Source: Thermodesulfomicrobium sp. WS
Lineage (GTDB): Bacteria; Desulfobacterota; Desulfovibrionia; Desulfovibrionales; Desulfomicrobiaceae
Length of the DNA: 64,000 bases
Direction: 5' to 3'
NCBI RefSeq assembly: GCF_027925145.1
Contig: NZ_AP027130.1
Coordinates: 558,001-622,000 of the forward strand
The notes below the pieces were generated by a model. The model did no database searches, had not been told where the DNA came from, and saw nothing but the letters and a program-made list of their open reading frames with translations. This document shows, in pieces, positions 1-64,000 of the stretch. How positions within the stretch are numbered: the stretch's first letter is position 1; every line of letters begins with the position of its first letter. A program made the translations under genes and the position numbers.

Positions 1-566
1 TCTTCGCTAAGCTCCGGGCCAAAGCGCCAGAATGCCAGGAGCGTTGCGCGCCAGGCGTCTTCATCCTTTCGCTCGCCGATGGCTTTGGCGAGGGCGGCAA
101 AATGGCGGAATGCGCGCTCTTTGATGTCCGAGACGTCCGTATCATGGAGGGCGTGGAGATCGATTTCCTCTCCGGTAAGGGGATGGATGAGGATCGGTGC
201 TGTGGTCCAGCGGACTTGAGCCCAGTTCGCCACTGGAAACGTGCGCTGCGTCCCGGACTTGGTGGTGACGGTGCGTTCCTCCATGGGCCATTGCGGTCGA
301 TCCGCGGCTGCTGCCCACCAGTCGGCCCGCTGGATCTGGCGGTAGATATCGCTGGCAAGACTTTGCGGAAAAAGAATCTTGGCGAGCACTTCGTCGTTGT
401 CCGGGTCTATCTGGCTGCCGAGTTGCTCGAGGCCCATGAGGCGGCGGAGCGCTCGGGAGGTCCCGTTTTCGTGGCCTTCGGGGTCCCGTAAGAGGACCAA
501 GGCTTTTTCCGCGGGGTCGTGCAGCCGGGCGGCGAGCTTGGTTTGCCAAAGGCGAGCAGTATTCAT
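1..566 (-). CDS. cmr2: Cmr2/Cas10 of a type III-B CRISPR system, N-terminal part only
   Basis: Only about 188 N-terminal residues are in the window; the gene runs off the left edge. The start (MNTARLWQTKLAARLHDPAEK) is cut here to its motif: a KLAARLHDPAEKALVL stretch near residues 9-24, typical of the N-terminus of Cmr2, with the HD pair that belongs to the nuclease-like domain of Cas10 proteins. Cas10/Cmr2 is the large subunit of the RNA-guided type III-B effector and usually makes cyclic oligoadenylate through a GGDD palm domain, which would lie outside the window. The ATG lies four bases past the cmr1 stop, so the two are surely cotranscribed and translationally close. Family call is from pattern recognition; the palm domain could not be inspected. 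Confidence 0.8.
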   Translation of the reverse strand, partial: MNTARLWQTKLAARLHDPAEKALVLLRDPEGHENGTSRALRRLMGLEQLGSQIDPDNDEVLAKILFPQSLASDIYRQIQRADWWAAAADRPQWPMEERTVTTKSGTQRTFPVANWAQVRWTTAPILIHPLTGEEIDLHALHDTDVSDIKERAFRHFAALAKAIGERKDEDAWRATLLAFWRFGPELSE

Positions 567-570
567 GGGG

Positions 571-1602
571 TTACTCCGAAATGCGCTGCAGTTTTGATTC
601 TGAAGAGCTGTCGAGGAAATGGTGAACCTTCTTCCAAATGCGAATGAAGGTTTCTTCTTGAGGTTTGAAGGATGCAGGCGGGAGATGGGGCATATGAAAG
701 ATGACGCCTACCACCTGTTGATCTTTGCTGCGCCGAACCTTGAAACGGAGTTGGTTGGGGAGGCGGCAATTGCCCCAGGCCGCTACGCTGTGCCTCGTGA
801 CCGGGTAGGCGAGCCAATGTCGGTCTTCTGGAGATCCTTCTCCTGCGGTGAAGCGGAATTGCGTCCGCAGATTGATTTTGATGGTGGCGAGGGTTTTCAT
901 CAGACTCTGCCAATCAGAATGCGGCTCGGTCTGCCAGATGAGTGCGCCTTGGTCGTCTTGGCCGATCGCCTGGGGCCAATCGCTTTGCAGGCACTTACGC
1001 CAGTCCCGTAGGGGGATTAGTCCCGAAAGGGCAAACGCCCCTTCTTGCGGCTGAAGCACATAGGATCCCCATCCATTGCGGGACCGACCACCAAGGGTTC
1101 CAAAGCGGTCCATGAGCCAGAGGGCGTGCTCCACGAGGGGCGCTTCCTCTTCTGGGTAGGCGATGGACAGTGTGGCGGATTCGTCGGCCTGGATGGCGGC
1201 ATTGGCCTTGAGTTTGGGACTGCGTTCGCCCCGGGGAAGCGTGAGGGGGCCGTAGCCGAGGTAGAGGTCGCTTCCCACAGGGAACCGTACTTCGGGGTGA
1301 GAGACCTGGCTGAGTGGGGACCAGGATCGCTGTTTTCCTTCTTCCCAGGAGCTCAGTCGCAGCAGGACATGGCTTTTGCAGAATGCACCATCGAGCCATG
1401 CATTGCCAAAAATTTTGCCTTCTATTTCGCGCATTTTGGCTATATCGACGCAAAAATTTGTGCTTGCAGCATACGCCACGCGCCACCATTGGCGGAGATT
1501 GGCCTTGATAGGTGGGGTTCGCCATCGGCCGCTTTGTTGGGCATCCCCAAGGAATGCAGGGGTAATAAAGGATAACAGAAATTTTTGTTTTTTCATTTTC
1601 AT
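571..1602 (-). CDS. cmr1: Cmr1, RAMP-superfamily subunit of the type III-B effector
   Basis: A 343-residue protein whose N-terminus reads like Cmr1: after a short beta strand comes FLGDAQQSGRWRTPPIKA and then LRQWWRV, the family's conserved region. A glycine-rich stretch (GGRSRNGWGSY) around residue 175 resembles the G-loop of RAMP domains. Cmr1 caps the Cmr complex and binds near the 3' end of the crRNA. I chose the ATG at 1602 over one seven codons upstream because GGAGAGGGAG sits at proper spacing before it and lies inside the longer reading. It follows cas6 by 30 bases and precedes cmr2 by four, so this is one leftward operon. Confidence 0.85.
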   Translation of the reverse strand: MKMKKQKFLLSFITPAFLGDAQQSGRWRTPPIKANLRQWWRVAYAASTNFCVDIAKMREIEGKIFGNAWLDGAFCKSHVLLRLSSWEEGKQRSWSPLSQVSHPEVRFPVGSDLYLGYGPLTLPRGERSPKLKANAAIQADESATLSIAYPEEEAPLVEHALWLMDRFGTLGGRSRNGWGSYVLQPQEGAFALSGLIPLRDWRKCLQSDWPQAIGQDDQGALIWQTEPHSDWQSLMKTLATIKINLRTQFRFTAGEGSPEDRHWLAYPVTRHSVAAWGNCRLPNQLRFKVRRSKDQQVVGVIFHMPHLPPASFKPQEETFIRIWKKVHHFLDSSSESKLQRISE

Positions 1603-1632
1603 GGGTTGCTCCCTCTCCGCCATACGGTTTTC

Positions 1633-2550
1633 TTACTCAATGACTCGGTATTCCATCCATCCCAGTCCGAATGTAGTTTGTTTGCCTATTCGTAAAACTT
1701 CCGCTGCCGTCAATAGGGGAGTGAATTCCGTGAGGTCGCCGCGGTAGAGAATTCTGCCGGTCAGTCCGCCCAAAAGCATTTCCCGCTCTTGGCGGCTGGA
1801 GAAGCGGCGATGGTCGATCCACTCCAGCTCGTCGCGCGCGGTGGTGATGGAGGCCGCCCGCTTGGCCAGTCCGCGGTAGTCCAGGGGCGGCTCGCCTGCG
1901 CCAAAGGCGTGAAAAAGGCTGGAGACACGCCGTAAAGCACCCCGTATGAGCACGTCGAAGGGCAGCTTTCCTGCGAGATGGTTGTCCGCCTTGAGGCGTA
2001 CCGGCGTGCGCCAGCGCACTTCCACGGCACGGGCCGGAACTGGAGGGATTTGGGCGAGATCCAGCTCGTCGGGGGCAGTGCCCTGGAGCACGTGGGGACT
2101 GCGGGCGTCGTAGATGCGCTGGCCGCGGTACGAGACCGCCTGCAGGGCAAAGCGCGCCCGGGGCCGCACTTCTCCTCGGCCGATCCCCGATTGCCCCATG
2201 CGCTCAAAAGCTGCGATGAAATACGGGAGATACTCTGTGGCCGACCCGAAGAGGATCAGCGAAAAGTCGAACGATTCTCCTTTGCGGAAGGCCCGCTCTC
2301 GGGTTGTTGGGGGGATGATGGCATAGGGATGCGGCGCCAGGCCGTGGGCGTCGTTGGTAGTGGGCTCGAACACCGTGGGATAGATGCAGCGGCTTCGCAC
2401 GAGGCAAATGCGGCAGTCCCGCTCTCCCATGGGGCAGGCCACCCGCTTGAGGGCCCAGCCAAAGGCGCCGCGAAAGGTCGAGCCTTTGAATTCCGGGAGC
2501 ACGGCGTTTTCTTCGAACACGGCATGAAAGTCGTATTGGGCAAGGCGCAT
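1633..2550 (-). CDS. cas6: Cas6-type CRISPR precursor RNA endoribonuclease
   Basis: A 305-residue protein. Near residue 25 it has FKGSTFRGAFGWALKR, then a four-cysteine patch (CPMGERDCRICLVRSRC) followed by YPTVFEP, the arrangement of the PF10040 Cas6 family. The C-terminus has the glycine-rich RAMP loop (GKQTTFGLGWMEY). Cas6 cuts the repeat RNA to make crRNAs that load into the Cmr complex. The start at 2550 is set by AGGAGG seven bases upstream; a longer upstream reading has no ribosome site. It is the first gene of the cas6-cmr1-cmr2 operon. No repeat array is seen in the window, so the array probably lies to the left. Confidence 0.85.
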   Translation of the reverse strand: MRLAQYDFHAVFEENAVLPEFKGSTFRGAFGWALKRVACPMGERDCRICLVRSRCIYPTVFEPTTNDAHGLAPHPYAIIPPTTRERAFRKGESFDFSLILFGSATEYLPYFIAAFERMGQSGIGRGEVRPRARFALQAVSYRGQRIYDARSPHVLQGTAPDELDLAQIPPVPARAVEVRWRTPVRLKADNHLAGKLPFDVLIRGALRRVSSLFHAFGAGEPPLDYRGLAKRAASITTARDELEWIDHRRFSSRQEREMLLGGLTGRILYRGDLTEFTPLLTAAEVLRIGKQTTFGLGWMEYRVIE

Positions 2551-2624
2551 GGGTCCTCCTGGAGAGTGTGTACGGGAGTCGGCAGGATTTTTTTGCGTAC
2601 CCGGAGGGGATGTCCGGCCTTGGG

Positions 2625-3122
2625 TTAGGGGTGTCTTTGGGGCGCGAATCTCGTGTCCGCGCGGGCCGTTGCGGCGTGGGCGTCCTTTCCTTCGAGCCAT
2701 CCGGAACGGGCCGGGCCTGGGCAGTCAAAGGCCGGCACGTAAGGTTTGATGTCCAAAAGCGGCGTGCCGTCGATCACGTCGATCCCCCGCACCCAAAGCA
2801 CCGTTTCTTCCCGCCGCAAAAGCTGGACGACGGAAAGGCCGATGGCATTGGGCCGAGCCGGTGCCCGCGTGGCAAAAACCCCATGCACTGCAGTGTCGAG
2901 AAAGGGGACGACCAGCGGCTTCCACGGGCCGCTTCGGTGGAAGTGGTAGAGGAGAATGAGATGGGAAAACCCCTCAATGTCGTGCAGGGCTTGGGCGTAG
3001 CAGGCGTCGAGCTCGACGCGGCCTTCCACGTCCGCCGCGCCTGTGGGCTGGATGGGGACGCCGCAGGCCTCGGAGAAGGGGGTGCGGAGGATGCCAATGG
3101 GGTGGTAGGTGATTGAGGACAT
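2625..3122 (-). CDS. trmO: TrmO/TsaA-type tRNA methyltransferase
   Basis: A 165-residue protein of the TsaA/YaeB/VirR family (TrmO), which uses S-adenosylmethionine to N6-methylate threonylcarbamoyl-adenosine at position 37 of some tRNAs. It shows the family pattern: an early PIGILRTPFSE strand, then GVPIQP, a YHFH segment, FATRAPARPNAIGLSVV in the middle, and GIDVIDGTPLLDIKPYVP near residue 130. The start at 3122 follows GAGG with normal spacing. Bacterial versions are often 230 residues or more; this is the short single-domain form without a C-terminal extension, so substrate specificity is less certain. It lies 75 bases upstream of cas6 on the same strand and may share a transcript. Confidence 0.8.
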   Translation of the reverse strand: MSSITYHPIGILRTPFSEACGVPIQPTGAADVEGRVELDACYAQALHDIEGFSHLILLYHFHRSGPWKPLVVPFLDTAVHGVFATRAPARPNAIGLSVVQLLRREETVLWVRGIDVIDGTPLLDIKPYVPAFDCPGPARSGWLEGKDAHAATARADTRFAPQRHP

Positions 3123-3342
3123 AAGGAAACCTCGCAACGGATTGGAGAGGCATGCGTCCTTTCCAGGGAGGCGTGTGCTGCAGCCGTGGAGAGGATGCGT
3201 CCTGGGGTGGTTGTGAACGCATTGGCTCATAGAGAAATTTTGCCGGACCGGGAAGGGTCGCGCTCCGGCAAAAGAAAGACGGGGAATCTCCTGGCGGGGA
3301 CGCTGGCTTGGGAGCGAAATGCTTGCGACGGCAAAAAAGTGT

Positions 3343-3372
3343 TTGACAAAGTCCGCGCCGGACGCCTAGAAG
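3343..3372 (+). promoter_or_regulatory. Likely sigma-70 promoter of the tRNA-Pro/tRNA-Thr unit
   Basis: A perfect TTGACA (3343-3348) is followed after 18 bases by TAGAAG (3367-3372, four of six matches). It ends 13 bases before the tRNA-Pro gene, the right distance for a tRNA promoter. The spacer is GC-rich. Confidence 0.5.
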
Positions 3373-3385
3373 CGCCTTCCGTTGT

Positions 3386-3462
3386 CGGGATGTAGCGCAG
3401 TCTGGGAGCGCACTTGAATGGGGTTCAAGGGGCCGGAGGTTCAAATCCTCTCATCCCGACCA
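3386..3462 (+). tRNA. tRNA-Pro (anticodon GGG)
   Basis: Folds as a full cloverleaf: acceptor CGGGATG pairs with CATCCCG, the anticodon stem CTTGA/TCAAG closes a loop with GGG at positions 34-36, and the T arm is GGAGG-TTCAAAT-CCTCT-like. The first pair is C1-G72, as is usual in bacterial tRNA-Pro. CCA is encoded. Confidence 0.93.
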
Positions 3463-3472
3463 CGACGGCATC

Positions 3473-3548
<76 letters not shown>

Positions 3549-3556
3549 GCGAATCC

Positions 3557-3581
3557 GCCGGCCCATAAGGGCCGGCTTTTT
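3557..3581 (+). terminator. Rho-independent terminator of the tRNA-Pro/Thr unit
   Basis: An eight-base-pair perfect stem (GCCGGCCC/GGGCCGGC) with loop ATAA is followed by five T. It starts eight bases after tRNA-Thr. Confidence 0.9.
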
Positions 3582-3689
3582 GATTCGGTGTCGTGCGGGG
3601 CGCGTTGTGGCGCGAGAGAGGGGGTTGGTCTGCTTGTTCCTTGAAAAGAATGGGCTTTTAAGAACAATCCCGATTCTTGCAATTTTTTC

Positions 3690-3717
3690 TTGACCGCTGT
3701 TTGGTTTTTTCTCTAAA
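3690..3717 (+). promoter_or_regulatory. Candidate rRNA promoter P1
   Basis: TTGACC (3690-3695), 16-base T-rich spacer, TCTAAA (3712-3717). This is the most upstream of the promoter-like boxes ahead of the 16S gene. Confidence 0.45.
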
Positions 3718-3800
3718 GGTTTTCTTCCCGCGAGCGAGCAGGTCTTGCCCGTGGGGTTCTTGGAAAGGCAAAGGAGTTTTGGGTCGGGGCGAAAAAGTCC

Positions 3801-3830
3801 TTGACAGCGGAGGGTGGTGCTCTGTAGGGG
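3801..3830 (+). promoter_or_regulatory. Candidate rRNA promoter P2
   Basis: A perfect TTGACA preceded by CC, with a GC-rich spacer and a weak -10 like TAGGGG about 18 bases on. It closely resembles the next box 77 bases downstream, as if the promoter segment had been duplicated. Confidence 0.35.
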
Positions 3831-3877
3831 GTGCGTCCCTTCGGGAGGGGGCTGGATGGCCCCGGAAAAAAAACTCC

Positions 3878-3906
3878 TTGACAGGGGGTGGGGGTCTCGG
3901 TAGAGG
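3878..3906 (+). promoter_or_regulatory. Candidate rRNA promoter P3
   Basis: A perfect TTGACA preceded by CC, a 17-base G-rich spacer and TAGAGG as -10. A fourth TTGACA at 3939-3944 has no -10 at the right distance and lies in the leader that pairs with sequence behind the 16S gene. Confidence 0.4.
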
Positions 3907-3946
3907 CGCCGACCTCGCGCCCGGAAGGGCAACGGTCTTTGACAAA

Positions 3947-3963
3947 TAAATAGCGAGAAGAAC
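3947..3963 (+). other. 5' arm of the 16S precursor processing stem
   Basis: AAATAGCGAGAAGAAC at about 3948-3963 is the reverse complement of GTTCTTCTCGCTATTT at about 5569-5584, just after the 16S 3' end. The two arms would form the long helix that RNase III cuts in pre-16S rRNA. Seen directly as complementarity; the processing role is by analogy. Confidence 0.75.
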
Positions 3964-4006
3964 CAAAGGTAAGGTTTCTACGGCAACTTGGTTGCCTTGA
4001 CGTTTC

Positions 4007-5560
<1,554 letters not shown>

Positions 5561-5613
5561 TCGGAAGAGTTCTTCTCGCTATTTACTTGCAAGGGTTGTT
5601 GTCCTTGCGGTGG

Positions 5614-5690
5614 GGGCTTGTAGCTCAGGTGGTCAGAGCGCACGCCTGATAAGCGTGAGGTCGGAAGTTCAAGTCTTCCCAGGCCCACCA
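5614..5690 (+). tRNA. tRNA-Ile (anticodon GAT)
   Basis: Acceptor GGGCTTG pairs with CAGGCCC, anticodon loop CTGATAA gives GAT, CCA is encoded. It is in the usual 16S-23S spacer position. Confidence 0.95.
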
Positions 5691-5693
5691 AGT

Positions 5694-5769
5694 GGGGGTG
5701 TAGCTCAGCTGGGAGAGCGCCTGCCTTGCACGCAGGAGGTCATCAGTTCGAACCTGTTCACCTCCACCA
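5694..5769 (+). tRNA. tRNA-Ala (anticodon TGC)
   Basis: Acceptor GGGGGTG pairs with CACCTCC and keeps the G3-U70 wobble that defines alanine identity. The anticodon loop TTGCACG-type gives TGC and CCA is encoded. Four bases after tRNA-Ile. Confidence 0.95.
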
Positions 5770-5864
5770 CAACAAGGTTTGCCCTTGGGTCCTCGAGCGA
5801 GGTATCGCTAGGGGACATGAGCGGAAAGCTTGTGGTTCATTGACAGAAGAATAGAGGGAAAGAG

Positions 5865-8803
<2,939 letters not shown>

Positions 8804-8829
8804 CTTCTCTCTATTATTCTTATATTTTT

Positions 8830-8947
8830 CTCCTGGCGGTCATAGCGGAGGTGTCCCACCCGAACCCATTCCGAACTCGGCAGTGAAACCCTCCAGCGCC
8901 GATGCTACTGCGGGCCTTCCCGTGGGAAAGTAGGTCGCTGCCAGGAG
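8830..8947 (+). rRNA. rrf: 5S ribosomal RNA
   Basis: Terminal helix CTCCTGGC/GCCAGGAG encloses about 118 nt with the standard CCCGAACCCATTCCGAACTC block and CGGGAAAGTAGGTCGCTG-type 3' part. Confidence 0.95.
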
Positions 8948-8958
8948 TTTTTTTTCCC

Positions 8959-8990
8959 AAAAAAACGCCCCCACCCAGGGGCGTTTTTTG
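8959..8990 (+). terminator. Rho-independent terminator of the rRNA operon
   Basis: A-tract, CGCCCC stem pairing with GGGGCG, loop CACCCA and a six-T run. The symmetric A and T tracts would let it work on either strand. It begins 12 bases after 5S. Confidence 0.93.
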
Positions 8991-9268
8991 CTCGCCCGAA
9001 CCATCCCTCCTTCCTTCCCCGTGGACCGTGAAACACGGCCCGTTTTCCAGCAGCGGATAGGCCGCGTTCAATCCACGCCCCGCGTGGAACAGTGGCGCGA
9101 GCCACATGAACCAGGCGTACCGCAAGGCGTACTTTGATCGTCTGGGACTGGTATCGGTGCGCGACACCGTGCGACGACTCCCGTGTGTTTCATGAACTGC
9201 CGGATGCGCAGCCGCACGTCCGGTGGGGTGAGAGGACGGCGGAGGTGACCCCGCCTCCTCCTCGATTG
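8991..9268 (+). mobile_element. 3' remnant of a group II intron
   Basis: The last part of a bacterial group II intron sits directly behind the rRNA terminator. At about 9082-9192 a plus-strand frame reads WNSGASHMNQAYRKAYF and then DRLGLVSVRDT before TGA at 9193, which matches my memory of the end of group II intron maturases. GAACTGCCGGATGC... to ...GCACGTCCGGTGGGG (about 9194-9227) folds as a domain V-like hairpin with a bulge, and GAGAGGACGGCGGAGG...CCTCCTCCTCGAT (to about 9267) folds like domain VI. The rest of the intron and the reverse transcriptase are gone; 8991-9080 shows nothing recognisable. Location after a terminator is typical of some class C introns. Confidence 0.6.
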
Positions 9269-9269
9269 G

Positions 9270-10106
9270 CTAGAGTCTGCGGAGGGCGTCCACGACCGCG
9301 TCGATGATCCACGCAGGGGTGGATGCCCCGGCGGTCACCCCGATGGTGGTGAAGGTTGCCATCTCGGCCGGCAGTTCGGCCGCGGTTTCCACGTGCCAGG
9401 TGGGCCGGCCGCATTCGGCGCCGATTTGCGCCAGGCGTCGGGTATTGCCGCTGTTTTTCCCCCCTACCACCACGAGTCCGTCCACCTGGCGGCACAGGGC
9501 GCGCACCTCGTCTTGGCGCAGCTTGGTGGCGTCGCAAATGGTGTCCAGGACGGTGAGCTCCGGGATCCGGGCCTGGAGCAGGGCCGCGATGCGGCGAAAT
9601 TCCGTGCGGTCTTGGGTGGTCTGGGCGGCAAGCACCGCTGGGCCGAAGGGATGCGGGAGGCAGTCGAGCTCCTCGGCGCTCTGGAAGACCACGGCCCGCT
9701 CTGCGCGGCTTTTGAGCCCCTGCACCTCGGGGTGATCGGGCTCGCCGAAGAGGAGCAGCGGCGTCCCCTTGTGGCAATGGCGTTCGATGAGCACCTGCGC
9801 CTTTTTCACCTTGGGACAGGTGGCGTCCACCACGGTCAGCGGGCGTTGGGCTAGGGCGCGCGCGGTGTCCACCGGGATGCCGTGGGCACGCACCAGGACC
9901 ACGGCATGGTCGGGGATCTCTTCGAGGCTGTGGGCCACGCGCACCCCGCGCTGGTGGTAGCGGGCAAGCACCTGGGGGTTATGGATGATGGGGCCTAGGG
10001 TGACGATGGTGCGGCCTGGGTGCTCGGCCATGGCCTGGTCCAATTGGCGCAGGGCCCGGGCAACCCCCATACAAAAGCCCGCGGTCTTGGCGAGGATGAT
10101 GTTCAT
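9270..10106 (-). CDS. ispH: 4-hydroxy-3-methylbut-2-enyl diphosphate reductase (IspH/LytB)
   Basis: A 278-residue protein that makes IPP and DMAPP in the last step of the MEP isoprenoid pathway, using a [4Fe-4S] cluster. The three cluster cysteines are in family context: AGFCMGV near residue 12, VDATCPKV near 96 and DTICDAT near 192. The HGI motif (RAHGIP) and the late GKNSGNT segment are also present. The start at 10106 has GGAGG upstream and overlaps the stop of the dus gene by four bases (ATGA), so the two are translationally coupled. Its stop lies two bases past the group II intron tail. Confidence 0.95.
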   Translation of the reverse strand: MNIILAKTAGFCMGVARALRQLDQAMAEHPGRTIVTLGPIIHNPQVLARYHQRGVRVAHSLEEIPDHAVVLVRAHGIPVDTARALAQRPLTVVDATCPKVKKAQVLIERHCHKGTPLLLFGEPDHPEVQGLKSRAERAVVFQSAEELDCLPHPFGPAVLAAQTTQDRTEFRRIAALLQARIPELTVLDTICDATKLRQDEVRALCRQVDGLVVVGGKNSGNTRRLAQIGAECGRPTWHVETAAELPAEMATFTTIGVTAGASTPAWIIDAVVDALRRL

Positions 10107-11065
10107 GGGTCCTCCTTGAGATCGGCGATGCAGGTCAGGGCCTCCTCCCAGGTGGAGCAGTGGATGAGGCGGGTGCGGATGGCGCGCGCCTGGGGCATGC
10201 CCCGGAAAAAGCGGGGGGCGAGGGTGCGTAGCTGCAAGAGCCCTTGGCGCGGAGAGCCCCATTGGTGGTGGAGGGCTGCGAGGCGGGCGATGCACTCGTG
10301 GATGGAGGCGAGACTTCGGGCAGGCGGCGGGGTGCCGCGCATGAGCGCGGTGAAGCGCGCAAAGATGGCCGGATCCCCCATGGCGCCGCGGGCGAACATC
10401 ACCCCGTCCACGCCGGTTGTCTCCAGACAGCGAACGCCATCCTCAGCGGTGAAGAGGTCCCCGCTGGCAAGCACCGGAAGGGCCACGGTCGCTTTGAGGC
10501 GGCGCAGGTGTTCGGTGCGGGCGGTTCCGGAAAACCCTTGGCTGGCGGTGCGCGGGTGCAGCGTGATCCAGCCGACGCCCACGGCTTCCAGGCGGCGGGC
10601 GATGTCCAGGTAGGTGTGCTGGGTTTCGTTCCAGCCAAGGCGCAGCTTGACGCCTACCGCATTGCGTCCTGCGGCGGCCACCATGGCCTCGGCCGCGGCG
10701 CTGATGCGGCCAGGGTCCCGGAGCAAGGCCGCCCCAGCGCCGGTCTTGGTCACCTTGGGCACGGCGCACCCGGCATTGAGGTCGAACCACAAAAACCCCT
10801 GCTGACGCAACCGCGCCGTGGCCTTGCCGAGGACTTCCGGCTCCGCGCCAAAGAGCTGCACCACGAGCGGGTGGTCTTCCGGACAGGTGGCAAGGAGATC
10901 CGCAGTGCCGGAAGATCCCAGGAGCAGCCCCTTGGCGCTCACCATTTCCGTGACCGCCACAGCGCAGCCGTGCTCCCGGCAAAGCAGCCGAAACGGCAGG
11001 TTGGAGTAGCCTGCCAGCGGCGCAAGCCACGGTTGCAGCGCAGAGATCGGAGGGGGGTGCACCAT
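10103..11065 (-). CDS. tRNA-dihydrouridine synthase
   Basis: A 320-residue flavoenzyme that reduces uridines in tRNA D-loops with FMN and NADPH. It opens with WLAPLAGYSNLPFRLLCREHG, here split across the FMN-binding barrel start, has QLFGAEPEVL and DLNAGCAVPKV with the catalytic cysteine near residue 100, then VKLRLGW, LHPRTASQGFSG and VLASGDLFTAEDG. This is the Dus family order. Whether it is DusA, DusB or DusC type cannot be decided by eye; single-Dus genomes usually carry the DusB type. It overlaps ispH by four bases. Confidence 0.9.
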   Translation of the reverse strand: MVHPPPISALQPWLAPLAGYSNLPFRLLCREHGCAVAVTEMVSAKGLLLGSSGTADLLATCPEDHPLVVQLFGAEPEVLGKATARLRQQGFLWFDLNAGCAVPKVTKTGAGAALLRDPGRISAAAEAMVAAAGRNAVGVKLRLGWNETQHTYLDIARRLEAVGVGWITLHPRTASQGFSGTARTEHLRRLKATVALPVLASGDLFTAEDGVRCLETTGVDGVMFARGAMGDPAIFARFTALMRGTPPPARSLASIHECIARLAALHHQWGSPRQGLLQLRTLAPRFFRGMPQARAIRTRLIHCSTWEEALTCIADLKEDP

Positions 11066-11232
11066 GGCCCAAGCCTACAAAGAGGGCCAGGAAAGTCAAA
11101 GATTGGGTGTCCGCAGCTCGAGGGTTTTTGGGACACCGTGTTGCGTTCGTACCGCGGGCGTGCGTTGCATGGGCCTTCAGAGGGGAGAGGCGCTTCAAGA
11201 CCGGCCTTGATCTCTCGGAAATCGGTGACGGC

Positions 11233-11652
11233 CTACCGCCCTTCGCTCTCCAAGATGAGTTCCACTTCGTCCACGGTCAGACCTGTGGATTGGGCCAGGG
11301 CTTGGGGGGACTGGCCGCGGCGTCGGCCGCTGACGATGATATGACGCAAGAATTCCGGTGACTTGGTGTAGCGTTCCGCCTCTTGGAGTAATCGGCGCAG
11401 ATGGGTGGCGGTTTGGGTGAGTTGGGCGTCAAGCCGGGCGAGCTCTTCTTGGCGCTCGGCGAAACTGGCCACCAGCTCTTGCTCCAACCGGGTGTTCCAG
11501 GCGAGCTTTTCCATGAATTCGCTCTGGCGTTCTTGCAGGGTGCGGATGAGCGCCTCGGATTGCCGCAGCCGCAGGTACAGAAAAATCGCCACCGCAGCCA
11601 AGAGCACTTCCACTACCGAAGAGGCGAGCAGGATCCCCACGGGCCAGTCCAT
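11233..11652 (-). CDS. Membrane-anchored coiled-coil protein of the flagellar operon (DUF6115-like tail)
   Basis: A 139-residue protein with one N-terminal membrane helix (about residues 5-27), a charged helix with heptad-like pattern (30-95) and a small C-terminal helix-turn-helix-like segment ending VDEVELILESEG, a pattern I associate with DUF6115 proteins in flagellar gene clusters. It is the last gene of the leftward flagellar operon, three bases after its neighbour, which argues for a role in basal body or export assembly, but that is inference only. No enzyme motif is visible. Confidence 0.6.
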   Translation of the reverse strand: MDWPVGILLASSVVEVLLAAVAIFLYLRLRQSEALIRTLQERQSEFMEKLAWNTRLEQELVASFAERQEELARLDAQLTQTATHLRRLLQEAERYTKSPEFLRHIIVSGRRRGQSPQALAQSTGLTVDEVELILESEGR

Positions 11653-11654
11653 GG

Positions 11655-11954
11655 TTATACCTCGGTATCCAGGAGGCGGCCGCGTTGGGGCTCGCCGTCT
11701 TCTGCTGCCAAGAAAGCCTCGCGCCCCTGCGGGGACGATGGCGATCCCGTGAGGGACTCTTGCCGCCGTGCTGCGCTCTGTTGGGCGCTTTTGTGCATTT
11801 TTTGGACACGGTTTTTTTGGAGCTCGGTCTTTTTTTGCACGATATCGCCAGCCAAAGATTGAAAGATCTCTGGATGCGCCTGCATCAGGTGGTGGAGTTG
11901 CTGGGCATTGGGGATTTGGGCCAGCAGCGTGGCGAGATCGATAGAATGGACCAT
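11655..11954 (-). CDS. Small conserved-looking protein of the flagellar operon, function unknown
   Basis: A 99-residue soluble protein, rich in Gln, Lys and Arg in its second half, with no recognised motif. The first 40 residues look like a compact helical domain (LLAQIPNAQQLHHLMQAHPEI) and the remainder is low complexity. It sits between the fliL-like gene (five bases away) and the coiled-coil gene (three bases away), so it is clearly part of the flagellar operon. Its coding status is supported by tight spacing on both sides. Confidence 0.55.
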   Translation of the reverse strand: MVHSIDLATLLAQIPNAQQLHHLMQAHPEIFQSLAGDIVQKKTELQKNRVQKMHKSAQQSAARRQESLTGSPSSPQGREAFLAAEDGEPQRGRLLDTEV

Positions 11955-11958
11955 GGGG

Positions 11959-12663
11959 TTACCGAATGACGTATTCGTCGATCAATAGGGTTTCGATCTG
12001 GCCGTTTCCGAGGTATTGATTCATGACCGCAAGGATGTCCTCTTTGAGTTTCTCGGCGTTTTTGGTGTCACTGAGAAAAGAGAGCCCTTTGTTGCGGAGA
12101 TAGTAATACACCGCGTCACGCAAGATGATCTTTTTCCGCCGCACTTCCCACTCTAAGATATCCGGTATGCCGCTGATGGAAAATTTGCAGGTAAGAAAAC
12201 GCGTTGTTCCGTTGTGATCGTATTCGACCATGAACGGCTCAAAGGTGATGGTGTGCAGCGTGATGGGCTTTTCCTGTGGCGGCTTTTGGGGCTTTTTTTC
12301 TTCTTTGGACGGTGGCGGTGGAGGCGGCGGAGTGGCTTCTTTGGTAGGGAGAAGAAGATATACGACAAGCCCGCCGAGCAGAAAAAGCAGTACCCCCGCT
12401 GCGGCAAGCACGGCCGGGCGCTTCCAGAGTGGGGGTTTGGCGGGGGCTGGGGCTGATTCCGGTTGGGGCGCTGGGGGCGGTGCTTCCGGCTCCGGGGCCT
12501 TGGGCTTGGGCTCTTCTTCCTCCACGTCGAGGAAGAGGGCGTCGTCCAGATCCAGTTCAACCTTTTGCAGGCCCCGCGGCACGTCCTCCGCAAGCTTCTC
12601 CGTATCCAAGGTGGCCTTGTCATCGGCCTGAGGAGGCGCCATCAGGCTCAGGAGGACGCGCAT
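11959..12663 (-). CDS. fliL: FliL-like flagellar basal-body-associated protein with long N-terminal extension
   Basis: A 234-residue protein. Residues 1-83 are an acidic, proline-rich cytoplasmic segment, 84-106 a hydrophobic helix, 107-135 a proline-lysine linker, and 136-234 a FliL-type periplasmic domain (ITFEPFMVEYDHNG, LTCKFSISG, REVRRKKIILRDAVYYYL-like, IETLLIDEYVIR at the end). FliL modulates the stator and torque at the flagellar motor. Usual FliL has only a short cytoplasmic start, so the 80-residue extension is unusual, though similar extensions may be common in Desulfovibrio relatives. The start codon is not certain; an ATG seven codons downstream is equally possible. It follows cheY by eight bases. 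Confidence 0.75.
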   Translation of the reverse strand: MRVLLSLMAPPQADDKATLDTEKLAEDVPRGLQKVELDLDDALFLDVEEEEPKPKAPEPEAPPPAPQPESAPAPAKPPLWKRPAVLAAAGVLLFLLGGLVVYLLLPTKEATPPPPPPPSKEEKKPQKPPQEKPITLHTITFEPFMVEYDHNGTTRFLTCKFSISGIPDILEWEVRRKKIILRDAVYYYLRNKGLSFLSDTKNAEKLKEDILAVMNQYLGNGQIETLLIDEYVIR

Positions 12664-12671
12664 GGGTCAGG

Positions 12672-13052
12672 TCATTCGAAAATCTTATTGATTTTTTGCT
12701 GCAGGGTTTCCGCGGTGAACGGCTTGACGATGTAATTGGAGACTTTGGCCTGCACCGCTTCGATGATGTTCTCCTGCTGGGCTTCGGCCGTGACCATGAG
12801 GAAGGGCAGATCGGCGAACTCTTCGCTGGCCCGGACTTTGCGCAAAAGCTCGATGCCCGTCATGTTGGGCATGTTCCAGTCGGAAATGATGAAATCGATT
12901 TGATCCTTGTTGAGGATTTCCCATGCAGTGGTGCCGTCATCGGCCTCGACGATATTGTTGAAGCCCAACTGGCGGAGGATGTTTTTGATGATGCGGCGCA
13001 TGGTGGAAAAATCATCGACGATGAGCACCCGCATGTTGGTGTTGACCGGCAT
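12672..13052 (-). CDS. cheY: CheY-type chemotaxis response regulator
   Basis: A 126-residue stand-alone receiver domain. The acidic pair is in [12 protein letters not shown] (residues 9-20), the phosphoacceptor aspartate in [13 protein letters not shown] near residue 58, the conserved threonine in FLMVTAEAQ near 87, and the lysine in [12 protein letters not shown] near 109. This is the closest match to chemotaxis CheY, which carries the signal from CheA to the flagellar switch FliM. Its place between fliA and fliL in the flagellar operon fits. It probably acts directly at the motor rather than in transcription, since there is no output domain. Confidence 0.93.
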
Positions 13053-13070
13053 GAACGCCTCCGTGGTGTG

Positions 13071-13823
13071 TCAGAAGTTGCCGTAGGTTTCGCAAAACCA
13101 TGATCGGAGTTTCCGCGTGGCCTGGGAGTGGAGCTGGGAAACCCGGCCCTCGGTGATGTCGAGCACCTGGGCGATTTCCTTCATATTGAGCTCCTCGATA
13201 TAGTAGAGCCCCAGGACCATCTTTTCCTTGAACGTCAGCTTATCGACGAGCCCCGCCACCTTGTCAATGAGCTCCTGGTGCGCCACCTGTGCCTCCGGCG
13301 AGACCGCATCCTCGGGGACGCCGCATGTTTCCTGAATCGCCTCCAGGCTGAGGACCACCTGGGCGTTGAGGGCCTCCAGGGCGCATTCCAGGTCTTCTTC
13401 AGGGATATCGCAGAGTTCCTGCAGCGCTTGACGGCTTGGCGCATGCCCGTGGCTGCGTTCATACTCGAGCATGATGGTTTGGAGCTTCTTGATGCGGCCC
13501 CGCAGCCCCCGGGAGTACCAGTCCATGCCGCGCAAGGTGTCCAGCATGGCGCCGCGGATGCGCGCCTCGGCAAAGGTCTCGAAACGGATGCCGCGCTCCG
13601 GGGTGAATTTTTCCATGGCCTCCATGAGCCCGACTGCGCCGCTGGAAATGAGCTCCTGCAGGTCCACGTGGCCGGGCAGACGCGCCTTGAAATGCAGGGC
13701 GATGGCCTTGATGCGCGGCGCCAGCTGGCGGGCCAAGCGGTCCTTGTCCGCCGCCGAGAGCGTTTCTCGGGGCTTAGGCGCCGGCAAAGAGGAGTCGTTT
13801 CCAGAAGAACTTGATGTTGCCAT
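13071..13823 (-). CDS. fliA: Flagellar sigma factor FliA (sigma-28)
   Basis: A 250-residue sigma-70-family factor for late flagellar and chemotaxis genes. Region 2 is seen as HVDLQELISSGAVGLMEA and GIRFETFAEARIRGAMLD, then MDWYSRGLR; region 4 as LTFKEKMVLGLYYIEELNMKE, cut here for length, followed by ITEGRVSQLHSQA. The order matches FliA. AGGAG nine bases upstream fixes the ATG at 13823, which lies 50 bases inside the end of flhG in another frame. A longer upstream reading is out-of-frame overlap with flhG. Confidence 0.93.
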   Translation of the reverse strand: MATSSSSGNDSSLPAPKPRETLSAADKDRLARQLAPRIKAIALHFKARLPGHVDLQELISSGAVGLMEAMEKFTPERGIRFETFAEARIRGAMLDTLRGMDWYSRGLRGRIKKLQTIMLEYERSHGHAPSRQALQELCDIPEEDLECALEALNAQVVLSLEAIQETCGVPEDAVSPEAQVAHQELIDKVAGLVDKLTFKEKMVLGLYYIEELNMKEIAQVLDITEGRVSQLHSQATRKLRSWFCETYGNF

Positions 13824-14607
13824 CGGCGTGCTCCTGGGGCCTCCACGCAGCCATGGTCTGGGCAAGGTGCGCGACCGCCGTGGCTGCCGGGCTGTCGGGT
13901 GCGTGGACGCATACCGGAACTTGGTGGGTGACGGCCCGGCGTACGGCGGCATCTTGCGGGACAACACCCAGAAAGTCCAGGGAGACGCCCTCGAGAAAGT
14001 GGTCACACGCCCCGGCCAGGCGGGCGAACACGTCCTTGGCCTCGCGGTCGCTGGCCGCCATGTTGACGACCACATGGAAGCGGCCCACCCCGTGGCGCAG
14101 GTGGAGCACCTTGATAAGGGCGTAGGCGTCGGTGAGGGAGGTGGGCTCCGGGGTGAGTACGAGCAGGCGCTCTTGGGCGGCGACGTTGAAGTAGAGCACG
14201 GTGTCCCCCACGCCGGCTCCGGTATCCACGAGCAGGATGTCCACCTGGTCTTCCAACTCGTCCATGGCGGCGAGGAGTTCCAGCTTTTGGCCCGTGGACA
14301 GGGCGGTGAGTTCGGTGCCGCCGCTGGTGGCCGGCAGGATGGAGAAGCCGTAGCCTGAGGGGCACAAGATGGCATCCACGCCCATACCTTCAAAGATGTG
14401 GCCGAGGTTGCGCTCCGGAGTCAGGCCGAGGAGGACGTCCACGTTGGCCAGTCCCAGATCCGCATCCAGAAGGATACAGCGTTTGCCCAGTTGGGCAAGC
14501 TGGATGGCCAGGTTCACGGCGAGATTGGTTTTGCCTACGCCGCCTTTGCCGGAAGTGATGGAGCAGACCACGGGTACGGTTGGTGTCATGGCGTCGGTAT
14601 GGCTCAT
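13774..14607 (-). CDS. flhG: FlhG (FleN/YlxH), MinD-like ATPase controlling flagellar number
   Basis: A 277-residue ParA/MinD-family ATPase. The deviant Walker A box is SGKGGVGKTN near residue 19, the switch I region LLDADLGLANVD near 46, and switch II ILLVDTGAGVGD near 123. FlhG sets the number and position of flagella by acting with FlhF and on transcription. The start overlaps the flhF stop by four bases (ATGA) and the end overlaps fliA by 50 bases. Two in-frame ATGs are possible (14607 or 14589); neither has a strong ribosome site, so coupling from flhF is likely. Confidence 0.9.
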   Translation of the reverse strand: MSHTDAMTPTVPVVCSITSGKGGVGKTNLAVNLAIQLAQLGKRCILLDADLGLANVDVLLGLTPERNLGHIFEGMGVDAILCPSGYGFSILPATSGGTELTALSTGQKLELLAAMDELEDQVDILLVDTGAGVGDTVLYFNVAAQERLLVLTPEPTSLTDAYALIKVLHLRHGVGRFHVVVNMAASDREAKDVFARLAGACDHFLEGVSLDFLGVVPQDAAVRRAVTHQVPVCVHAPDSPAATAVAHLAQTMAAWRPQEHADGNIKFFWKRLLFAGA

Positions 14608-15647
14608 GCCGGGTTAGGGTGGGGCAGTTCATGGCGCAGCACCAAGCGCCACAGGTCTCGGGCCGAGGGGGCGGCGAGGGTGTTTTTGATCTCCGCGCCC
14701 ACGGAAACCAGGGACACCGGAAGCTGGGTGCGTACCGCCTGATTGACGATTTGGCCAAAATTACAGGCTTCGTCGAGCTTCGTCCAGACGATGCTTGCGG
14801 TGCGGGGGCCAAGGAAGCGCTGCATGAAGGCGCGGGTCTGGGCTTCGGAGAAAAGCGGCGCCAGCACGGCATGCAGCAGGGCTTCTTGGGCCAGGGGGGC
14901 GGGCAATGCGTCCAGGGTGGCTGGCGAGGCGTCCACGAGCAGGCAATCGAAATCCTTGGGCGCAGGCCAGCCTTCGCGCAGGGCGTCGCAAAAGGCGATG
15001 CCCGAAAGCTCGGCGTAGTGGCGCAGCACCAGGCGTCCTTGGTTGCCCGCGGCGTGGGCGAGGAGCACGCGGGTTTGGGGCTGGGTGCGTTTGAGGTGCA
15101 GCGCCAGGCGCAGGATCACGCTGCTGGTCCCACATCCCGATGGGCCGGCAAAGAGGTGCACGCGTCCTGGCCATGGGGACGACCACCATGGCCGCACCGG
15201 CGTGAGCCCTTGGAGCACGGACAGGATGGGCTCGGTGGGCGCGGTGCGGAAGCGTTCGGCCAGCGACAGGCGGACGCTGTCCTCCACGCCTTCGCGTTCG
15301 AGGGTATCGAGAAGGGCGCGGTGGCGGGGCGAGAGCATGGTCGTGTCCAGCCCTGGCTTGAGGACGGCCATGAGGTGGCGGCGCAAGAGCTCCCATTCCG
15401 CGCGCAGGGCCGCAGCGTCACCGGGCGCGGTGGCCGTGGGCGCCAGGAGGTCGGTGGGCTCGGCTGCAGGCGTCTTAGGGGCTTGGGGCGGGAGGGGCGT
15501 TTCCCGGGCGGCCATGATCTCCACCCACGAACCGTCGTCTTTGGTGACGGTCTTGGTGCCGAGGATGATGGCGTCTGTCCCGAGCTCGGCCTTGATGCGC
15601 CCCATGACTTCCGTGGCGCTGCGGCCCACATAGGTTTTGACCTGCAC
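14604..15647 (-). CDS. flhF: FlhF-like SRP-family GTPase with degenerate P-loop
   Basis: A 347-residue protein. The N-terminus (MQVKTYVGRSATEVMGRIK, ELGTDAIILGTKTV) matches the FlhF B domain. The proline-rich linker covers 50-75 and the NG domain starts near 85. The P-loop, usually GPTGVGKTT, reads GPSGCGTSS at residues 168-176, so the lysine and first threonine are changed. The G3 motif, usually DTAGR, reads DASPA near 239. The TKLDE G4 motif at 289-293 is intact. It sits in the family's normal place between flhA and flhG. FlhF sets the flagellar pole; this one may bind nucleotide poorly or act as a scaffold. Confidence 0.88.
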   Translation of the reverse strand: MQVKTYVGRSATEVMGRIKAELGTDAIILGTKTVTKDDGSWVEIMAARETPLPPQAPKTPAAEPTDLLAPTATAPGDAAALRAEWELLRRHLMAVLKPGLDTTMLSPRHRALLDTLEREGVEDSVRLSLAERFRTAPTEPILSVLQGLTPVRPWWSSPWPGRVHLFAGPSGCGTSSVILRLALHLKRTQPQTRVLLAHAAGNQGRLVLRHYAELSGIAFCDALREGWPAPKDFDCLLVDASPATLDALPAPLAQEALLHAVLAPLFSEAQTRAFMQRFLGPRTASIVWTKLDEACNFGQIVNQAVRTQLPVSLVSVGAEIKNTLAAPSARDLWRLVLRHELPHPNPA

Positions 15648-15650
15648 GGC

Positions 15651-17741
15651 TTATACCTCCACCACTGCCACCGATTCCAAACGGATGTCCGGGGGGATCT
15701 CTGCCTGGGAGATCACCGGGACCGTCGGGAGAAAGCGGTTCAAGAGTTGCGCCAGGTGCATCCGAATGGGCGGCGAGACCAGGAGCACGGTTTGCCCCTC
15801 TGCCACCATGCCTTTTTCCGCGGCCTTGCCAACGGCCTGGATGATGCGGTGGGCGAGGCCAGGCTCCATGGCCAGGTAGGTGCCGGAGTCGCTGCGCTGG
15901 ATGCTTTCCTGGAAGGTGGCCTCGATATTCGGGGAGAGGGTGATGATGGGCAGGGTCTTGCCGCCGCCCAGATAGGGCTTCACCACAGTGCGGGCCATGC
16001 GCTGGCGCACGTATTCCGTCAGCTGGTCGGGGTCCTTGATCATGGTGCCGTAGTCGGCCAAGGTCTCCACGATGGTGAGGAGATCGCGGATGGAGACCCC
16101 TTCGCGCACGAGGTTCTGGAGCACTTTTTGGACCGAGCCGAGGGGCAGGATGGTGGGCACCAGCTCTTCCACGGCCTTGGGGGCGCGCTGGGCCAGGTTG
16201 TCCAGCAGGGATTGGACTTCTTGGCGCCCCAAGAACTCGTGGAGATTGCGCCGGAAGACCTCGGTGAGGTGGGTGGCCACCACGGTGGCGGGGTCCACCA
16301 CGGTGTAGCCGGCCATGATGGCCTCGTCCTTTTGGGCTTCGGGGATCCACAGGGCCGGAAGGTTGAAGGCCGGCTCCAGGGTCTCCACGCCCTTGATCTT
16401 GTGGCGGGCGTCGCCGGGGTCCATGGCCAAGTAGTGGTCGATGAGGATTTCCGCGCCTGCCACGCGGTTGCCCTTGATGAGCACGGCGTATTCGCCGGGT
16501 TTGAGCTGGAGGTTGTCGCGCAGGTGCAGCGCCGGCACCACCACGCCCATGTCCAGGGCGAATTGGCGGCGGATGGAGCGGATGCGGGAAAGCAGGGTGC
16601 CGTTTTGCTCTTCGTCCACCAAGGGGATGAGGCCGTAGCCCACTTCCAGCTCCATGATGTCGAGCGGCAAGAGGTTGAGCGCTTCTTCCGGGCTGTCCGG
16701 GGCGGCCTTGGCGGATTTGCCTTTCTTGGCGTCCGCCGTGGGGCTTTCCGCCTGGATGCGGGCGATGGCCCGGGCCATGAGGAAGAGCAGTCCCGCCAAG
16801 GTGGAGAAGGCCACGAAGGGCATGCCCGGCACAAGGGCAAACAGTATGAGCACGCCGGAGACCAAACGCAGCGCCCGGGGATGGTTGGTGAGCTGGCCGA
16901 TGATCTCCTCGCCCATCTTGGCCTCGGCCGCAGCGCGGCTTACGATGATGCCAGCCGAGGTGGAGATGATGAGCGAAGGGATGGTGGAGACCAGGCCATC
17001 GCCGATGGTCAGCAGCGTATAGGTGCGGGCGGCTTCCATCCAGTCCATGTTTTTTTGCAGCACGCCGATGAAAAATCCACCCACGATGTTCACGAAGGTG
17101 ATGAACATACCGGCGTTGACGTCTCCGGAGACGAATTTGCCCGCGCCGTCCATGGCGCCGTAGAAATCCGCCTCGCGGCGCAGGTTTTCCCGCTGGCGGG
17201 TGGCTTCCTGTTCGTCGATGAGCCCGGCGTTGAGGTCCGCCTCGATGGCCATCTGCTTGCCCGGCATGGCGTCCAGGGTGAAGCGGGCCGCCACTTCGGC
17301 GATGCGGGTGGTACCGGTGACGATGACCGTCTTGTTGAGGATGAAGAGGATGAGGAAGATGACGATGCCGATGGCGTAATTGCCGCCCACCACGAATTCG
17401 CCGAAGGTTTGGATCACGGAGCCTGCGGCGTCGGTGCCTTTGTCGCCGTGGAGCAGGATGAGGCGGGTGGAGGCCACGTTGAGGGCCAGGCGCAGCAGGG
17501 TGGTCACCAGGAGCACGGTGGGGAATACCGAAAACTCCAGGGGCGAGCGCATGAACATGGAGGTGATGAGGATGACCAGGGCAAAGGAGATGGAGAACGC
17601 CAGCATCATGTCCAGCACCAGCGTGGGCAGCGGAATGAGCATGACGAACAGGATGGTGACCACCCCGCCGGCCAAGAGGATGTCGCCTTGGCGGGTGAAG
17701 CGGGTGTAGTCGATGTCGAGGGAGAGTGTCCTGGTCGCCAT
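15651..17741 (-). CDS. flhA: FlhA, flagellar type III export gate protein
   Basis: A 696-residue inner membrane protein of the flagellar type III secretion gate. It begins with several membrane helices after residue 20, carries the FHIPEP-family signature region (NVASTRLILLHG, then GEFVVGGNYAIG and FVTGTTRIAEVAARFTLDA-like TRIAEVAARFTLDAMPGKQ), and has the PGKQMAIDAD-type loop as PGKQMAIEADLNAGL. The soluble C-terminal domain that binds export chaperones covers about 360-696. It starts 28 bases after flhB and ends three bases before flhF. Confidence 0.95.
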   Translation of the reverse strand: MATRTLSLDIDYTRFTRQGDILLAGGVVTILFVMLIPLPTLVLDMMLAFSISFALVILITSMFMRSPLEFSVFPTVLLVTTLLRLALNVASTRLILLHGDKGTDAAGSVIQTFGEFVVGGNYAIGIVIFLILFILNKTVIVTGTTRIAEVAARFTLDAMPGKQMAIEADLNAGLIDEQEATRQRENLRREADFYGAMDGAGKFVSGDVNAGMFITFVNIVGGFFIGVLQKNMDWMEAARTYTLLTIGDGLVSTIPSLIISTSAGIIVSRAAAEAKMGEEIIGQLTNHPRALRLVSGVLILFALVPGMPFVAFSTLAGLLFLMARAIARIQAESPTADAKKGKSAKAAPDSPEEALNLLPLDIMELEVGYGLIPLVDEEQNGTLLSRIRSIRRQFALDMGVVVPALHLRDNLQLKPGEYAVLIKGNRVAGAEILIDHYLAMDPGDARHKIKGVETLEPAFNLPALWIPEAQKDEAIMAGYTVVDPATVVATHLTEVFRRNLHEFLGRQEVQSLLDNLAQRAPKAVEELVPTILPLGSVQKVLQNLVREGVSIRDLLTIVETLADYGTMIKDPDQLTEYVRQRMARTVVKPYLGGGKTLPIITLSPNIEATFQESIQRSDSGTYLAMEPGLAHRIIQAVGKAAEKGMVAEGQTVLLVSPPIRMHLAQLLNRFLPTVPVISQAEIPPDIRLESVAVVEV

Positions 17742-17768
17742 TTTTCTGACATGCCTCCGGGGGCGCGT

Positions 17769-18836
17769 TTAGTTTCTGCGTGGCCGGATTTTGTAGATTT
17801 GCGCAAGGAGTGCGGCCACGGCCTGGTAGAGATCCTCGGGGATGGTCTGCCCCACGTCCACGCTTTTATACAAAGCACGTGCCAGGGGCTTGTTCTCGCG
17901 GATGGGCACTCCATGCTGGCGGGCCAGTTCGCGGATGCGCTCTGCCAGCGCCCCGGCGCCCTTGGCCACCACGATGGGCGCTGGCGCCTCCTTGGGGTCG
18001 TAGCGCAAGGCAACGGCCAGGTGGGTGGGGTTGGTGACCACCACGTCCGCCTTGGGGACTTCCTGCATCATGCGCTGTTTCATCACCGCCAGCATCTTTT
18101 GGCGCTGTTTGCTCTTGATGACCGGATCGCCTTCTGCCTGCTTGCGTTCATCCTTGACCTCGTGCTTGGTCATCTTGATGTTTTCCTCATAGTCCCAGCG
18201 GGTGTAGAGGAGGTCGGCGATGCCGATGAGCAGCATGGGCACCAGGGCATAGCGGAACATGTCCGCGCTGGTCGTCAGGATGTAGGCCGCGATGGACTCC
18301 GGGGTTTGGTAGGCCAGCGGCAGGACTTCGCCAAAGGCCCGGCGCAGCACGAGGTAGGGGCCGATGGCCACGGCAGCGGCCATGAGGGCGCTTTTGGCCA
18401 GGCGGATGAAGGTGTCCTTGGAAATCAAGATCCGCTTGAGCCCGGCGACGAGGTTGAACACCTGGAGTTTGGGCCGGAACACCTTGGGCGCCCAGAGCTT
18501 TCCCACTTGGAGGCGCAAGGTGAGGTACGCGGCCCCGGCCACGGTGAGGAGCACCGGCGCCACCATTAGGGCGGTGCTCACAAGACAGCGCTGGAAGAGT
18601 GCGTAGGTGGCGGCTGGGGTGAGTTCGAAGCGCATGCCTTCGGTGAAGAACCAGTGCATGAGCGAACCCATTTCCTGGTAGAGAAAGGGGATGCTCGTCT
18701 GCAGTGCCACCAGGCCGGCGAGCAGCGTGATGGGCTTGGGCAGTTCCTGGCTTTTGGGGACATTGCCTTCGGAGCGGACCTTGCGGCGTCGCTTGGGGGT
18801 GGCGGCTTCGGTGCGGCTCGGGTCACGTTGGGCCAT
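17769..18836 (-). CDS. flhB: FlhB, flagellar export switch protein
   Basis: A 355-residue protein with four membrane helices between about 30 and 210 and a cytoplasmic C-domain with the NPTH self-cleavage site in VVTNPTHLAVALRYDP near residue 267. Cleavage at this site switches export from rod/hook to filament substrates. The N-terminal charged stretch (RTEAATPKRRRKVRSEGNV) is typical. The gene starts four bases after fliR and is followed by flhA. Confidence 0.95.
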   Translation of the reverse strand: MAQRDPSRTEAATPKRRRKVRSEGNVPKSQELPKPITLLAGLVALQTSIPFLYQEMGSLMHWFFTEGMRFELTPAATYALFQRCLVSTALMVAPVLLTVAGAAYLTLRLQVGKLWAPKVFRPKLQVFNLVAGLKRILISKDTFIRLAKSALMAAAVAIGPYLVLRRAFGEVLPLAYQTPESIAAYILTTSADMFRYALVPMLLIGIADLLYTRWDYEENIKMTKHEVKDERKQAEGDPVIKSKQRQKMLAVMKQRMMQEVPKADVVVTNPTHLAVALRYDPKEAPAPIVVAKGAGALAERIRELARQHGVPIRENKPLARALYKSVDVGQTIPEDLYQAVAALLAQIYKIRPRRN

Positions 18837-18839
18837 GGG

Positions 18840-19619
18840 CTACCTCATCATCCCGAGCATGCGGGACATGGTTTGTGGCAGATCCGTGACAAAGGCATCC
18901 ATGGCCAGGGCCATGAGCTCCAGGAGCAGCACCAGAAAGGCAAATCCCACAGCGGTCTTGATGGGAAAGCCCATGACGAGGACGTTCATCTGTGGGGAAG
19001 CGCGGGACACCAACGCCAGGGCCAAGTCCACCAGCAGCAGTGCCGCCAGCACCGGGGCGGCGATCTGGATGGCGGTGACGAAGATGCCCGCGGAAAGTTG
19101 CAGGATGTTTTGGCTGAGCGCCTCGGAGACCAGGAGGCGTCCCGGCGGGATGAGGTCAAAGCTGCGGATCACCCCGGAGAGCAGCACCAAATGGCCGTTC
19201 ATGGCAAGAAACACCAGGGCTGCGGTCATGTAGAGGAAATGGGCGGTGATGGCTTCCGAGGTGCCGGACTCGGGGTCGATGGCGTTGACCATGGTAAAGC
19301 CCATCTGGAAGCCGATGATCTGGCCGCCGGTCTGGATGGCGGCGAAAATGAGACGCACCACGAGCCCCAGGATGAGTCCCAAAAGGACTTCGCCCAAAAG
19401 GATGAGGGCCAGGGAAAACGGATGGGCCGGAAGTTCGCCGCCGTAATTGGTGAGCCGTGGCCACAGGGCAACGGTGAGCACCAGACAGAGCGCCGCCTTG
19501 GCGGGTGCCGGCAGCCCTTGGCCCCCAAAAAAGGGGAGCAGAAAGAGGATGACGCTGATGCGCAGCAGGGCAAAGAGAAAGCCGAGAAAGAGGTGGGCGT
19601 CGAGGGGAAAGAGCTCCAT
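18840..19619 (-). CDS. fliR: FliR, flagellar export gate protein
   Basis: A 259-residue hydrophobic protein with five to six membrane helices, the FliR component of the FliPQR export gate core. FliR-like patterns include a G-Q-I-I-G-F-Q-M-G-F stretch near 100 and the FxxVLLLELMALAMD end region. fliP and fliQ are not next to it in this window. It is the first gene of the leftward fliR-flhB-flhA-flhF-flhG-fliA-cheY-fliL operon; 82 bases separate it from the TtcA-like gene upstream on the same strand. Confidence 0.93.
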   Translation of the reverse strand: MELFPLDAHLFLGFLFALLRISVILFLLPFFGGQGLPAPAKAALCLVLTVALWPRLTNYGGELPAHPFSLALILLGEVLLGLILGLVVRLIFAAIQTGGQIIGFQMGFTMVNAIDPESGTSEAITAHFLYMTAALVFLAMNGHLVLLSGVIRSFDLIPPGRLLVSEALSQNILQLSAGIFVTAIQIAAPVLAALLLVDLALALVSRASPQMNVLVMGFPIKTAVGFAFLVLLLELMALAMDAFVTDLPQTMSRMLGMMR

Positions 19620-19701
19620 GCCGGGCTCCTAGCAAGAACATTGCCAGGCTCGGGGAGGGCTTGGAGGGGCGCGGCGGTAGCCTAGGGGGGTCTGGGAGAT
19701 G

Positions 19702-20463
19702 TCAGGACGTTGGCAGGATGCTGCGAAGCGTTTCCTCCACCTGCCAGCGCTGCAGCCCCTGAAAGACGTTGGTGAGAAGTCGATGCTCGTGCTGGCAGAG
19801 GGTGCGTACTGCGTCGAGCATGCGGCTGCGGGCTGTGTCGTCTTTGGAAGGGCAGGGGTTCTCCCAGACCGGAAGGCCCCACTTGCGGGCCGCCTGGCTA
19901 ATGAGCTTTTTTTCCACCAGGATCAGGGGCCGGATCATGGTGAGTTGGCCGCCAAAATAGTGTTCCTTGGGCATGAGCCCGTACACTTTGCCGGTTTGCA
20001 CGAGATTGAGAAAAAACGTGACGACGAGGTCGTCGGCGTTGTGCCCCATGGCCAGGTGGGTGAGCCTATACTGGCGACACAGGGCAAAGAGGCGTTTGCG
20101 CCGCAGATGGGCACAATAAAAGCACGGGGATTTTTCGCGGTTTTCCGGCGAATGGGCTCGGGGGCCGAAATCGGTGACCTCCACGTGGCAGGCGAGTCCA
20201 TGCCGCTGCGCCCACTGGACCAAGGGCGCGTGATTTTCCGGGGCAAAACCGGGGTTGAGGTGCAGGATCATGAGCTCCACAGGAAAGGGCAAGATGCGCT
20301 GGCGCAGGAGGAGTACTTGCAGGAGAACCCAACTATCCACCCCACCGGAGACGGCAATGCCGATGCGCGCCCCGGGATGAGTCATGCCGAGGCGCTGCAT
20401 AGCTTTGCCTGCCAAGCGCAGGCAGCGTTCTTGCACGAAATGGAGTTTTCCCCATTGGGCCAT
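19702..20463 (-). CDS. TtcA-like PP-loop tRNA thiolase / adenylating enzyme
   Basis: A 253-residue N-type ATP pyrophosphatase. The PP-loop is AVSGGVDSWVLL (about residues 37-48), followed by a CxxC pair in CFYCAHLRRKRLF near 113 as in TtcA, and AMGHNADDLVVTFFLNL near 138. TtcA makes 2-thiocytidine 32 in tRNA using an iron-sulfur cluster held by three cysteines; the third is plausibly in ENPCPSKDD near 206, but the second family CxxC of that site is not kept. So it belongs to the TtcA/TtuA superfamily, and substrate is not certain. It lies upstream of fliR and back to back with rpoZ. Confidence 0.7.
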   Translation of the reverse strand: MAQWGKLHFVQERCLRLAGKAMQRLGMTHPGARIGIAVSGGVDSWVLLQVLLLRQRILPFPVELMILHLNPGFAPENHAPLVQWAQRHGLACHVEVTDFGPRAHSPENREKSPCFYCAHLRRKRLFALCRQYRLTHLAMGHNADDLVVTFFLNLVQTGKVYGLMPKEHYFGGQLTMIRPLILVEKKLISQAARKWGLPVWENPCPSKDDTARSRMLDAVRTLCQHEHRLLTNVFQGLQRWQVEETLRSILPTS

Positions 20464-20552
20464 CGATGCTCCAGAGATTTGACAGCAGACGTTGATGCTT
20501 TAGGAAGAAACCAGTCGTGACGGATTTTTGCGGCGGACGCCGGGAATCGTCA

Positions 20553-20585
20553 TTGACAGCGCATCTTTCCTGGTCATACCATGAC
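20553..20585 (+). promoter_or_regulatory. Candidate promoter of rpoZ-dnaJ-moaC with overlapping palindrome
   Basis: TTGACA (20553-20558), 18-base spacer, TACCAT (four of six). A 5-bp-arm palindrome GTCAT-ACC-ATGAC (20573-20585) covers the -10, so a repressor could act there. The intergenic region 20464-20641 is divergent between the TtcA-like gene and rpoZ. Confidence 0.4.
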
Positions 20586-20641
20586 ATTCTTTTGGCACGC
20601 CGGGCATGCTCGGCCGTGCTTTTTGGGACACGGGAGGAGAA

Positions 20642-20875
20642 ATGGCCAGAATCACTGTGGAAGATTGTTTGGAAAAGGTCAACAACCGCTTCTTGATTGT
20701 GCAGATGGCCATCAAGCGGGTCAAGCAATATCATGAAGGCTACTTGCCTCTCATCGAGAGCAAGAACAAGGAAGTGGTGACGGCCTTGCGGGAGATCGCG
20801 GAGGGCAAGGTGCTGCCGGACGTGGAGCGCCTTGAGGATCTGAAATTTGTTGTGGAAGACGACGTGGAAGTCTGA
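20642..20875 (+). CDS. rpoZ: RNA polymerase omega subunit
   Basis: A 77-residue protein matching Rpo[18 protein letters not shown], then [10 protein letters not shown] and a C-terminal acidic region. Omega helps fold beta' and binds (p)ppGpp in many bacteria. GGGAGGAG seven bases upstream sets the ATG at 20642. Its TGA overlaps the dnaJ ATG by one base, which is an unusual rpoZ neighbour. Confidence 0.92.
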
Positions 20876-21975
20876 TGGCGAAGCGGGACTACTACGAAAT
20901 CTTGGGCGTGGATCGCTTAGCGTCGGCGGAGGAGATCAAGAGCGCTTACCGCAAGCTGGCGTTCCAGTACCATCCGGACCGTAACCCCGATGATCCGGAG
21001 GCGGAAGAAAAGTTCAAAGAGGCTGCCGAGGCCTACGAAGTGCTGGGAGATCCGGAAAAGCGGGCCCAGTACGATCGCTTTGGGCACGCTGGCATCAATG
21101 GCCAGGGGTTTGGCAGCCACTTTGAGAGTGCTGAGGACGTCTTCAGTGCCTTTAGCGATATCTTTGGGGAGTTTTTTGGATTCAGCGCCGCGAGTCGGCG
21201 GCGGCCAAGCCAGGGTGCCAGCCTGCGCTATAACCTTACGATTTCGTTTCGTGACGCGGCCAAAGGCACGGAGGTGGAGATCCAGATCCCCAAGCGGGAT
21301 GTGTGCGATGAATGCCACGGATCGGGCGCTGCCCCCGGTCATAGCCCGCAGCCCTGCCGGCATTGCGGCGGCGTGGGGCAGATCACCCAGTCGCAGGGGT
21401 TTTTCCGGATTTCGGTGCCCTGCCCAGTGTGCCGGGGGGAGGGGACGGTCATCACCCATCCGTGCCCCAAGTGCCGTGGCCGGGGGATTGTACAGGTCTC
21501 GAAGACTCTCAAGGTACGTGTCCCTCCGGGGGTGGACAGCGGCAGCCGCTTGCGTGTGCGCGGCGAAGGCGAGCCGGGAGAAAACGGCGGGCCGGCTGGG
21601 GACCTTTTTGTGGTCCTCTACGTGGAAGAAGACCCGGTATTTTCCCGTCAAGGTCAGGACCTGGTGGTGCGCACCGAGATTTCGGTGGTGCAGGCCATCT
21701 TGGGTGCCAAGATCGAGGTCCCGACCCTGGATGATCCGGTGAGCGTGGATATCCCCAAGGGCACGCAGCCGGGCAAGGTGCTGCGCATCCCGGGTTTGGG
21801 GCTTCCGCGCCTGGGCGGCGGCCCCCAGGGCGACCTGCTGGTGGAGGTGATGGTGCGGATTCCCACTTCCGTGACCAAACGTCAGGAAGAGCTCCTGCGG
21901 GAGTTCGAGAAGTTGGAAGAAGACCGCCCCTTCAACCGGGTCAAGGACTTTTTCAAAAAGGCCATGGGCGACTAG
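20875..21975 (+). CDS. dnaJ: DnaJ, Hsp40 co-chaperone
   Basis: A 366-residue class I J-protein that delivers substrates to DnaK and stimulates its ATPase. The J domain is residues 1-70 with the HPD motif in YHPDRNPDD (about 32-40), followed by a G/F region (80-105) and the zinc domain with four CxxCxGxG repeats ([32 protein letters not shown], about 142-210). The C-terminal substrate domain ends near 330. It starts on the last base of the rpoZ stop. dnaK is not in the window. Confidence 0.95.
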
Positions 21976-21984
21976 GGGGGAACT

Positions 21985-22467
21985 GTGGAAAAACAGCCGT
22001 TTTCGCATCTCGATGCCCAGGGCGCGGCGCGCATGGTGGACGTATCGGCCAAGGCCGATACCGTGCGCCGGGCCGTGGTGCGTACGCGGGTGGAGCTTTC
22101 CGCATCCACATTCGCCCTCCTGCAGGACAAGGCCCTGCCCAAGGGAGATGTGCTCACCGTGGCCAAGATCGCGGGGATCATGGCCGCCAAAAAGACCGCG
22201 GACCTCATCCCCTTGTGTCATCCCCTTGCCTTGGCGGCGGTGGACGTGCGCTTTGACCTCGACCCCCAGGCCGCATGCGTGCACATTGAGGCCGAGGCCT
22301 GCGCTGTGGGGCCCACGGGCGTGGAGATGGAGGCCTTGGTGGCAGCCCAGGTGGCGGCCATGACCATTTACGATATGTGCAAGGCCGTGCAGCGGGATAT
22401 CCGCATCACGGATTGCCGCTTGGTCCATAAAAGCGGCGGCAAAAGCGGTACCTTTGAAGCGTCGTAG
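21985..22467 (+). CDS. moaC: Cyclic pyranopterin monophosphate synthase MoaC
   Basis: A 160-residue protein of molybdenum cofactor biosynthesis. It turns the MoaA product into cyclic pyranopterin monophosphate. Family segments seen: [14 protein letters not shown] near 14-27, [19 protein letters not shown] near 64-82, [10 protein letters not shown] near 109 and MCKAVQRDI near 130-138 with the catalytic lysine. It starts with GTG nine bases after dnaJ, preceded by GGGGGG, and probably is the last gene of the rpoZ-dnaJ-moaC transcript. Confidence 0.93.
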
Positions 22468-22497
22468 CCCAAGAGGCTCCGGGCGGTGGGCAGCAGC

Positions 22498-22530
22498 GTC
22501 CCGAGGCGGAAGCCTTTCCGCCTCGGGACG
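22498..22530. terminator. Strong stem-loop between convergent moaC and serS
   Basis: GTCCCGAGGCGGAA pairs perfectly with TTCCGCCTCGGGAC around a short GCCT loop. No clear T tract follows on the plus strand, so it may be a weak or Rho-assisted bidirectional terminator. Confidence 0.6.
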
Positions 22531-22537
22531 TGTGGTT

Positions 22538-23812
22538 TTAGAAGGGGATGGTGGTGGCGCCGCCGAGATAGGGCTGCAGGGCCTCAGGCACGCGCACGGT
22601 GCCGTCCGCCTGCTGGTAGTTCTCCAAGATAGCGACCATGGTGCGCCCTATGGCAAGGCCGGAACCATTGAGGGTATGCACCAGCGCCGACTTCTTGGCG
22701 CCCTTGGGCCGGAACCGGATGCCGGCGCGGCGGGCTTGAAAGTCTTCGAAATTGGAGCACGAGGAAATCTCCCGGTAGGTGGCCTGTCCGGGCAGCCATA
22801 CCTCGATGTCGTAGGTCTTGGCTGCAGAGAATCCGAGATCGCCGGAGCAGAGGGTGACCACGCGGTAGGCAAGCCCCAGCCGCTGCAAAATGGCTTCGGC
22901 ATGCGTCACTAAAAGCTCCAACTCGTCGTAGGAAGTGTCCGGGTGGGCGAGGCGCACCAGCTCCACTTTATGGAATTGGTGCTGGCGGATGATGCCTTTG
23001 GTGTCTTTGCCGTAGGAGCCCGCCTCGGAGCGGAAACACGGGGTGAAGGCGCACAAACCCATGGGCAGATCGGCTTCGTCCAGGGTGGTGTCGCGGAAGA
23101 TGTTGGTGACCGGGACTTCCGCCGTGGGGATGAGGTAGTAGTCCGTGCCGGTGAGATGGAAGAGGTCCTCTTCGAATTTGGGCAGCTGCCCGGTGCCGAT
23201 GAGGCTTGCCCGATTGACGATCACTGGCGGCAGCACTTCCTGGTAGCCGTGCTCCTGGGTTTGGACGTCCAGCATGAAGCTGATGAGCGCCCGCTCCAGC
23301 CGGGCGGCCCAGCCGCGCAGGAGCACGAAGCGGCTGCCGGTGATCTTGGCTGCGGTCTCGAAGTCGAGCCCGCCCAGAAGCGCGCCGATTTCCCAATGTT
23401 CTTTGGGAGTAAAGGAGAACTGCGGGGGTATGCCCCAGCGGCGCACCTCGGTGTTGTCGGCGTCGGAGCTGCCTTCAGGCACCGAGGCATGCGGGATATT
23501 GGGAATGGTGAGAAGCATCTCTTGGAACTGGGCGTCCACGGCGGAGCAGCGTTCATCCAATTCCTTGATGCGCTGGGAAAGCGTTCCCAGCTCCGCCATC
23601 AGGGCGGAGGCGTCTTCGCCTGCGCGTTTTTTCCGGGCGACTTCTTGAGAGGCCTGGTTGCGCTGCGCCTTGAGGGTTTCCACTTCCGTAGTGAGCTGCC
23701 GGCGGGTTTCGTCCAGGGCGAGCAGGGCGTCCAGATCGATGGTCGCCCGGCGCAGGTGCAGGGCCCTGCGGACGATCTCTGGGCTGGTGCGCAGGAGTTT
23801 GCTGTCGAGCAT
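22538..23812 (-). CDS. serS: Seryl-tRNA synthetase
   Basis: A 424-residue class II synthetase. It starts with [18 protein letters not shown], then the long tRNA-binding coiled coil (about 30-100, with [19 protein letters not shown]). Class II motif 2 is [16 protein letters not shown] with FHKVELV (about 265-285), and motif 3 is the [15 protein letters not shown] end (near 385-400). The start at 23812 is the canonical N-terminus; a longer frame upstream is not supported. It is transcribed leftward, divergent from groES. Confidence 0.95.
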
Positions 23813-23919
23813 AGGGTATCTCCAGGAAAAAAATCGTGGGAAACCCAAAATTTCTATCCCCCTGTGTCCTAAAGCACAAGGCCAGGGAAGGGGGCGCGAA
23901 AAAATTTTTCTCCCTGCCC

Positions 23920-23947
23920 TTGACTGGCCGGGATGCGGTTTTATTGG
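23920..23947 (+). promoter_or_regulatory. Possible sigma-70 promoter for groESL
   Basis: TTGACT (23920-23925), 16-base spacer, TATTGG (23942-23947). Weak -10. Confidence 0.25.
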
Positions 23948-23956
23948 AGGCTTCGT

Positions 23957-23985
23957 CTTCGTGGTCAGCCCTGCTGGCCCCATCT
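23957..23985 (+). promoter_or_regulatory. Possible sigma-32 heat-shock promoter of groESL
   Basis: CCCCATCT (23978-23985) is a perfect match to the sigma-32 -10 consensus CCCCATNT. CTTCGT 15 bases upstream would be a weak -35 (CTTGAA). The start would fall near 23992, about 30 bases before groES. No CIRCE repeat is seen upstream of groES. Confidence 0.45.
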
Positions 23986-24023
23986 TTTTCGGACAAATAA
24001 ACCATCGCTATGGAGGATTCTGT

Positions 24024-24314
24024 ATGCAGCTCAAACCGTTGCACGACCGTATCTTGGTGAAGCGCCTGGAAGAAGAGCAGGTGACCAAAGGCGGCATCAT
24101 CATCCCGGACTCGGCCAAGGAAAAGCCCATCAAGGGTGAAGTGGTGGCCGTGGGTCAGGGCAAGACCGCTGATGATGGCAAGCTCATCCCCATGAACGTC
24201 AAGAAAGGCGACAAGGTCATCTTCAACAAGTACGCCGGCACGGAGATCAAGATCGAGGGCGAGGAATTCCTCATCATGCGTGAAGATGACGTCCTGGCCA
24301 TCATCGAAGGTTAG
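24024..24314 (+). CDS. groES: GroES, 10-kDa co-chaperonin
   Basis: A 96-residue GroES with the usual start [18 protein letters not shown], the mobile loop around [15 protein letters not shown] (about 21-35) and the end [14 protein letters not shown] upstream sets ATG at 24024. It caps the GroEL ring during folding. It is followed by groEL after 44 bases. Confidence 0.97.
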
Positions 24315-24346
24315 TTTTCTTCTCTTCCAGCACCCTATCTTTTTAA

Positions 24347-25996
<1,650 letters not shown>

Positions 25997-26018
25997 GCCG
26001 CAGCACAAGCGAAATGAT

Positions 26019-26050
26019 CGGCCGGGGTTCTGCTCCGGCCGTTTTTTTTT
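26019..26050 (+). terminator. Rho-independent terminator of groESL
   Basis: CGGCCGG/CCGGCCG stem followed by ten T, starting 23 bases after the groEL stop. Confidence 0.9.
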
Positions 26051-26160
26051 GTGTGTGCCAGGCATGACGCGTCGCGTCGCGGCGACATCGCCGCCGGTGT
26101 TTGGCCTGGGACCACAAGCTGGATGCCCGGGCGGCGCGCTGCTTGGGGCTGCAGAGACAG

Positions 26161-26184
26161 AAAACGCCCCGAAGTCTCGGGGCG
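26161..26184 (-). terminator. Terminator of tRNA-Val
   Basis: On the minus strand CGCCCCGA/TCGGGGCG forms an eight-base-pair stem followed by TTTT, 14 bases after the tRNA 3' end. Confidence 0.8.
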
Positions 26185-26197
26185 CGGTGTCTTCTGA

Positions 26198-26273
26198 TGG
26201 TGGGCGGTACAGGGATCGAACCTATGACTTTCGGCTTGTAAGGCCGACGCTCTCCCAGCTGAGCTAACCGCCC
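26198..26273 (-). tRNA. tRNA-Val (anticodon TAC)
   Basis: Acceptor GGGCGGT pairs with ACCGCCC, anticodon loop CTTACAA gives TAC, CCA is encoded. It lies just left of the 17-bp repeat that bounds the island. Confidence 0.95.
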
Positions 26274-26313
26274 GAAGTACAGCGCCTTATAGAGTGATGG
26301 CAGCGGCTTGTCA

Positions 26314-26330
26314 AACGCTGCCTGCGTCCG
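26314..26330. repeat. Left copy of a 17-bp direct repeat (att-like)
   Basis: AACGCTGCCTGCGTCCG occurs here and, identical, at 29208-29224. On the minus strand this copy reads GAC GCA GGC AGC GTT TGA, that is, it would supply the stop of a gene ending DAGSV. The right copy lies in the end of the protease gene in that same frame. Confidence 0.7.
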
Positions 26331-26509
26331 TTCAAAATGGCGACCATGGCACAGGGACGGGGGCAGCTCCCGACGCTCTACGAGATGACCTCGCGCCCAT
26401 CGTCATGGAGGCGCCGGCACTGGGTATGCACGCAGCGCGTGTTGCAGGAGACCCGGCCGGGTGTTTTTGCCGGCGCAGGCGGAGAGGGACCAGCGGCATC
26501 GGCAACCCG

Positions 26510-27358
26510 CTAGGGGGTGCCAGCCCTGCCTTTGCCTGGTTTTTGGGCATTCCGGGCTGGAGGATTGTCACCCTGCCGGGCGGTGTCGGCGAGATACGCA
26601 TCGAGCGCCTTGGAGAAATTTCCAGGTTGGGCAAGCTGACGAGAGAGTTCCTGTCCGCGCAGGAGTGCCTCGCGGGAAAGCTTGTGCGCCAGCCAGTCAC
26701 GATTGCTACGCGCCTTGTTCTCGCTCGAAGAATCATTGGCCGCCGAAAGATTGTAGAGCGCGTAGGCGAGAACCTTGTCTTCCGGCACGCCTTGGCCGTC
26801 CTCATACATGGCGCCCAGGTTGTTTTGCGCTTTCGTATCTCCCTGCTCGGCGGCCTTGCGATACCATTTGACGGCTTCGGCGTAGTCCTGTGGCACGCCT
26901 CGGCCGTTCTTATACATGGCGCCCAGGTTGTTTTGCGCTTTCGTATCTCCCTGCTCGGCGGCCTTGCGATACCATTTGACGGCTTCGGCGTAGTCCTGTG
27001 GCACGCCTCGGCCGTCCCCATACATGAAGCCCAAGGCGCCTTGCGCGGCCGCATACCCCTGCTCGGCGGCCTTGCGGAACCACTTGAGGGCTTCGGCATC
27101 GTCCTTCGACACGCCTTGGCCCTTCGCATACATGACGCCCAGTTTGTTTTGCGCGCCTGCATGCCCCTGCTCGGCGAGCGGACGCCACTCCTTAAGGGCC
27201 GTGGCGTAGTCGCCGCGGTCATAGGCTGCAAGCCCTTCATCGAAGCCGGCCAGGGCCGGCGGCGTCAATGAAACCAGCACCACCGAAAACAGGACAGCGG
27301 CAAGAATCGCCATTCTCCAGCCGGGGCGTAAAAATTGAAGCGAAGACAAAATGTTCAT
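26510..27358 (-). CDS. Secreted Sel1-repeat protein
   Basis: A 282-residue protein. Residues 1-37 form a signal peptide (WRMAILAAVLFSVVLVSL, then TPPALAG). The body has Sel1-like repeats of 36 residues from about 45 to 190, each following the pattern A..LG.MY..G.GV..D..EA..W..KAAEQG. Two repeats, 26804-26907 and 26912-27015, are identical over 104 of 108 bases. The C-terminal part is helical and charged. Sel1 proteins are exported adaptors in signalling or protein-protein contacts; no partner is known here. It lies in the island. Confidence 0.8.
   Translation of the reverse strand: MNILSSLQFLRPGWRMAILAAVLFSVVLVSLTPPALAGFDEGLAAYDRGDYATALKEWRPLAEQGHAGAQNKLGVMYAKGQGVSKDDAEALKWFRKAAEQGYAAAQGALGFMYGDGRGVPQDYAEAVKWYRKAAEQGDTKAQNNLGAMYKNGRGVPQDYAEAVKWYRKAAEQGDTKAQNNLGAMYEDGQGVPEDKVLAYALYNLSAANDSSSENKARSNRDWLAHKLSREALLRGQELSRQLAQPGNFSKALDAYLADTARQGDNPPARNAQKPGKGRAGTP
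26804..27015. repeat. Two near-identical tandem units (period 108 bp) in the Sel1 gene
   Basis: Copies 26804-26907 and 26912-27015 are identical over 104 bases, and the intervening four bases make up the 108-bp period (36 codons). Other Sel1 units of the same gene are much less alike, so this pair was duplicated recently or kept alike by gene conversion. Confidence 0.9.
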
Positions 27359-27614
27359 GGGTGCTCCTCCGTTGTACGATGGTCAACACACGGCATCGGC
27401 CAGAAGCCAAAGGGCGAAACGGCCTCGCCCGACACGCATTCCGCCGAGCTGACTGACACGGGTGATCCGCATCCCGGACCTGTCGCCCTGCACCAGACCC
27501 AGGAGGGCGGTGGGTTCGTTTGCCCCTTGCCAGATGCTACTGAGGGAAAGCAAGGGCGGGCAAGACGGCAAGCAGGCCATTGATCCAGACGAGCAGGGTT
27601 TTCAACGCAGCGCC

Positions 27615-27884
27615 TCAGAATTTCTCGGCCTGAGCGCGGCGACGTGCGGCTTCTTCGGCGCTTGATCGCTCGTTGAATGACGCATGAAGCCGTTTGGTGA
27701 GATAGAGCACGCCCATCGAGAAGGAAAGCTGCGGGGCTTCAAGCATTACCACGCTGTCGCCTTTGCGATAAGTGGCCGAAGCATCGCCGACGAACGCAAA
27801 ATGCTCTCGCCCCGGGGTGGAGTATTTTTTAGGCAGAGCGGCGGCGCCTCCCTTGAGGCGCCTTTTGTCCAGCGTTATGATCAC
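27615..27884 (-). pseudogene. Fragment of a protein of unknown function
   Basis: A frame of 89 residues ending RRRAQAEKF reads like the C-terminal half of a larger gene: the same frame is open upstream (FIFGKDNKLESVIITLDKRR) without a plausible start, and other frames in 27885-28135 also look like pieces of genes (GLEVGVVDLATVKNKP). I do not recognise the family. Frame switches suggest decay. 27359-27614 to its left shows nothing I can support. Confidence 0.35.
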
Positions 27885-28135
27885 GCTTTCGAGCTTGTTG
27901 TCCTTGCCGAAGATAAAGCGGCCTGCTTTGCAGGCCCTTGATGTCGGGACTGTCCGCTTCCCCGTCGAGCATGGGGCCGCCCGTCTATTTGTGGATGCCA
28001 GCCTCAGTGAGGCGGGTCTGTCCGGCCGGCTTGTTTTTCACGGTCGCCAAGTCGACCACCCCGACCTCAAGCCCCAATGGAGCGACGTTCTCTAGCGTGG
28101 CAAAAACACCAAGGCTCGCAACTGGGTTGCGGTAT

Positions 28136-28282
28136 TCATGAGTTGCTCGCGCCGGTTTCGGGATCGATTGGGGGGATCCCCATGAGTAATTTTTTTTGAA
28201 CTTCGATGATGGGTTGGGCTTTTTTGATCCGGTCACGGAGCTTTTGGTTTTCACGTTCCAGCTCGGCGACCGGGGAAATCAT
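28136..28282 (-). pseudogene. C-terminal fragment of a transposase OrfA
   Basis: A 48-residue frame with ELERENQKLRDRIKKAQ and then PIIEVQKKLLMGIPP resembles the leucine-zipper end of IS3-type OrfA transposase subunits (KAE-IIE-QKK-S-LLGIPL). No N-terminal helix-turn-helix and no OrfB are present, so it is a remnant. It supports a mobile origin for this segment. Confidence 0.5.
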
Positions 28283-28335
28283 GTCCAAGTAATTGGGGCC
28301 TTACACCGAGTTGATGCGGTCGTTCGGGAGTATTT

Positions 28336-29061
28336 TTACAGGCTAAAGCGAGGCAATTCGTCCTCCGATAACCATTTGCGGCAGATGTTCAGCGTATTTA
28401 CCCATTCGTCTACAACAAGATGTTCATCTGGGGTGTGTTCCCCCCGATAACCAATGCTGAGATTGACCCCGCAAATAGAACGGCAAAGAGTAACTATATC
28501 TGTATAGGACAAGAAATCTGGTTCTGAGTATCCAGTTTTTTGTCTAACGTAATTCCGAAAATTCTCGGTTCCAACTGAATAGCATTTGAAATCATTACCG
28601 TTTCTTCTATCCAATTGAATCATAAACTGGTGGTTTGAGTTTATTGCATTGGCAATATCATGATTCTCATTCATTAACCACTTGCTTCCTCTTCGACCAT
28701 CCTCTTCTCCATTAGTTATAAGTATAGAATGCCCCATTTCCTTAAGTAGCCATATAATGGCACAACCGGCTCTATCGTCGGCGCCGAGTGCGCCGTTTTT
28801 ATTCCTGATGATTCCATTCTGCTGAAAAATTATTTTAGGTTCATAGCTATATCCATAGTAGGAATAATCCCAATACGTATCAGCATGCGCAACAAGCAGC
28901 ACTTTATTTTTCCGATAGCCCTCAATATAAAGAAATTTCTCCAAGCCCTCTCCTCTGAGTATTGCTCCAGGTATTGCGAGAAACTTTTCAAATACCGGAT
29001 CCGCATTTTCAAGGGGCATTCTCAAGAACTCCATCAACACGTCTAAGTCGTTCATAGCCAT
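28336..29061 (-). CDS. Zinc-dependent metallopeptidase-like protein (M28/M42-like)
   Basis: A 241-residue protein with metal-ligand-like motifs in the order seen in M20/M28/M42 peptidases: VLLVAHADT (about 54-62, H ligand), GALGADDRAGCAI (about 90-102, D ligand) and LITNGEEDGRRGS (about 113-126, catalytic and ligand E), with a later GYRGEHTPDEHL carrying H. The size is below the usual 350, so it may be a minimal catalytic domain. The stretch 28180-29170 is clearly richer in A and T than flanks, which points to horizontal transfer. Substrate unknown. Confidence 0.6.
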   Translation of the reverse strand: MAMNDLDVLMEFLRMPLENADPVFEKFLAIPGAILRGEGLEKFLYIEGYRKNKVLLVAHADTYWDYSYYGYSYEPKIIFQQNGIIRNKNGALGADDRAGCAIIWLLKEMGHSILITNGEEDGRRGSKWLMNENHDIANAINSNHQFMIQLDRRNGNDFKCYSVGTENFRNYVRQKTGYSEPDFLSYTDIVTLCRSICGVNLSIGYRGEHTPDEHLVVDEWVNTLNICRKWLSEDELPRFSL

Positions 29062-29112
29062 AAGTCGTTCCCTCCCTTAACTCATTTTCTCCATAGTCTT
29101 CATTGCCAGACA

Positions 29113-29144
29113 ATAGTCTAATCAACATAGTCTAATCAACATAG
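29113..29144. repeat. Tandem 14-bp repeat upstream of the peptidase gene
   Basis: ATAGTCTAATCAAC occurs twice head to tail (29113-29126 and 29127-29140) followed by a partial copy ATAG. It lies in the AT-rich leader of the peptidase gene and might be an operator or a slippage product. Confidence 0.5.
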
Positions 29145-29192
29145 AATATTCCCGAAGGAACGACCTGCTTGCTAACGACAAAAATGGCATTT

Positions 29193-29708
29193 TCATTGGC
29201 TGGTTACAACGCTGCCTGCGTCCGCGGGGCTTGCGGGAGGGGCGATATGGAGGATGGCGCGGATTTCTCGGCGGGCGGCTTCCAGATAGGCGGGGTAGGC
29301 GGCCTTGAGCGTGGGGGTGAGCTCCATGGACCACTGGGAAATACACAACGGCTCGATGCCAAGCACCGTGAGTTGGGGACGGTTGCCGAGGAGTTCTGCC
29401 ATTTGGAGGGAGTCGAGGAGGTCGATATCGTGGATGGAGAGGCGCTGGGAATCGCTGTGGCGCAGCTCATGTTCCGTAAGACGGTAGATGGTCCCCGGGG
29501 GTTTGCCGCCGTGCACCACGTCGAGCACCAGGATATGGTGATAGTTTTGGAAAAGATAAAAGATGTCCTGGGTGAAGGTGCCGCCGTCGAGGAAATCCAC
29601 CGCCTCGGTGGGCCACGATTCCTGGGCGAGATCTTGGACCGCGTGAACGCCGACGCCCTCGTCCGTGAGCAGCAGGTTCCCCACGCCCAGTACCAAGAGA
29701 TGTTTCAT
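29193..29708 (-). CDS. Hydrogenase maturation protease (peptidase M52), for HysA by position
   Basis: A 171-residue endopeptidase that removes the C-terminal tail of the large subunit after nickel insertion. GVGNLLLTDEGVGVHAVQ holds the metal-binding E near residue 16, and VLDVVHGGKPPG the aspartate near 62, with H in LSIHDIDLL near 92. It lies 78 bases behind hysA on the same strand, beyond a terminator. The last codons (...DAGSVVTSQ) come from the island junction: the 17-bp repeat is inside ADAGSV and the four residues behind it are island sequence. Whether HysA needs this cleavage is not certain; its own C-terminus ends soon after the motif. Confidence 0.85.
   Translation of the reverse strand: MKHLLVLGVGNLLLTDEGVGVHAVQDLAQESWPTEAVDFLDGGTFTQDIFYLFQNYHHILVLDVVHGGKPPGTIYRLTEHELRHSDSQRLSIHDIDLLDSLQMAELLGNRPQLTVLGIEPLCISQWSMELTPTLKAAYPAYLEAARREIRAILHIAPPASPADAGSVVTSQ
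29208..29224. repeat. Right copy of the 17-bp direct repeat (att-like)
   Basis: Identical to 26314-26330; inside the 3' end of the hydrogenase protease gene. Confidence 0.7.
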
Positions 29709-29734
29709 GCCTCCTCCTTCCCTTGTGGCGAAGT

Positions 29735-29762
29735 CAAAAAAGGGCCGGCGAACCGGCCCTTT
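29735..29762 (-). terminator. Rho-independent terminator after hysBA
   Basis: On the minus strand AAAGGGCCGG/CCGGCCCTTT forms a ten-base-pair stem with loop TTCG and is followed by a T run. It lies between the hysA stop and the protease gene. Confidence 0.85.
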
Positions 29763-29785
29763 GGGGGATCAATGGGTCCATCGAA

Positions 29786-31336
29786 CTAGCCGATGTGCAC
29801 CACGTGCTCTTCACCGGTCTCCGCGTGCAACACGTGCACGGCACAGCCCAGTCACGGGTCGAAGGCGCGGATGAGGCGCCCAACGTTCACCGGGTTCTTG
29901 ATGTCCGGAACCGGCACGCCGATGAGGGCTTGCTCCACCGGGCCGCGCTGGCCCATGTCGTCGCGCGGATTGCAGTTCCACAGCGTGGCGGACACCACCT
30001 GGTAGTTGTCGATCTTTTTGTCCTTGATCTTGAGGTAATGCAAGAGCGAGCCCCGCGGGGCCTCGGTGAATCCGGTGCCTTCGGCGCTGTCCGGGATTTC
30101 GGGTTTGGCGTAGGTCTCGGCCTCGGGCTTCACCTCTTTGAGCCATTTTTCGATGGCTTGGGCCACGAAATAGGTCTCCTCGGCCCGGGCCACGTGGCGG
30201 CCCATGATGGAGAAGGCCTTGTCACCCAGGTCGCGGAAGTTCTTGGCCTCGATGCCGTAGAGCTCCTTGAGGAGCTTCTGGCCCACTGGGCTGATGGCGG
30301 GGTTGGTGATCCACATGCGGGCCAAGGGGCCGGCCTCGCAGGGCTTGTCCTTGTAGCGCGGGGCTTTGACGAAGCTGTAGGCGCCGGCCTTGTCCGGATT
30401 GGGGTTGGTCTCGCCTTCGCTGTAATGCAGCCCGCCGGGCTTGGAGTAGTCGAAGAAGGAGTACTTGACGTACTCTTTGATCAATTTGGGATCAAAAGGT
30501 TCGTCCTTGCCGTCGATGTAGACGCCGGGCTTGTGGAGCGAGGTCTTGCCGTCGTCATCCAAGGGGAAGACTCCGAAGGAGATGACGTTCTTGTAGCCCA
30601 CGCCTGTGGCAAAGAGGTCGGTGTAGACCGAGCCCAGGGTGTAGATGAGCGGCAGATATTCGTCGGTGACGAACTTGAGGACCTCTTTGAAGCGGGCGGC
30701 GTAGTCGGCGATGCGCTCTGCAGTGGGGATCTGCGTGGTGCCGCCACCCACCATGCCCTGCACATGCGGCATGCGGCCGCCGAACATGGCCACCATTTCG
30801 TGGCAGATGCGCCGCACTTCCAAGGCCTTGAGGTACTGATCCAGCCCGTACTTGTTGGTGGAATCCGCCTTGGTCTTGTCCTTGATGCGGTCGGTGATGA
30901 GGTCGGCGTTGGTGTAGCGGGGCACGAAAGGCGCCACATCCGGGCCCTTGACGTAGTCGAGAGCAGCCAGATGGTAGAAGTGCAGGATGTGCGACTGCAG
31001 GTAGTTGGCGCCAAAGATCAGGTTGCGGACAATGCGGCCGTTGGTGGGCGTCTTGACGCCAAACGCGGCGTCCTGGGCCATGACCGATGCCGTGCAATGG
31101 GCGGTGGGGCAGACGCCGCAGATGCGTTGGACGATCTGGGACGAATCCCGAGGATCGCGGCCGCGCAGGATCTGCTCGAAGCCGCGGAACATGCCGCCGT
31201 AGCAGCGGGCGTCCACGACCACGCCGTCTTTCACTTCCACTTCGACTTTGAGGTGGCCTTCGATTCGGGTGACCGGGTCAATGGGGATCCGGACCGTATC
31301 ACCCGCGCCACCATGGGGCGTCGTTGCTTGGGACAC
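29786..31336 (-). CDS. hysA: [NiFeSe] hydrogenase large subunit, selenocysteine encoded by TGA
   Basis: A 516-residue Ni-binding subunit of the periplasmic hydrogenase if the TGA at 29852-29854 is read as selenocysteine (residue 495). Nickel-ligand site 1 is RICGVCPTAHC near residue 72. At the C-terminus the frame reads RAFDP-U-LGCAVHVL, then HAETGEEHVVHIG and TAG; in [NiFe] enzymes this is DPCxxCxxH. Eleven bases after the TGA, CGTGCA-CGTGT-TGCACG can form a bacterial SECIS-type hairpin (29824-29840). Sequence before the TGA is a perfect large subunit, so a true stop here would remove two metal ligands. SelB/SelC are outside the window. Confidence 0.93.
29824..29840 (-). other. SECIS-like hairpin after the hysA TGA
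   Basis: On the minus strand a six-base-pair stem with five-base loop CGTGT starts 11 bases after the TGA; loop contains GT, as seen in bacterial SECIS loops. Inferred, not tested. Confidence 0.6.
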
Positions 31337-31347
31337 AGGAAACCTCC

Positions 31348-32295
31348 TTATTCCGCCACGTAGAAAGGCGATTTACCGTCCGGGAAGTCCGGCTCCACGC
31401 AACCGATGCACACGGCGTTCTCCACGCACCAGTTGATGCCGTTATTCCAGCGGCGCTTGAAGCAATCTGCATAGGTGGACGGGCCCTTGCAGCCCAATTC
31501 CGCCTTGCACCCCGGCTTGGTGAAGGTGGGCGCGAACTGGGCCTTGTCGTAAAGTTCCACGTACGGGCAATTTTCGTGAATGTTCTCGCCGTAAAAGAGC
31601 ATGGGGCGGCCGGAGTCGTCGAGCTCCGGCAGCGGATGCTCTTTGGGGTTGAGCACATGGCTCCAGGCGGCCACCAGCGTTCCCACCATCCAGTCCGGAT
31701 GGGGCGGGCAGCCAGGGACGTTGACGAGCAGGGTCTTGATCTTCTCGTGCTCGAAAAAGTCCTTGAGGCTCGTGGCGCCGGTGACATTCCCCCGGGCAGC
31801 GGGAATGCCGCCGTAGGCGGAGCAGGTGCCGATGCCTACCGTGGCCAGGGCCTTGGGCGCGAGCTCGCGCACGAGCTCCATCATGGTGATTTCCTTGTGA
31901 TGGCCCTTGGCGTCCGTGGTCTCGCCCACGATGCAGTAGCGGCCTTCCTTGGCCGTGGGGATGGCGCCTTCCACCAGCAGGAAGAAGTTGCCTTTGAACT
32001 TGTCCGCCACGGCGTACATGTGCTCCACAGCCAAAGTTCCCTCGGAGCCCATGACCGTGGGATGGAACTCCAAGCTGATGACATCGAGCAGGATCTCTTT
32101 GATGCGCGGATGCACCGAGTTGAGGAGCGATACCGAGCAGCCCGTACACCCTTGCCCCTGTACCCACAGCACCGGCGCCTTCTTGGCGCCTTCGGTCATG
32201 GCATGAAGCACCCCCGGATGGCACATCCGGGAGATGCTGAGCCCTGCCACGCCGGCGGAGCACAGTTTGACGAATTCTCGTCGTGAAAGACTCAT
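31348..32295 (-). CDS. hysB: [NiFeSe] hydrogenase small subunit
   Basis: A 315-residue iron-sulfur subunit. It begins with a Tat signal, SLSRREFVKLCSAGVAG, so the heterodimer is exported folded to the periplasm. The proximal cluster motif is GCTGCSVSLLNS (near 48), followed by GIGTCSAYGG, VNVPGCPPHPDW and the late CKAELGCKGP and CIGCVEPDFPDG that hold the other clusters. AAGGAGG precedes ATG at 32295. It ends 11 bases before hysA. No cytochrome gene follows in the window, so a soluble periplasmic cytochrome c3 is the likely electron acceptor, as known in Desulfovibrio. Confidence 0.95.
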   Translation of the reverse strand: MSLSRREFVKLCSAGVAGLSISRMCHPGVLHAMTEGAKKAPVLWVQGQGCTGCSVSLLNSVHPRIKEILLDVISLEFHPTVMGSEGTLAVEHMYAVADKFKGNFFLLVEGAIPTAKEGRYCIVGETTDAKGHHKEITMMELVRELAPKALATVGIGTCSAYGGIPAARGNVTGATSLKDFFEHEKIKTLLVNVPGCPPHPDWMVGTLVAAWSHVLNPKEHPLPELDDSGRPMLFYGENIHENCPYVELYDKAQFAPTFTKPGCKAELGCKGPSTYADCFKRRWNNGINWCVENAVCIGCVEPDFPDGKSPFYVAE

Positions 32296-32336
32296 AACCC
32301 GCCTCCTTAAAACGTGTGTGGTCATCTGTGACCGAT

Positions 32337-32361
32337 TTCACGATGCGGCAGCTATCGTGAA
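32337..32361. promoter_or_regulatory. Perfect inverted repeat upstream of hysB (candidate operator)
   Basis: TTCACGAT-N9-ATCGTGAA, eight-base arms, 42 bases upstream of the hysB start. On the minus strand TTGACT (32373-32378) lies 12-17 bases upstream of it, so the repeat would overlap the -10 region. A second repeat, GATAAGT-N18-ACTTATC (32369-32400), flanks it. Confidence 0.5.
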
Positions 32362-32423
32362 AAATCCAGATAAGTCAATGCGTTTTGTATTGTACTTATC
32401 GATATGACGTATTGCGCGGGAAG

Positions 32424-32972
32424 CTATCTTCGCGGAAAGGCGGCGTGGGCCCCTTGTTCTTGCCACAGAAATTGGAACACGCGTTCGCCGTCGGAAAAGA
32501 AGGTGACCGACCCGTGGATAGGCTCGGGATGGTCGTCGTCCGGGCCGTAGACGTAGATGAAGCGGTTGAAGCGGTGGAGTCTGCGCAAAAATCCATGCCT
32601 TGGGTCGTGGAGCCAGAGCCTTCCTTGGGGGTCTCGCTCGATGGCAATGGGATCTCCCTGCCAGTGAAACGTCCCCACATAATTGTCTTCCACGAACTCT
32701 TCGGTGGCCAGGCCGTGGAGAAAGCGGGCCTCTGCCCCATGCTTGAGGCGGTCCGCACCGGCCTCGTTGGCGAGGAGCACAGGACCGCTGCCGGGCCGCG
32801 GCGCCTGGGAAGCGCCGGAGGGCAACTGCTCGTGAAGCTCCACTGCGATAACGGCTTGGGGGAGCTTTCCAATGGGGGTTCCTCGCAGGCCCACTCCCAC
32901 CGTCAAGTGCAGGCATGCTGATCCGAGGAGGCAGAGAACCGCCATTGGCGAAATACGGCGGGGTACGATCAT
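32424..32972 (-). CDS. Small exported protein of unknown function between the hydrogenase operons
   Basis: A 182-residue protein with a signal-like start (RRISPMAVLCLLGSACLHLTVG), then a proline-serine-rich linker (50-70) and a conserved-looking domain (90-180) with ERDPQGRLWLHDPRHGF, FNRFIYVYGPDDDHPEP and GSVTFFSDGERVFQFLWQEQ. LLGSACLHL could be a weak lipobox. I do not recognise the family. It lies upstream of hysB on the same strand, with 128 bases of promoter-like sequence between, and 255 bases from hynB. Co-regulation with a hydrogenase is possible but not shown. Confidence 0.6.
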   Translation of the reverse strand: MIVPRRISPMAVLCLLGSACLHLTVGVGLRGTPIGKLPQAVIAVELHEQLPSGASQAPRPGSGPVLLANEAGADRLKHGAEARFLHGLATEEFVEDNYVGTFHWQGDPIAIERDPQGRLWLHDPRHGFLRRLHRFNRFIYVYGPDDDHPEPIHGSVTFFSDGERVFQFLWQEQGAHAAFPRR

Positions 32973-33227
32973 CGTATTACTTTTATATTTTTAGTATACA
33001 CTTGTTGTATAATAATATTTTTTGATTATGCAAAAATCTAAAAAAATGATTTTTGAGGAGACATCGTATTGCGAAAGAGGATTGTAGAAACTTCAGGTTC
33101 GCAATCTATATTGACCTTTATCAAAAAACAATGGTAGCAAAAGACATCTTGGGGAAGTTCTCCTGGGGTCAAGGCCAGCGGCGTGCGGTGTCGCTGGTCC
33201 GATATATTCAACCGATGGAGGTGTGTT
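32973..33227 (+). promoter_or_regulatory. Control region of hynBA (and the divergent exported protein)
   Basis: AT-rich at 32980-33060 with TATAAT at 33008-33013. Inverted repeat ATTGCGAA-N22-TTCGCAAT (33068-33105). TTGAC-CTTT-ATCAA (33111-33124) fits the five-four-five CRP/FNR/HcpR pattern. AAGGCCAGCGGCGTGCGG has GG-N10-GC (33173-33186), a possible sigma-54 -24/-12, which would start transcription near 33198, 30 bases before hynB, with the repeat about 95-130 bases upstream as for an enhancer site. Motifs are seen; roles are inferred. Confidence 0.4.
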
Positions 33228-34187
33228 ATGAAGTTTGCGGTCGGATTAGGCAAACCGGGCGCCGAGGAACGACTGGCACAGCATGGAATCACCCGTCGTG
33301 ATTTCATGAAGTTCTGTTCCACCCTTGCCGCGGTCATGGGTATGGAGGCGTCCTTTGCCCAGAGGATCGCCGAGGCCATGACGGCCAAAAAACGTCCCTC
33401 GGTGGTGTGGCTCCACAACGCCGAATGCACTGGATGTTCCGAATCCATCTTGCGTACGGTGCGGCCGTTCATTGACGATCTGATCCTCGACACCATCAGC
33501 CTTGACTACCATGAGACCATTATGGCCGCCGCAGGCCACAAGGCCGAGGAGGCCCTGCATCAGGCGGTCAGCTCCCCCGAGGGGTATTTGTGTGTCATTG
33601 AAGGCGGTATCCCCACGAAGGATGGCGGCATTTACGGGAAGGTGGCCGGCAAGACCATGCTGGAGATCTGCTCCGAGATCGCGCCCAAGGCCAAGGCGGT
33701 CATCGCGTATGGCACGTGTGCGACGTTTGGCGGTGTCCAGGCCGCTGCGCCCAATCCCACGGAGGCCAAGGGCGTGAACGACGCGCTCGGGGCGTTGGGG
33801 GTCAAGGCCGTGAATATCGCCGGCTGTCCGCCCAACCCGTACAATCTCGTAGGCACCATCGTGCATCTGCTCACCAACAACCTCGCCATTCCGGAACTGG
33901 ACGACCTCAATCGGCCGATCATGTTCTTTGGAGAGACTGTCCATGAAAATTGTCCGCGTCTCAAGCATTACGATGCGGGCGAGTTTGCGCCGTCCTTCGA
34001 TTCCGAAGAGGCGCGCAAGGGCTGGTGTCTCGCCAAATTGGGATGCAAGGGCCCCATGACCTACAACAACTGCCCCAAGATCAAATTCAATCAGACCAAC
34101 TGGCCCGTGGAAGCGGGGCATCCGTGCATCGGCTGCAGCGAGCCCAACTTCTGGGATCAGATGAGCCCCTTCTACCAGGAAGCCTAA
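33228..34187 (+). CDS. hynB: Periplasmic [NiFe] hydrogenase small subunit
   Basis: A 319-residue iron-sulfur subunit with a Tat signal ([17 protein letters not shown]) at about residues 20-36. Cluster motifs follow the family: [15 protein letters not shown] near 65, [20 protein letters not shown] and [10 protein letters not shown], then [12 protein letters not shown] near 300. The start at 33228 follows GGAGG. It is the first gene of hynB-hynA-protease-hypC. With HynA it oxidises H2 in the periplasm and passes electrons to a c-type cytochrome. Confidence 0.95.
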
Positions 34188-34224
34188 CCCTGAACTTTGC
34201 GCGTGCACGAAAAGGAGAATACCT

Positions 34225-35901
34225 ATGGCCAACACGCCGATGAATACCAATTTCAAAGGCCCCATCGTGGTCGATCCCGTGACCCGTATCGAGGGCCATC
34301 TCAAGATCGAGGTGGAGGTGGACAAGGGGAAGGTGGTCAACGCCTGGTCCAGCTCCCAGCTTTTCCGCGGCTTGGAGCTCATCCTCAAAGGCCGTGACCC
34401 GCGCGATGCCCAGCACTTCACGCAGCGTTCCTGCGGCGTATGCACGTATGTGCATGCCCTGGCCTCCACCCGCTGTGTGGACAACGCCGTGGGCGTCGAT
34501 AAAAAACTCCCGGACAACGCCCGCCTCATCCGCAACCTGGTGCTGGCGGCGCAGTTCCTCCATGACCATGTGGTGCATTTCTATCATCTCCATGCCCTAG
34601 ACTGGGTGGACGTGGCCTCGGCCCTCAAGGCGGATCCCAAGAAGGCCGCGGACATCGCCAACTCCATCTCGCCACGCAAAACCAAGGCCGAAGACCTCAA
34701 GGCCGTGCAGGACAAGGTCAAGGCCCTGGTGGATTCCGGGCAGCTGGGCATCTTCACCAACGCGTACTTCTTGGGTGGCCACGACGCCTACTACCTGCCC
34801 CCGGAAGTGAACCTCATCGCCACGGCCCACTACTTGGAAGCCCTGCACCTGCAGGTGAAGGCGGCCCGCGCCATGGCGGTGTTCGGCGCCAAGAACCCGC
34901 ACACCCAGTTTACCGTGGTGGGCGGCGTCACCTGCTACGACGGCCTCACCGAGGCCCGCATCAGCGAGTTCGTGAGTCTGTTCAAGGAGACCAAGCAGTT
35001 CATCGACGAATGCTACATCCCGGATCTTTTGGCCGTGGCCTCCTTCTACAAAGATTGGGCGGGCATCGGCGGGACCACCAACTTCATGAGCTTTGGCGAG
35101 TTCCCGGCCGTGGAGAGCGATCTCAACAGCCGCTGGCTGCCTCCGGGCGTCATCTCCAAGCGCGACATTGCCAAGGTGCAGCCCTTTGATCCCAAACTCA
35201 TCACCGAGCATGTGCGCCATAGCTGGTACGAAGGCGACAAGGCCCTGCATCCCTACCAGGGGGTGACCGAGCCCAAATACACCTCCTATGAGGATCGGGA
35301 CCGGTACTCGTGGATGAAAGCCCCGCGCTACAACGAGACCGCGGTGGAAACCGGACCGCTCGCCACGGTGCTCGTGGCCTATGCCAAGGGCCATCCCGAG
35401 GTGAAGGCGCAGGTGGATGCCGTGCTCAAGCATTTGGGCGTGGGCCCCGAAGCCCTGTTCTCCACCTTGGGCCGCACCGCTGCCCGGGGCATCGAGACCA
35501 AGGTCATCGCCGACAAGCTGATGGATTGGGTGAGTGCCTTGTCCGCCAACATCAAGCAGGGCAACACCAAGATCTATCAGGAATGGAAGATGCCCGACGA
35601 GGCCGAGGGCGTGGGCTTCGTCAACGCCCCGCGCGGTGGGCTGAGCCACTGGATCCGCATCAAGGGCGGCAAGATCGAGAACTTCCAGCTGGTGGTGCCG
35701 TCCACGTGGAACCTTGGGCCGCGCTGCGCCAAGGGGCAGCTCTCCGCCGTGGAAGAGGCCCTGATCGGCACCCCCATTGCCGACCCCGAGCGTCCGGTGG
35801 AAATCCTGCGCACGGTGCACTCCTTTGACCCGTGCATTGCCTGCGGCGTGCACGTCATCGACTCCCGGACCAATCAGGTGCGGGTCTTCCGTGTGCTCTA
35901 A
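34225..35901 (+). CDS. hynA: Periplasmic [NiFe] hydrogenase large subunit
   Basis: A 558-residue subunit with nickel-ligand site 1 as RSCGVCTYVHALAS near 70 and site 2 as HSFDPCIACGVH near 540, here with TGC cysteine and not TGA. After the DPCxxCxxH motif the tail continues VIDSRTNQVRVFRVL; the protease cuts after the histidine. AAGGAG precedes ATG 38 bases after hynB. The usual length is 550-570, so it is complete. A second open frame antisense to it is a shadow. Confidence 0.96.
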   Translation: MANTPMNTNFKGPIVVDPVTRIEGHLKIEVEVDKGKVVNAWSSSQLFRGLELILKGRDPRDAQHFTQRSCGVCTYVHALASTRCVDNAVGVDKKLPDNARLIRNLVLAAQFLHDHVVHFYHLHALDWVDVASALKADPKKAADIANSISPRKTKAEDLKAVQDKVKALVDSGQLGIFTNAYFLGGHDAYYLPPEVNLIATAHYLEALHLQVKAARAMAVFGAKNPHTQFTVVGGVTCYDGLTEARISEFVSLFKETKQFIDECYIPDLLAVASFYKDWAGIGGTTNFMSFGEFPAVESDLNSRWLPPGVISKRDIAKVQPFDPKLITEHVRHSWYEGDKALHPYQGVTEPKYTSYEDRDRYSWMKAPRYNETAVETGPLATVLVAYAKGHPEVKAQVDAVLKHLGVGPEALFSTLGRTAARGIETKVIADKLMDWVSALSANIKQGNTKIYQEWKMPDEAEGVGFVNAPRGGLSHWIRIKGGKIENFQLVVPSTWNLGPRCAKGQLSAVEEALIGTPIADPERPVEILRTVHSFDPCIACGVHVIDSRTNQVRVFRVL

Positions 35902-35980
35902 TTCTGGACTCGTATGAGGCCGTACGGCGGGCTGGGGGGGAACCTGGCCCGCCGTTTTGCCGGTGCAGTCAGGAGGCATT

Positions 35981-36466
35981 GTGGCGCAAATACTCGTGTT
36001 GGGGGTGGGCAACATTCTCTTTACGGATGAGGGGATCGGCGTGCGGTGTGTGGAAATCCTGCAGCAGCTGTACCGCTTTTCTGACAACGTAACCCTCATG
36101 GATGGCGGTACCCTGGGGACGAAACTCATGGGGCCGCTCATGGAGGCGGATTTTGTGATCGTGTGCGACGCGGTGCTGGGCGACGGCCCGCCTGGATCCG
36201 TCTACCGCCTCGAAGGAGACGACTTGCGCAAGAGTCTGGCCTTTCGGGATTCCATGCATCAAACCGATTTGGTGGATACCTTGACCATGTGCGGGCTTGC
36301 AGGCAAACGGCCCCATGCCGTGGTGATCGGTATGGAGCCGGCGGACTATCAGACCATGGCCGTGGAGCTTTCCTCGGTGGCGCAGGCCGCCATGCCGACC
36401 ATGGTGCAGGCGGTGCTGCAGGAAGTCGCTGCCGCTGGTGGTATTTTTTCTCCCCAAGCCCAGTGA
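35981..36466 (+). CDS. Hydrogenase maturation protease (peptidase M52), for HynA by position
   Basis: A 161-residue M52 protease that removes the C-terminal tail of HynA. GVGNILFTDEGIGVRCVE has the glutamate near residue 15, VTLMDGGTLG and FVIVCDAVLGDGPPG the aspartate near 60, and SMHQTDLVD the histidine near 92. I chose GTG at 35981 because AGGAGG lies five bases upstream; the earlier TTG lacks one. It overlaps nothing and is followed by hypC eight bases later. The paralogue near 29.2 kb serves the NiFeSe enzyme; the two differ clearly in sequence. Confidence 0.88.
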   Translation: MAQILVLGVGNILFTDEGIGVRCVEILQQLYRFSDNVTLMDGGTLGTKLMGPLMEADFVIVCDAVLGDGPPGSVYRLEGDDLRKSLAFRDSMHQTDLVDTLTMCGLAGKRPHAVVIGMEPADYQTMAVELSSVAQAAMPTMVQAVLQEVAAAGGIFSPQAQ

Positions 36467-36474
36467 GGTGTCCC

Positions 36475-36738
36475 ATGTGTTTGGCCATTCCTGCCCGCAT
36501 TGAACGTATCGACAATGGCGTCGCCACCTGCCGCGTGGGAGAGGGCGAGACCTTTGTGCAGGCCTCGCTCATGCTCTTGCCGGAACCGGCGGAGGTGGGC
36601 GACTATCTCATCATCCATGCGGGGTTTGCCATCCGCAAATTGGATCTCCAAGAAGCGCAGGAGTCCTTGACCATCCTGCGCGAGCTCGCCGAGGCCTACG
36701 AACGCGAACAGGCCCGCTACGCCCAGCCCGCCGCATAA
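36475..36738 (+). CDS. hypC: HypC, hydrogenase assembly chaperone
   Basis: An 87-residue member of the HypC/HupF family that carries Fe(CN)2CO to the large subunit with HypD. The start MCLAIPARIERID has the required cysteine 2, followed by GYLIIHAG-like DYLIIHAGFAIRKLD near 45. GAGGTG lies upstream of the ATG. It ends the hyn operon; other hyp genes are not in the window. Confidence 0.93.
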   Translation: MCLAIPARIERIDNGVATCRVGEGETFVQASLMLLPEPAEVGDYLIIHAGFAIRKLDLQEAQESLTILRELAEAYEREQARYAQPAA

Positions 36739-36746
36739 ACGCAACA

Positions 36747-36779
36747 ATGGCCCGGCCGTGGTGATCGCGACCGGGCCAT
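36747..36779. terminator. Stem-loop between convergent hypC and ftsH
   Basis: ATGGCCCGG and CCGGGCCAT pair perfectly around a 15-base loop. No T tract on either side, so terminator strength is uncertain. Confidence 0.5.
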
Positions 36780-36803
36780 GATGCCGGGGGGCGTGCTGGC
36801 CGC

Positions 36804-38630
36804 TTAGGCCTTCGCGCACTCGGGGGTGGAGAGCGCCGAGAGGAGGCGCTCCACATCGGCTTCTTCCAAGGTTTCCTGCGTAAGGAGCGCGCTGGCTGCG
36901 GCTTCCAGGGCCTCCTGATTGGTTTTGAGGATGCGTCGGGCGCAGGCAAAGGCGTTCATGACGATCTCCCGCACGGCGGTATCGATTTTGCGCCGCACTT
37001 CTTCCGAAACCGCGCCCAGTTCATCGGGGGAGAGATGCGCTTCGAGAAACCGGGAGCGCTGGCCGGCAAAGGTCACGAACCCCAGGTCTTCATCCATGCC
37101 GTAGCGGGTGACCATGTCCCGGGCGATTTGCGTGGCCCGGGCCAGGTCGTCGGCGGCCCCGGTGGATAGGTGCCCAAAGACGAGGATTTCAGCGGCGCGC
37201 CCGCCCAGAAGCACCATGATGCGGCGCATGAGGTCTTCTTTGGTCGTCAGGTACCGGTCTTCCGAGGGCCGCTGCAAGGTGTAGCCCAAGGCGCCGATAC
37301 CGCGGGGGATGATCGAGATTTTGTGCACCGGGTCTGCCCCAGGCACGGCGCGGGCCACCAGGGCGTGGCCGATTTCGTGGTAGGCCACCACGCGCCGCTC
37401 TTCCGCAGACAGCACCCGGCTGCGCTTTTCCGCGCCAGCCACGATGCGTTCGAAGGCGGCCGTAAAGTCCTCCATGGTCACGGCGTCGGCGCCACGGCGG
37501 GTGGCAAAGAGGGCGGCTTCGTTCACCAGATTGGCCAGATCCGCGCCGGCAAACCCCGTGGTCATGGCCGCCACTTTGTCCAGATCCACGTCCGGGGCCA
37601 GGGTGATGCGCCGGGCGTGCACCTCGAGGATCTGGCGCCGGCCGATCTTGTCCGGTCGGTCCACCACCACCTGACGGTCGAAGCGGCCAGGCCGCAGCAG
37701 CGCCGGGTCGAGGATCTCGGGGCGGTTGGTGGCGGCAAGGATGACGATGCCCGCGGAGGAATCAAAGCCGTCCATCTCCACGAGCAGTTGGTTCAAGGTC
37801 TGCTCTTTTTCATCATGGCCGCCCATCCCCGGGAAGGCCCCGCGTGCCCGTCCTAGGGCGTCCAACTCGTCGATGAAGATGATGCAGGGCGCTTGGTTTC
37901 GCGCCTGCTCAAAGAGGTCGCGCACCCGGGCCGCGCCGACGCCCACGAACATCTCCACGAAGTCCGAGCCGGAAATGAAAAAGAACGGCACCCCGGCCTC
38001 GCCGGCCACGGCCTTGGCAAGCAAGGTCTTGCCCGTTCCCGGAGGCCCCACGAGCAACACACCTTTGGGCATGCGCGCCCCGAGGCGTCCGTAAGACTTG
38101 GGGTCCTTGAGGAAGGCGACGGTCTCCTGCAGCTCTGCCTTGGCTTCGTCCACGCCAGCCACGTCGGAAAAGGTGACTCCGGTATCTTTTTCCACCAACA
38201 CTTTGGCTCGGCTTTTGCCGATGGACATGAAACTGCCCATGCCCTGCTTTTCGGCAAAGCGGCGGAAGAGGAAATACCACACCGCAAAGAAGACCAGGGC
38301 CGGCGCCACCCAGGAGATGAGATCGCGCAGGAAGGTGTTTTCCACCACGCGGGTATATGGGACGCCGTAGCGATCGAGGCGTTCGGCCAGATCCGGCTCC
38401 ACGCGCGCTGCGGCGATGGCGATGGTGCGGTCTTCCGGGGCCTTGAGCTTGCCGGTGATCACCTGCTCGCCAATGGTGACCTCGGCGACTTTGCCTTGCG
38501 CCAGGGCCTGTTCGAAGGCCGAGTAGGGGACGGTCTCCACGCTGCGGTAGGTCTGGAGCATCTCCTGAAAAAGGAGCAGGAGCATGATGGCGATGATCCA
38601 ATACCCCACGTGCCAGTGTCGATTTTCCAT
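36804..38630 (-). CDS. ftsH: FtsH, membrane AAA+ zinc protease
   Basis: A 608-residue protein anchored by helices near residues 8-24 and 108-124 with a small outer domain between. AAA module: [17 protein letters not shown] near 192, [10 protein letters not shown] near 250, then the second region of homology [19 protein letters not shown]. The zinc site is [12 protein letters not shown] near 415 (HEXXH with I for the common A), and the third ligand is probably the aspartate in [13 protein letters not shown]. It degrades membrane and cytosolic substrates. It is transcribed leftward, with the divergent M23 gene 157 bases away. Confidence 0.95.
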
Positions 38631-38787
38631 AGGATCTCCTCAGGCTGGAAATGGTCGGCGGTTTTGCGAGGGTTATTTTGAGGGGGATGGATGCGGCCGT
38701 CAAGCGCCTTGCCAAAAGAAGCGCCCCTCTCTATCCCCACGGGGTGTTTGGACGTTGTTCTGTACGGTGATGCTCAAGGAGGACTCC

Positions 38788-40104
38788 ATGCCCCCGCGTC
38801 GTTCTTCTGGTATACTGGTGTTCTTGGCAGCGCTCATCCTGGCGGCAGGCGTGGGTGCGTTCTATGCCCTCAAGGCAGAATGGCATAAGCCGGTGCTGCG
38901 GTTGAGTCCGCAGCAGGCCACGGTGAGTACTGCCACGGTGTTCCGTCTGGAAGCGCAGGACGCGGATTCCGGTGTCCGCCAGGTGGTGGTGAGCGTGGAT
39001 ATCCCCAGCAAGGCGCCGGTGGAAATCCTGAAAAAGACCTACGATGTCCCTCAGGCTGCCGTCACCGAAGAGTTTTCCTTGGGCGCGCTTCCGGTCAAAA
39101 GCGGTCAGGCGACCCTCAAGGTGGCGGTGACCGACGCCTCGTGGCATCGGCTGGGCATGGGCAATACCGCCCGTCTGGAACTGCCGCTGACGCTGGATTC
39201 CACCCCGCCCATCGTGTCCGTCACCTCGCGCCAGCACAATGTCGTCCATGGGGGCTCCGGGCTGGTGGTGTATACCGCAAACGAGCCTTTGGCGCGCACC
39301 GGCGTCGAGGTGGGAGAGTACTTCTTCCCAGGATACCTGGAACGTCCGGGCCGGTATCTCTGCTTTTTTGCCCTGCCCTTTGCCGTGGACCCATCTGCCG
39401 TGCGCCCTGTGGTGGTGGGAGCGGACGAGGCAGGCAACGAGGTCCGGATCGCGATGAACATTACCGTCATTCCTAAAAAGTTCCGCAAAGACAGCATCAG
39501 TGTGTCGGAGTCTTTTCTTCAGAGTAAAATGCCGCAGTTTGCCGGGCTCTATCCTCCAGGAACATCGCTTGTGGATATTTTCATCAAGGTCAATAGTGAG
39601 TTGCGCCGTCAAAACATCGCCCAGCTCAAGGAGATCGGATCCAACACCGTGCCGCAGATGCTGTGGAAAGATCCCTTTGTGCGCCTTCCCAAAAGCGCCA
39701 CCATGGCGCAATTTGGGGATACCCGGACGTATTTGTACGATGGTAAGGCCATCGATACCCAAACGCATATGGGCATCGATCTCGCGTCCATTATCAATGC
39801 ACCGGTGCCGGCGGGAAATACAGGCCGGGTGGTCTTTGCCGGTTTTTTGGGGATCTACGGCAACATGGTGGTGCTGGATCATGGCTTTGGCGTGCATTCC
39901 CTCTATTCGCACTTAAGCGAGATCCACGTGCAGGTAGGGGACGTGGTGCAGCGCGGCCAGATCATCGGCAAGACCGGCGCCACGGGCATGGCTGGAGGCG
40001 ACCACCTCCATTTCGGCATGCTCGTCGGCGGGGTGGAGGTCCAGCCCATCGAGTGGTGGGATGGCCATTGGATTCACGACAATATTACGGAAAAACTGCA
40101 ATAG
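38788..40104 (+). CDS. Membrane-anchored M23 (LytM) peptidase
   Basis: A 438-residue protein. Residues 10-30 form one membrane anchor or signal (SGILVFLAALILAAGVGAF), then two immunoglobulin-like segments to about 240. The C-terminal M23 domain has the zinc ligands HMGIDLASI (about 329-337) and HLHFG near 413, with YSHLSEIHV between. Such proteins cut peptide cross-links in murein or activate amidases. GGAGG precedes the ATG at 38788. It is single-gene and divergent from ftsH. A cytosolic or catalytic role is not in doubt; whether it acts in division or hydrolysis cannot be told. Confidence 0.88.
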   Translation: MPPRRSSGILVFLAALILAAGVGAFYALKAEWHKPVLRLSPQQATVSTATVFRLEAQDADSGVRQVVVSVDIPSKAPVEILKKTYDVPQAAVTEEFSLGALPVKSGQATLKVAVTDASWHRLGMGNTARLELPLTLDSTPPIVSVTSRQHNVVHGGSGLVVYTANEPLARTGVEVGEYFFPGYLERPGRYLCFFALPFAVDPSAVRPVVVGADEAGNEVRIAMNITVIPKKFRKDSISVSESFLQSKMPQFAGLYPPGTSLVDIFIKVNSELRRQNIAQLKEIGSNTVPQMLWKDPFVRLPKSATMAQFGDTRTYLYDGKAIDTQTHMGIDLASIINAPVPAGNTGRVVFAGFLGIYGNMVVLDHGFGVHSLYSHLSEIHVQVGDVVQRGQIIGKTGATGMAGGDHLHFGMLVGGVEVQPIEWWDGHWIHDNITEKLQ

Positions 40105-40214
40105 TCTGCCGCAGTGCTCCGCCATCGGTGCGGGCGCTTTCGCTACACCAGGAAGCGGACGGTATGCCAAGGCTGGGCTTGGGGGTGTCCCAAGCCCAGT
40201 TGTTTGTGGAGGGT

Positions 40215-41783
40215 TTAGTGGCGCGCCATGAGGTCGTGGGCGATGGTAAGGGCTGCGGCGGCGCCGGCGCCGGTGGCGGTGACGATCTGCCGAAAGCCGC
40301 CGGCCACGTCGCCGGCCACATACACCCCGGGCAGACTGGTGCGCTGGGAACCATCATGGGCGATGAAACCGTTGGCGTCCAGGCGCAACCCCAGTCTTTG
40401 GGCCAAGGTGGTTTCCGGGTCGTAGCCCACGGCGATGAAGACGGCGTCGGTGGCGAGGTCTTCGGTGCTGCCTGTGTGGACGTCCTGGAGCCGCACTGCA
40501 GTGACGGTATGGTCTCCAAGGATCTCGCTCACCACACGATTCCAGCGGACCGGGATGTTTTCGCGCTCCAGGGCGCGGGTGAGATGTTCCTGCGCCCGGA
40601 AGGTCTCGCGGCGGTGGATCACAGTGACGTCCACACCGATATGATGCAGATGCAGCGCCTCGGTGAGCGCCGTGTTGCCGCCGCCGACGACCACGGCGCG
40701 TTTGCCCTGGTACAGCGGGCCGTCGCAGGTGCTGCAATAGCTCACTCCCCGGCCGGCCAGGCGGTTTTCTCCGGGCACGTCCAGACGGCGATAGCGGGCG
40801 CCGGTGGCAAGGAGCACCGCGCGGCAAAGGAACCGCCGCCGCGAGGTGCGCACCGTGAACTCTTCGCCCGGTTCAATGGCCATGACTTCTTCATGGGGAA
40901 AGAGCGGGACGTACTCCAGGGCGTGGGCCACCATGATCTCCACCAGGTTTTTGCCGGGGATTCGCGAGACCCCGGGGTAGTTTTCCACCACCGGCGTGGC
41001 CGCCACCTGACCGCCCAGGGGACCGCGCTCCACAATGGCGGCACGAAGACCGCTGCGGGCGGCATAGATGCCTGCCGTGAGCCCCGCAGGACCGCCCCCC
41101 ACGATGACGAGGTCCGCGCGGATCTCTTCGGCATCGTTTTCCGGGATAAAGATGGTTTGGGGCTCTCCGGCCTCCAGGGAAGCGAAGAACAGCTCTTCTG
41201 CTTGTGCCCCCATGCCGATGTGCGCGTCATCGGCATAGGTCTGGGGCACGCTGAACGCCCCGTAGCGTTCGGCGAGGTCCTGGTTCCATTGGATATCGAT
41301 GATTTCCGCGCTGATCCGCTGGGGGGCGGCAATGGCGGCACGGATGGCGTGCAGGGCCTGCCCTGGGCAATACGGGCAGGTGATGCTGACAAATACCCGC
41401 ACTTTTTTGGGGCCCGGGATGCGCTGCAAGATGGTGCGGGATTGCTGGGAGAGTCCGTCGGCCCTAGCCCCCACGAGCAGCGCGGCTTCGATGAAGGTGC
41501 GGCTCTCTTCGCCCAAGGGAAGGCCAAGGTATCTGATGGAATAGCGTTCCGGCGCGAAGAGGATCGTGGGCGTTCGGTCCACGTTCCAGCGGCGGGCGGC
41601 CGCATCGAGGCCGTCGTGGAGGTGGAAGGTAATCTTGGGGGTGATGGCCGTGACCGCGGCGATGAACTCATCGGCCAGGCGTGCGGATTCCGGGGACCGG
41701 GAGCGGTCCACGAACACATGTACAGGGATTTCCTGAGGAAGACGCGCAAAAAGTTCGCGCAGTTGGCTGGTCACGTCGGGCAT
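40215..41783 (-). CDS. Fusion of a protein disulfide oxidoreductase domain with thioredoxin reductase
   Basis: A 522-residue two-part redox enzyme. Residues 1-215 are two thioredoxin folds of the PDO/glutaredoxin-like type: the first lacks a CxxC, the second has VRVFVSITCPYCPG with C136 and C139. Residues 223-522 are a thioredoxin reductase: FAD site VIVGGGPAGLTAG (228-237), redox pair CSTC (350-353), NADPH site VVVGGGNTALTEA (365-376) and AGDVAGGF. The layout is that of AhpF, and the missing first CxxC agrees. No AhpC partner is adjacent. It may pass electrons from NAD(P)H to a disulfide reductase or peroxiredoxin. Confidence 0.88.
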   Translation of the reverse strand: MPDVTSQLRELFARLPQEIPVHVFVDRSRSPESARLADEFIAAVTAITPKITFHLHDGLDAAARRWNVDRTPTILFAPERYSIRYLGLPLGEESRTFIEAALLVGARADGLSQQSRTILQRIPGPKKVRVFVSITCPYCPGQALHAIRAAIAAPQRISAEIIDIQWNQDLAERYGAFSVPQTYADDAHIGMGAQAEELFFASLEAGEPQTIFIPENDAEEIRADLVIVGGGPAGLTAGIYAARSGLRAAIVERGPLGGQVAATPVVENYPGVSRIPGKNLVEIMVAHALEYVPLFPHEEVMAIEPGEEFTVRTSRRRFLCRAVLLATGARYRRLDVPGENRLAGRGVSYCSTCDGPLYQGKRAVVVGGGNTALTEALHLHHIGVDVTVIHRRETFRAQEHLTRALERENIPVRWNRVVSEILGDHTVTAVRLQDVHTGSTEDLATDAVFIAVGYDPETTLAQRLGLRLDANGFIAHDGSQRTSLPGVYVAGDVAGGFRQIVTATGAGAAAALTIAHDLMARH

Positions 41784-41898
41784 GATCGATCTCCTTGAAG
41801 GGGCGATGATGCCCATTCCTACGCCATAATCGGGGTGTCCGGCAAGTTTTTCGGCATTGGTGGCGCCTCGCGGAGGCAGGGGGTCATGACCACGGGTG

Positions 41899-43833
41899 TC
41901 ACGACGCCCCAAGCCCCATGCCTGGGCGCATGACCTGGCCGGTGAGGGTGGTCTCGTAGCCGCCCAGGGCCTGGATGCGCTTGTGGAAGTCTGGGCGTTG
42001 GAGCACGGCGAGGATGCGCTCGATGCGCGCGTCTGCGGCGTCCTCGCGGAAGACGAGGTCGTAGCGTTCCCGGGCCAGGGGGATGAAGTCCAGGTCCAGG
42101 GCCCGGGCCGCGGCGAGGATCCCCAGGCCGCAGTCCGCCGCTCCGGTGCGCACGTTGGCGGCCACGGCCATGTGGGTGAATTCCTCGTGCTCGTAGCCGC
42201 GCACTTGGGCAGGCGCTATGCCCGCCTGCCGCAGGGCGTGGTCGAGGAGGATGCGGGTGCCTGCGCCCCGTTGGCGGTTGACGAAGCGCACGTCCGGCCG
42301 GGCCAGATCCGCCACGCCGGCGATCTTGAGGGGGTTGCCTTTGGCGACCATCAGCCCTTGCTGGCGGATGGCCAGGTTGACGCAGGTTACCGCCACCTGG
42401 GGGAGGTACTTGGCCAGAAATGGGAAGTTGAAGTCCCCGCTTTCCGGATCAAAGAGGTGCATGCCTGCCAGAAGCGTCCGGCCGTCGCGCAGGGCGGTGA
42501 TGCCGCCCATGGAGCCCACGTGGCTTGAGGCCACACGCAGGGGTTCCTCCTGCCCCATGAGTTCGTCCGCCAGGAGGTCCAGCAGGTTGTCGTGGCTGCC
42601 GACGATGATGACGGTGCGATCGAGCTCCGCCCGTGGGCCCAAGAGTCTTGCCCGCACCACGGCGCCGGCCTCGATCCCTTCGCTTTCCGCCGGGATGATG
42701 GTCACGCCCTGGGCGCGCACCATGGTGGAGATGAGGCCCGCCCCGCGGCCCAGGGGCATGCCCACCAGGCGTTCGCCCACCCGGCCGATGGCCAGGCGGA
42801 GGTACTCATTGGTGCCGAGCTTGGAGGGCGTGGCCCGCGCCAGCTCCACCTCCACCTCCGGCCGTTCCGGCTGGGGCATGTGCCCGAGCCAGCACAAAAG
42901 CGGCACCACTGCTTCCTCCACACACACCGCAGCGGATACCGGGTAGCCGGGGACGCCAATGAGGAGCCTGCCCCCGGCGACCCCCAGCAAGGTGGGCTTG
43001 CCGGGCATGATGTTCATGCCGTGCACCAGCACTTCGCCAAGGCGCTCCATGACCATGCGCGAGTAGTCCTTGGCCCCGGCGGAGGAGCCGGCGCCGATGG
43101 CCACGGCGTGAAATTCCTGCAAGGCGCGCCCCACCGCCTCGGCCAAGGCATCGGGGGTGTCGGGTACCGGCGGGGTCACTGTGACTTCGATGCCCAGCGG
43201 CCGCAAGAGGCCGGCCACAAGCTGGGAGTTGCTCTCGATGACCTGGCCTGCGGCGGGGGCTGGCCGGGCGCGGAAGTCGAGGACCTCATCGCCGGTGGGG
43301 ATGAAGCAGAGCCGCGGGCGCTGCCATACCGTCACTTCCCAGATGCCGGCCGTGAGCATGGCGGCCACGTCGGCGGCGCACAGGTGACGGCCGCGGGGAA
43401 GCAGCAGTTCCGTGGCCACGATGTCTTCACCGATGCGGCGCACGTGCTGCATGGGAAAGACCGCGGTTTCGGTCTCCAGGGCGTCGCCGGTGTCCTGCAC
43501 CACGTGTTCGATCATGAGCACGGCATCGGTGCCGGGGGGCAGCGGGTTGCCGGTATTGACGGCAAAGGCGCTTTCTCCCTTGACAAGGCGCACGGGTGCC
43601 CCCGGCCGGGCGGTAAAGGTGTCGGCGGCGCGCACGGCGTAGCCGTCCATGGCCGCGCCGTGGAAGGTGGGGCTGGAAAAGCGGGCAAACACCGGCTCTG
43701 CGAGCACCCGCCCCAGGGCTTCGGGGCTGGGAACGGTCTCGGTGCCGATGATGGCGTCGCGGTCCAGGGCGGCCTGCACGCGGCGCAGGGCGTCTTCCAC
43801 GGAGAGCATGTGGAGATAGACATTGCGTTTCAT
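41899..43833 (-). CDS. MoeA-family protein fused to a periplasmic-binding-protein-like domain
   Basis: A 644-residue protein. Residues 1-400 are a MoeA: the start has VEDALRRVQAALD, then AEPVFA, HGAAMDGYAVRAADT and GTDAVLMIEH. Residues from about 420 carry an LysR-substrate/PBP-like domain: GSHDNLLDLLADEL, then FNFPFLAKYLPQV and RQRGAGTRILLDHAL. This MoeA-PBP fusion is known and probably senses or handles molybdate or tungstate while inserting the metal. It starts with ATG overlapping the upstream moeA stop by four bases. A longer reading upstream is out of frame with that gene. Confidence 0.85.
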   Translation of the reverse strand: MKRNVYLHMLSVEDALRRVQAALDRDAIIGTETVPSPEALGRVLAEPVFARFSSPTFHGAAMDGYAVRAADTFTARPGAPVRLVKGESAFAVNTGNPLPPGTDAVLMIEHVVQDTGDALETETAVFPMQHVRRIGEDIVATELLLPRGRHLCAADVAAMLTAGIWEVTVWQRPRLCFIPTGDEVLDFRARPAPAAGQVIESNSQLVAGLLRPLGIEVTVTPPVPDTPDALAEAVGRALQEFHAVAIGAGSSAGAKDYSRMVMERLGEVLVHGMNIMPGKPTLLGVAGGRLLIGVPGYPVSAAVCVEEAVVPLLCWLGHMPQPERPEVEVELARATPSKLGTNEYLRLAIGRVGERLVGMPLGRGAGLISTMVRAQGVTIIPAESEGIEAGAVVRARLLGPRAELDRTVIIVGSHDNLLDLLADELMGQEEPLRVASSHVGSMGGITALRDGRTLLAGMHLFDPESGDFNFPFLAKYLPQVAVTCVNLAIRQQGLMVAKGNPLKIAGVADLARPDVRFVNRQRGAGTRILLDHALRQAGIAPAQVRGYEHEEFTHMAVAANVRTGAADCGLGILAAARALDLDFIPLARERYDLVFREDAADARIERILAVLQRPDFHKRIQALGGYETTLTGQVMRPGMGLGAS

Positions 43834-45095
43834 GATTCCTCCTCGCCAAAGGGACGCGCGTCCCAGAGTATGACCGGTACCGTGGCCCCGGCCTGAATGC
43901 CCTCGAGATTGTCGTCCACCCGCACCAGACCGTGGGCGTCGAGGAGCGAGCGCAGCAGCCCCGACTTGGCGTTCACCGGCTGGGCCCACAACCCGTCTTG
44001 TCGGCGCACCAGGCGCACCCGCACGTATTCCTCGCGTCCGGGTTTGGAGGCGATGTTGTGGGTGAGCCGGGCGAGAGTCCACGGGGGCGGGGCAAAGGCC
44101 TGGGTTTCTCCGGAGAGGTGCCGCAGCAGCGGGATCCCCAAGACCCAGAGTACCACGAAGGCCGAGGCCATCTGCCCCGGCAGCCCCAGTACCGGCCGCT
44201 CCTGCCAGCGGGCGACGATGGTGGGTTTGCCGGGGGCCATGGCCACCCCGTGGGCGAGGATCTGCGCGCCCAGGGCCTCGAGCACGCCGACGGTCAGGTC
44301 GCGTACCCCCACGGAGCTGCCGCCGGAGATACAGATGAGATCTGCCCCGGCGTCGAACCCCTGGCACAAGGCGTCTCGCAGCGCAGTCTCGTCGTCGGGC
44401 ACTAATCCGAGGTCCAGAGGCACGCCGCCGTGCTGGCGGGCGAGGCTTCGGATGACCGGACCGTTGACGTCCCGGATCTGCCCGGGCCGGGGGGCGGCGG
44501 TTACGGGCACCAATTCGTCACCGGTGGAGAGCACCGCCACGCGTGGACGCCGCACCACCGGCACCGTGTGCACACCCAGGGCGGCGAGGAGTCCCAGATC
44601 CTGGGCCCGCAGGCGGGTGCCGCGGGAAATGGCCTGCGCGCCCCTGCGCACGTCTTCGCCGGCGAGGAGCACGTTGTCGCCGGGGGCCACCGAGCGGCGG
44701 ATCTCCACGGTATCCGTGCCCAGGCACTGGGTGTGCTCCACCATGACCACGGCGTCGGCGTCGGCGGGAAGGCTCGCGCCGGTAGGAAGCGCCATGCAGG
44801 TCTCTGGGGCAAGGGCCGGGATGTCCTGGGCGTCGATGGGCACGGCCCCGGCAAGCTCCAGGTAGGCGGGCAGTGACTCGCTGGCGCCAAACGTGTCCTG
44901 GGCGCGGACGGCGTAGCCGTCCATGGCCGAACGACTGCGCGCCGGCAAGTCTTCGGGGGCCGTGATGTCGTGGCCGCAGACGCGGCCGAGGGCCTCTTCC
45001 AAAGGGACGTCTTCGGTATCCGTGAGCGGCGCAAACGCCATGAGCATCTGGCGCATTGCCTCCACGGAAACCACACGGAAAAAAGTACGCTCCAT
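43830..45095 (-). CDS. moeA: Molybdopterin molybdenumtransferase MoeA
   Basis: A 421-residue MoeA that ligates molybdenum to molybdopterin. It shows SRSAMDGYAVRAQDT near 50-63, the GTDAVVM-like ADADAVVMVEHTQ, STGDELVPV near 185, the NGP motif DVNGPVIRSLA, SGGSSVGVRD near 250 and APGKPTIVARW near 290. It is a stand-alone MoeA and the partner of the PBP fusion right behind it. It follows the ModE-type gene by seven bases. Confidence 0.93.
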   Translation of the reverse strand: MERTFFRVVSVEAMRQMLMAFAPLTDTEDVPLEEALGRVCGHDITAPEDLPARSRSAMDGYAVRAQDTFGASESLPAYLELAGAVPIDAQDIPALAPETCMALPTGASLPADADAVVMVEHTQCLGTDTVEIRRSVAPGDNVLLAGEDVRRGAQAISRGTRLRAQDLGLLAALGVHTVPVVRRPRVAVLSTGDELVPVTAAPRPGQIRDVNGPVIRSLARQHGGVPLDLGLVPDDETALRDALCQGFDAGADLICISGGSSVGVRDLTVGVLEALGAQILAHGVAMAPGKPTIVARWQERPVLGLPGQMASAFVVLWVLGIPLLRHLSGETQAFAPPPWTLARLTHNIASKPGREEYVRVRLVRRQDGLWAQPVNAKSGLLRSLLDAHGLVRVDDNLEGIQAGATVPVILWDARPFGEEES

Positions 45096-45102
45096 AGGGG
45101 GA

Positions 45103-45495
45103 TCACTTCAGGGGGACGGCGGTTATGGGGGCGCTGGGTTCCTCGGATGCAGTGCAGGTGACCGCAATGCCCAGCAGATTCTGGGCCCGCGCACTGGCAA
45201 AGGATTCCACTTCGCGGTGCAGGGTAAGGAAGGCGTCACAGATGCGTTCGCCTTCTTCGGTGAGCTCGAAGCGTTGGCCTTTGGCCTTGCGCACCAGGGC
45301 CGTGCCCAGGCGCGCCTCCGTGGCCTTGAGTTTGCCCCAGGCGGCCCGGTAGGACATGCGCATCTCCGCCGCGGCCTGGCGGAGCGATCCATGCTCGCGG
45401 ATCTTGGCCAGAAGCAGCGCCCGGCCCATGCCCATGGCGGTCTCTCCATGGTCTTCCATCCAGATGTGCACCCGCAGGCGCATGGCGTCGCCCAT
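45103..45495 (-). CDS. ModE-type winged-helix regulator
   Basis: A 130-residue ModE N-terminal (LysR-like) winged-helix protein. It has LAKIREHGSLRQAAAEM with the helix-turn-helix (30-50), then SYRAAWGKLKATE and a final basic KAKGQRFELTEEGERI. It lacks the molbindin domains of full ModE, so it may not bind molybdate itself. AAGGAGG sits four bases upstream of ATG at 45495. It begins the leftward moeA-moeA' operon and is divergent from fdhE, which it could repress. Confidence 0.85.
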   Translation of the reverse strand: MGDAMRLRVHIWMEDHGETAMGMGRALLLAKIREHGSLRQAAAEMRMSYRAAWGKLKATEARLGTALVRKAKGQRFELTEEGERICDAFLTLHREVESFASARAQNLLGIAVTCTASEEPSAPITAVPLK

Positions 45496-45625
45496 AAGCC
45501 CTCCTTGGGGGTTGCGTGCCTCAAGACGAGAAGGAGCCTCGCTCCGACTCCGGTCTTGCTATGCCACAAAAGGCATGATAGCCGCGGCCATCATTTTCCT
45601 CAACCCCCTTGCGAGCGAGGTTTTT

Positions 45626-46495
45626 ATGCAGCAGACCCCTGAGAAGCTTGAACTGCGCCTGCACGCCTGCCGTGCCAAATCCAATATCCCCGAGGCCCTG
45701 CTCGGCGTGGTGGAGCGTGTGGTCTTGTGGCAATGGCAGCACCCGGTGGACCCCGCCGTGACCCCCGCCGTGGAGCTGACGGATGCCGACCGGCACCGGC
45801 AGGGTGTACCCCTGCTGCCCCGGGCGGTGTTTCCGGTGCCGGAAGACGGCGCGGCACGGGTGGAAAGCCTCATGCAGGCATTGGCGGACTCTCCGCTCGG
45901 CGAGACGGTTTCCGCCATGATGGGGATTGTGGGGCGCGGCGAGCTCGATCTTTCTGCAGCGGTGCAGGCCGCTCTTTGGGGGGATGAAGCCTTTTTTGCC
46001 CCGCACGCCGCTCAGTTTCCCGATGCCCCGCGGCTGGTGCCTTTTGTGGTGGGCAGCGCCGTGACCCCGTGGGCGGAGGTCGTGGCGCGGACGGTCTTGG
46101 GGGAGAAGGATTTGACCAGCCCAGAGACCGTGTGGACCCATGGCCATTGCCCGGTGTGTGGGGCCCTGCCGGTGGTGGGAGACTTGCGGGGCAAGGAAGG
46201 CCATCGCATCCATACCTGCAGCTTTTGCCACACCCCGTACCGGGCGCCGCGTCTGCAATGCCCTTTCTGCCTGGAGTCGGCCCAGGGGCAGCTGGGATTT
46301 GTGGATAGTCCAGATTTGCCGGGGTTTCGGCTGCTCACCTGTTCTACCTGCCGCATGTACATCAAGGTCACGGATTTTCGGGAGATGGACCGCACGAGCT
46401 GGCCAGCCATGGATGACCTGGAGTCCATGGCCCTGGATCTGGCTGCCATGGAGCAGGGCTGGCGCCGTCCCACCCTCTCGGCGTGGGGCTTTTAG
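45626..46495 (+). CDS. fdhE: FdhE, formate dehydrogenase accessory protein
   Basis: A 289-residue protein that helps maturation of molybdenum- or tungsten-dependent formate dehydrogenase. It has four paired cysteines of rubredoxin type: HCPVCGALPVV, CSFCHTPYRA, CPFCLES and CSTCRMYIK, between about 175 and 250. The start at 45626 follows GAGG. A formate dehydrogenase is not in this window. The reading upstream of the ATG is not supported. Confidence 0.93.
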   Translation: MQQTPEKLELRLHACRAKSNIPEALLGVVERVVLWQWQHPVDPAVTPAVELTDADRHRQGVPLLPRAVFPVPEDGAARVESLMQALADSPLGETVSAMMGIVGRGELDLSAAVQAALWGDEAFFAPHAAQFPDAPRLVPFVVGSAVTPWAEVVARTVLGEKDLTSPETVWTHGHCPVCGALPVVGDLRGKEGHRIHTCSFCHTPYRAPRLQCPFCLESAQGQLGFVDSPDLPGFRLLTCSTCRMYIKVTDFREMDRTSWPAMDDLESMALDLAAMEQGWRRPTLSAWGF

Positions 46496-47142
46496 TGCGC
46501 CCCTTCCATGAGGAAGTCTGGGGCTTGGTCCTGGCCGGGGGGCTGTCGTCGCGCCTTGGCCAGGACAAGGCCTTGCTCCCTTTCCGCGGGGTGCCCCTGG
46601 TGGAGCGGGCGATGGCGCTCCTTTCCCGGGTGTGTCCGCGCGTGGCGGTGTCTTCGCGGCGCATGCTGCCGGGGCTCCCCATCCTTTTGGATGCCACCGA
46701 GCGTGTGGGGCCGTTGGGGGGGATCCTCACCGCCTTGGAGGCGTGGCAGCGGCCGGTGTTGGTCCTGGCGTGCGATATGCCGCGCATGGAGGAAGCAGCG
46801 CTCGTGCGGCTGCTTGCCGCCCGGCGGGCTCGCCCCGCCCACGCCCTCATGACCGTGTGGGCCCGGTACGGCACGCCGTATATCGAGGCCCTGGCCGCGG
46901 TGTATGAGCCGGCGGCCGCCGCATCCTTGCGCCAGGGTCTGGCCATGGGGGTATATCAGATCTCCCGGCTCATTCCGGCATCGCACCGCCATCACCTGCC
47001 CTATACCGAGGCCGAGGCCCATTGGTTTTTCAATGTGAACACTCCCGAAGACCTGGCGCAGCTGCATGCGGTGTGTGGTGCGCAGGCGCGGGAGCACAGC
47101 CCCCAAGAGGCTTCGGTGCATCTGCCTGTAAACAGCCAATGA
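46495..47142 (+). CDS. mobA: MobA, molybdenum cofactor guanylyltransferase, end altered by IS
   Basis: A 215-residue MobA-type nucleotidyltransferase. The family start is GLVLAGGLSSRLGQDKALLPF, then PILLDATERVGPLGGI and VLACDMPRMEEAAL. It adds GMP to molybdopterin to form the bis-MGD cofactor used by formate dehydrogenase. The GTG overlaps the fdhE stop (TAGTG). The last six codons, including VNSQ and stop, lie in the end of an insertion sequence (compare 56102-56115), so the native end has been replaced. The change is beyond the catalytic core; function is probably kept. GTG at 46483 is an alternative start. Confidence 0.88.
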   Translation: MRPFHEEVWGLVLAGGLSSRLGQDKALLPFRGVPLVERAMALLSRVCPRVAVSSRRMLPGLPILLDATERVGPLGGILTALEAWQRPVLVLACDMPRMEEAALVRLLAARRARPAHALMTVWARYGTPYIEALAAVYEPAAAASLRQGLAMGVYQISRLIPASHRHHLPYTEAEAHWFFNVNTPEDLAQLHAVCGAQAREHSPQEASVHLPVNSQ

Positions 47143-47335
47143 AAAGGTCACCTTTTTGGGACGGTTTGGGACAATAAAAATGTCATGGTTTTCACCAATG
47201 GTTGTTGTTTTCCTACCAAGGCCCCGGGGTTGTCTCCTGGGGGTTATGGATCCCCCTCGCTATGGGTTCAGGAGGGTGAAGATACCAGTGCCATGAGGAT
47301 TCTGCCGCAGGGGAGGTCTTCTTTCGTTCCTGGAC
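47127..47335 (-). mobile_element. ISNCY-like insertion sequence remnant A (one end)
   Basis: Starts TGTAAACAGCCAATGAAAA and continues through GGGACGGTTTGGGACAAT and ATGTCATGG in near identity with 56102-56310. It is the transposase 3' end of the element; the other end is missing. Region 47336-47500 shows nothing more I can name. Confidence 0.75.
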
Positions 47336-47500
47336 CCCTCTTGCCAACGATTTTTCCTTAGAAGCCGGTTTTTTCGAAGATTTTCCCATGACAACGGGGA
47401 CAAGGTCCCCTGGGCGCAGAGGCTTGTGGTATACCGAGGAGGACTGGGTAGACGAGGATGCCACCGCCCACTGCGGGCCGGATGATTGAAGGAGGACTCC

Positions 47501-47941
47501 ATGCGACTGTGGTCCGTGCATCCCCAATATCTCGACGCCAAAGGTCTGGTGGCCTTGTGGCGCGAAGGGCTCTTGGCCAAGGCCGTGCTCTCGGGAAAGA
47601 CCCAAGGCTACCGGGCGCACCCGCAACTCGTGCGCTTTCGGGAGCACGAGCGACCGCTCGATGCCATCAATGCATTCCTTGCTGGGGTACTCCACGAGGC
47701 CCAGACCCGCGGCTACCGATTCGATGCCCGCAAGATCGATCCCACAGCCGCGGCCTCCCCCATCCCGGTCACCGTAGGCCAACTCCACTATGAATGGGCG
47801 CACTTGCTGCGCAAACTGCACACCCGCGCCCCAGAAGCGGCACGCCTGCTCACCGCCGTGGAGCACCCAGAGCCGCACCCGCTTTTCTTCCTCGTGGAGG
47901 GGCCCATCGCCTCGTGGGAAGTGGTGTCGGCCAAAACATAA
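47501..47941 (+). CDS. Pyrimidine-dimer DNA glycosylase / endonuclease V family protein
   Basis: A 146-residue protein that reads like the Pyr_excise family (PF03013), which in T4 endonuclease V cuts UV-damaged DNA at pyrimidine dimers. It begins MRLWSVHPQYLDAKGLVALWREG, split here after the motif; then KTQGYRAHPQLVRFRE and LHYEWAHLLRKLHTR. AGGAGG precedes the ATG at 47501. It is a single-gene unit between IS remnants, so it may be a horizontal gain. Confidence 0.85.
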   Translation: MRLWSVHPQYLDAKGLVALWREGLLAKAVLSGKTQGYRAHPQLVRFREHERPLDAINAFLAGVLHEAQTRGYRFDARKIDPTAAASPIPVTVGQLHYEWAHLLRKLHTRAPEAARLLTAVEHPEPHPLFFLVEGPIASWEVVSAKT

Positions 47942-48067
47942 TAGCAGCCCCCCTTACCCCTGCGCCACAAGCACAGGGGCAAAGGGAGCATGGAACTTCC
48001 CAATCACCATGTGATGGGTCTCTCGCGGACAGCCTCCTTGCCGCTCCCCCTCGGGGCGATGGATGCA

Positions 48068-49000
48068 CTAGAGCCAGCGTTTGCGCGCAAACCACCACCA
48101 GGTCACCGCAACACCTCCTAGGGCAAGCACCGAAAGGACGGCAAACGCATGCGGCCATTCCTGCATGGGAAGCTCGACGTTCATCCCATAAATCCCTGTG
48201 ATGATGTTCGGGATCATAAGAATGATGGTAAACCCGGCCAAGAACTTCATCACCATATTCATGTTATTGGAGATGATGGAGGCAAAAGCGTCCATGGTCC
48301 CGGAGAGGATGTCGCTATAGATATTGGCCATGCCGATGGCTTGGCGGTTCTCCGTGATGGCGTCCTCCAGTAAATCCACTTCCTCTTCCGAAAGCTGCAC
48401 CGCCCGGAGGCGAAGTACTTTATCCATGATGATGTCATTGGCCTTGAGCGAGGTGGTAAAATACACCAGGCTCTTTTCAATCCCTAAAAGATCGATGAGC
48501 TCCTGATTGCGCATGGATTCTTGCAGCGCCTGCTCAATGGTGTCCGAACGCCGATTGATGTCTTTCAAACAACGCAAGTAGGCGAGCGCCGAGCGCTGCA
48601 TCAGGGTGATGGCAAAACGCAGGCGCCGGGAAGTATCCACCTGACGGGCGCGGCCGTTCAAGATCTCGCTCACCAAGTCCTGCTGTGCCCGGCATACGGT
48701 AATCACCGCTGTTGACGTGATGATCACACCAATGGGCATGGTGATATACGGCACGCGGGGATCCGCAGTATTTTCCACAGGCACGCGCAGTACCAGAAGG
48801 ATCACCCCGTCTTCCACCTCGAGACGGGCGCGCTCGTCCGCATCCAAGGGGTCCACCAAGAAATCCAGCGGTACCCCTTGAAGCAGAGCAATGCGCTGCA
48901 CCTCTTCTTCCGATGGGTTGACCAGGTTGATCCAGCTATCGGGCTCCAGGTGATCCAAGGTCACCAGGGTATCGTACATCGTCTTGCGAATGAGAATCAT
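48068..49000 (-). CDS. corA: CorA-family magnesium/metal transporter
   Basis: A 310-residue protein with a long helical cytoplasmic domain and two C-terminal membrane helices. The filter motif is GIYGMNVELP (GMN) near 270, between the helices LAGFTIILMIPNIITG and VLSVLALGGVAVTWW, and a positively charged tail follows. It forms a pentamer for Mg2+ (or Co2+, Ni2+) uptake. Start at 49000 after GGGAGGG. The first 32 codons of a longer reading lack a ribosome site. Confidence 0.93.
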   Translation of the reverse strand: MILIRKTMYDTLVTLDHLEPDSWINLVNPSEEEVQRIALLQGVPLDFLVDPLDADERARLEVEDGVILLVLRVPVENTADPRVPYITMPIGVIITSTAVITVCRAQQDLVSEILNGRARQVDTSRRLRFAITLMQRSALAYLRCLKDINRRSDTIEQALQESMRNQELIDLLGIEKSLVYFTTSLKANDIIMDKVLRLRAVQLSEEEVDLLEDAITENRQAIGMANIYSDILSGTMDAFASIISNNMNMVMKFLAGFTIILMIPNIITGIYGMNVELPMQEWPHAFAVLSVLALGGVAVTWWWFARKRWL

Positions 49001-49375
49001 CGGCTTTCCCTCCCAGGCGTGGAATGAACGTTCATGAACCCAGAAACGCACATCCCGCATGGGTAGGGATCGGCCGTAGAGCCCATGTGCGCCCAAAAAT
49101 AGCGCACCAATGGTTTCGAGAAAAAGAGAAACATGCGGCTGCCCTCCAGAGCCTTCGGCTCCCTCCGGCAGCCCAACGGAAGATCAGAAGGACGCGGCGG
49201 AGCCGAAGAGCGAAACGGTGATGTCCCGGTGGGACTGGCTACTGTGACCAGCCCTATCGCCAGAATCCACGGAAAGCTCCTCGGTTACAGGTTGAGACAC
49301 CAGGGCCATTTGCCCTGCAAAGACGCGCTCTCTTATGCCACAACACACCACAAATCAACCCTCGGGGGGCGGGAT

Positions 49376-49530
49376 GTTCCCGGACAATGCTATGGTCACC
49401 TCTGGCTGGGACAATACAAATGGCATCCCCTGAAGACACGGGGAGGGAAGATATTCAGGCAGGCAAAGGAAGGGCGACGAGCGTTTATGACCCTGCAGGC
49501 AGTGGCCGGAGCGGGCCTGGGCAGCAGGCT
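49376..49530 (+). mobile_element. ISNCY-like insertion sequence remnant B (transposase 5' end)
   Basis: GTTCCCGGACAATGCTATGG...GGCTGGGACAATA...CCTGAAGACACGG matches the reverse complement of 56690-56810. It carries the end next to the transposase start, in opposite orientation to remnant A. 49001-49375 and 49531-49626 have no convincing gene; they hold small palindromes such as GAGCCTTCGGCTC. Confidence 0.7.
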
Positions 49531-49626
49531 TCGCACACAACAACGCCGGGGCAGCAGCCTCGTTGGACCGAGTGCTGCCCCGGCGCACCGGACAAATCCC
49601 GCCAAAGTACAGCGCCGAGTATGCCG

Positions 49627-50784
49627 CTATCGGGCCAGCACAAAGCGGCCGTCTTTGACCTCCACCATCACCATGGAATCCACGCCCAGGCCGTTATGGT
49701 CTTCGGGCGACAGGTTGTAGACGCCGGAAATGCCCACATAGCCTTTGGTGCTCTCGATGGCGCTGCGCAGTGCCTCGGGCTCTGTCCCCACCCGCTCCAT
49801 GGCCTTGACGATGAGCATGATGGCGTCCCAGGCGTAGCCGGAATGGGTGTTGATGGGAAACTGCTTGGCGTATCCGCGCTCGGTGTAGCGGCGCACGAAC
49901 TCCTGGATCACGGGTTTTTGCGGGTCCGAGTCCGGGAGTTCGTCCACCACCAAGAGCTTGGTGGCCGGCATGCGCGTGCCTTCGCTCGCCGGCCCGGCGA
50001 GCTCGATGTATTTGGGATCCGGCAGACCGTGGCTTTGGAACAGCGGGATAGTCATCCCCAATTGCTGGCGGTTCTTGGCCACGATGGCCCCGGCCGGGCC
50101 GATGGTCCAGACCACGAGGGCCTGGGGGTTGGCGTTCTTGATGGAGGTCAGCTGCGCGGTCACGTCCGTATCCCGGGCGCCAAAGGCCTCCTTGGCCACG
50201 AACTCGATGCCAAAGCGCGGGGCCAGGGTCTCCATCCAGCGCAGTCCGTCCTTGCCAAAGCCGTCATCGGCCGTGAGCAAGGCCACCCGCGTGAGGCCTT
50301 TGTCCTTGAGGTAGGTAAAGAGCCGCTCCACGGCCGTGGACGAGCGCTGCGGCGACTTGAACACCCAATGGGCCGGACCGAACTTCTCGCCGTCCATGAT
50401 CACCGGGTCCCCGCCCACGGTCATGACAATGGGGGTACGCCCGGTGTGCACGATCTTCTTCACGTTCATCCCGGTGTCCGTGAGGGTGGGCCCCACAATG
50501 GCCGCCACTTTGTCCTTGTAGATGAACTTGGTGGCGATGGAGGCCGCCTTGGCTGGATCGCCTTCGGTATCGGCAATGACGAGCTCCACCGGCTTGCCGT
50601 TGACACCGCCTGCGGCATTGATGGCATCCACCACCATCTCGGCCACCAGCTTGGTGGGCGTGCCGATGAAGGCCGCCCGGCCGGAAAGGTCGAAAAAGGC
50701 GCCGATCTTGATGGCATCCTCCGCAAAGGCCGGACCTATCCCCAGACACAAAAACACCAACAAACACGCCACTCTCCTTGCCAT
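49627..50784 (-). CDS. livK: Branched-chain-type ABC transporter substrate-binding protein
   Basis: A 385-residue periplasmic binding protein with a signal peptide (VACLLVFLCLGIGPAFA) and the LivJ/K type I fold start (IKIGAFFDLSGRAAFIG). The later region has GVVGPTLTDTG-like IVGPTLTDTGMN and SPQRSSTAVERL. It follows paaK by 44 bases at the end of the livHMGF-paaK-livK operon. Such proteins bind branched-chain or aromatic amino acids, or carboxylates. The neighbouring aryl-CoA ligase points to an aromatic ligand, which is inference. Confidence 0.9.
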   Translation of the reverse strand: MARRVACLLVFLCLGIGPAFAEDAIKIGAFFDLSGRAAFIGTPTKLVAEMVVDAINAAGGVNGKPVELVIADTEGDPAKAASIATKFIYKDKVAAIVGPTLTDTGMNVKKIVHTGRTPIVMTVGGDPVIMDGEKFGPAHWVFKSPQRSSTAVERLFTYLKDKGLTRVALLTADDGFGKDGLRWMETLAPRFGIEFVAKEAFGARDTDVTAQLTSIKNANPQALVVWTIGPAGAIVAKNRQQLGMTIPLFQSHGLPDPKYIELAGPASEGTRMPATKLLVVDELPDSDPQKPVIQEFVRRYTERGYAKQFPINTHSGYAWDAIMLIVKAMERVGTEPEALRSAIESTKGYVGISGVYNLSPEDHNGLGVDSMVMVEVKDGRFVLAR

Positions 50785-50828
50785 ATCTCCTCCTCGTGGT
50801 TGGGCGGACGCGCGTCTTCCGCGGGCCG

Positions 50829-52913
50829 CTAAACGATCTCGTCCTGGATGCGTGTATCGAAAATGCGCTTACTCTTGCGCTCGGAGCGCGGCAGCAGGCC
50901 ATAGTCCACCACTTCCGCCCACACCGAGACCAAAAGCTGTTTCTTCACCTGGTGTTCCAGTTCCTTGGCCAAGTCGATGGAGCGCTCGGCCGGCACCCCT
51001 TCCCCCCGTTCCACCACCAGGCGCATATGGTCGCGGCCGGCATCGTCGCGGGTGAGGTGGATCTGGTATTCGGAGCCGAGGCCCGGCACCGCGGAAATGA
51101 TGGCGTCCACGGAACTGGGGTAGATGTTCACCCCGCGGAACTTGATGGTGTCGTCGGTGCGGCCCTTGATGCGCGAGTGCCGCGGCAGGATCGACCCGCA
51201 GGTGCACGCTCCGGGGATGATACGGGTGATGTCGCGGGTGCGGTAGCGGATGAGGGGCGCGCCTTCCTTGCTCAAGGTGGTGATGACCATCTCCCCCCAT
51301 TCGCCATCCGGCAGGGGTTGCAGGGTTTCGGGATCGAGGATTTCCAGAATGTAGTAGTCGGCCCAGTAGTGGATGCAGTCGTGGTGCGGGCATTCGATGC
51401 CCATGCCGGGGCCGTAGAGTTCCGTGAGCCCAGTGATGTCAAAGAGCTCGGCCCCGCCGAAGAGTTCGCTGATCTTGGCGCGCATGGAGCGGCTGGAGCG
51501 CTCGGATCCGTAAATGATCTTGCGCACGGCGATCTTGTCCGCAACGCCGCGGCGGTGGATCTCCTCGGCCATGAGCAAGGCCATGGACGCGGTGGAGCAA
51601 AAAACCGTGGACTGGAAGTCCAGCAAAAACTGGATCTGCATGTCGATATTGCCCGGCCCCACGGGCACGGCCAAGGCCCCGAGTTTTTCGCACCCCAGTT
51701 GGAAGCCCATGCCCGCGGTCCAGACCCCGTAGCCCACGGCGATCTGCACCCGGTCCAGGGGCGTGACCCCGGCCATCTGGTAGCAGCGGGCAAAGAGGTG
51801 GATCCAATCGTCCAGGTCTTTTTGCGTGTAGCACAGCACCTTGCGTTTGCCGGTGGTGCCGGAGCTGGCGTGGATGCGCACCAGCTGCTCAAAGGGCACG
51901 GCGCGCAAGGGGAAGGGATAGCCGTCGCGCAAATCCTCGGCGGTGGTCAACGGCAAACGGCGCAAATCCGCCAGGCTGTGGATGTCTTCCGGACGGATCC
52001 CTGCGGCATCGAGTTTTTCCCGGTAGGCGCTGCAACCTTCATAGGCGTGGCGCACCGTCCATTGCAGCCCCCGCAGCTGATGTGCCGCAAGTTCTTCGGG
52101 GCTCTGAAACGAAGGCATGAAGTCGCTCTGCATGGGTGGTTTCTCCAGACGGATGTTGGTGAGTCCTGCAGCGCCCAGACGGCTGGCCGCAGGGTTGTGA
52201 TCGCTGGCCGCGCCGAGGAAAGCCTGGCGCAAGGCCGGGTCCACGAGCAGGCGGCGGCTTTCGCCGTGCTCCACCACCCGCCCCCCGGCCACGAGGTAGG
52301 CGCGCGTGGATGCCGCAAGCGCCCGGGCGGCATTTTGCTCCACCAGCAAAATGGCCGTGCCGGAACGCGAAAGCGCGTGGATGATGGCAAAAATCTCGTC
52401 AGTCACCTTGGGCGCAAGACCCAGGCTCGGCTCATCGAGCAGGAGCAGCCGCGGCCGGGCCATGAGGGCGCGGCCCATGGCCAGCATCTGCTGCTCGCCC
52501 CCGGACAGGGTGCCGGCCGCCTGCCGGCGGCGCTCGGCCAGACGCGGAAAGCGCGCAAAGACCTCCTCCATGCGCCGCGCCTCTTCCTCACGGGAGAGAC
52601 GCAGCACGAGGCTCCCCAGGCGCAGGTTTTCCTCCACGCTCAGATGGGCAAACACCTCCCGGCCTTCAGGAGAAAGGGCCAGGCCCAAACGGACCATGGC
52701 GGCCGGCGAGGCCCCCAACACCTCGCGGCCATCCACCCGCACGCTGCCGCCGCTTGCCCGCACCAACCCCATGATGGCGCGCAGGGTGGTGGTCTTGCCC
52801 GCGCCATTGGCGCCCACCAAGGCCACGGTCTCTGCGGCGCCCACGGAGAAATCCATGCCGCGAACCGCCTCGGCGGTGCCAAAATGTACGCTCAGACCGC
52901 GAACTTCCAGCAT
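50829..52913 (-). CDS. livF-paaK: LivF ABC ATPase in frame with PaaK aryl-acid CoA ligase
   Basis: One open frame of 694 residues. Residues 1-235 are LivF: VALVGANGAGKTTTLRA P-loop near 35, LSGGEQQMLAMGRAL signature near 140, LLLLDEPSLGLAP Walker B. Residues 236-260 are a linker without stop. Residues 261-694 are phenylacetate-CoA ligase: HASSGTTGKRKVL near 345, then GSERSSRSMRAKI, RYRTRDITRI and KFRGVNIYP. PaaK can also start alone at 52133 after a GGAG. So the pair may be made as a fusion, as two proteins, or both. Catalytic residues of both halves look intact. Confidence 0.85.
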   Translation of the reverse strand: MLEVRGLSVHFGTAEAVRGMDFSVGAAETVALVGANGAGKTTTLRAIMGLVRASGGSVRVDGREVLGASPAAMVRLGLALSPEGREVFAHLSVEENLRLGSLVLRLSREEEARRMEEVFARFPRLAERRRQAAGTLSGGEQQMLAMGRALMARPRLLLLDEPSLGLAPKVTDEIFAIIHALSRSGTAILLVEQNAARALAASTRAYLVAGGRVVEHGESRRLLVDPALRQAFLGAASDHNPAASRLGAAGLTNIRLEKPPMQSDFMPSFQSPEELAAHQLRGLQWTVRHAYEGCSAYREKLDAAGIRPEDIHSLADLRRLPLTTAEDLRDGYPFPLRAVPFEQLVRIHASSGTTGKRKVLCYTQKDLDDWIHLFARCYQMAGVTPLDRVQIAVGYGVWTAGMGFQLGCEKLGALAVPVGPGNIDMQIQFLLDFQSTVFCSTASMALLMAEEIHRRGVADKIAVRKIIYGSERSSRSMRAKISELFGGAELFDITGLTELYGPGMGIECPHHDCIHYWADYYILEILDPETLQPLPDGEWGEMVITTLSKEGAPLIRYRTRDITRIIPGACTCGSILPRHSRIKGRTDDTIKFRGVNIYPSSVDAIISAVPGLGSEYQIHLTRDDAGRDHMRLVVERGEGVPAERSIDLAKELEHQVKKQLLVSVWAEVVDYGLLPRSERKSKRIFDTRIQDEIV

Positions 52914-53677
52914 CAGGCCACCACCTCCATCTGGCCGAGGTACGCCTCCAGCACCAAGGGATTGCGCTGCACTTGCGCCGGCGTCCCCACCGCGATGCGC
53001 CGGCCCCCGTCCAAGACCACCACCTGATCCGCCAGGCGCATGACCATGTCCATGTCGTGCTCCACCAGGAGCACCGTGCGGCCGGCCCGCCGCAGACGCA
53101 CCAGTTCCGCTTCCACGGTCTCGGTCTCCGCGCGGTTGAGCCCGGCCACCGGCTCGTCGAGCACCAGCACGAGGGGATCGGCCACCAGGGCGCGGGCAAG
53201 CTCCAGCCGCTTTTTGTCTCCGTAGGAGAGCACCCCGGCGGGCCACCGCGCCTTGGCGGCCAAACCCAAACGGTCCAAGGCCTCCAGGGCGGCCAGACGG
53301 CAGGCGCGCTCGGCATGGCGGGCCGCCGGCAGGCGGAGGATTGCCGCGGTGAGCGAAAAGGGCGTGCGCGCCACCAGCCCGGCCAGGACATTGGCGAGCA
53401 CCGTCTCGTGCGGGGCAAGGCGCAGGTTCTGAAAGGTTCGGGCAAGCCCCAGACGGACGATGGCGTGGGTGGGGAGCATGGTGAGTTCGTGCTCCCCCAG
53501 ACGGATGGAGCCGGCATCCACCCGGCGCACGCCAAAGAGACAATCGAGCAAGGTGCTTTTGCCGGCACCGTTAGGCCCGATGAGGGCGGTAATGCTCCCA
53601 GGAGTCACGGCAAAGCCCACGCCATCCAAGGCAGTGAGACCGCCGAAGCGCTTGGTCACCCCCTCAAGCCGCAGCAT
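52913..53677 (-). CDS. livG: LivG ABC transporter ATPase
   Basis: A 254-residue ATPase with the P-loop LIGPNGAGKSTLLDC near 37, the signature LSYGDKKRLELARAL near 150 and Walker B LVLVLDEPVAGL. The glutamine is D-loop like. LivG and LivF form the ATPase pair. I took ATG at 53677 with GAGG upstream; a GTG seven codons earlier is possible. The end overlaps the LivF ATG by one base and the start overlaps livM. Confidence 0.93.
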   Translation of the reverse strand: MLRLEGVTKRFGGLTALDGVGFAVTPGSITALIGPNGAGKSTLLDCLFGVRRVDAGSIRLGEHELTMLPTHAIVRLGLARTFQNLRLAPHETVLANVLAGLVARTPFSLTAAILRLPAARHAERACRLAALEALDRLGLAAKARWPAGVLSYGDKKRLELARALVADPLVLVLDEPVAGLNRAETETVEAELVRLRRAGRTVLLVEHDMDMVMRLADQVVVLDGGRRIAVGTPAQVQRNPLVLEAYLGQMEVVA

Positions 53678-54674
53678 CGCTTCTGCCTCGCTGCGCACGC
53701 CACCAGGCCAGGGCGACAGCCTGGCGGATGCCCCGGATCATCCCCTGCGGGGCCACCAGTAAAATGGCCACCAAGATGCCGCCATGGACGAACTCCTTGT
53801 AGGTTTCCGCCAGCTCGGAAAACTCCGGCAAGAGCACGATCACCGCAGCCCCCAGCACCGATCCCCACACCGAGCCCATGCCGCCCAAGACCACCATGAT
53901 GGCCAAATCCGTGGACACGAAGATGCCAAAGGAATCCGGGCTCACGAACCCGTAGGTATGGGCGAAAAGCGAGCCCGCCACCGCAGCGAGCACCGCCGAC
54001 AAAGTCCATAAAAAGACCTTGGCGCGCGCCACCGGCACCCCCAGGCAGGCGGCGCAGACCTCGTCGGCCGCAAGCACCATGAGACCTCGGCCAGGCAGGC
54101 TCCGCACCAAATTGAGTCCTCCAAACATGACCACCAGCACCACGAGCCAGAGAACCACATGGAGCCGCACCGGGTCGTCCACGGCCCACTGCGCCACGGT
54201 CAAGGGTGGAATCCCTGCCAAGCCGCTGGGGCCGCCGGTCCACCGGTCCTCCTGCAAGAGCACGTGATGGACCACCACGTTGCAGGCCAAGGTGGCCATG
54301 GCCAAGGCATGGCCGGAGAGGCGCAAAAGCGGGACTCCTACCGCCAGGGAAAGCCCGGCCGCGGCCGCCACCGCCACCGCCAGGGCCAGCCACGGCGACC
54401 AGCCGGCATGCACGGTGAGGATGCCCGAGGTGTACGCCCCCACGGCCATGAAGGCCGCGTGCCCCAAGGAAATCTGGCCGGTACATCCCATAAACAGATT
54501 GAGCCCCAACACCGCGATACTCATCAGGGCGATGCGGTTGGTCAGCCCCATGGTGTAGGGATTGTCCGTGTACCACGGAAAAAGCAGCACCGCGCCGGCA
54601 GCCGCAAGCACCCCCAACCCCAGCCGATGGGACCAAAAAAAATGCAGCCACCGGGCCCGCGTCAGGCCGTCCAC
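53664..54674 (-). CDS. livM: LivM ABC transporter permease
   Basis: A 336-residue permease with eight or so membrane helices and the LivM pattern GQISLGHAAFMAVGAYTSG near 80 and LAIMVVLGGMGSVWGSVLGA near 260. GTG at 54674 has AGGAGG five bases upstream and is chosen over an earlier GTG at 54737 that has no ribosome site and overlaps livH. LivH and LivM form the transmembrane pore. Confidence 0.9.
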   Translation of the reverse strand: MDGLTRARWLHFFWSHRLGLGVLAAAGAVLLFPWYTDNPYTMGLTNRIALMSIAVLGLNLFMGCTGQISLGHAAFMAVGAYTSGILTVHAGWSPWLALAVAVAAAAGLSLAVGVPLLRLSGHALAMATLACNVVVHHVLLQEDRWTGGPSGLAGIPPLTVAQWAVDDPVRLHVVLWLVVLVVMFGGLNLVRSLPGRGLMVLAADEVCAACLGVPVARAKVFLWTLSAVLAAVAGSLFAHTYGFVSPDSFGIFVSTDLAIMVVLGGMGSVWGSVLGAAVIVLLPEFSELAETYKEFVHGGILVAILLVAPQGMIRGIRQAVALAWWRAQRGRSDAAA

Positions 54675-54744
54675 AAAAACCTCCTGCACATGCCGCCCGG
54701 GAGATACGGCACCCGCAAATCCATAATCGATTGCCACGCCGTTG

Positions 54745-55599
54745 TCATTGGCGCACGATCCCGCTCGGCCGCCAGCAGAGCACCAGCACCAGCACCACAA
54801 ACGCCAAGGCATCCTTGTAGGCGCTGGAGACGTACGCCGCGGCCAGGGATTCCACCAACCCGAGCAGCACGCCTCCTGCCACCGCTCCCGGAAAGGAGCC
54901 AAAGCCACCCAAGATGGCGGCGGCAAAGCCCTTGAGCCCCAAGAGGACGCCCACATCGGCGCTTAAGGTGGTCACCGGAGTCACCAAGGCCCCGGCAAGC
55001 CCTCCGCACGCCCCGGCCACGGCAAAGGCCGCCATGCGCACCCGTCCAGCGGGGATCCCCACCACCGCCGCGGCCGTCGGGTTGGAGGCCACGGCGCGCA
55101 TGGCAAGCCCCAGATTCGTGCCCCGGAAAAACCACACGAGGGCGCCGATGGCGGCCACGGTCAGGGCCATCATCCACAAGGTTTGCGGCAGGACCATGGC
55201 CCCCCACAGACGCACGGGCACGTCTTCGGTAATGGGCGGGACCGCCATGCGGTTTTTGCCCCAGACCATCTGGATGGCGCCCCGGAGCACGATGGAGATC
55301 CCCACCGTCAGAAAGACGAGCACCAAAGGGTGGTTGGTGCGCGCAGGCCGAAGTCCCAGGCGCTCCACGAACATGGCCACCAAAGCCGTTCCCACCACTG
55401 CGGCCAGGAGCCCCACCGGTACCGGCAGCCCTGCCAGGACAGAGGCCGAATACAGCAACATCCCGCCCAGGGTCACCAGGTCCACCTGGACGAAATTGAC
55501 GATGCCCATGGCCCCGTGCACTACACCGAACCCGAGGGCAATGAGGGCGTAGATGGCGCCATTGCCTAGCCCCGCCCATACGAATTGCATGAAATCCAT
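54745..55599 (-). CDS. livH: LivH ABC transporter permease
   Basis: A 284-residue permease with GNGAIYALIALGFGVVHGA near 12-30, MGIVNFVQVDLVTLGG-like start, and GLKGFAAAILGGFGSFPGAVAGG near 215. It is the first gene of the leftward livH-livM-livG-livF(paaK)-livK operon. GGGAGAG precedes the ATG. No promoter is obvious in 55600-55680. Confidence 0.92.
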   Translation of the reverse strand: MDFMQFVWAGLGNGAIYALIALGFGVVHGAMGIVNFVQVDLVTLGGMLLYSASVLAGLPVPVGLLAAVVGTALVAMFVERLGLRPARTNHPLVLVFLTVGISIVLRGAIQMVWGKNRMAVPPITEDVPVRLWGAMVLPQTLWMMALTVAAIGALVWFFRGTNLGLAMRAVASNPTAAAVVGIPAGRVRMAAFAVAGACGGLAGALVTPVTTLSADVGVLLGLKGFAAAILGGFGSFPGAVAGGVLLGLVESLAAAYVSSAYKDALAFVVLVLVLCWRPSGIVRQ

Positions 55600-55680
55600 G
55601 ATACTCTCCCGCGCCTGGGCAGCAGGCGCCCAGCGGGGATACGGGAAAACGCCGCGCTGCTCAAGGCAGATGCACCGAGT

Positions 55681-55782
55681 TGTTACCGGACAATGATCTT
55701 GTCACTCTGGCTGGGACAATAAAAATGTCATCCCATGAAGACACGGGGTGACGTATTCATGAAGGCAAAGGAAGCGCGGCTG
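55681..55782 (+). mobile_element. ISNCY-like insertion sequence remnant C (transposase 5' end)
   Basis: GTTACCGGACAATGATCTTGTCAC...GGCTGGGACAATAAAAATGTCATCCCATGAAGACAC is close to remnant B and to the reverse complement of 56700-56805. It runs into a truncated MKTLGD-type start. 55783-55900 shows no gene I can name. Confidence 0.75.
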
Positions 55783-55900
55783 TATCGGTCTACGGTTTTT
55801 TGGACACGTTTTTTGTTCATCAAGCCGCGACGTTTACGGCCTCTTTCTGGATGGCCCGCACCGCTGCTGGAGTCTTGGAGCCGAGGAAAGTCCTAAAGCA

Positions 55901-55930
55901 ACCCCCCATCCGGCGAACCGGATGGGGGGT
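55901..55930. terminator. Palindrome downstream of tRNA-Asn
   Basis: ACCCCCCATCCGG pairs perfectly with CCGGATGGGGGGT around a GCGAA-type loop; on the minus strand TGCTTTA follows. It lies 30 bases past the tRNA-Asn 3' end on its strand. Confidence 0.7.
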
Positions 55931-55959
55931 ATTACCGCTGTATGCAGCGGATTGCACTC

Positions 55960-56035
55960 TGGCTCCCTGGGACGGACTTGAACCGCCAACCTAGTGGTTA
56001 ACAGCCACCCGCTCTGCCGATTGAGCTACCAGGGA
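55960..56035 (-). tRNA. tRNA-Asn (anticodon GTT)
   Basis: Acceptor TCCCTGG pairs with CCAGGGA, anticodon loop CTGTTAA gives GTT, discriminator G, CCA encoded. Flanked by IS remnants C and D. Confidence 0.94.
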
Positions 56036-56101
56036 GTGCTCGTGGCGAGAGCCCCTCTAGTGGGGCGGGGGGGCAGATGTCAAGCGCCAACTTGCCGCGT
56101 G

Positions 56102-56810
56102 TAAACAGCCAATGAAAATGTCACCTTTTGGGGACGGTTTGGGACAATAAAAATGTCATGGTTTTCCCCAATGGTTGTTGTTCCCCTGCCAAGGCCCCGG
56201 AGTTGTCTTCTGGGGGTTATGGATCGCCCTCGCTATGGGTTGAGGAGGGTGAAAATACCAGCGCCACGAGGATGCTGCCGCAAGGGAGCTCTGCTCCCGT
56301 TCCGGGCCGGAGCTCCGGCAAACCTGGGATTGTGCAGCTGCTCCGCATACGTGCCCAGAAAGTCGTTCGCCGCCTCCACGGTACGGATCCCTGCCAGGCG
56401 AAAAGCAATCACGAGACGGTTCTGCAGCGTCCTCCACAGCCGCTCGATGCGTCCCTTGGCCTGCGGCGACCGGGCAGCCGATGCAGCGCATTCCCAAGGT
56501 CTCCAGCACGCGGCCAAACTGGGTCTGGGGCGCGACGTTGCCTTGGAGCTCCTCTTCGCTTTGCCCTGTCCTTTGTGGACAAGGTCCACGGCTCCCTCCT
56601 CACGGTACCGATTTTTCCGTCGAATCACCTGCCGGCAGCGGGGGCCGAGGACTTCTCCCGCCTGCCGAAGCGTGAACGCTCCGGCTACTGCCTGCAGGGT
56701 CACCAACGCTCGCCGAGCTTCCTCTGCCTTCATGAATACGTCACCTAGTGTCTTCATGGGATGACATTTCTATTGTCCCAGCCAGGGTGACAATAGCATT
56801 GTCCGGGAAC
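56102..56810 (-). mobile_element. ISNCY-like insertion sequence D, both ends present, internally deleted
   Basis: The left end (TGTAAACAGCCAATGAAAATGTCACC, then TTTGGGACAAT) and the right end (GGGATGACATTTCTATTGTCCC, then GTGACAATAGCATTGTCC) are imperfect inverted relatives that share TGTCAC and GGGACAAT blocks. The element is about 0.7 kb, roughly half the size expected. Confidence 0.75.
56233..56757 (-). pseudogene. ISNCY-type transposase with internal deletion
   Basis: The frame is open for 174 residues but joins an N-terminal helix-turn-helix part (TLRQAGEVLGPRCRQVIRR) directly to the C-terminal catalytic part (SPQAKGRIERLWRTLQNRLV, IRTVEAANDFLG). The middle, including most DDE residues, is missing, so it cannot be active. 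Confidence 0.7.
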
Positions 56811-56868
56811 ACCTTCAGGATGGCTCTTGACGGCTTGGGGCTCTGCGCATAAGAGCGGCTTCTCTTCC

Positions 56869-56944
56869 GCCAGGATAGCTCAGTTGGTAGAGCAGCTGAT
56901 TCGTAATCAGCAGGCCGTGGGTTCAAGTCCCATTCCTGGCTCCA
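56869..56944 (+). tRNA. tRNA-Thr (anticodon CGT)
   Basis: Acceptor GCCAGGA pairs with TCCTGGC, anticodon loop TTCGTAA gives CGT, CCA encoded. It follows IS element D by 58 bases. Confidence 0.95.
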
Positions 56945-56955
56945 CCGAATAATCG

Positions 56956-56992
56956 CGCCCCCTGGAGTGCTGCTCCAGGGGGCGTCGTTTTT
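56956..56992 (+). terminator. Terminator of tRNA-Thr
   Basis: CGCCCCCTGGAG pairs perfectly with CTCCAGGGGGCG and is followed by TCGTTTTT. Confidence 0.88.
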
Positions 56993-57067
56993 GTCGTGGC
57001 CTCAAGGCTTTCCAAGCGCGGCCCAACCTCGCGCGGAGGCCGGGCCGCATGCTGACAGCTTGTCTGG

Positions 57068-59551
57068 TTACAAACAGCGCCCGGCCTGGAAGGCGGCGTG
57101 GTTCATCTGCCAGACCTCTGGCTTGGGGGCCACGCGGCGCAGGGCCTCCAGCCAGTAGTCCACGGGGAAGCTATTCCACGGCGCAAGGGTGGAGAGCACG
57201 CCGAGCATGACCACGTTGGCCGAGCGGCCGCTCACGTCGCCCAGGCGCAGGGCCTCGGCCTGGACGTCCACCCAGCGTACGGTAAAGGCCGAAAGTGCGG
57301 TCTCGATGCGTTCCCGCGTGGGATAGTCTTCAGGCTGCATGCCCCCGGGCAGGATGGTCGTGGGGGCGATGAGGATGGTGCCGTCCGGGGTAAGGAGGTC
57401 CACAAAACCGGGGCGCAGTACTTCGGCCTGCTCCATGGCCACCAGGCAGTGCACCGTGCCGGGCAAGGGGGCGGGACTCCAGGTGGTGCCGCAGGCAAAG
57501 GTGCTGATGACCGGTCCGCCCATCTGCGCCATGCCGTGGGTCTCGCCCTTGACGATGTTGGCGCCTTCGTAGCCCAGAAGGAAGGCCAGCTGGGTGAGGA
57601 CCCGGCCGAAGAAGAGATTCCCCTGGCCGCCCACCCCGCGCACGGCCACGGACAGGCGCTCGGGTAGCGGCGTATAGGGGGAAAGCTCCCGGGCACCCGG
57701 GGCTTCGGGGATCTCCACGCAACCGGTGCGGCCGCAGACCTCGGGGGTGTGGGCGGAGAGTGCGCCGGTAGGGCACATCTGCGCGCACGCCGGTACGTTG
57801 CCGGCACAGCCCGAGCATTGCGGGGTCACCTGCGGCAGCCCCTCGGCGTCGGCAGTGAGCCCCGGGCAGATCTGGCACAGACCGCAGCGCACGCAGATCG
57901 TTGCATCCACGCTGACGCGGGTCTGCATGCGGTTTTTGGGGACCTTACGGATGCACATGCCGCGCACCACCAGTACGTGGAAGCCGCCGTCGGCAGCCCC
58001 CTGCAGTGCTTCTTGGAGCGCTTTTTCGATGCCTTTCTTGTCGTAGGCGTCCACGGTGTGCACCGTGGCGCCGTGGCCGCGCAGGCTCGCTTCCAGGTCG
58101 AAGACATTGGATTGTCCCGCCAGATTCACGGGTGAGGTGGGTGCGGGCTGGCCGCCGGTCATGGCGGTCCAGCTGTTGTCGAGGATGACTTTGACGCCGG
58201 GGACGTGGCGGAACAGGGCGTTGCGGGTGGCGTCCATGCCGCTGTGGCACTCGGTGCTGTCGCCCAGGACGGAGAGGCAGCGGCCCGCGGCCTCGGGTTT
58301 GGCAAGCACGTAGCCCGTGCGTTTGCCCTCGCTCGCCCCCATGGCCAGGACCGTGTCCATGGCCCCGAGGAAGTGGAGCAGGGTGTTGCAGCCGATGTCG
58401 CCGAACACGGCATCGAGTTTCCCTTTGCGCCGCATCTTGCCCACGATGAGCCCAAAGAGGCGGTACGGGCAGCCTGGGCAGATGAGCGGCGGCCGGGGGA
58501 CCGGCGCAATGGACACGCCGGCGCGGGGAAGATCCACCCCCAGCCGGGCGGCCACTGTGGCCGGGCTCCATTCGGTGGTGGGGTCTGTGGGCGTTTTGCC
58601 GGATACGGCGATGCCGCGGCTTTGCAGGCGCTCCTCCAGGTAGCGCTGGCCGTCTTCCAGGACATGGATGGGGCCCTTCACCTGGGCAACGAAGGTTTCG
58701 ATGGCCTTCCAGGGCAGGGGGTTGGTGAGGCCGAGGGCGAGCACATGGGGCTGGATGCCGAGGTGCTGGCAGGCCTCCTGCACGTGGAGGAGGTTCACTC
58801 CGTGGGTGATGATGCCGACAGGCTGGTTTCCGGCAAGACGCACGGGTGGCAGGATTTCCTCGGCCACGGCCTCCAGGGCGGGCAGGCGCTCGGCCAGGAC
58901 CCGGTCGTAGGCCACGCGGGCCTTGGCCGGCAGGGTGACGAAGGGCGCAAAGCCTTGGCTGAGCTCCGCTTTGGGCCGGGTGGCAGTGGGCATGAGGCGC
59001 ACCAAGCCTTCACAATGGCACAGGGTGCCGCTTGCCAGGATGGCCACCGGCGTATGGAAGCGGCGGCCGATGTCCGCGGCGAGTCCGGCGGATTCGTGGA
59101 GTTCCTGGTGGGTGCGCGGCTCGAGGATGGGAATGCCGCAGCTGCGCAGCAGCGCCTTGGGATCGAGGAGGTGCTGGGTAGAGCTCGGGGTGTAGTCCGA
59201 GGCGATGTAATAGATGAGGGCGCCGCGCGGCGCGCAGTAGAAGGCGCTGCTGGTGATGATGTCCGCGGCCTGGAAGAGGCCGGGGATCTTCATGGTCACC
59301 ACGCAGTCGTTGCCCGCCAAGGTGTGGCCAAAGCCTACGGCCACGGCCACGGCCTCGTTGACCGACCAGCCGACGATCATACGGTCCTGCACCTGGGAGA
59401 GCCCCCGGTCGATGACTTCGGTGCTTGGGGTGCCGGGGTAGCCGTCAGCGGCGTGGATGCCGGCGCGCACGCACCCCAGGGCAAAGGCGATATTGCCTTG
59501 CAGGACCACCGGGGTGCCGCTTGGGGCGTCGCAGAGATCAGAAAAAGTCAT
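57068..59551 (-). CDS. iorAB: Indolepyruvate ferredoxin oxidoreductase, alpha and beta chains fused
   Basis: An 827-residue ThDP enzyme that turns aryl pyruvates plus CoA into aryl-acetyl-CoA and reduced ferredoxin. IorA (1-620) starts with GNIAFALGCVRAGIHAADGYPGTPSTEV, cut here, has a ThDP core FGDIGCNTLLHFLG near 395 and GASEGKRTG, and ends in a two-cluster ferredoxin (CVRCGLCQIC near 555; CSGCAGNVPACAQMC near 580). IorB (630-827) has AVRGVGGQGNLFFGRVL and THGMAQMGGPV. The two are normally separate genes. ATG 59551 after GAGGAAG; the radical SAM gene ends seven bases earlier. Confidence 0.9.
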   Translation of the reverse strand: MTFSDLCDAPSGTPVVLQGNIAFALGCVRAGIHAADGYPGTPSTEVIDRGLSQVQDRMIVGWSVNEAVAVAVGFGHTLAGNDCVVTMKIPGLFQAADIITSSAFYCAPRGALIYYIASDYTPSSTQHLLDPKALLRSCGIPILEPRTHQELHESAGLAADIGRRFHTPVAILASGTLCHCEGLVRLMPTATRPKAELSQGFAPFVTLPAKARVAYDRVLAERLPALEAVAEEILPPVRLAGNQPVGIITHGVNLLHVQEACQHLGIQPHVLALGLTNPLPWKAIETFVAQVKGPIHVLEDGQRYLEERLQSRGIAVSGKTPTDPTTEWSPATVAARLGVDLPRAGVSIAPVPRPPLICPGCPYRLFGLIVGKMRRKGKLDAVFGDIGCNTLLHFLGAMDTVLAMGASEGKRTGYVLAKPEAAGRCLSVLGDSTECHSGMDATRNALFRHVPGVKVILDNSWTAMTGGQPAPTSPVNLAGQSNVFDLEASLRGHGATVHTVDAYDKKGIEKALQEALQGAADGGFHVLVVRGMCIRKVPKNRMQTRVSVDATICVRCGLCQICPGLTADAEGLPQVTPQCSGCAGNVPACAQMCPTGALSAHTPEVCGRTGCVEIPEAPGARELSPYTPLPERLSVAVRGVGGQGNLFFGRVLTQLAFLLGYEGANIVKGETHGMAQMGGPVISTFACGTTWSPAPLPGTVHCLVAMEQAEVLRPGFVDLLTPDGTILIAPTTILPGGMQPEDYPTRERIETALSAFTVRWVDVQAEALRLGDVSGRSANVVMLGVLSTLAPWNSFPVDYWLEALRRVAPKPEVWQMNHAAFQAGRCL

Positions 59552-59558
59552 GGCTTCC

Positions 59559-60965
59559 TCATTGGGGGTTGGGGTTGCGTTGGGCTTGGCGCACGAGGGT
59601 TTTCCAGCGGGCGGCCTCGGCCCAGGAAAAGCCTCCGGGCCGGCAGGGCCAGAGGGAGTTGTTGTGGGTGAGGGGCTCTTCGGCCAGGGGCCAGGGCGAG
59701 ACGCGCACCGCCCGGGCAAAGAGCGGCGTCCCCGGGATGGGGGAGTAGAACGCAAGCTCCACGGGGATGCCCAAGCGGCTTGCTTCGGCAATGGTGGCCG
59801 CGGTGGCATCGTCGTCTTCGTCTGGCAGGCCAAAGAGCACGTAGGCGCGTACGTGCTCTGCCCCAAACCCGGCCGCGTGCAGGGCGGCCACTGCCTGTTC
59901 CCATTCCTCAAGGGTGAGTTTGACGTCAAGGCGGTGGTTGAAGTCCAGGGTCTCCAGGCCCAGGCGCAGGGTGCGCACCCCGCCGCGCCACAGGCGCCGG
60001 CAGACGTCAGGGGTCAGAGCGCGGATGTGCACGGCGTTGGGGGTATGCAGGGTCATGTGGTGCTCGGCGCACCAGGCAAGCGCTGGCCAGAGCCAGATTT
60101 CCGGGGCCACGAGCAGGGCGTCGTCGTAGAAGGCCACATGGCGGACCCCTTGGGCGTGCAGGCTCCCAAGGCGCTCGAGGACGAGACTCTTCGGCGCCTG
60201 GCAAAATCCCGGGGAAAGCAGCCGGCTTGCGCAGTAGGCGCAGGCAAAGGGACAGCCCCGGGAGCCGAGGATCACCCCGAAATCCGGGGATGCGTAGAGC
60301 TCGTGGGCAAGGCGCAGCCCGGCGTGGGCCGGTAGGCTCGGGGGAGAAGCACCCAAAAGCCGCCACAAGGCGGCCCAATTCTCAGGGGTTTCCAGGGGGC
60401 CGCAAATGCAGTGATCCGCCTCCAGGCGCCGGGCGTGTTCCGGGCAGAGGGTAGCATAAACGCCGCCCACCACCACCGGCACCCGGGGCCAAAGGCGTCG
60501 GCACAGGCGCACTGCCTCGTCCACGCCCGGATACCAATAGGTCATGATGGAGGTGACGAGCACCAGGTCCGGAGGCGGGGAGAGGGCGGCCAGGGCCGCT
60601 TGCACCCGCGTCGGATCGTGGCCGTAGCGGCAAAACCGCCGGGGCACCTGGGCGAAGATGGCGGGTTTGGGGATTTCGGCCTTGGGATAGGGACCTCGGC
60701 CGTCAGGATGGGGCCGGGGCCAGGGGACGTCAGCCCAGGTGCGCTCCAAGGTGTCCATGAGGGCCACCGAACAGCCGCATTGGGAGAGCATGGAGAGGGC
60801 CGAAAGCAGTCCTGCTGGCCGCGACCATAGGCCGTAGGCGGCAAAGTCGTGGATCCAGGGGTTGATGCCGAGGATGCGGGGACTATTTGCCTTCGGGGAG
60901 GATGTCCAGGTAATCCTGGGCCACCTTGGCCTCTGGGGTGCCGGGATGGTTTTTGACGATGGCAT
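59559..60965 (-). CDS. B12-binding radical SAM protein of unknown role
   Basis: A 468-residue protein from the chosen ATG. Its first true domain reads SPRILGINPWIHDFAAYGLW (25-45), a Rossmann-like B12-binding start with GGVYATLCPEHARRL. The radical SAM core has GCPFACAYCASRLL near 235-248 (CxxxCxxC). It ends with the SPIPGTPLFARA segment. No normal start lies at the domain edge; the ATG at 60965 is inside the end of the TPR gene in another frame, so 80 bases overlap. Function is not known; it sits between IorAB and a TPR lipoprotein. Confidence 0.75.
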   Translation of the reverse strand: MPSSKTIPAPQRPRWPRITWTSSPKANSPRILGINPWIHDFAAYGLWSRPAGLLSALSMLSQCGCSVALMDTLERTWADVPWPRPHPDGRGPYPKAEIPKPAIFAQVPRRFCRYGHDPTRVQAALAALSPPPDLVLVTSIMTYWYPGVDEAVRLCRRLWPRVPVVVGGVYATLCPEHARRLEADHCICGPLETPENWAALWRLLGASPPSLPAHAGLRLAHELYASPDFGVILGSRGCPFACAYCASRLLSPGFCQAPKSLVLERLGSLHAQGVRHVAFYDDALLVAPEIWLWPALAWCAEHHMTLHTPNAVHIRALTPDVCRRLWRGGVRTLRLGLETLDFNHRLDVKLTLEEWEQAVAALHAAGFGAEHVRAYVLFGLPDEDDDATAATIAEASRLGIPVELAFYSPIPGTPLFARAVRVSPWPLAEEPLTHNNSLWPCRPGGFSWAEAARWKTLVRQAQRNPNPQ

Positions 60966-61638
60966 GAAACTGGGCCTTGGCCTCGGCGGTCTTGCCTTGG
61001 CGGAGGATGTTTTCCCCAAGGGCGAGTTTGAGGGCCACGGCATTGAGGTTGGCGGCGAGCCCTTCCTCCAGGGTGGCCTGGGCAGCGGCGAGGCCTCCCT
61101 TGCCTTCCTGGATTTGCGCCAGGAGCAGATATCCGGGCGTATAGAGCCAGTTGCGGCGGATGGCGAGCCGGGCCATGGCTTCGGCTTGGTCGGCTTGGCC
61201 GTGGCGCAGCAGCAGCCGGGCGAGGTTGGTGGCCGCCAGCTCCGGTGTGGCGTAGGTGAGGATGGCGATGGCCTTCTCGTAGGCCGCCTTGGCCTCCTCC
61301 CATTTGCCTTGTGCCTCGAGGACGCGGCCGAGGTTGTTCCAGCCTTCGCCGTATTCCGGGTCGAGCTCTACCGTGCGGGCGAAGGCCTTGCGGGCGTCGT
61401 CCACTTGGTCCAGGGCAAAGTAGGCGAGCCCCAGGTCGAAGTGGTAGCGTTTGAGCCCCTCGGCCCGGTCTGCGATGGCCATAAGCTCCTGCATGGCCAG
61501 TTGCGGCTTGCGGTTGGCGATGTATGCCTCCGCGAGATCCAGCCGTAAGGACACTTCCCTGGATCCGCTGCCCATATGGGCGCAGCTCGCAAGAATGAGC
61601 AGGGCGATGAGGAGGATGCGAGAGCAGACGGCGGGCAT
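60883..61638 (-). CDS. TPR lipoprotein
   Basis: A 251-residue protein with a lipoprotein signal ILLIALLILASCAHMG (lipobox LASC, lipid on C19) followed by about six TPR units, such as YGEGWNNLGRVLEAQGKWEEAKAAYEKA near 95-122, cut here for length. The pattern resembles PilF/NlpI-type proteins. It is probably held in the outer membrane or inner leaflet facing the periplasm. The gene precedes the radical SAM gene and overlaps its start. Confidence 0.85.
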   Translation of the reverse strand: MPAVCSRILLIALLILASCAHMGSGSREVSLRLDLAEAYIANRKPQLAMQELMAIADRAEGLKRYHFDLGLAYFALDQVDDARKAFARTVELDPEYGEGWNNLGRVLEAQGKWEEAKAAYEKAIAILTYATPELAATNLARLLLRHGQADQAEAMARLAIRRNWLYTPGYLLLAQIQEGKGGLAAAQATLEEGLAANLNAVALKLALGENILRQGKTAEAKAQFHAIVKNHPGTPEAKVAQDYLDILPEGK

Positions 61639-61679
61639 GGGTTCCTCCAGAGGGCTGGGAGGGATGCCCCTCCCAGCGG

Positions 61680-62558
61680 CTAGACGACTTTGTTCAGCGC
61701 ATACTCGATGATGTCCTGGGCCCCGACGGCAAGGAGCTTAGGGATGAGGTCGCGCACCTGGCGGCGCTCCACCACCGTCTCGACGGACAGCCAGTCGGAC
61801 CGGTAGAGGTGGGCCACCGTGGGCGCGTTCATGCTCGGCAAGACCCCCATGATGGCATCCACTTTGTCCGCGGGCGCGTTCATCTTCAAGGCCACCATGG
61901 TTTCGGCGCGCAAGGCCCCCTGGAGTAGGGTGTTGAGGATCTCGATCTTGCGGCGCTTCCAGGGGTCTTCCCAGGCCTTCTTGTTGGCGATGAGCTGGGT
62001 GTTGGTCTGCAGGAGTTCGGCGATGATGCGCAGCCCATGGGCCTTGATGGTGGTGCCGGTCTCGGTGATCTCCACGATGGCGTCGGCGAGCCCCTCCACC
62101 ACCTTGGCCTCGGTGGCGCCCCAGGAATATTCCACCTCCACCGGGATGCCGGCCTCGGCAAAGTAGCGGCGGGTAAAGCCCACGAACTCCGTGGCGATCT
62201 TCTTGCCAGCCAGGTCTTCCGGACGACGGTAGGGGGAGTCGCCGGCCACGGCGAGTACCCAGCGTGCGGGCCGGTTACTGGCCTTGGAGTAGATGAGATC
62301 CGCCACCACCACGACGTCGGATTCGTTTTCCAGGATCCAGTCCTTGCCGGTGAGCCCAGCGTCCAGCACCCCGGACTCCACGTAGCGAGCCATTTCCTGG
62401 GCCCGGCACAGGGCGAGGGAGAGTTCGGGGTCATCCACCTCCGGAAAGTAATTGCGGTGGTGGGAGGTGATCTTCCACCCAGCCTTGGCAAAGAGTTTGA
62501 CGGTGGCCTCTTCCAGGGAACCCTTGGGGATTCCCAGACGCAAGCGGGGTTCGTCCAT
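61680..62558 (-). CDS. hisG: ATP phosphoribosyltransferase HisG, long form
   Basis: A 292-residue HisG that starts histidine synthesis from ATP and [22 protein letters not shown] near 5, [15 protein letters not shown] near 60, [13 protein letters not shown] and the PRPP site [17 protein letters not shown] near 165. The C-terminal regulatory domain (about 215-290) shows this is the long, self-sufficient form, with no need for HisZ. ATG overlaps the last base of the hisI stop. Confidence 0.95.
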
Positions 62559-62935
62559 TATTGATATACCTCCTTGGGATCGAAGATGATGGGAGAGCAC
62601 TTTCGCCACGAGCCATCGGGCAGGCGCTCGGTATAGAAACAGCTGCGGTGGCCGGTGTGGCAGGCGGCGCCGCCCACCTGTTCCACCACGAGCAAAACGG
62701 TATCGGCATCGCAGTCCAGGCGGATGGCGCGGACCTTTTGCACGTGTCCGGAAGTGCCGCCCTTGTGCCAGAGTGTCTGGCGGCTGCGGCTGTAGTAGTG
62801 GGCCTCTCCGGTGGCGAGGGTGGCCTCCCAGGCGGCTTCGTTCATATAGGCGAGCATGAGCACCTCGCCGGTGGCGGCGTCTTGGGCGATGGCTGGCACG
62901 AGGCCGCCACACTTGGCAAAATCAGGTTTGTGCAT
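62558..62935 (-). CDS. hisI: Phosphoribosyl-AMP cyclohydrolase HisI
   Basis: A 125-residue zinc hydrolase of the histidine pathway. [33 protein letters not shown], cut here, and [29 protein letters not shown] carry the metal ligands C and H. AAGGA precedes ATG at 62935. It overlaps hisG by one base and lies 14 bases inside the end of rlmN. The phosphatase HisE is not fused. Confidence 0.94.
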
Positions 62936-63974
62936 GGGCGGTTCCTTGGGTGGCGAGTTGTCCACAGGCCGCGGCGATGTCCTGGCCCTTGCTCTTGCGC
63001 AGCGTCACCGTGAAGCCTTTGCGCCGCAAGAGGTCTTCAAAGGCGAGGACCGCGTCGGGGGCGGGGGCCTGGTAGGTCGCGCCGGGCGTGGGATTGTAGG
63101 CGATGAGATTGACCTTGCATTTGAGGTGGGAGAGCAGCCGCACCAAATCCCGGGCGTGGGCAAGGGTGTCGTTGACCCCGCCAAGGAGCAGATACTCGAT
63201 GGTGATGCGCTCCCGGGGCCGCAGGGGGTAGCGGCGAAGCGCCGCCATGAGCTCGGTGATCTCCCAGCCTGCCGCCTTGGGCATGATGCGCGCCCGCAGC
63301 TCTTGGGTGGGCGCATGGAGCGAGATGGCCGGCAGGGCGAGGTCTTCTTCGGCGAGAAGCTGAAGCGTACCGGGGATGCCGCAGGTGGAAAGGGTCACGC
63401 GGCGGCGGGAGAAGCTCAGCCCCTCGGGGTGCGTCAGGATGTGGAGGGCGCGGCGCACGTTGGGCCAATTGAGAAAGGGCTCGCCCATCCCCATGAACAC
63501 GAGGTTGGTGATGGGTTTTTGTGGGACGTTTTCCTCTGCCCAGAGGCGGGCGGCAAGCACCTGGGCGGCGATCTCGCCGCCGGTCATGTTGCGCCGAAGG
63601 CCCATGGTCCCGGTGGCGCAGAAGGTGCAGGCCATGGGGCAGCCCACCTGGCAGGACAGGCATTGGGTGAAGCGGTCGTCATCGGGGATGAGCACGGTCT
63701 CCACTTGGGCCCCGTCGTGCAGGGTCAGGAGGAATTTGACCGTGCCGTCCTGGCTTTGTTGGACCTGGGCGATGCGCGGCAAACGGGCGCTCGCCGTGGC
63801 GCTGAGCTCGGCGCGCAGGGCCTTGGCCAAGTTGGTCATGGCGGCCACATCCAGCTGGCCGCGGCGCCACAGCCATTGCCACAGTTGCCGGCCCCGAAAC
63901 GGAGGATGCCCGCGCCGGCTCACGAAATCCTCGAGCTCGGGGAGGGTGAAGTCCAGAAGGTTGGGGGTATCCAT
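62922..63974 (-). CDS. rlmN: RlmN, 23S rRNA/tRNA adenine-C2 methyltransferase
   Basis: A 350-residue radical SAM methyltransferase that methylates A2503 of 23S rRNA and A37 of some tRNAs. The cluster motif is [16 protein letters not shown] near 112-127, with the RlmN start [20 protein letters not shown]. The resolving cysteine is in LSTCGIPG or the late CGQLATQ. It overlaps hisI at its end. Complete at both ends. Confidence 0.95.
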
Positions 63975-63979
63975 GGCCT

Positions 63980-64000
63980 CTACAGGCGGTTGAGCTCCTT
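63980..64000 (-). CDS. Last codons of an upstream gene
   Basis: The frame reads ELNRL then TAG, five bases upstream of the rlmN ATG. It runs off the window and cannot be named. Close spacing suggests an operon with rlmN. Confidence 0.35.
   Translation of the reverse strand, partial: KELNRL

Follow-up and report, generated by a model that had tools for sequence, protein, structure and literature searches.

Insertion sequences of the IS1202 family have ends of the form TGT...ACA and repeat the end motif at a second, internal position (PMC10132070). Target-site duplications (TSDs) of 15-17 bp constitute one of three classes in the IS1202 group (PMC10045372), and the long-TSD subgroup, which includes ISHahy13 (17 bp), ISVbsp4 (16 bp) and ISShha1 (16 bp), spans 16-28 bp; no target was found for this group (PMC10132070). 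Direct repeats also flank integrated genomic islands, many of which insert in genes and restore them (PMC12884075).

Examining the window (the whole stretch of 64,000 nucleotides analysed here) allowed us to compare one locus with these systems. A perfect 17-bp direct repeat, AACGCTGCCTGCGTCCG, occurs at 26314-26330 and 29208-29224, the latter copy in the tail of a hydrogenase maturation protease gene and the former next to the promoter of tRNA-Val (Table 1). We consider it probable that an IS1202/ISNCY-type element inserted upstream of this promoter and that the repeat is its 16-bp target-site duplication.

The protease-tRNA-Val junction

Both copies of the repeat were confirmed to be exact. 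Checked as a possible widespread repeat, the sequence proved to have only two perfect copies, and one with 2 mismatches, in the whole 2.36-Mb genome, and no perfect copy was found in any of the 40 relatives searched. Exact repeats of at least 17 bp within 4 kb were absent from 30 simulated windows. The real window has a few more of them, which belong to Sel1 repeats, a tandem repeat and an IS remnant, besides a single 22-mer. In the frame of the protease, the right copy falls in the last codons and reads GTT GTA ACC AGC CAA TGA, and the left copy reads GTT TGA, as the first-pass annotation had described. Its proposal that the protease formerly ended right before tRNA-Val, and that the insertion displaced the stop and added VTSQ, is borne out by G001, a genome of the same genus in which the junction is uninterrupted and the protease ends in GTT TGA; the former end lies immediately ahead of the tRNA-Val promoter. 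This junction lies on contig C8, well within its 11.5 kb. The annotation had also suggested that such a junction would contain one copy of the repeat; here G001 matches at only 8 of 17 positions, which are located in the fast-changing tail of the gene. Upstream of tRNA-Val, G001 has a like layout (TTGACA-17-TACAAA), and TTGACA is present in G002 as well. Because of the empty site in G001, an insertion of acquired DNA is the supported reading of the segment. The sequence TTCAARATGGCG at the left edge, which G001 has too, was considered as a displaced 3' end of the protease but rejected as a chance match (p 0.09).

The inserted DNA reads as a mosaic in which an intact peptidase gene and a Sel1 gene stand together with a broken plasmid-type gene and the remnant of an IS3 element. 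The first-pass view that such content fits an acquired segment holds up, with no relatives of the inserted DNA in the 21 other genomes of the family searched. The Sel1 gene is absent in G001 and G002, and the remnant resembling a gene of pTH1 gave a tblastn match (E 1e-31) split over two frames and interrupted by one stop. The transposase piece that had been noted is real: matching frames occur in two genomes of the order, and in one case the frame is followed downstream by an NF033516 (IS3) OrfB. For the peptidase, the profile matches (PepT-like TIGR01883, E 3e-6; M28, E 0.002) are both below cut-off; its closest relative, in a Meiothermus MAG, is 69% identical, and 296 further genomes of the order lack the gene. 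Searches of plasmids and IMG/VR returned no homologues of it, only weak phage matches at 26-30% identity, and an AlphaFold model from two sequences (mean pLDDT 39) was set aside. No recombinase was recognised in the segment, in line with the earlier statement that no integrase is left, and no IS1202/ISNCY-type transposase remains inside it. Elsewhere in the genome, fragments of the island amount to the IS terminus and short chance matches.

Table 1. Coordinates of the insertion, its neighbours and related IS copies in the window.
Feature	Position	Strand	Remarks
tRNA-Val (TAC)	26198..26273	-	ARAGORN
tRNA-Val promoter	26286..26314	-	-35 TTGACA 26309-26314, 17-bp spacer, -10 TATAAG 26286-26291; read in sequence
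Left copy, probable 16-bp target-site duplication, ACGCTGCCTGCGTCCG	26315..26330		adjoins -35 box
Inserted DNA, 2,877 bp	26331..29207		not in 21 other family genomes
Sel1-repeat protein gene, 282 aa, near-identical 108-bp repeats	26510..27358	-	Pfam PF08238, E 3e-47
Frameshifted, stop-containing remnant of gene like WP_119336246.1 of Hydrogenophilus plasmid pTH1	27630..28119	-	tblastn
C-terminal remnant of IS3-family OrfA	28136..28288	-	53-64% identity over 28-34 aa
Intact AT-rich gene, putative small M28/PepT-like peptidase, 241 aa	28336..29061	-	weak profile matches
IS1202/ISNCY-type terminus, 3' end type, TGTAACCAGCCAATGAAAATGCCATTTTTG	29178..29208	-	22/24 and 27/31 to ends at 47127 and 56100
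Hydrogenase maturation protease gene, tail lengthened by VTSQ	29193..29708	-	PF01750, NF045519; uninterrupted in G001
Right copy, probable 16-bp target-site duplication	29209..29224		protease side
Remnant of same IS family as island terminus, 3' end type	47127..47333	+	
Remnant of same IS family as island terminus, 5' end type	49375..49513	+	16 bp from TTGATT
Remnant of same IS family as island terminus, 5' end type	55681..55800	+	16 bp from TTGAGC
Internally deleted IS copy, both ends, broken ISNCY transposase gene 56233-56757	56100..56811	-	NF033594

Island edges and related IS ends

On the protease side, the inserted DNA begins exactly with an IS1202/ISNCY-type terminus, directly at the duplication. 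The match is short (BLAST E 0.33 against 1.68 Mb), and its weight comes from the exact position at the boundary. An IS3-type end, considered as the source of this terminus, has only CAATGAAAATG in common with it and is poorer than the ISNCY 3' end. On the other side, the duplication directly adjoins TTGACA, the -35 box of tRNA-Val. Since position 26314 belongs to this hexamer and the right IS end starts at 29208, we prefer to count the duplication as 16 bp, with one further base matching by chance. The repeat looks like a long TSD because an IS terminus forms one boundary and exactly 16 bp separate the other from a -35 box, a position at which this IS family has inserted repeatedly.

The main weakness of attributing the insertion to a transposon is the tRNA-side end (TTCAAAATGGCG...), which has no recognisable terminal repeat. 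It lacks TGT and does not match either IS end significantly (p at least 0.11), despite the perfect duplication beside it, and no convincing terminal inverted repeats are found between the two island ends.

Further copies of this IS in the window are listed in Table 1. The copy with both ends is placed between the divergent promoters of tRNA-Asn and tRNA-Thr, its outer ends (TGTAAACAGCCAATG.. and TGTTCCCGGACAATG..) are of the TGT...ACA type, as is the distal end of the island, and its transposase fragment scores E 2.5e-30 against NF033594, below the cut-off of that model. A second internal end motif, TGGGACAATAAAAATGTCAT, lies 20-40 bp inside the ends of the IS remnants. The copy with both ends has no target-site duplication, and no complete copy with an intact TSD was seen in 1.68 Mb (71% of the genome), so that it is the island itself that gives this exact IS its TSD length of 16 bp.

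Time and again, the ends of related IS copies in this genome lie about 16 bases upstream of promoter -35 boxes, often those of tRNA genes. In the same 1.68 Mb, TTGA is found 15-18 bp outside 9 of 11 5'-type ends (background 1.04%, p 8e-17), with a -10-like hexamer as well in 7 of the 11 (background 0.17%, p 1e-17), counts that are not all independent, some copies being related (1004587 and 1007331 have common flanks). Three ends were first seen after the rule had been stated; two follow it exactly, with TTGAC 16 bp away, and in the third TTGGCA stands at 17. The starts of tRNA-Thr, tRNA-Gln and tmRNA are 56-59 bp from IS ends, the one by tmRNA being a weaker end, and tRNA-Val starts likewise from the island. 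A related Paenibacillus element has a perfect 18-bp TSD directly beside a TTGACC that lies inside a gene; among the plasmid relatives of the transposase, only Paenibacillus shows a long TSD with the same end type. In several plasmid relatives the upstream end is flanked by a dif-like site, so these are no test of the promoter rule; by eye, no dif-like site stands beside the island or the IS ends of this genome, where promoters are found instead. One possible hypothesis, for and against which we judge the case evenly balanced, is that what long-TSD IS1202-type elements recognise is the upstream part of sigma-70 promoters, perhaps by way of the -35 hexamer or of promoter-bound RNA polymerase, and that their 5' end is joined some 16 bp ahead of it.

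For the island, an IS1202/ISNCY-type element (DDE transposase, TGT...ACA ends, long TSD) would have entered upstream of the tRNA-Val promoter by two strand cuts 16 bp apart, one of them directly beside the -35 hexamer. Gap repair would have doubled these 16 bp, giving one copy by the -35 box, which would therefore have let the tRNA promoter survive, and another on the protease. With its stop displaced, the protease would then be read into the element terminus as far as the VTSQ stop. The DNA between the copies may be passenger cargo or the product of later nested insertions, leaving only the distal terminus recognisable. We infer that the duplication arose when this IS transposed, and that decay or loss of the outer bases has since affected the terminus on the tRNA side; the target looks like a promoter-proximal site rather than the protease gene.

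Alternative origins of the repeats

There are other possible explanations for the repeats. The first-pass annotation invoked site-specific integration into the protease 3' end, that is, a small genomic island brought in by a tyrosine recombinase, with the repeats as attL and attR and the integrase since lost. Exact direct repeats at both edges, foreign content and a gene 3' end that was kept with a new tail are all in keeping with this origin, which we now regard as unlikely. Conserved sequence is the usual target of elements that integrate at att sites, whereas the repeat is not conserved in the sister species. The tyrosine recombinases of the genome are XerC and XerD only, there is no serine resolvase (no PF00239), and the 2.9-kb cargo has no recognised integrase remnant. 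Moreover, one edge is an IS terminus and the other obeys the IS spacing rule. We find it less probable still that a DNA fragment was captured at a staggered double-strand break or by illegitimate recombination, overhang fill-in giving the 17-bp duplication; a segment of mosaic content without a recombinase, with one edge devoid of a terminal repeat, would suit such an event, but the genome has no Ku (NHEJ), and neither the IS terminus located precisely at one edge nor the -35 abutment common to other IS ends would be explained. It is highly improbable that the island is ancestral and was lost from G001 by recombination between the repeats, which could be expected to yield the same junction but is favoured by no result, needs a perfect 17-bp repeat pre-existing by chance, and is at odds with the lack of relatives of the island DNA in the 21 other family genomes and of the peptidase in the 296 of the order.

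Comparison with known systems

Members of the long-TSD subgroup have outer ends 5'-TGT and ACA-3' in imperfect terminal inverted repeats of about 24-26 bp and a large DDE transposase. The IS1202-type insertion that we prefer resembles the subgroup in its extra internal end motif and 16-bp duplication and may resemble it in its TGT...ACA ends, as seen at the 56100-56811 copy and at the distal but not the tRNA-side end of the island, and in its putative ISNCY-type transposase, of which there are only fragments and none in the island; this length, and the 18 bp of the Paenibacillus relative, lie within the 15-28 bp of long-TSD members. It differs in that a -35 hexamer follows the 5' end at a set distance of 15-18 bp, and in that the island copy has foreign cargo and neither a visible second terminus nor a transposase. 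If the rule holds beyond this genome, the long-TSD group gains the target that its family-defining paper lacked, and it becomes clear how an acquired block could settle between the stop codon of a gene and a tRNA promoter overlapping it without silencing of the tRNA. Integrase-borne islands in gene 3' ends likewise have direct repeats and a restored gene end, whereas this locus has no integrase, a non-conserved target and an IS terminus at one edge; if the rule holds, repeats of 15-18 bp beside tRNA genes need not be integrase att sites.

The ISAjo2 subgroup of the IS1202 family, the dif and pdif hunters, is alike in inserting in one orientation at a fixed distance from a protein-binding site that equals the TSD length (5 bp); its target is the XerC site of dif, whereas here it is a -35 box at a spacing of 16 bp. 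Yeast Ty1/Ty3 and other retrotransposons insert at a set distance upstream of tRNA genes and spare them (cf. PMC4600332). Their enzymes are unrelated, and the bacterial -35 regions used here include those of protein-gene promoters. If our reading is correct, a bacterial DDE transposon finds safe landing sites at promoters, frequently those of tRNA and tmRNA genes, and would be a bacterial counterpart of yeast retrotransposon targeting to tRNA promoters on which cargo such as the peptidase island can ride along.

The repeat and the uninterrupted junction

The DNA between tRNA-Val and the hydrogenase maturation protease gene is flanked by a perfect 17-bp direct repeat, present in the window sequence as the first-pass annotation had described it. 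Zero-mismatch copies occur in the whole genome only at the island site and none was found across 40 related genomes; the match is not a widespread repeat, the alternative that the annotation had itself raised. Exact repeats of at least 17 bp within 4 kb were absent from 30 simulated windows. The repeats are real marks of insertion; counted from the insertion sequence (IS) terminus described below, the duplication is 16 bp.

The predicted uninterrupted protease-tRNA-Val junction was found when a related genome was checked. In G001, a same-genus genome lacking the island, groEL, tRNA-Val, the protease (95% protein identity to that of the window) and the hydrogenase large subunit follow one another near the centre of a contig of 11.5 kb. 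The G001 protease ends ...DTAV, with codons GTT TGA, bearing out the natural ending read from the left repeat. The promoter constrains the same bases too, since the G001 TGA falls within the tRNA-Val -35 box, TTGACA (promoter TTGACA-17-TACAAA in G001, TTGACA-17-TATAAG in the window), and TTGACA is also retained in another relative, G002, despite other genes upstream. Most other relatives end the protease at about residue 155, and the tail is therefore genus-specific and fast-changing. As a separate observation, the G002 contig lacks the first hydrogenase operon, and its tRNA-Val 3′-end duplication resembles the scar of an element formerly using the tRNA 3′ end.

An insertion sequence terminus at the island edge

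The 2,877 bp of inserted DNA open exactly at the repeat boundary with TGTAACCAGCCAATGAAAATGCCA (minus strand), identical at 22 of 24 positions to TGTAAACAGCCAATGAAAATGTCA, a sequence recognised through a 20-bp repeat close to tRNA-Asn, where it forms the 3′ end of a decayed IS. This IS has no target-site duplication (TSD). At the tRNA-side island edge (TTCAAAATGGCGACC...) no terminus was seen; the edge could lack some 12 outermost bases of the IS 5′ end, to which its similarity is no better than chance. No intact copy of this exact IS with both ends and a TSD was found in the 1.68 Mb read.

No recombinase gene was recognised within the island, in agreement with the earlier statement that no integrase is left; the only tyrosine recombinases of the genome are XerC and XerD, and neither PF00239 nor Ku was found in it. 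The integrase-type integration proposed earlier is probably wrong in mechanism, given the IS terminus at one edge and the -35 spacing at the other.

The content named in the annotation was recovered. From the protease side, the island carries an intact, AT-rich (42% GC), small M28/PepT-like peptidase gene, an IS3 OrfA C-terminal remnant, a frameshifted copy of a gene known from Hydrogenophilus plasmid pTH1, and a Sel1-repeat gene. The peptidase conserves the HxD, D, EE, D and H residues and is absent among 296 genomes of the order, its nearest relative (69% identical) being in a Meiothermus MAG. The island DNA has no match in 21 other genomes of the family.

Features of the island, the IS and their surroundings
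Feature	Location	Description
Decayed IS	window 56100-56811	3′ end TGTAAACAGCCAATGAAAATGTCA, opposite end TGTTCCCGGACAATGCTATTGTCACC; between divergent tRNA-Asn and tRNA-Thr promoters, -35 boxes 16 and 15 bp off its ends
Sel1 gene repeat	window 26804-27100	104 bp, perfect tandem repetition, suggesting that the repeats expanded recently
Tandem repeat ATAGTCTAATCAAC	window 29113-29144	14 bp, immediately upstream of peptidase gene; possibly an operator
Direct repeat ACGGCGTAGCCGTCCATGGCCG	window 43634-43655, 44908-44929	22 bp, perfect, 1.27 kb apart, partly palindromic
G002 contig C7	L066:12600-14860	first hydrogenase operon, with its small-subunit, large-subunit and protease genes, missing from the stretch between tRNA-Val and second hydrogenase
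G002 tRNA-Val 3′ end	L066:14829-14868, 14901-14936	about 36 bp repeated 72 bp downstream
Weaker 5′ IS copies	850860, 1004587, 1007331	
Palindromes	G000:C1:1004587-1004617, 1007331-1007361	31 bp, made up of a back-to-back pair of 5′ IS ends; each palindrome 16 bp upstream of TTGACT; possibly miniature elements or excision scars
Fused frame	G000:C1:1424300-1425403 (L172)	ISNCY-type N-terminus fused in frame to IS3-type OrfB C-terminus, preceded by a 5′ IS end; apparently the product of insertion of one IS into another or of recombination between the two

Spacing of IS ends from -35 boxes

The tRNA-side copy of the 16-bp duplication directly contacts TTGACA. Stretches totalling 1.68 Mb of the genome held 11 IS 5′ ends with at most one mismatch to a 15-bp core. 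TTGA starts 15-18 bp outside nine of them, and exactly 16 in five (random positions 1.04%, p 8e-17). In seven, a -10-like hexamer is present as well, at a spacing of 16-18 bp (background 0.17%, p 1e-17); some IS ends have common flanks, and these counts are not all independent. The three weaker copies all have TTGACT at 16, and the three core ends in the last stretches, fetched after the rule was set down, have TTGACC at 16, TTGACA at 16 and TTGGCA at 17. Since the 16-bp spacer sequences differ, TTGA is not part of the IS. Promoter-side genes include tRNA-Thr, tRNA-Gln/Glu and tmRNA, the last at a weaker end that lies 16 bp from TTGCTT; these start 56-59 bp from the IS ends, and tRNA-Val 58 bp from the island.

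Proposed mechanism and known elements

The likely agent of the insertion is a known kind of IS with a target preference; no description of such a preference was found in the open-access literature. In the best reading, a long-TSD IS1202-type element would have transposed with its promoter-nearest cut falling at the -35 box. Duplication of the target would leave the tRNA promoter whole and shift the protease stop into the element, giving the VTSQ tail. The cargo may be passengers of the element, or reflect later nested insertion and deletion; Harmer et al. (PMC10132070) and Kojima and co-workers (PMC10045372) mention transporter IS as well as IS bearing passenger genes, and some ISNCY elements carry passengers. 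The spacing rule could reflect recognition either of the hexamer or of bound polymerase. In a distant relative carried by a Paenibacillus replicon, a perfect 18-bp TSD directly adjoins a TTGACC that lies inside a coding sequence, one case that hints at sequence recognition.

The decayed IS resembles the IS1202 family (Harmer et al., PMC10132070) in that both ends begin TGT and have a second inner motif like TGGGACAATAAAAATGTCAT, with an ISNCY transposase fragment (NF033594) between them. One subgroup of that family has TSDs of 16-28 bp with no target found (Harmer et al., PMC10132070), and TSD classes of 5-6, 15-17 and 24-29 bp have been described (Kojima and co-workers, PMC10045372). Several plasmid relatives of the IS adjoin dif-like sites, as the literature has for the ISAjo2 subgroup.
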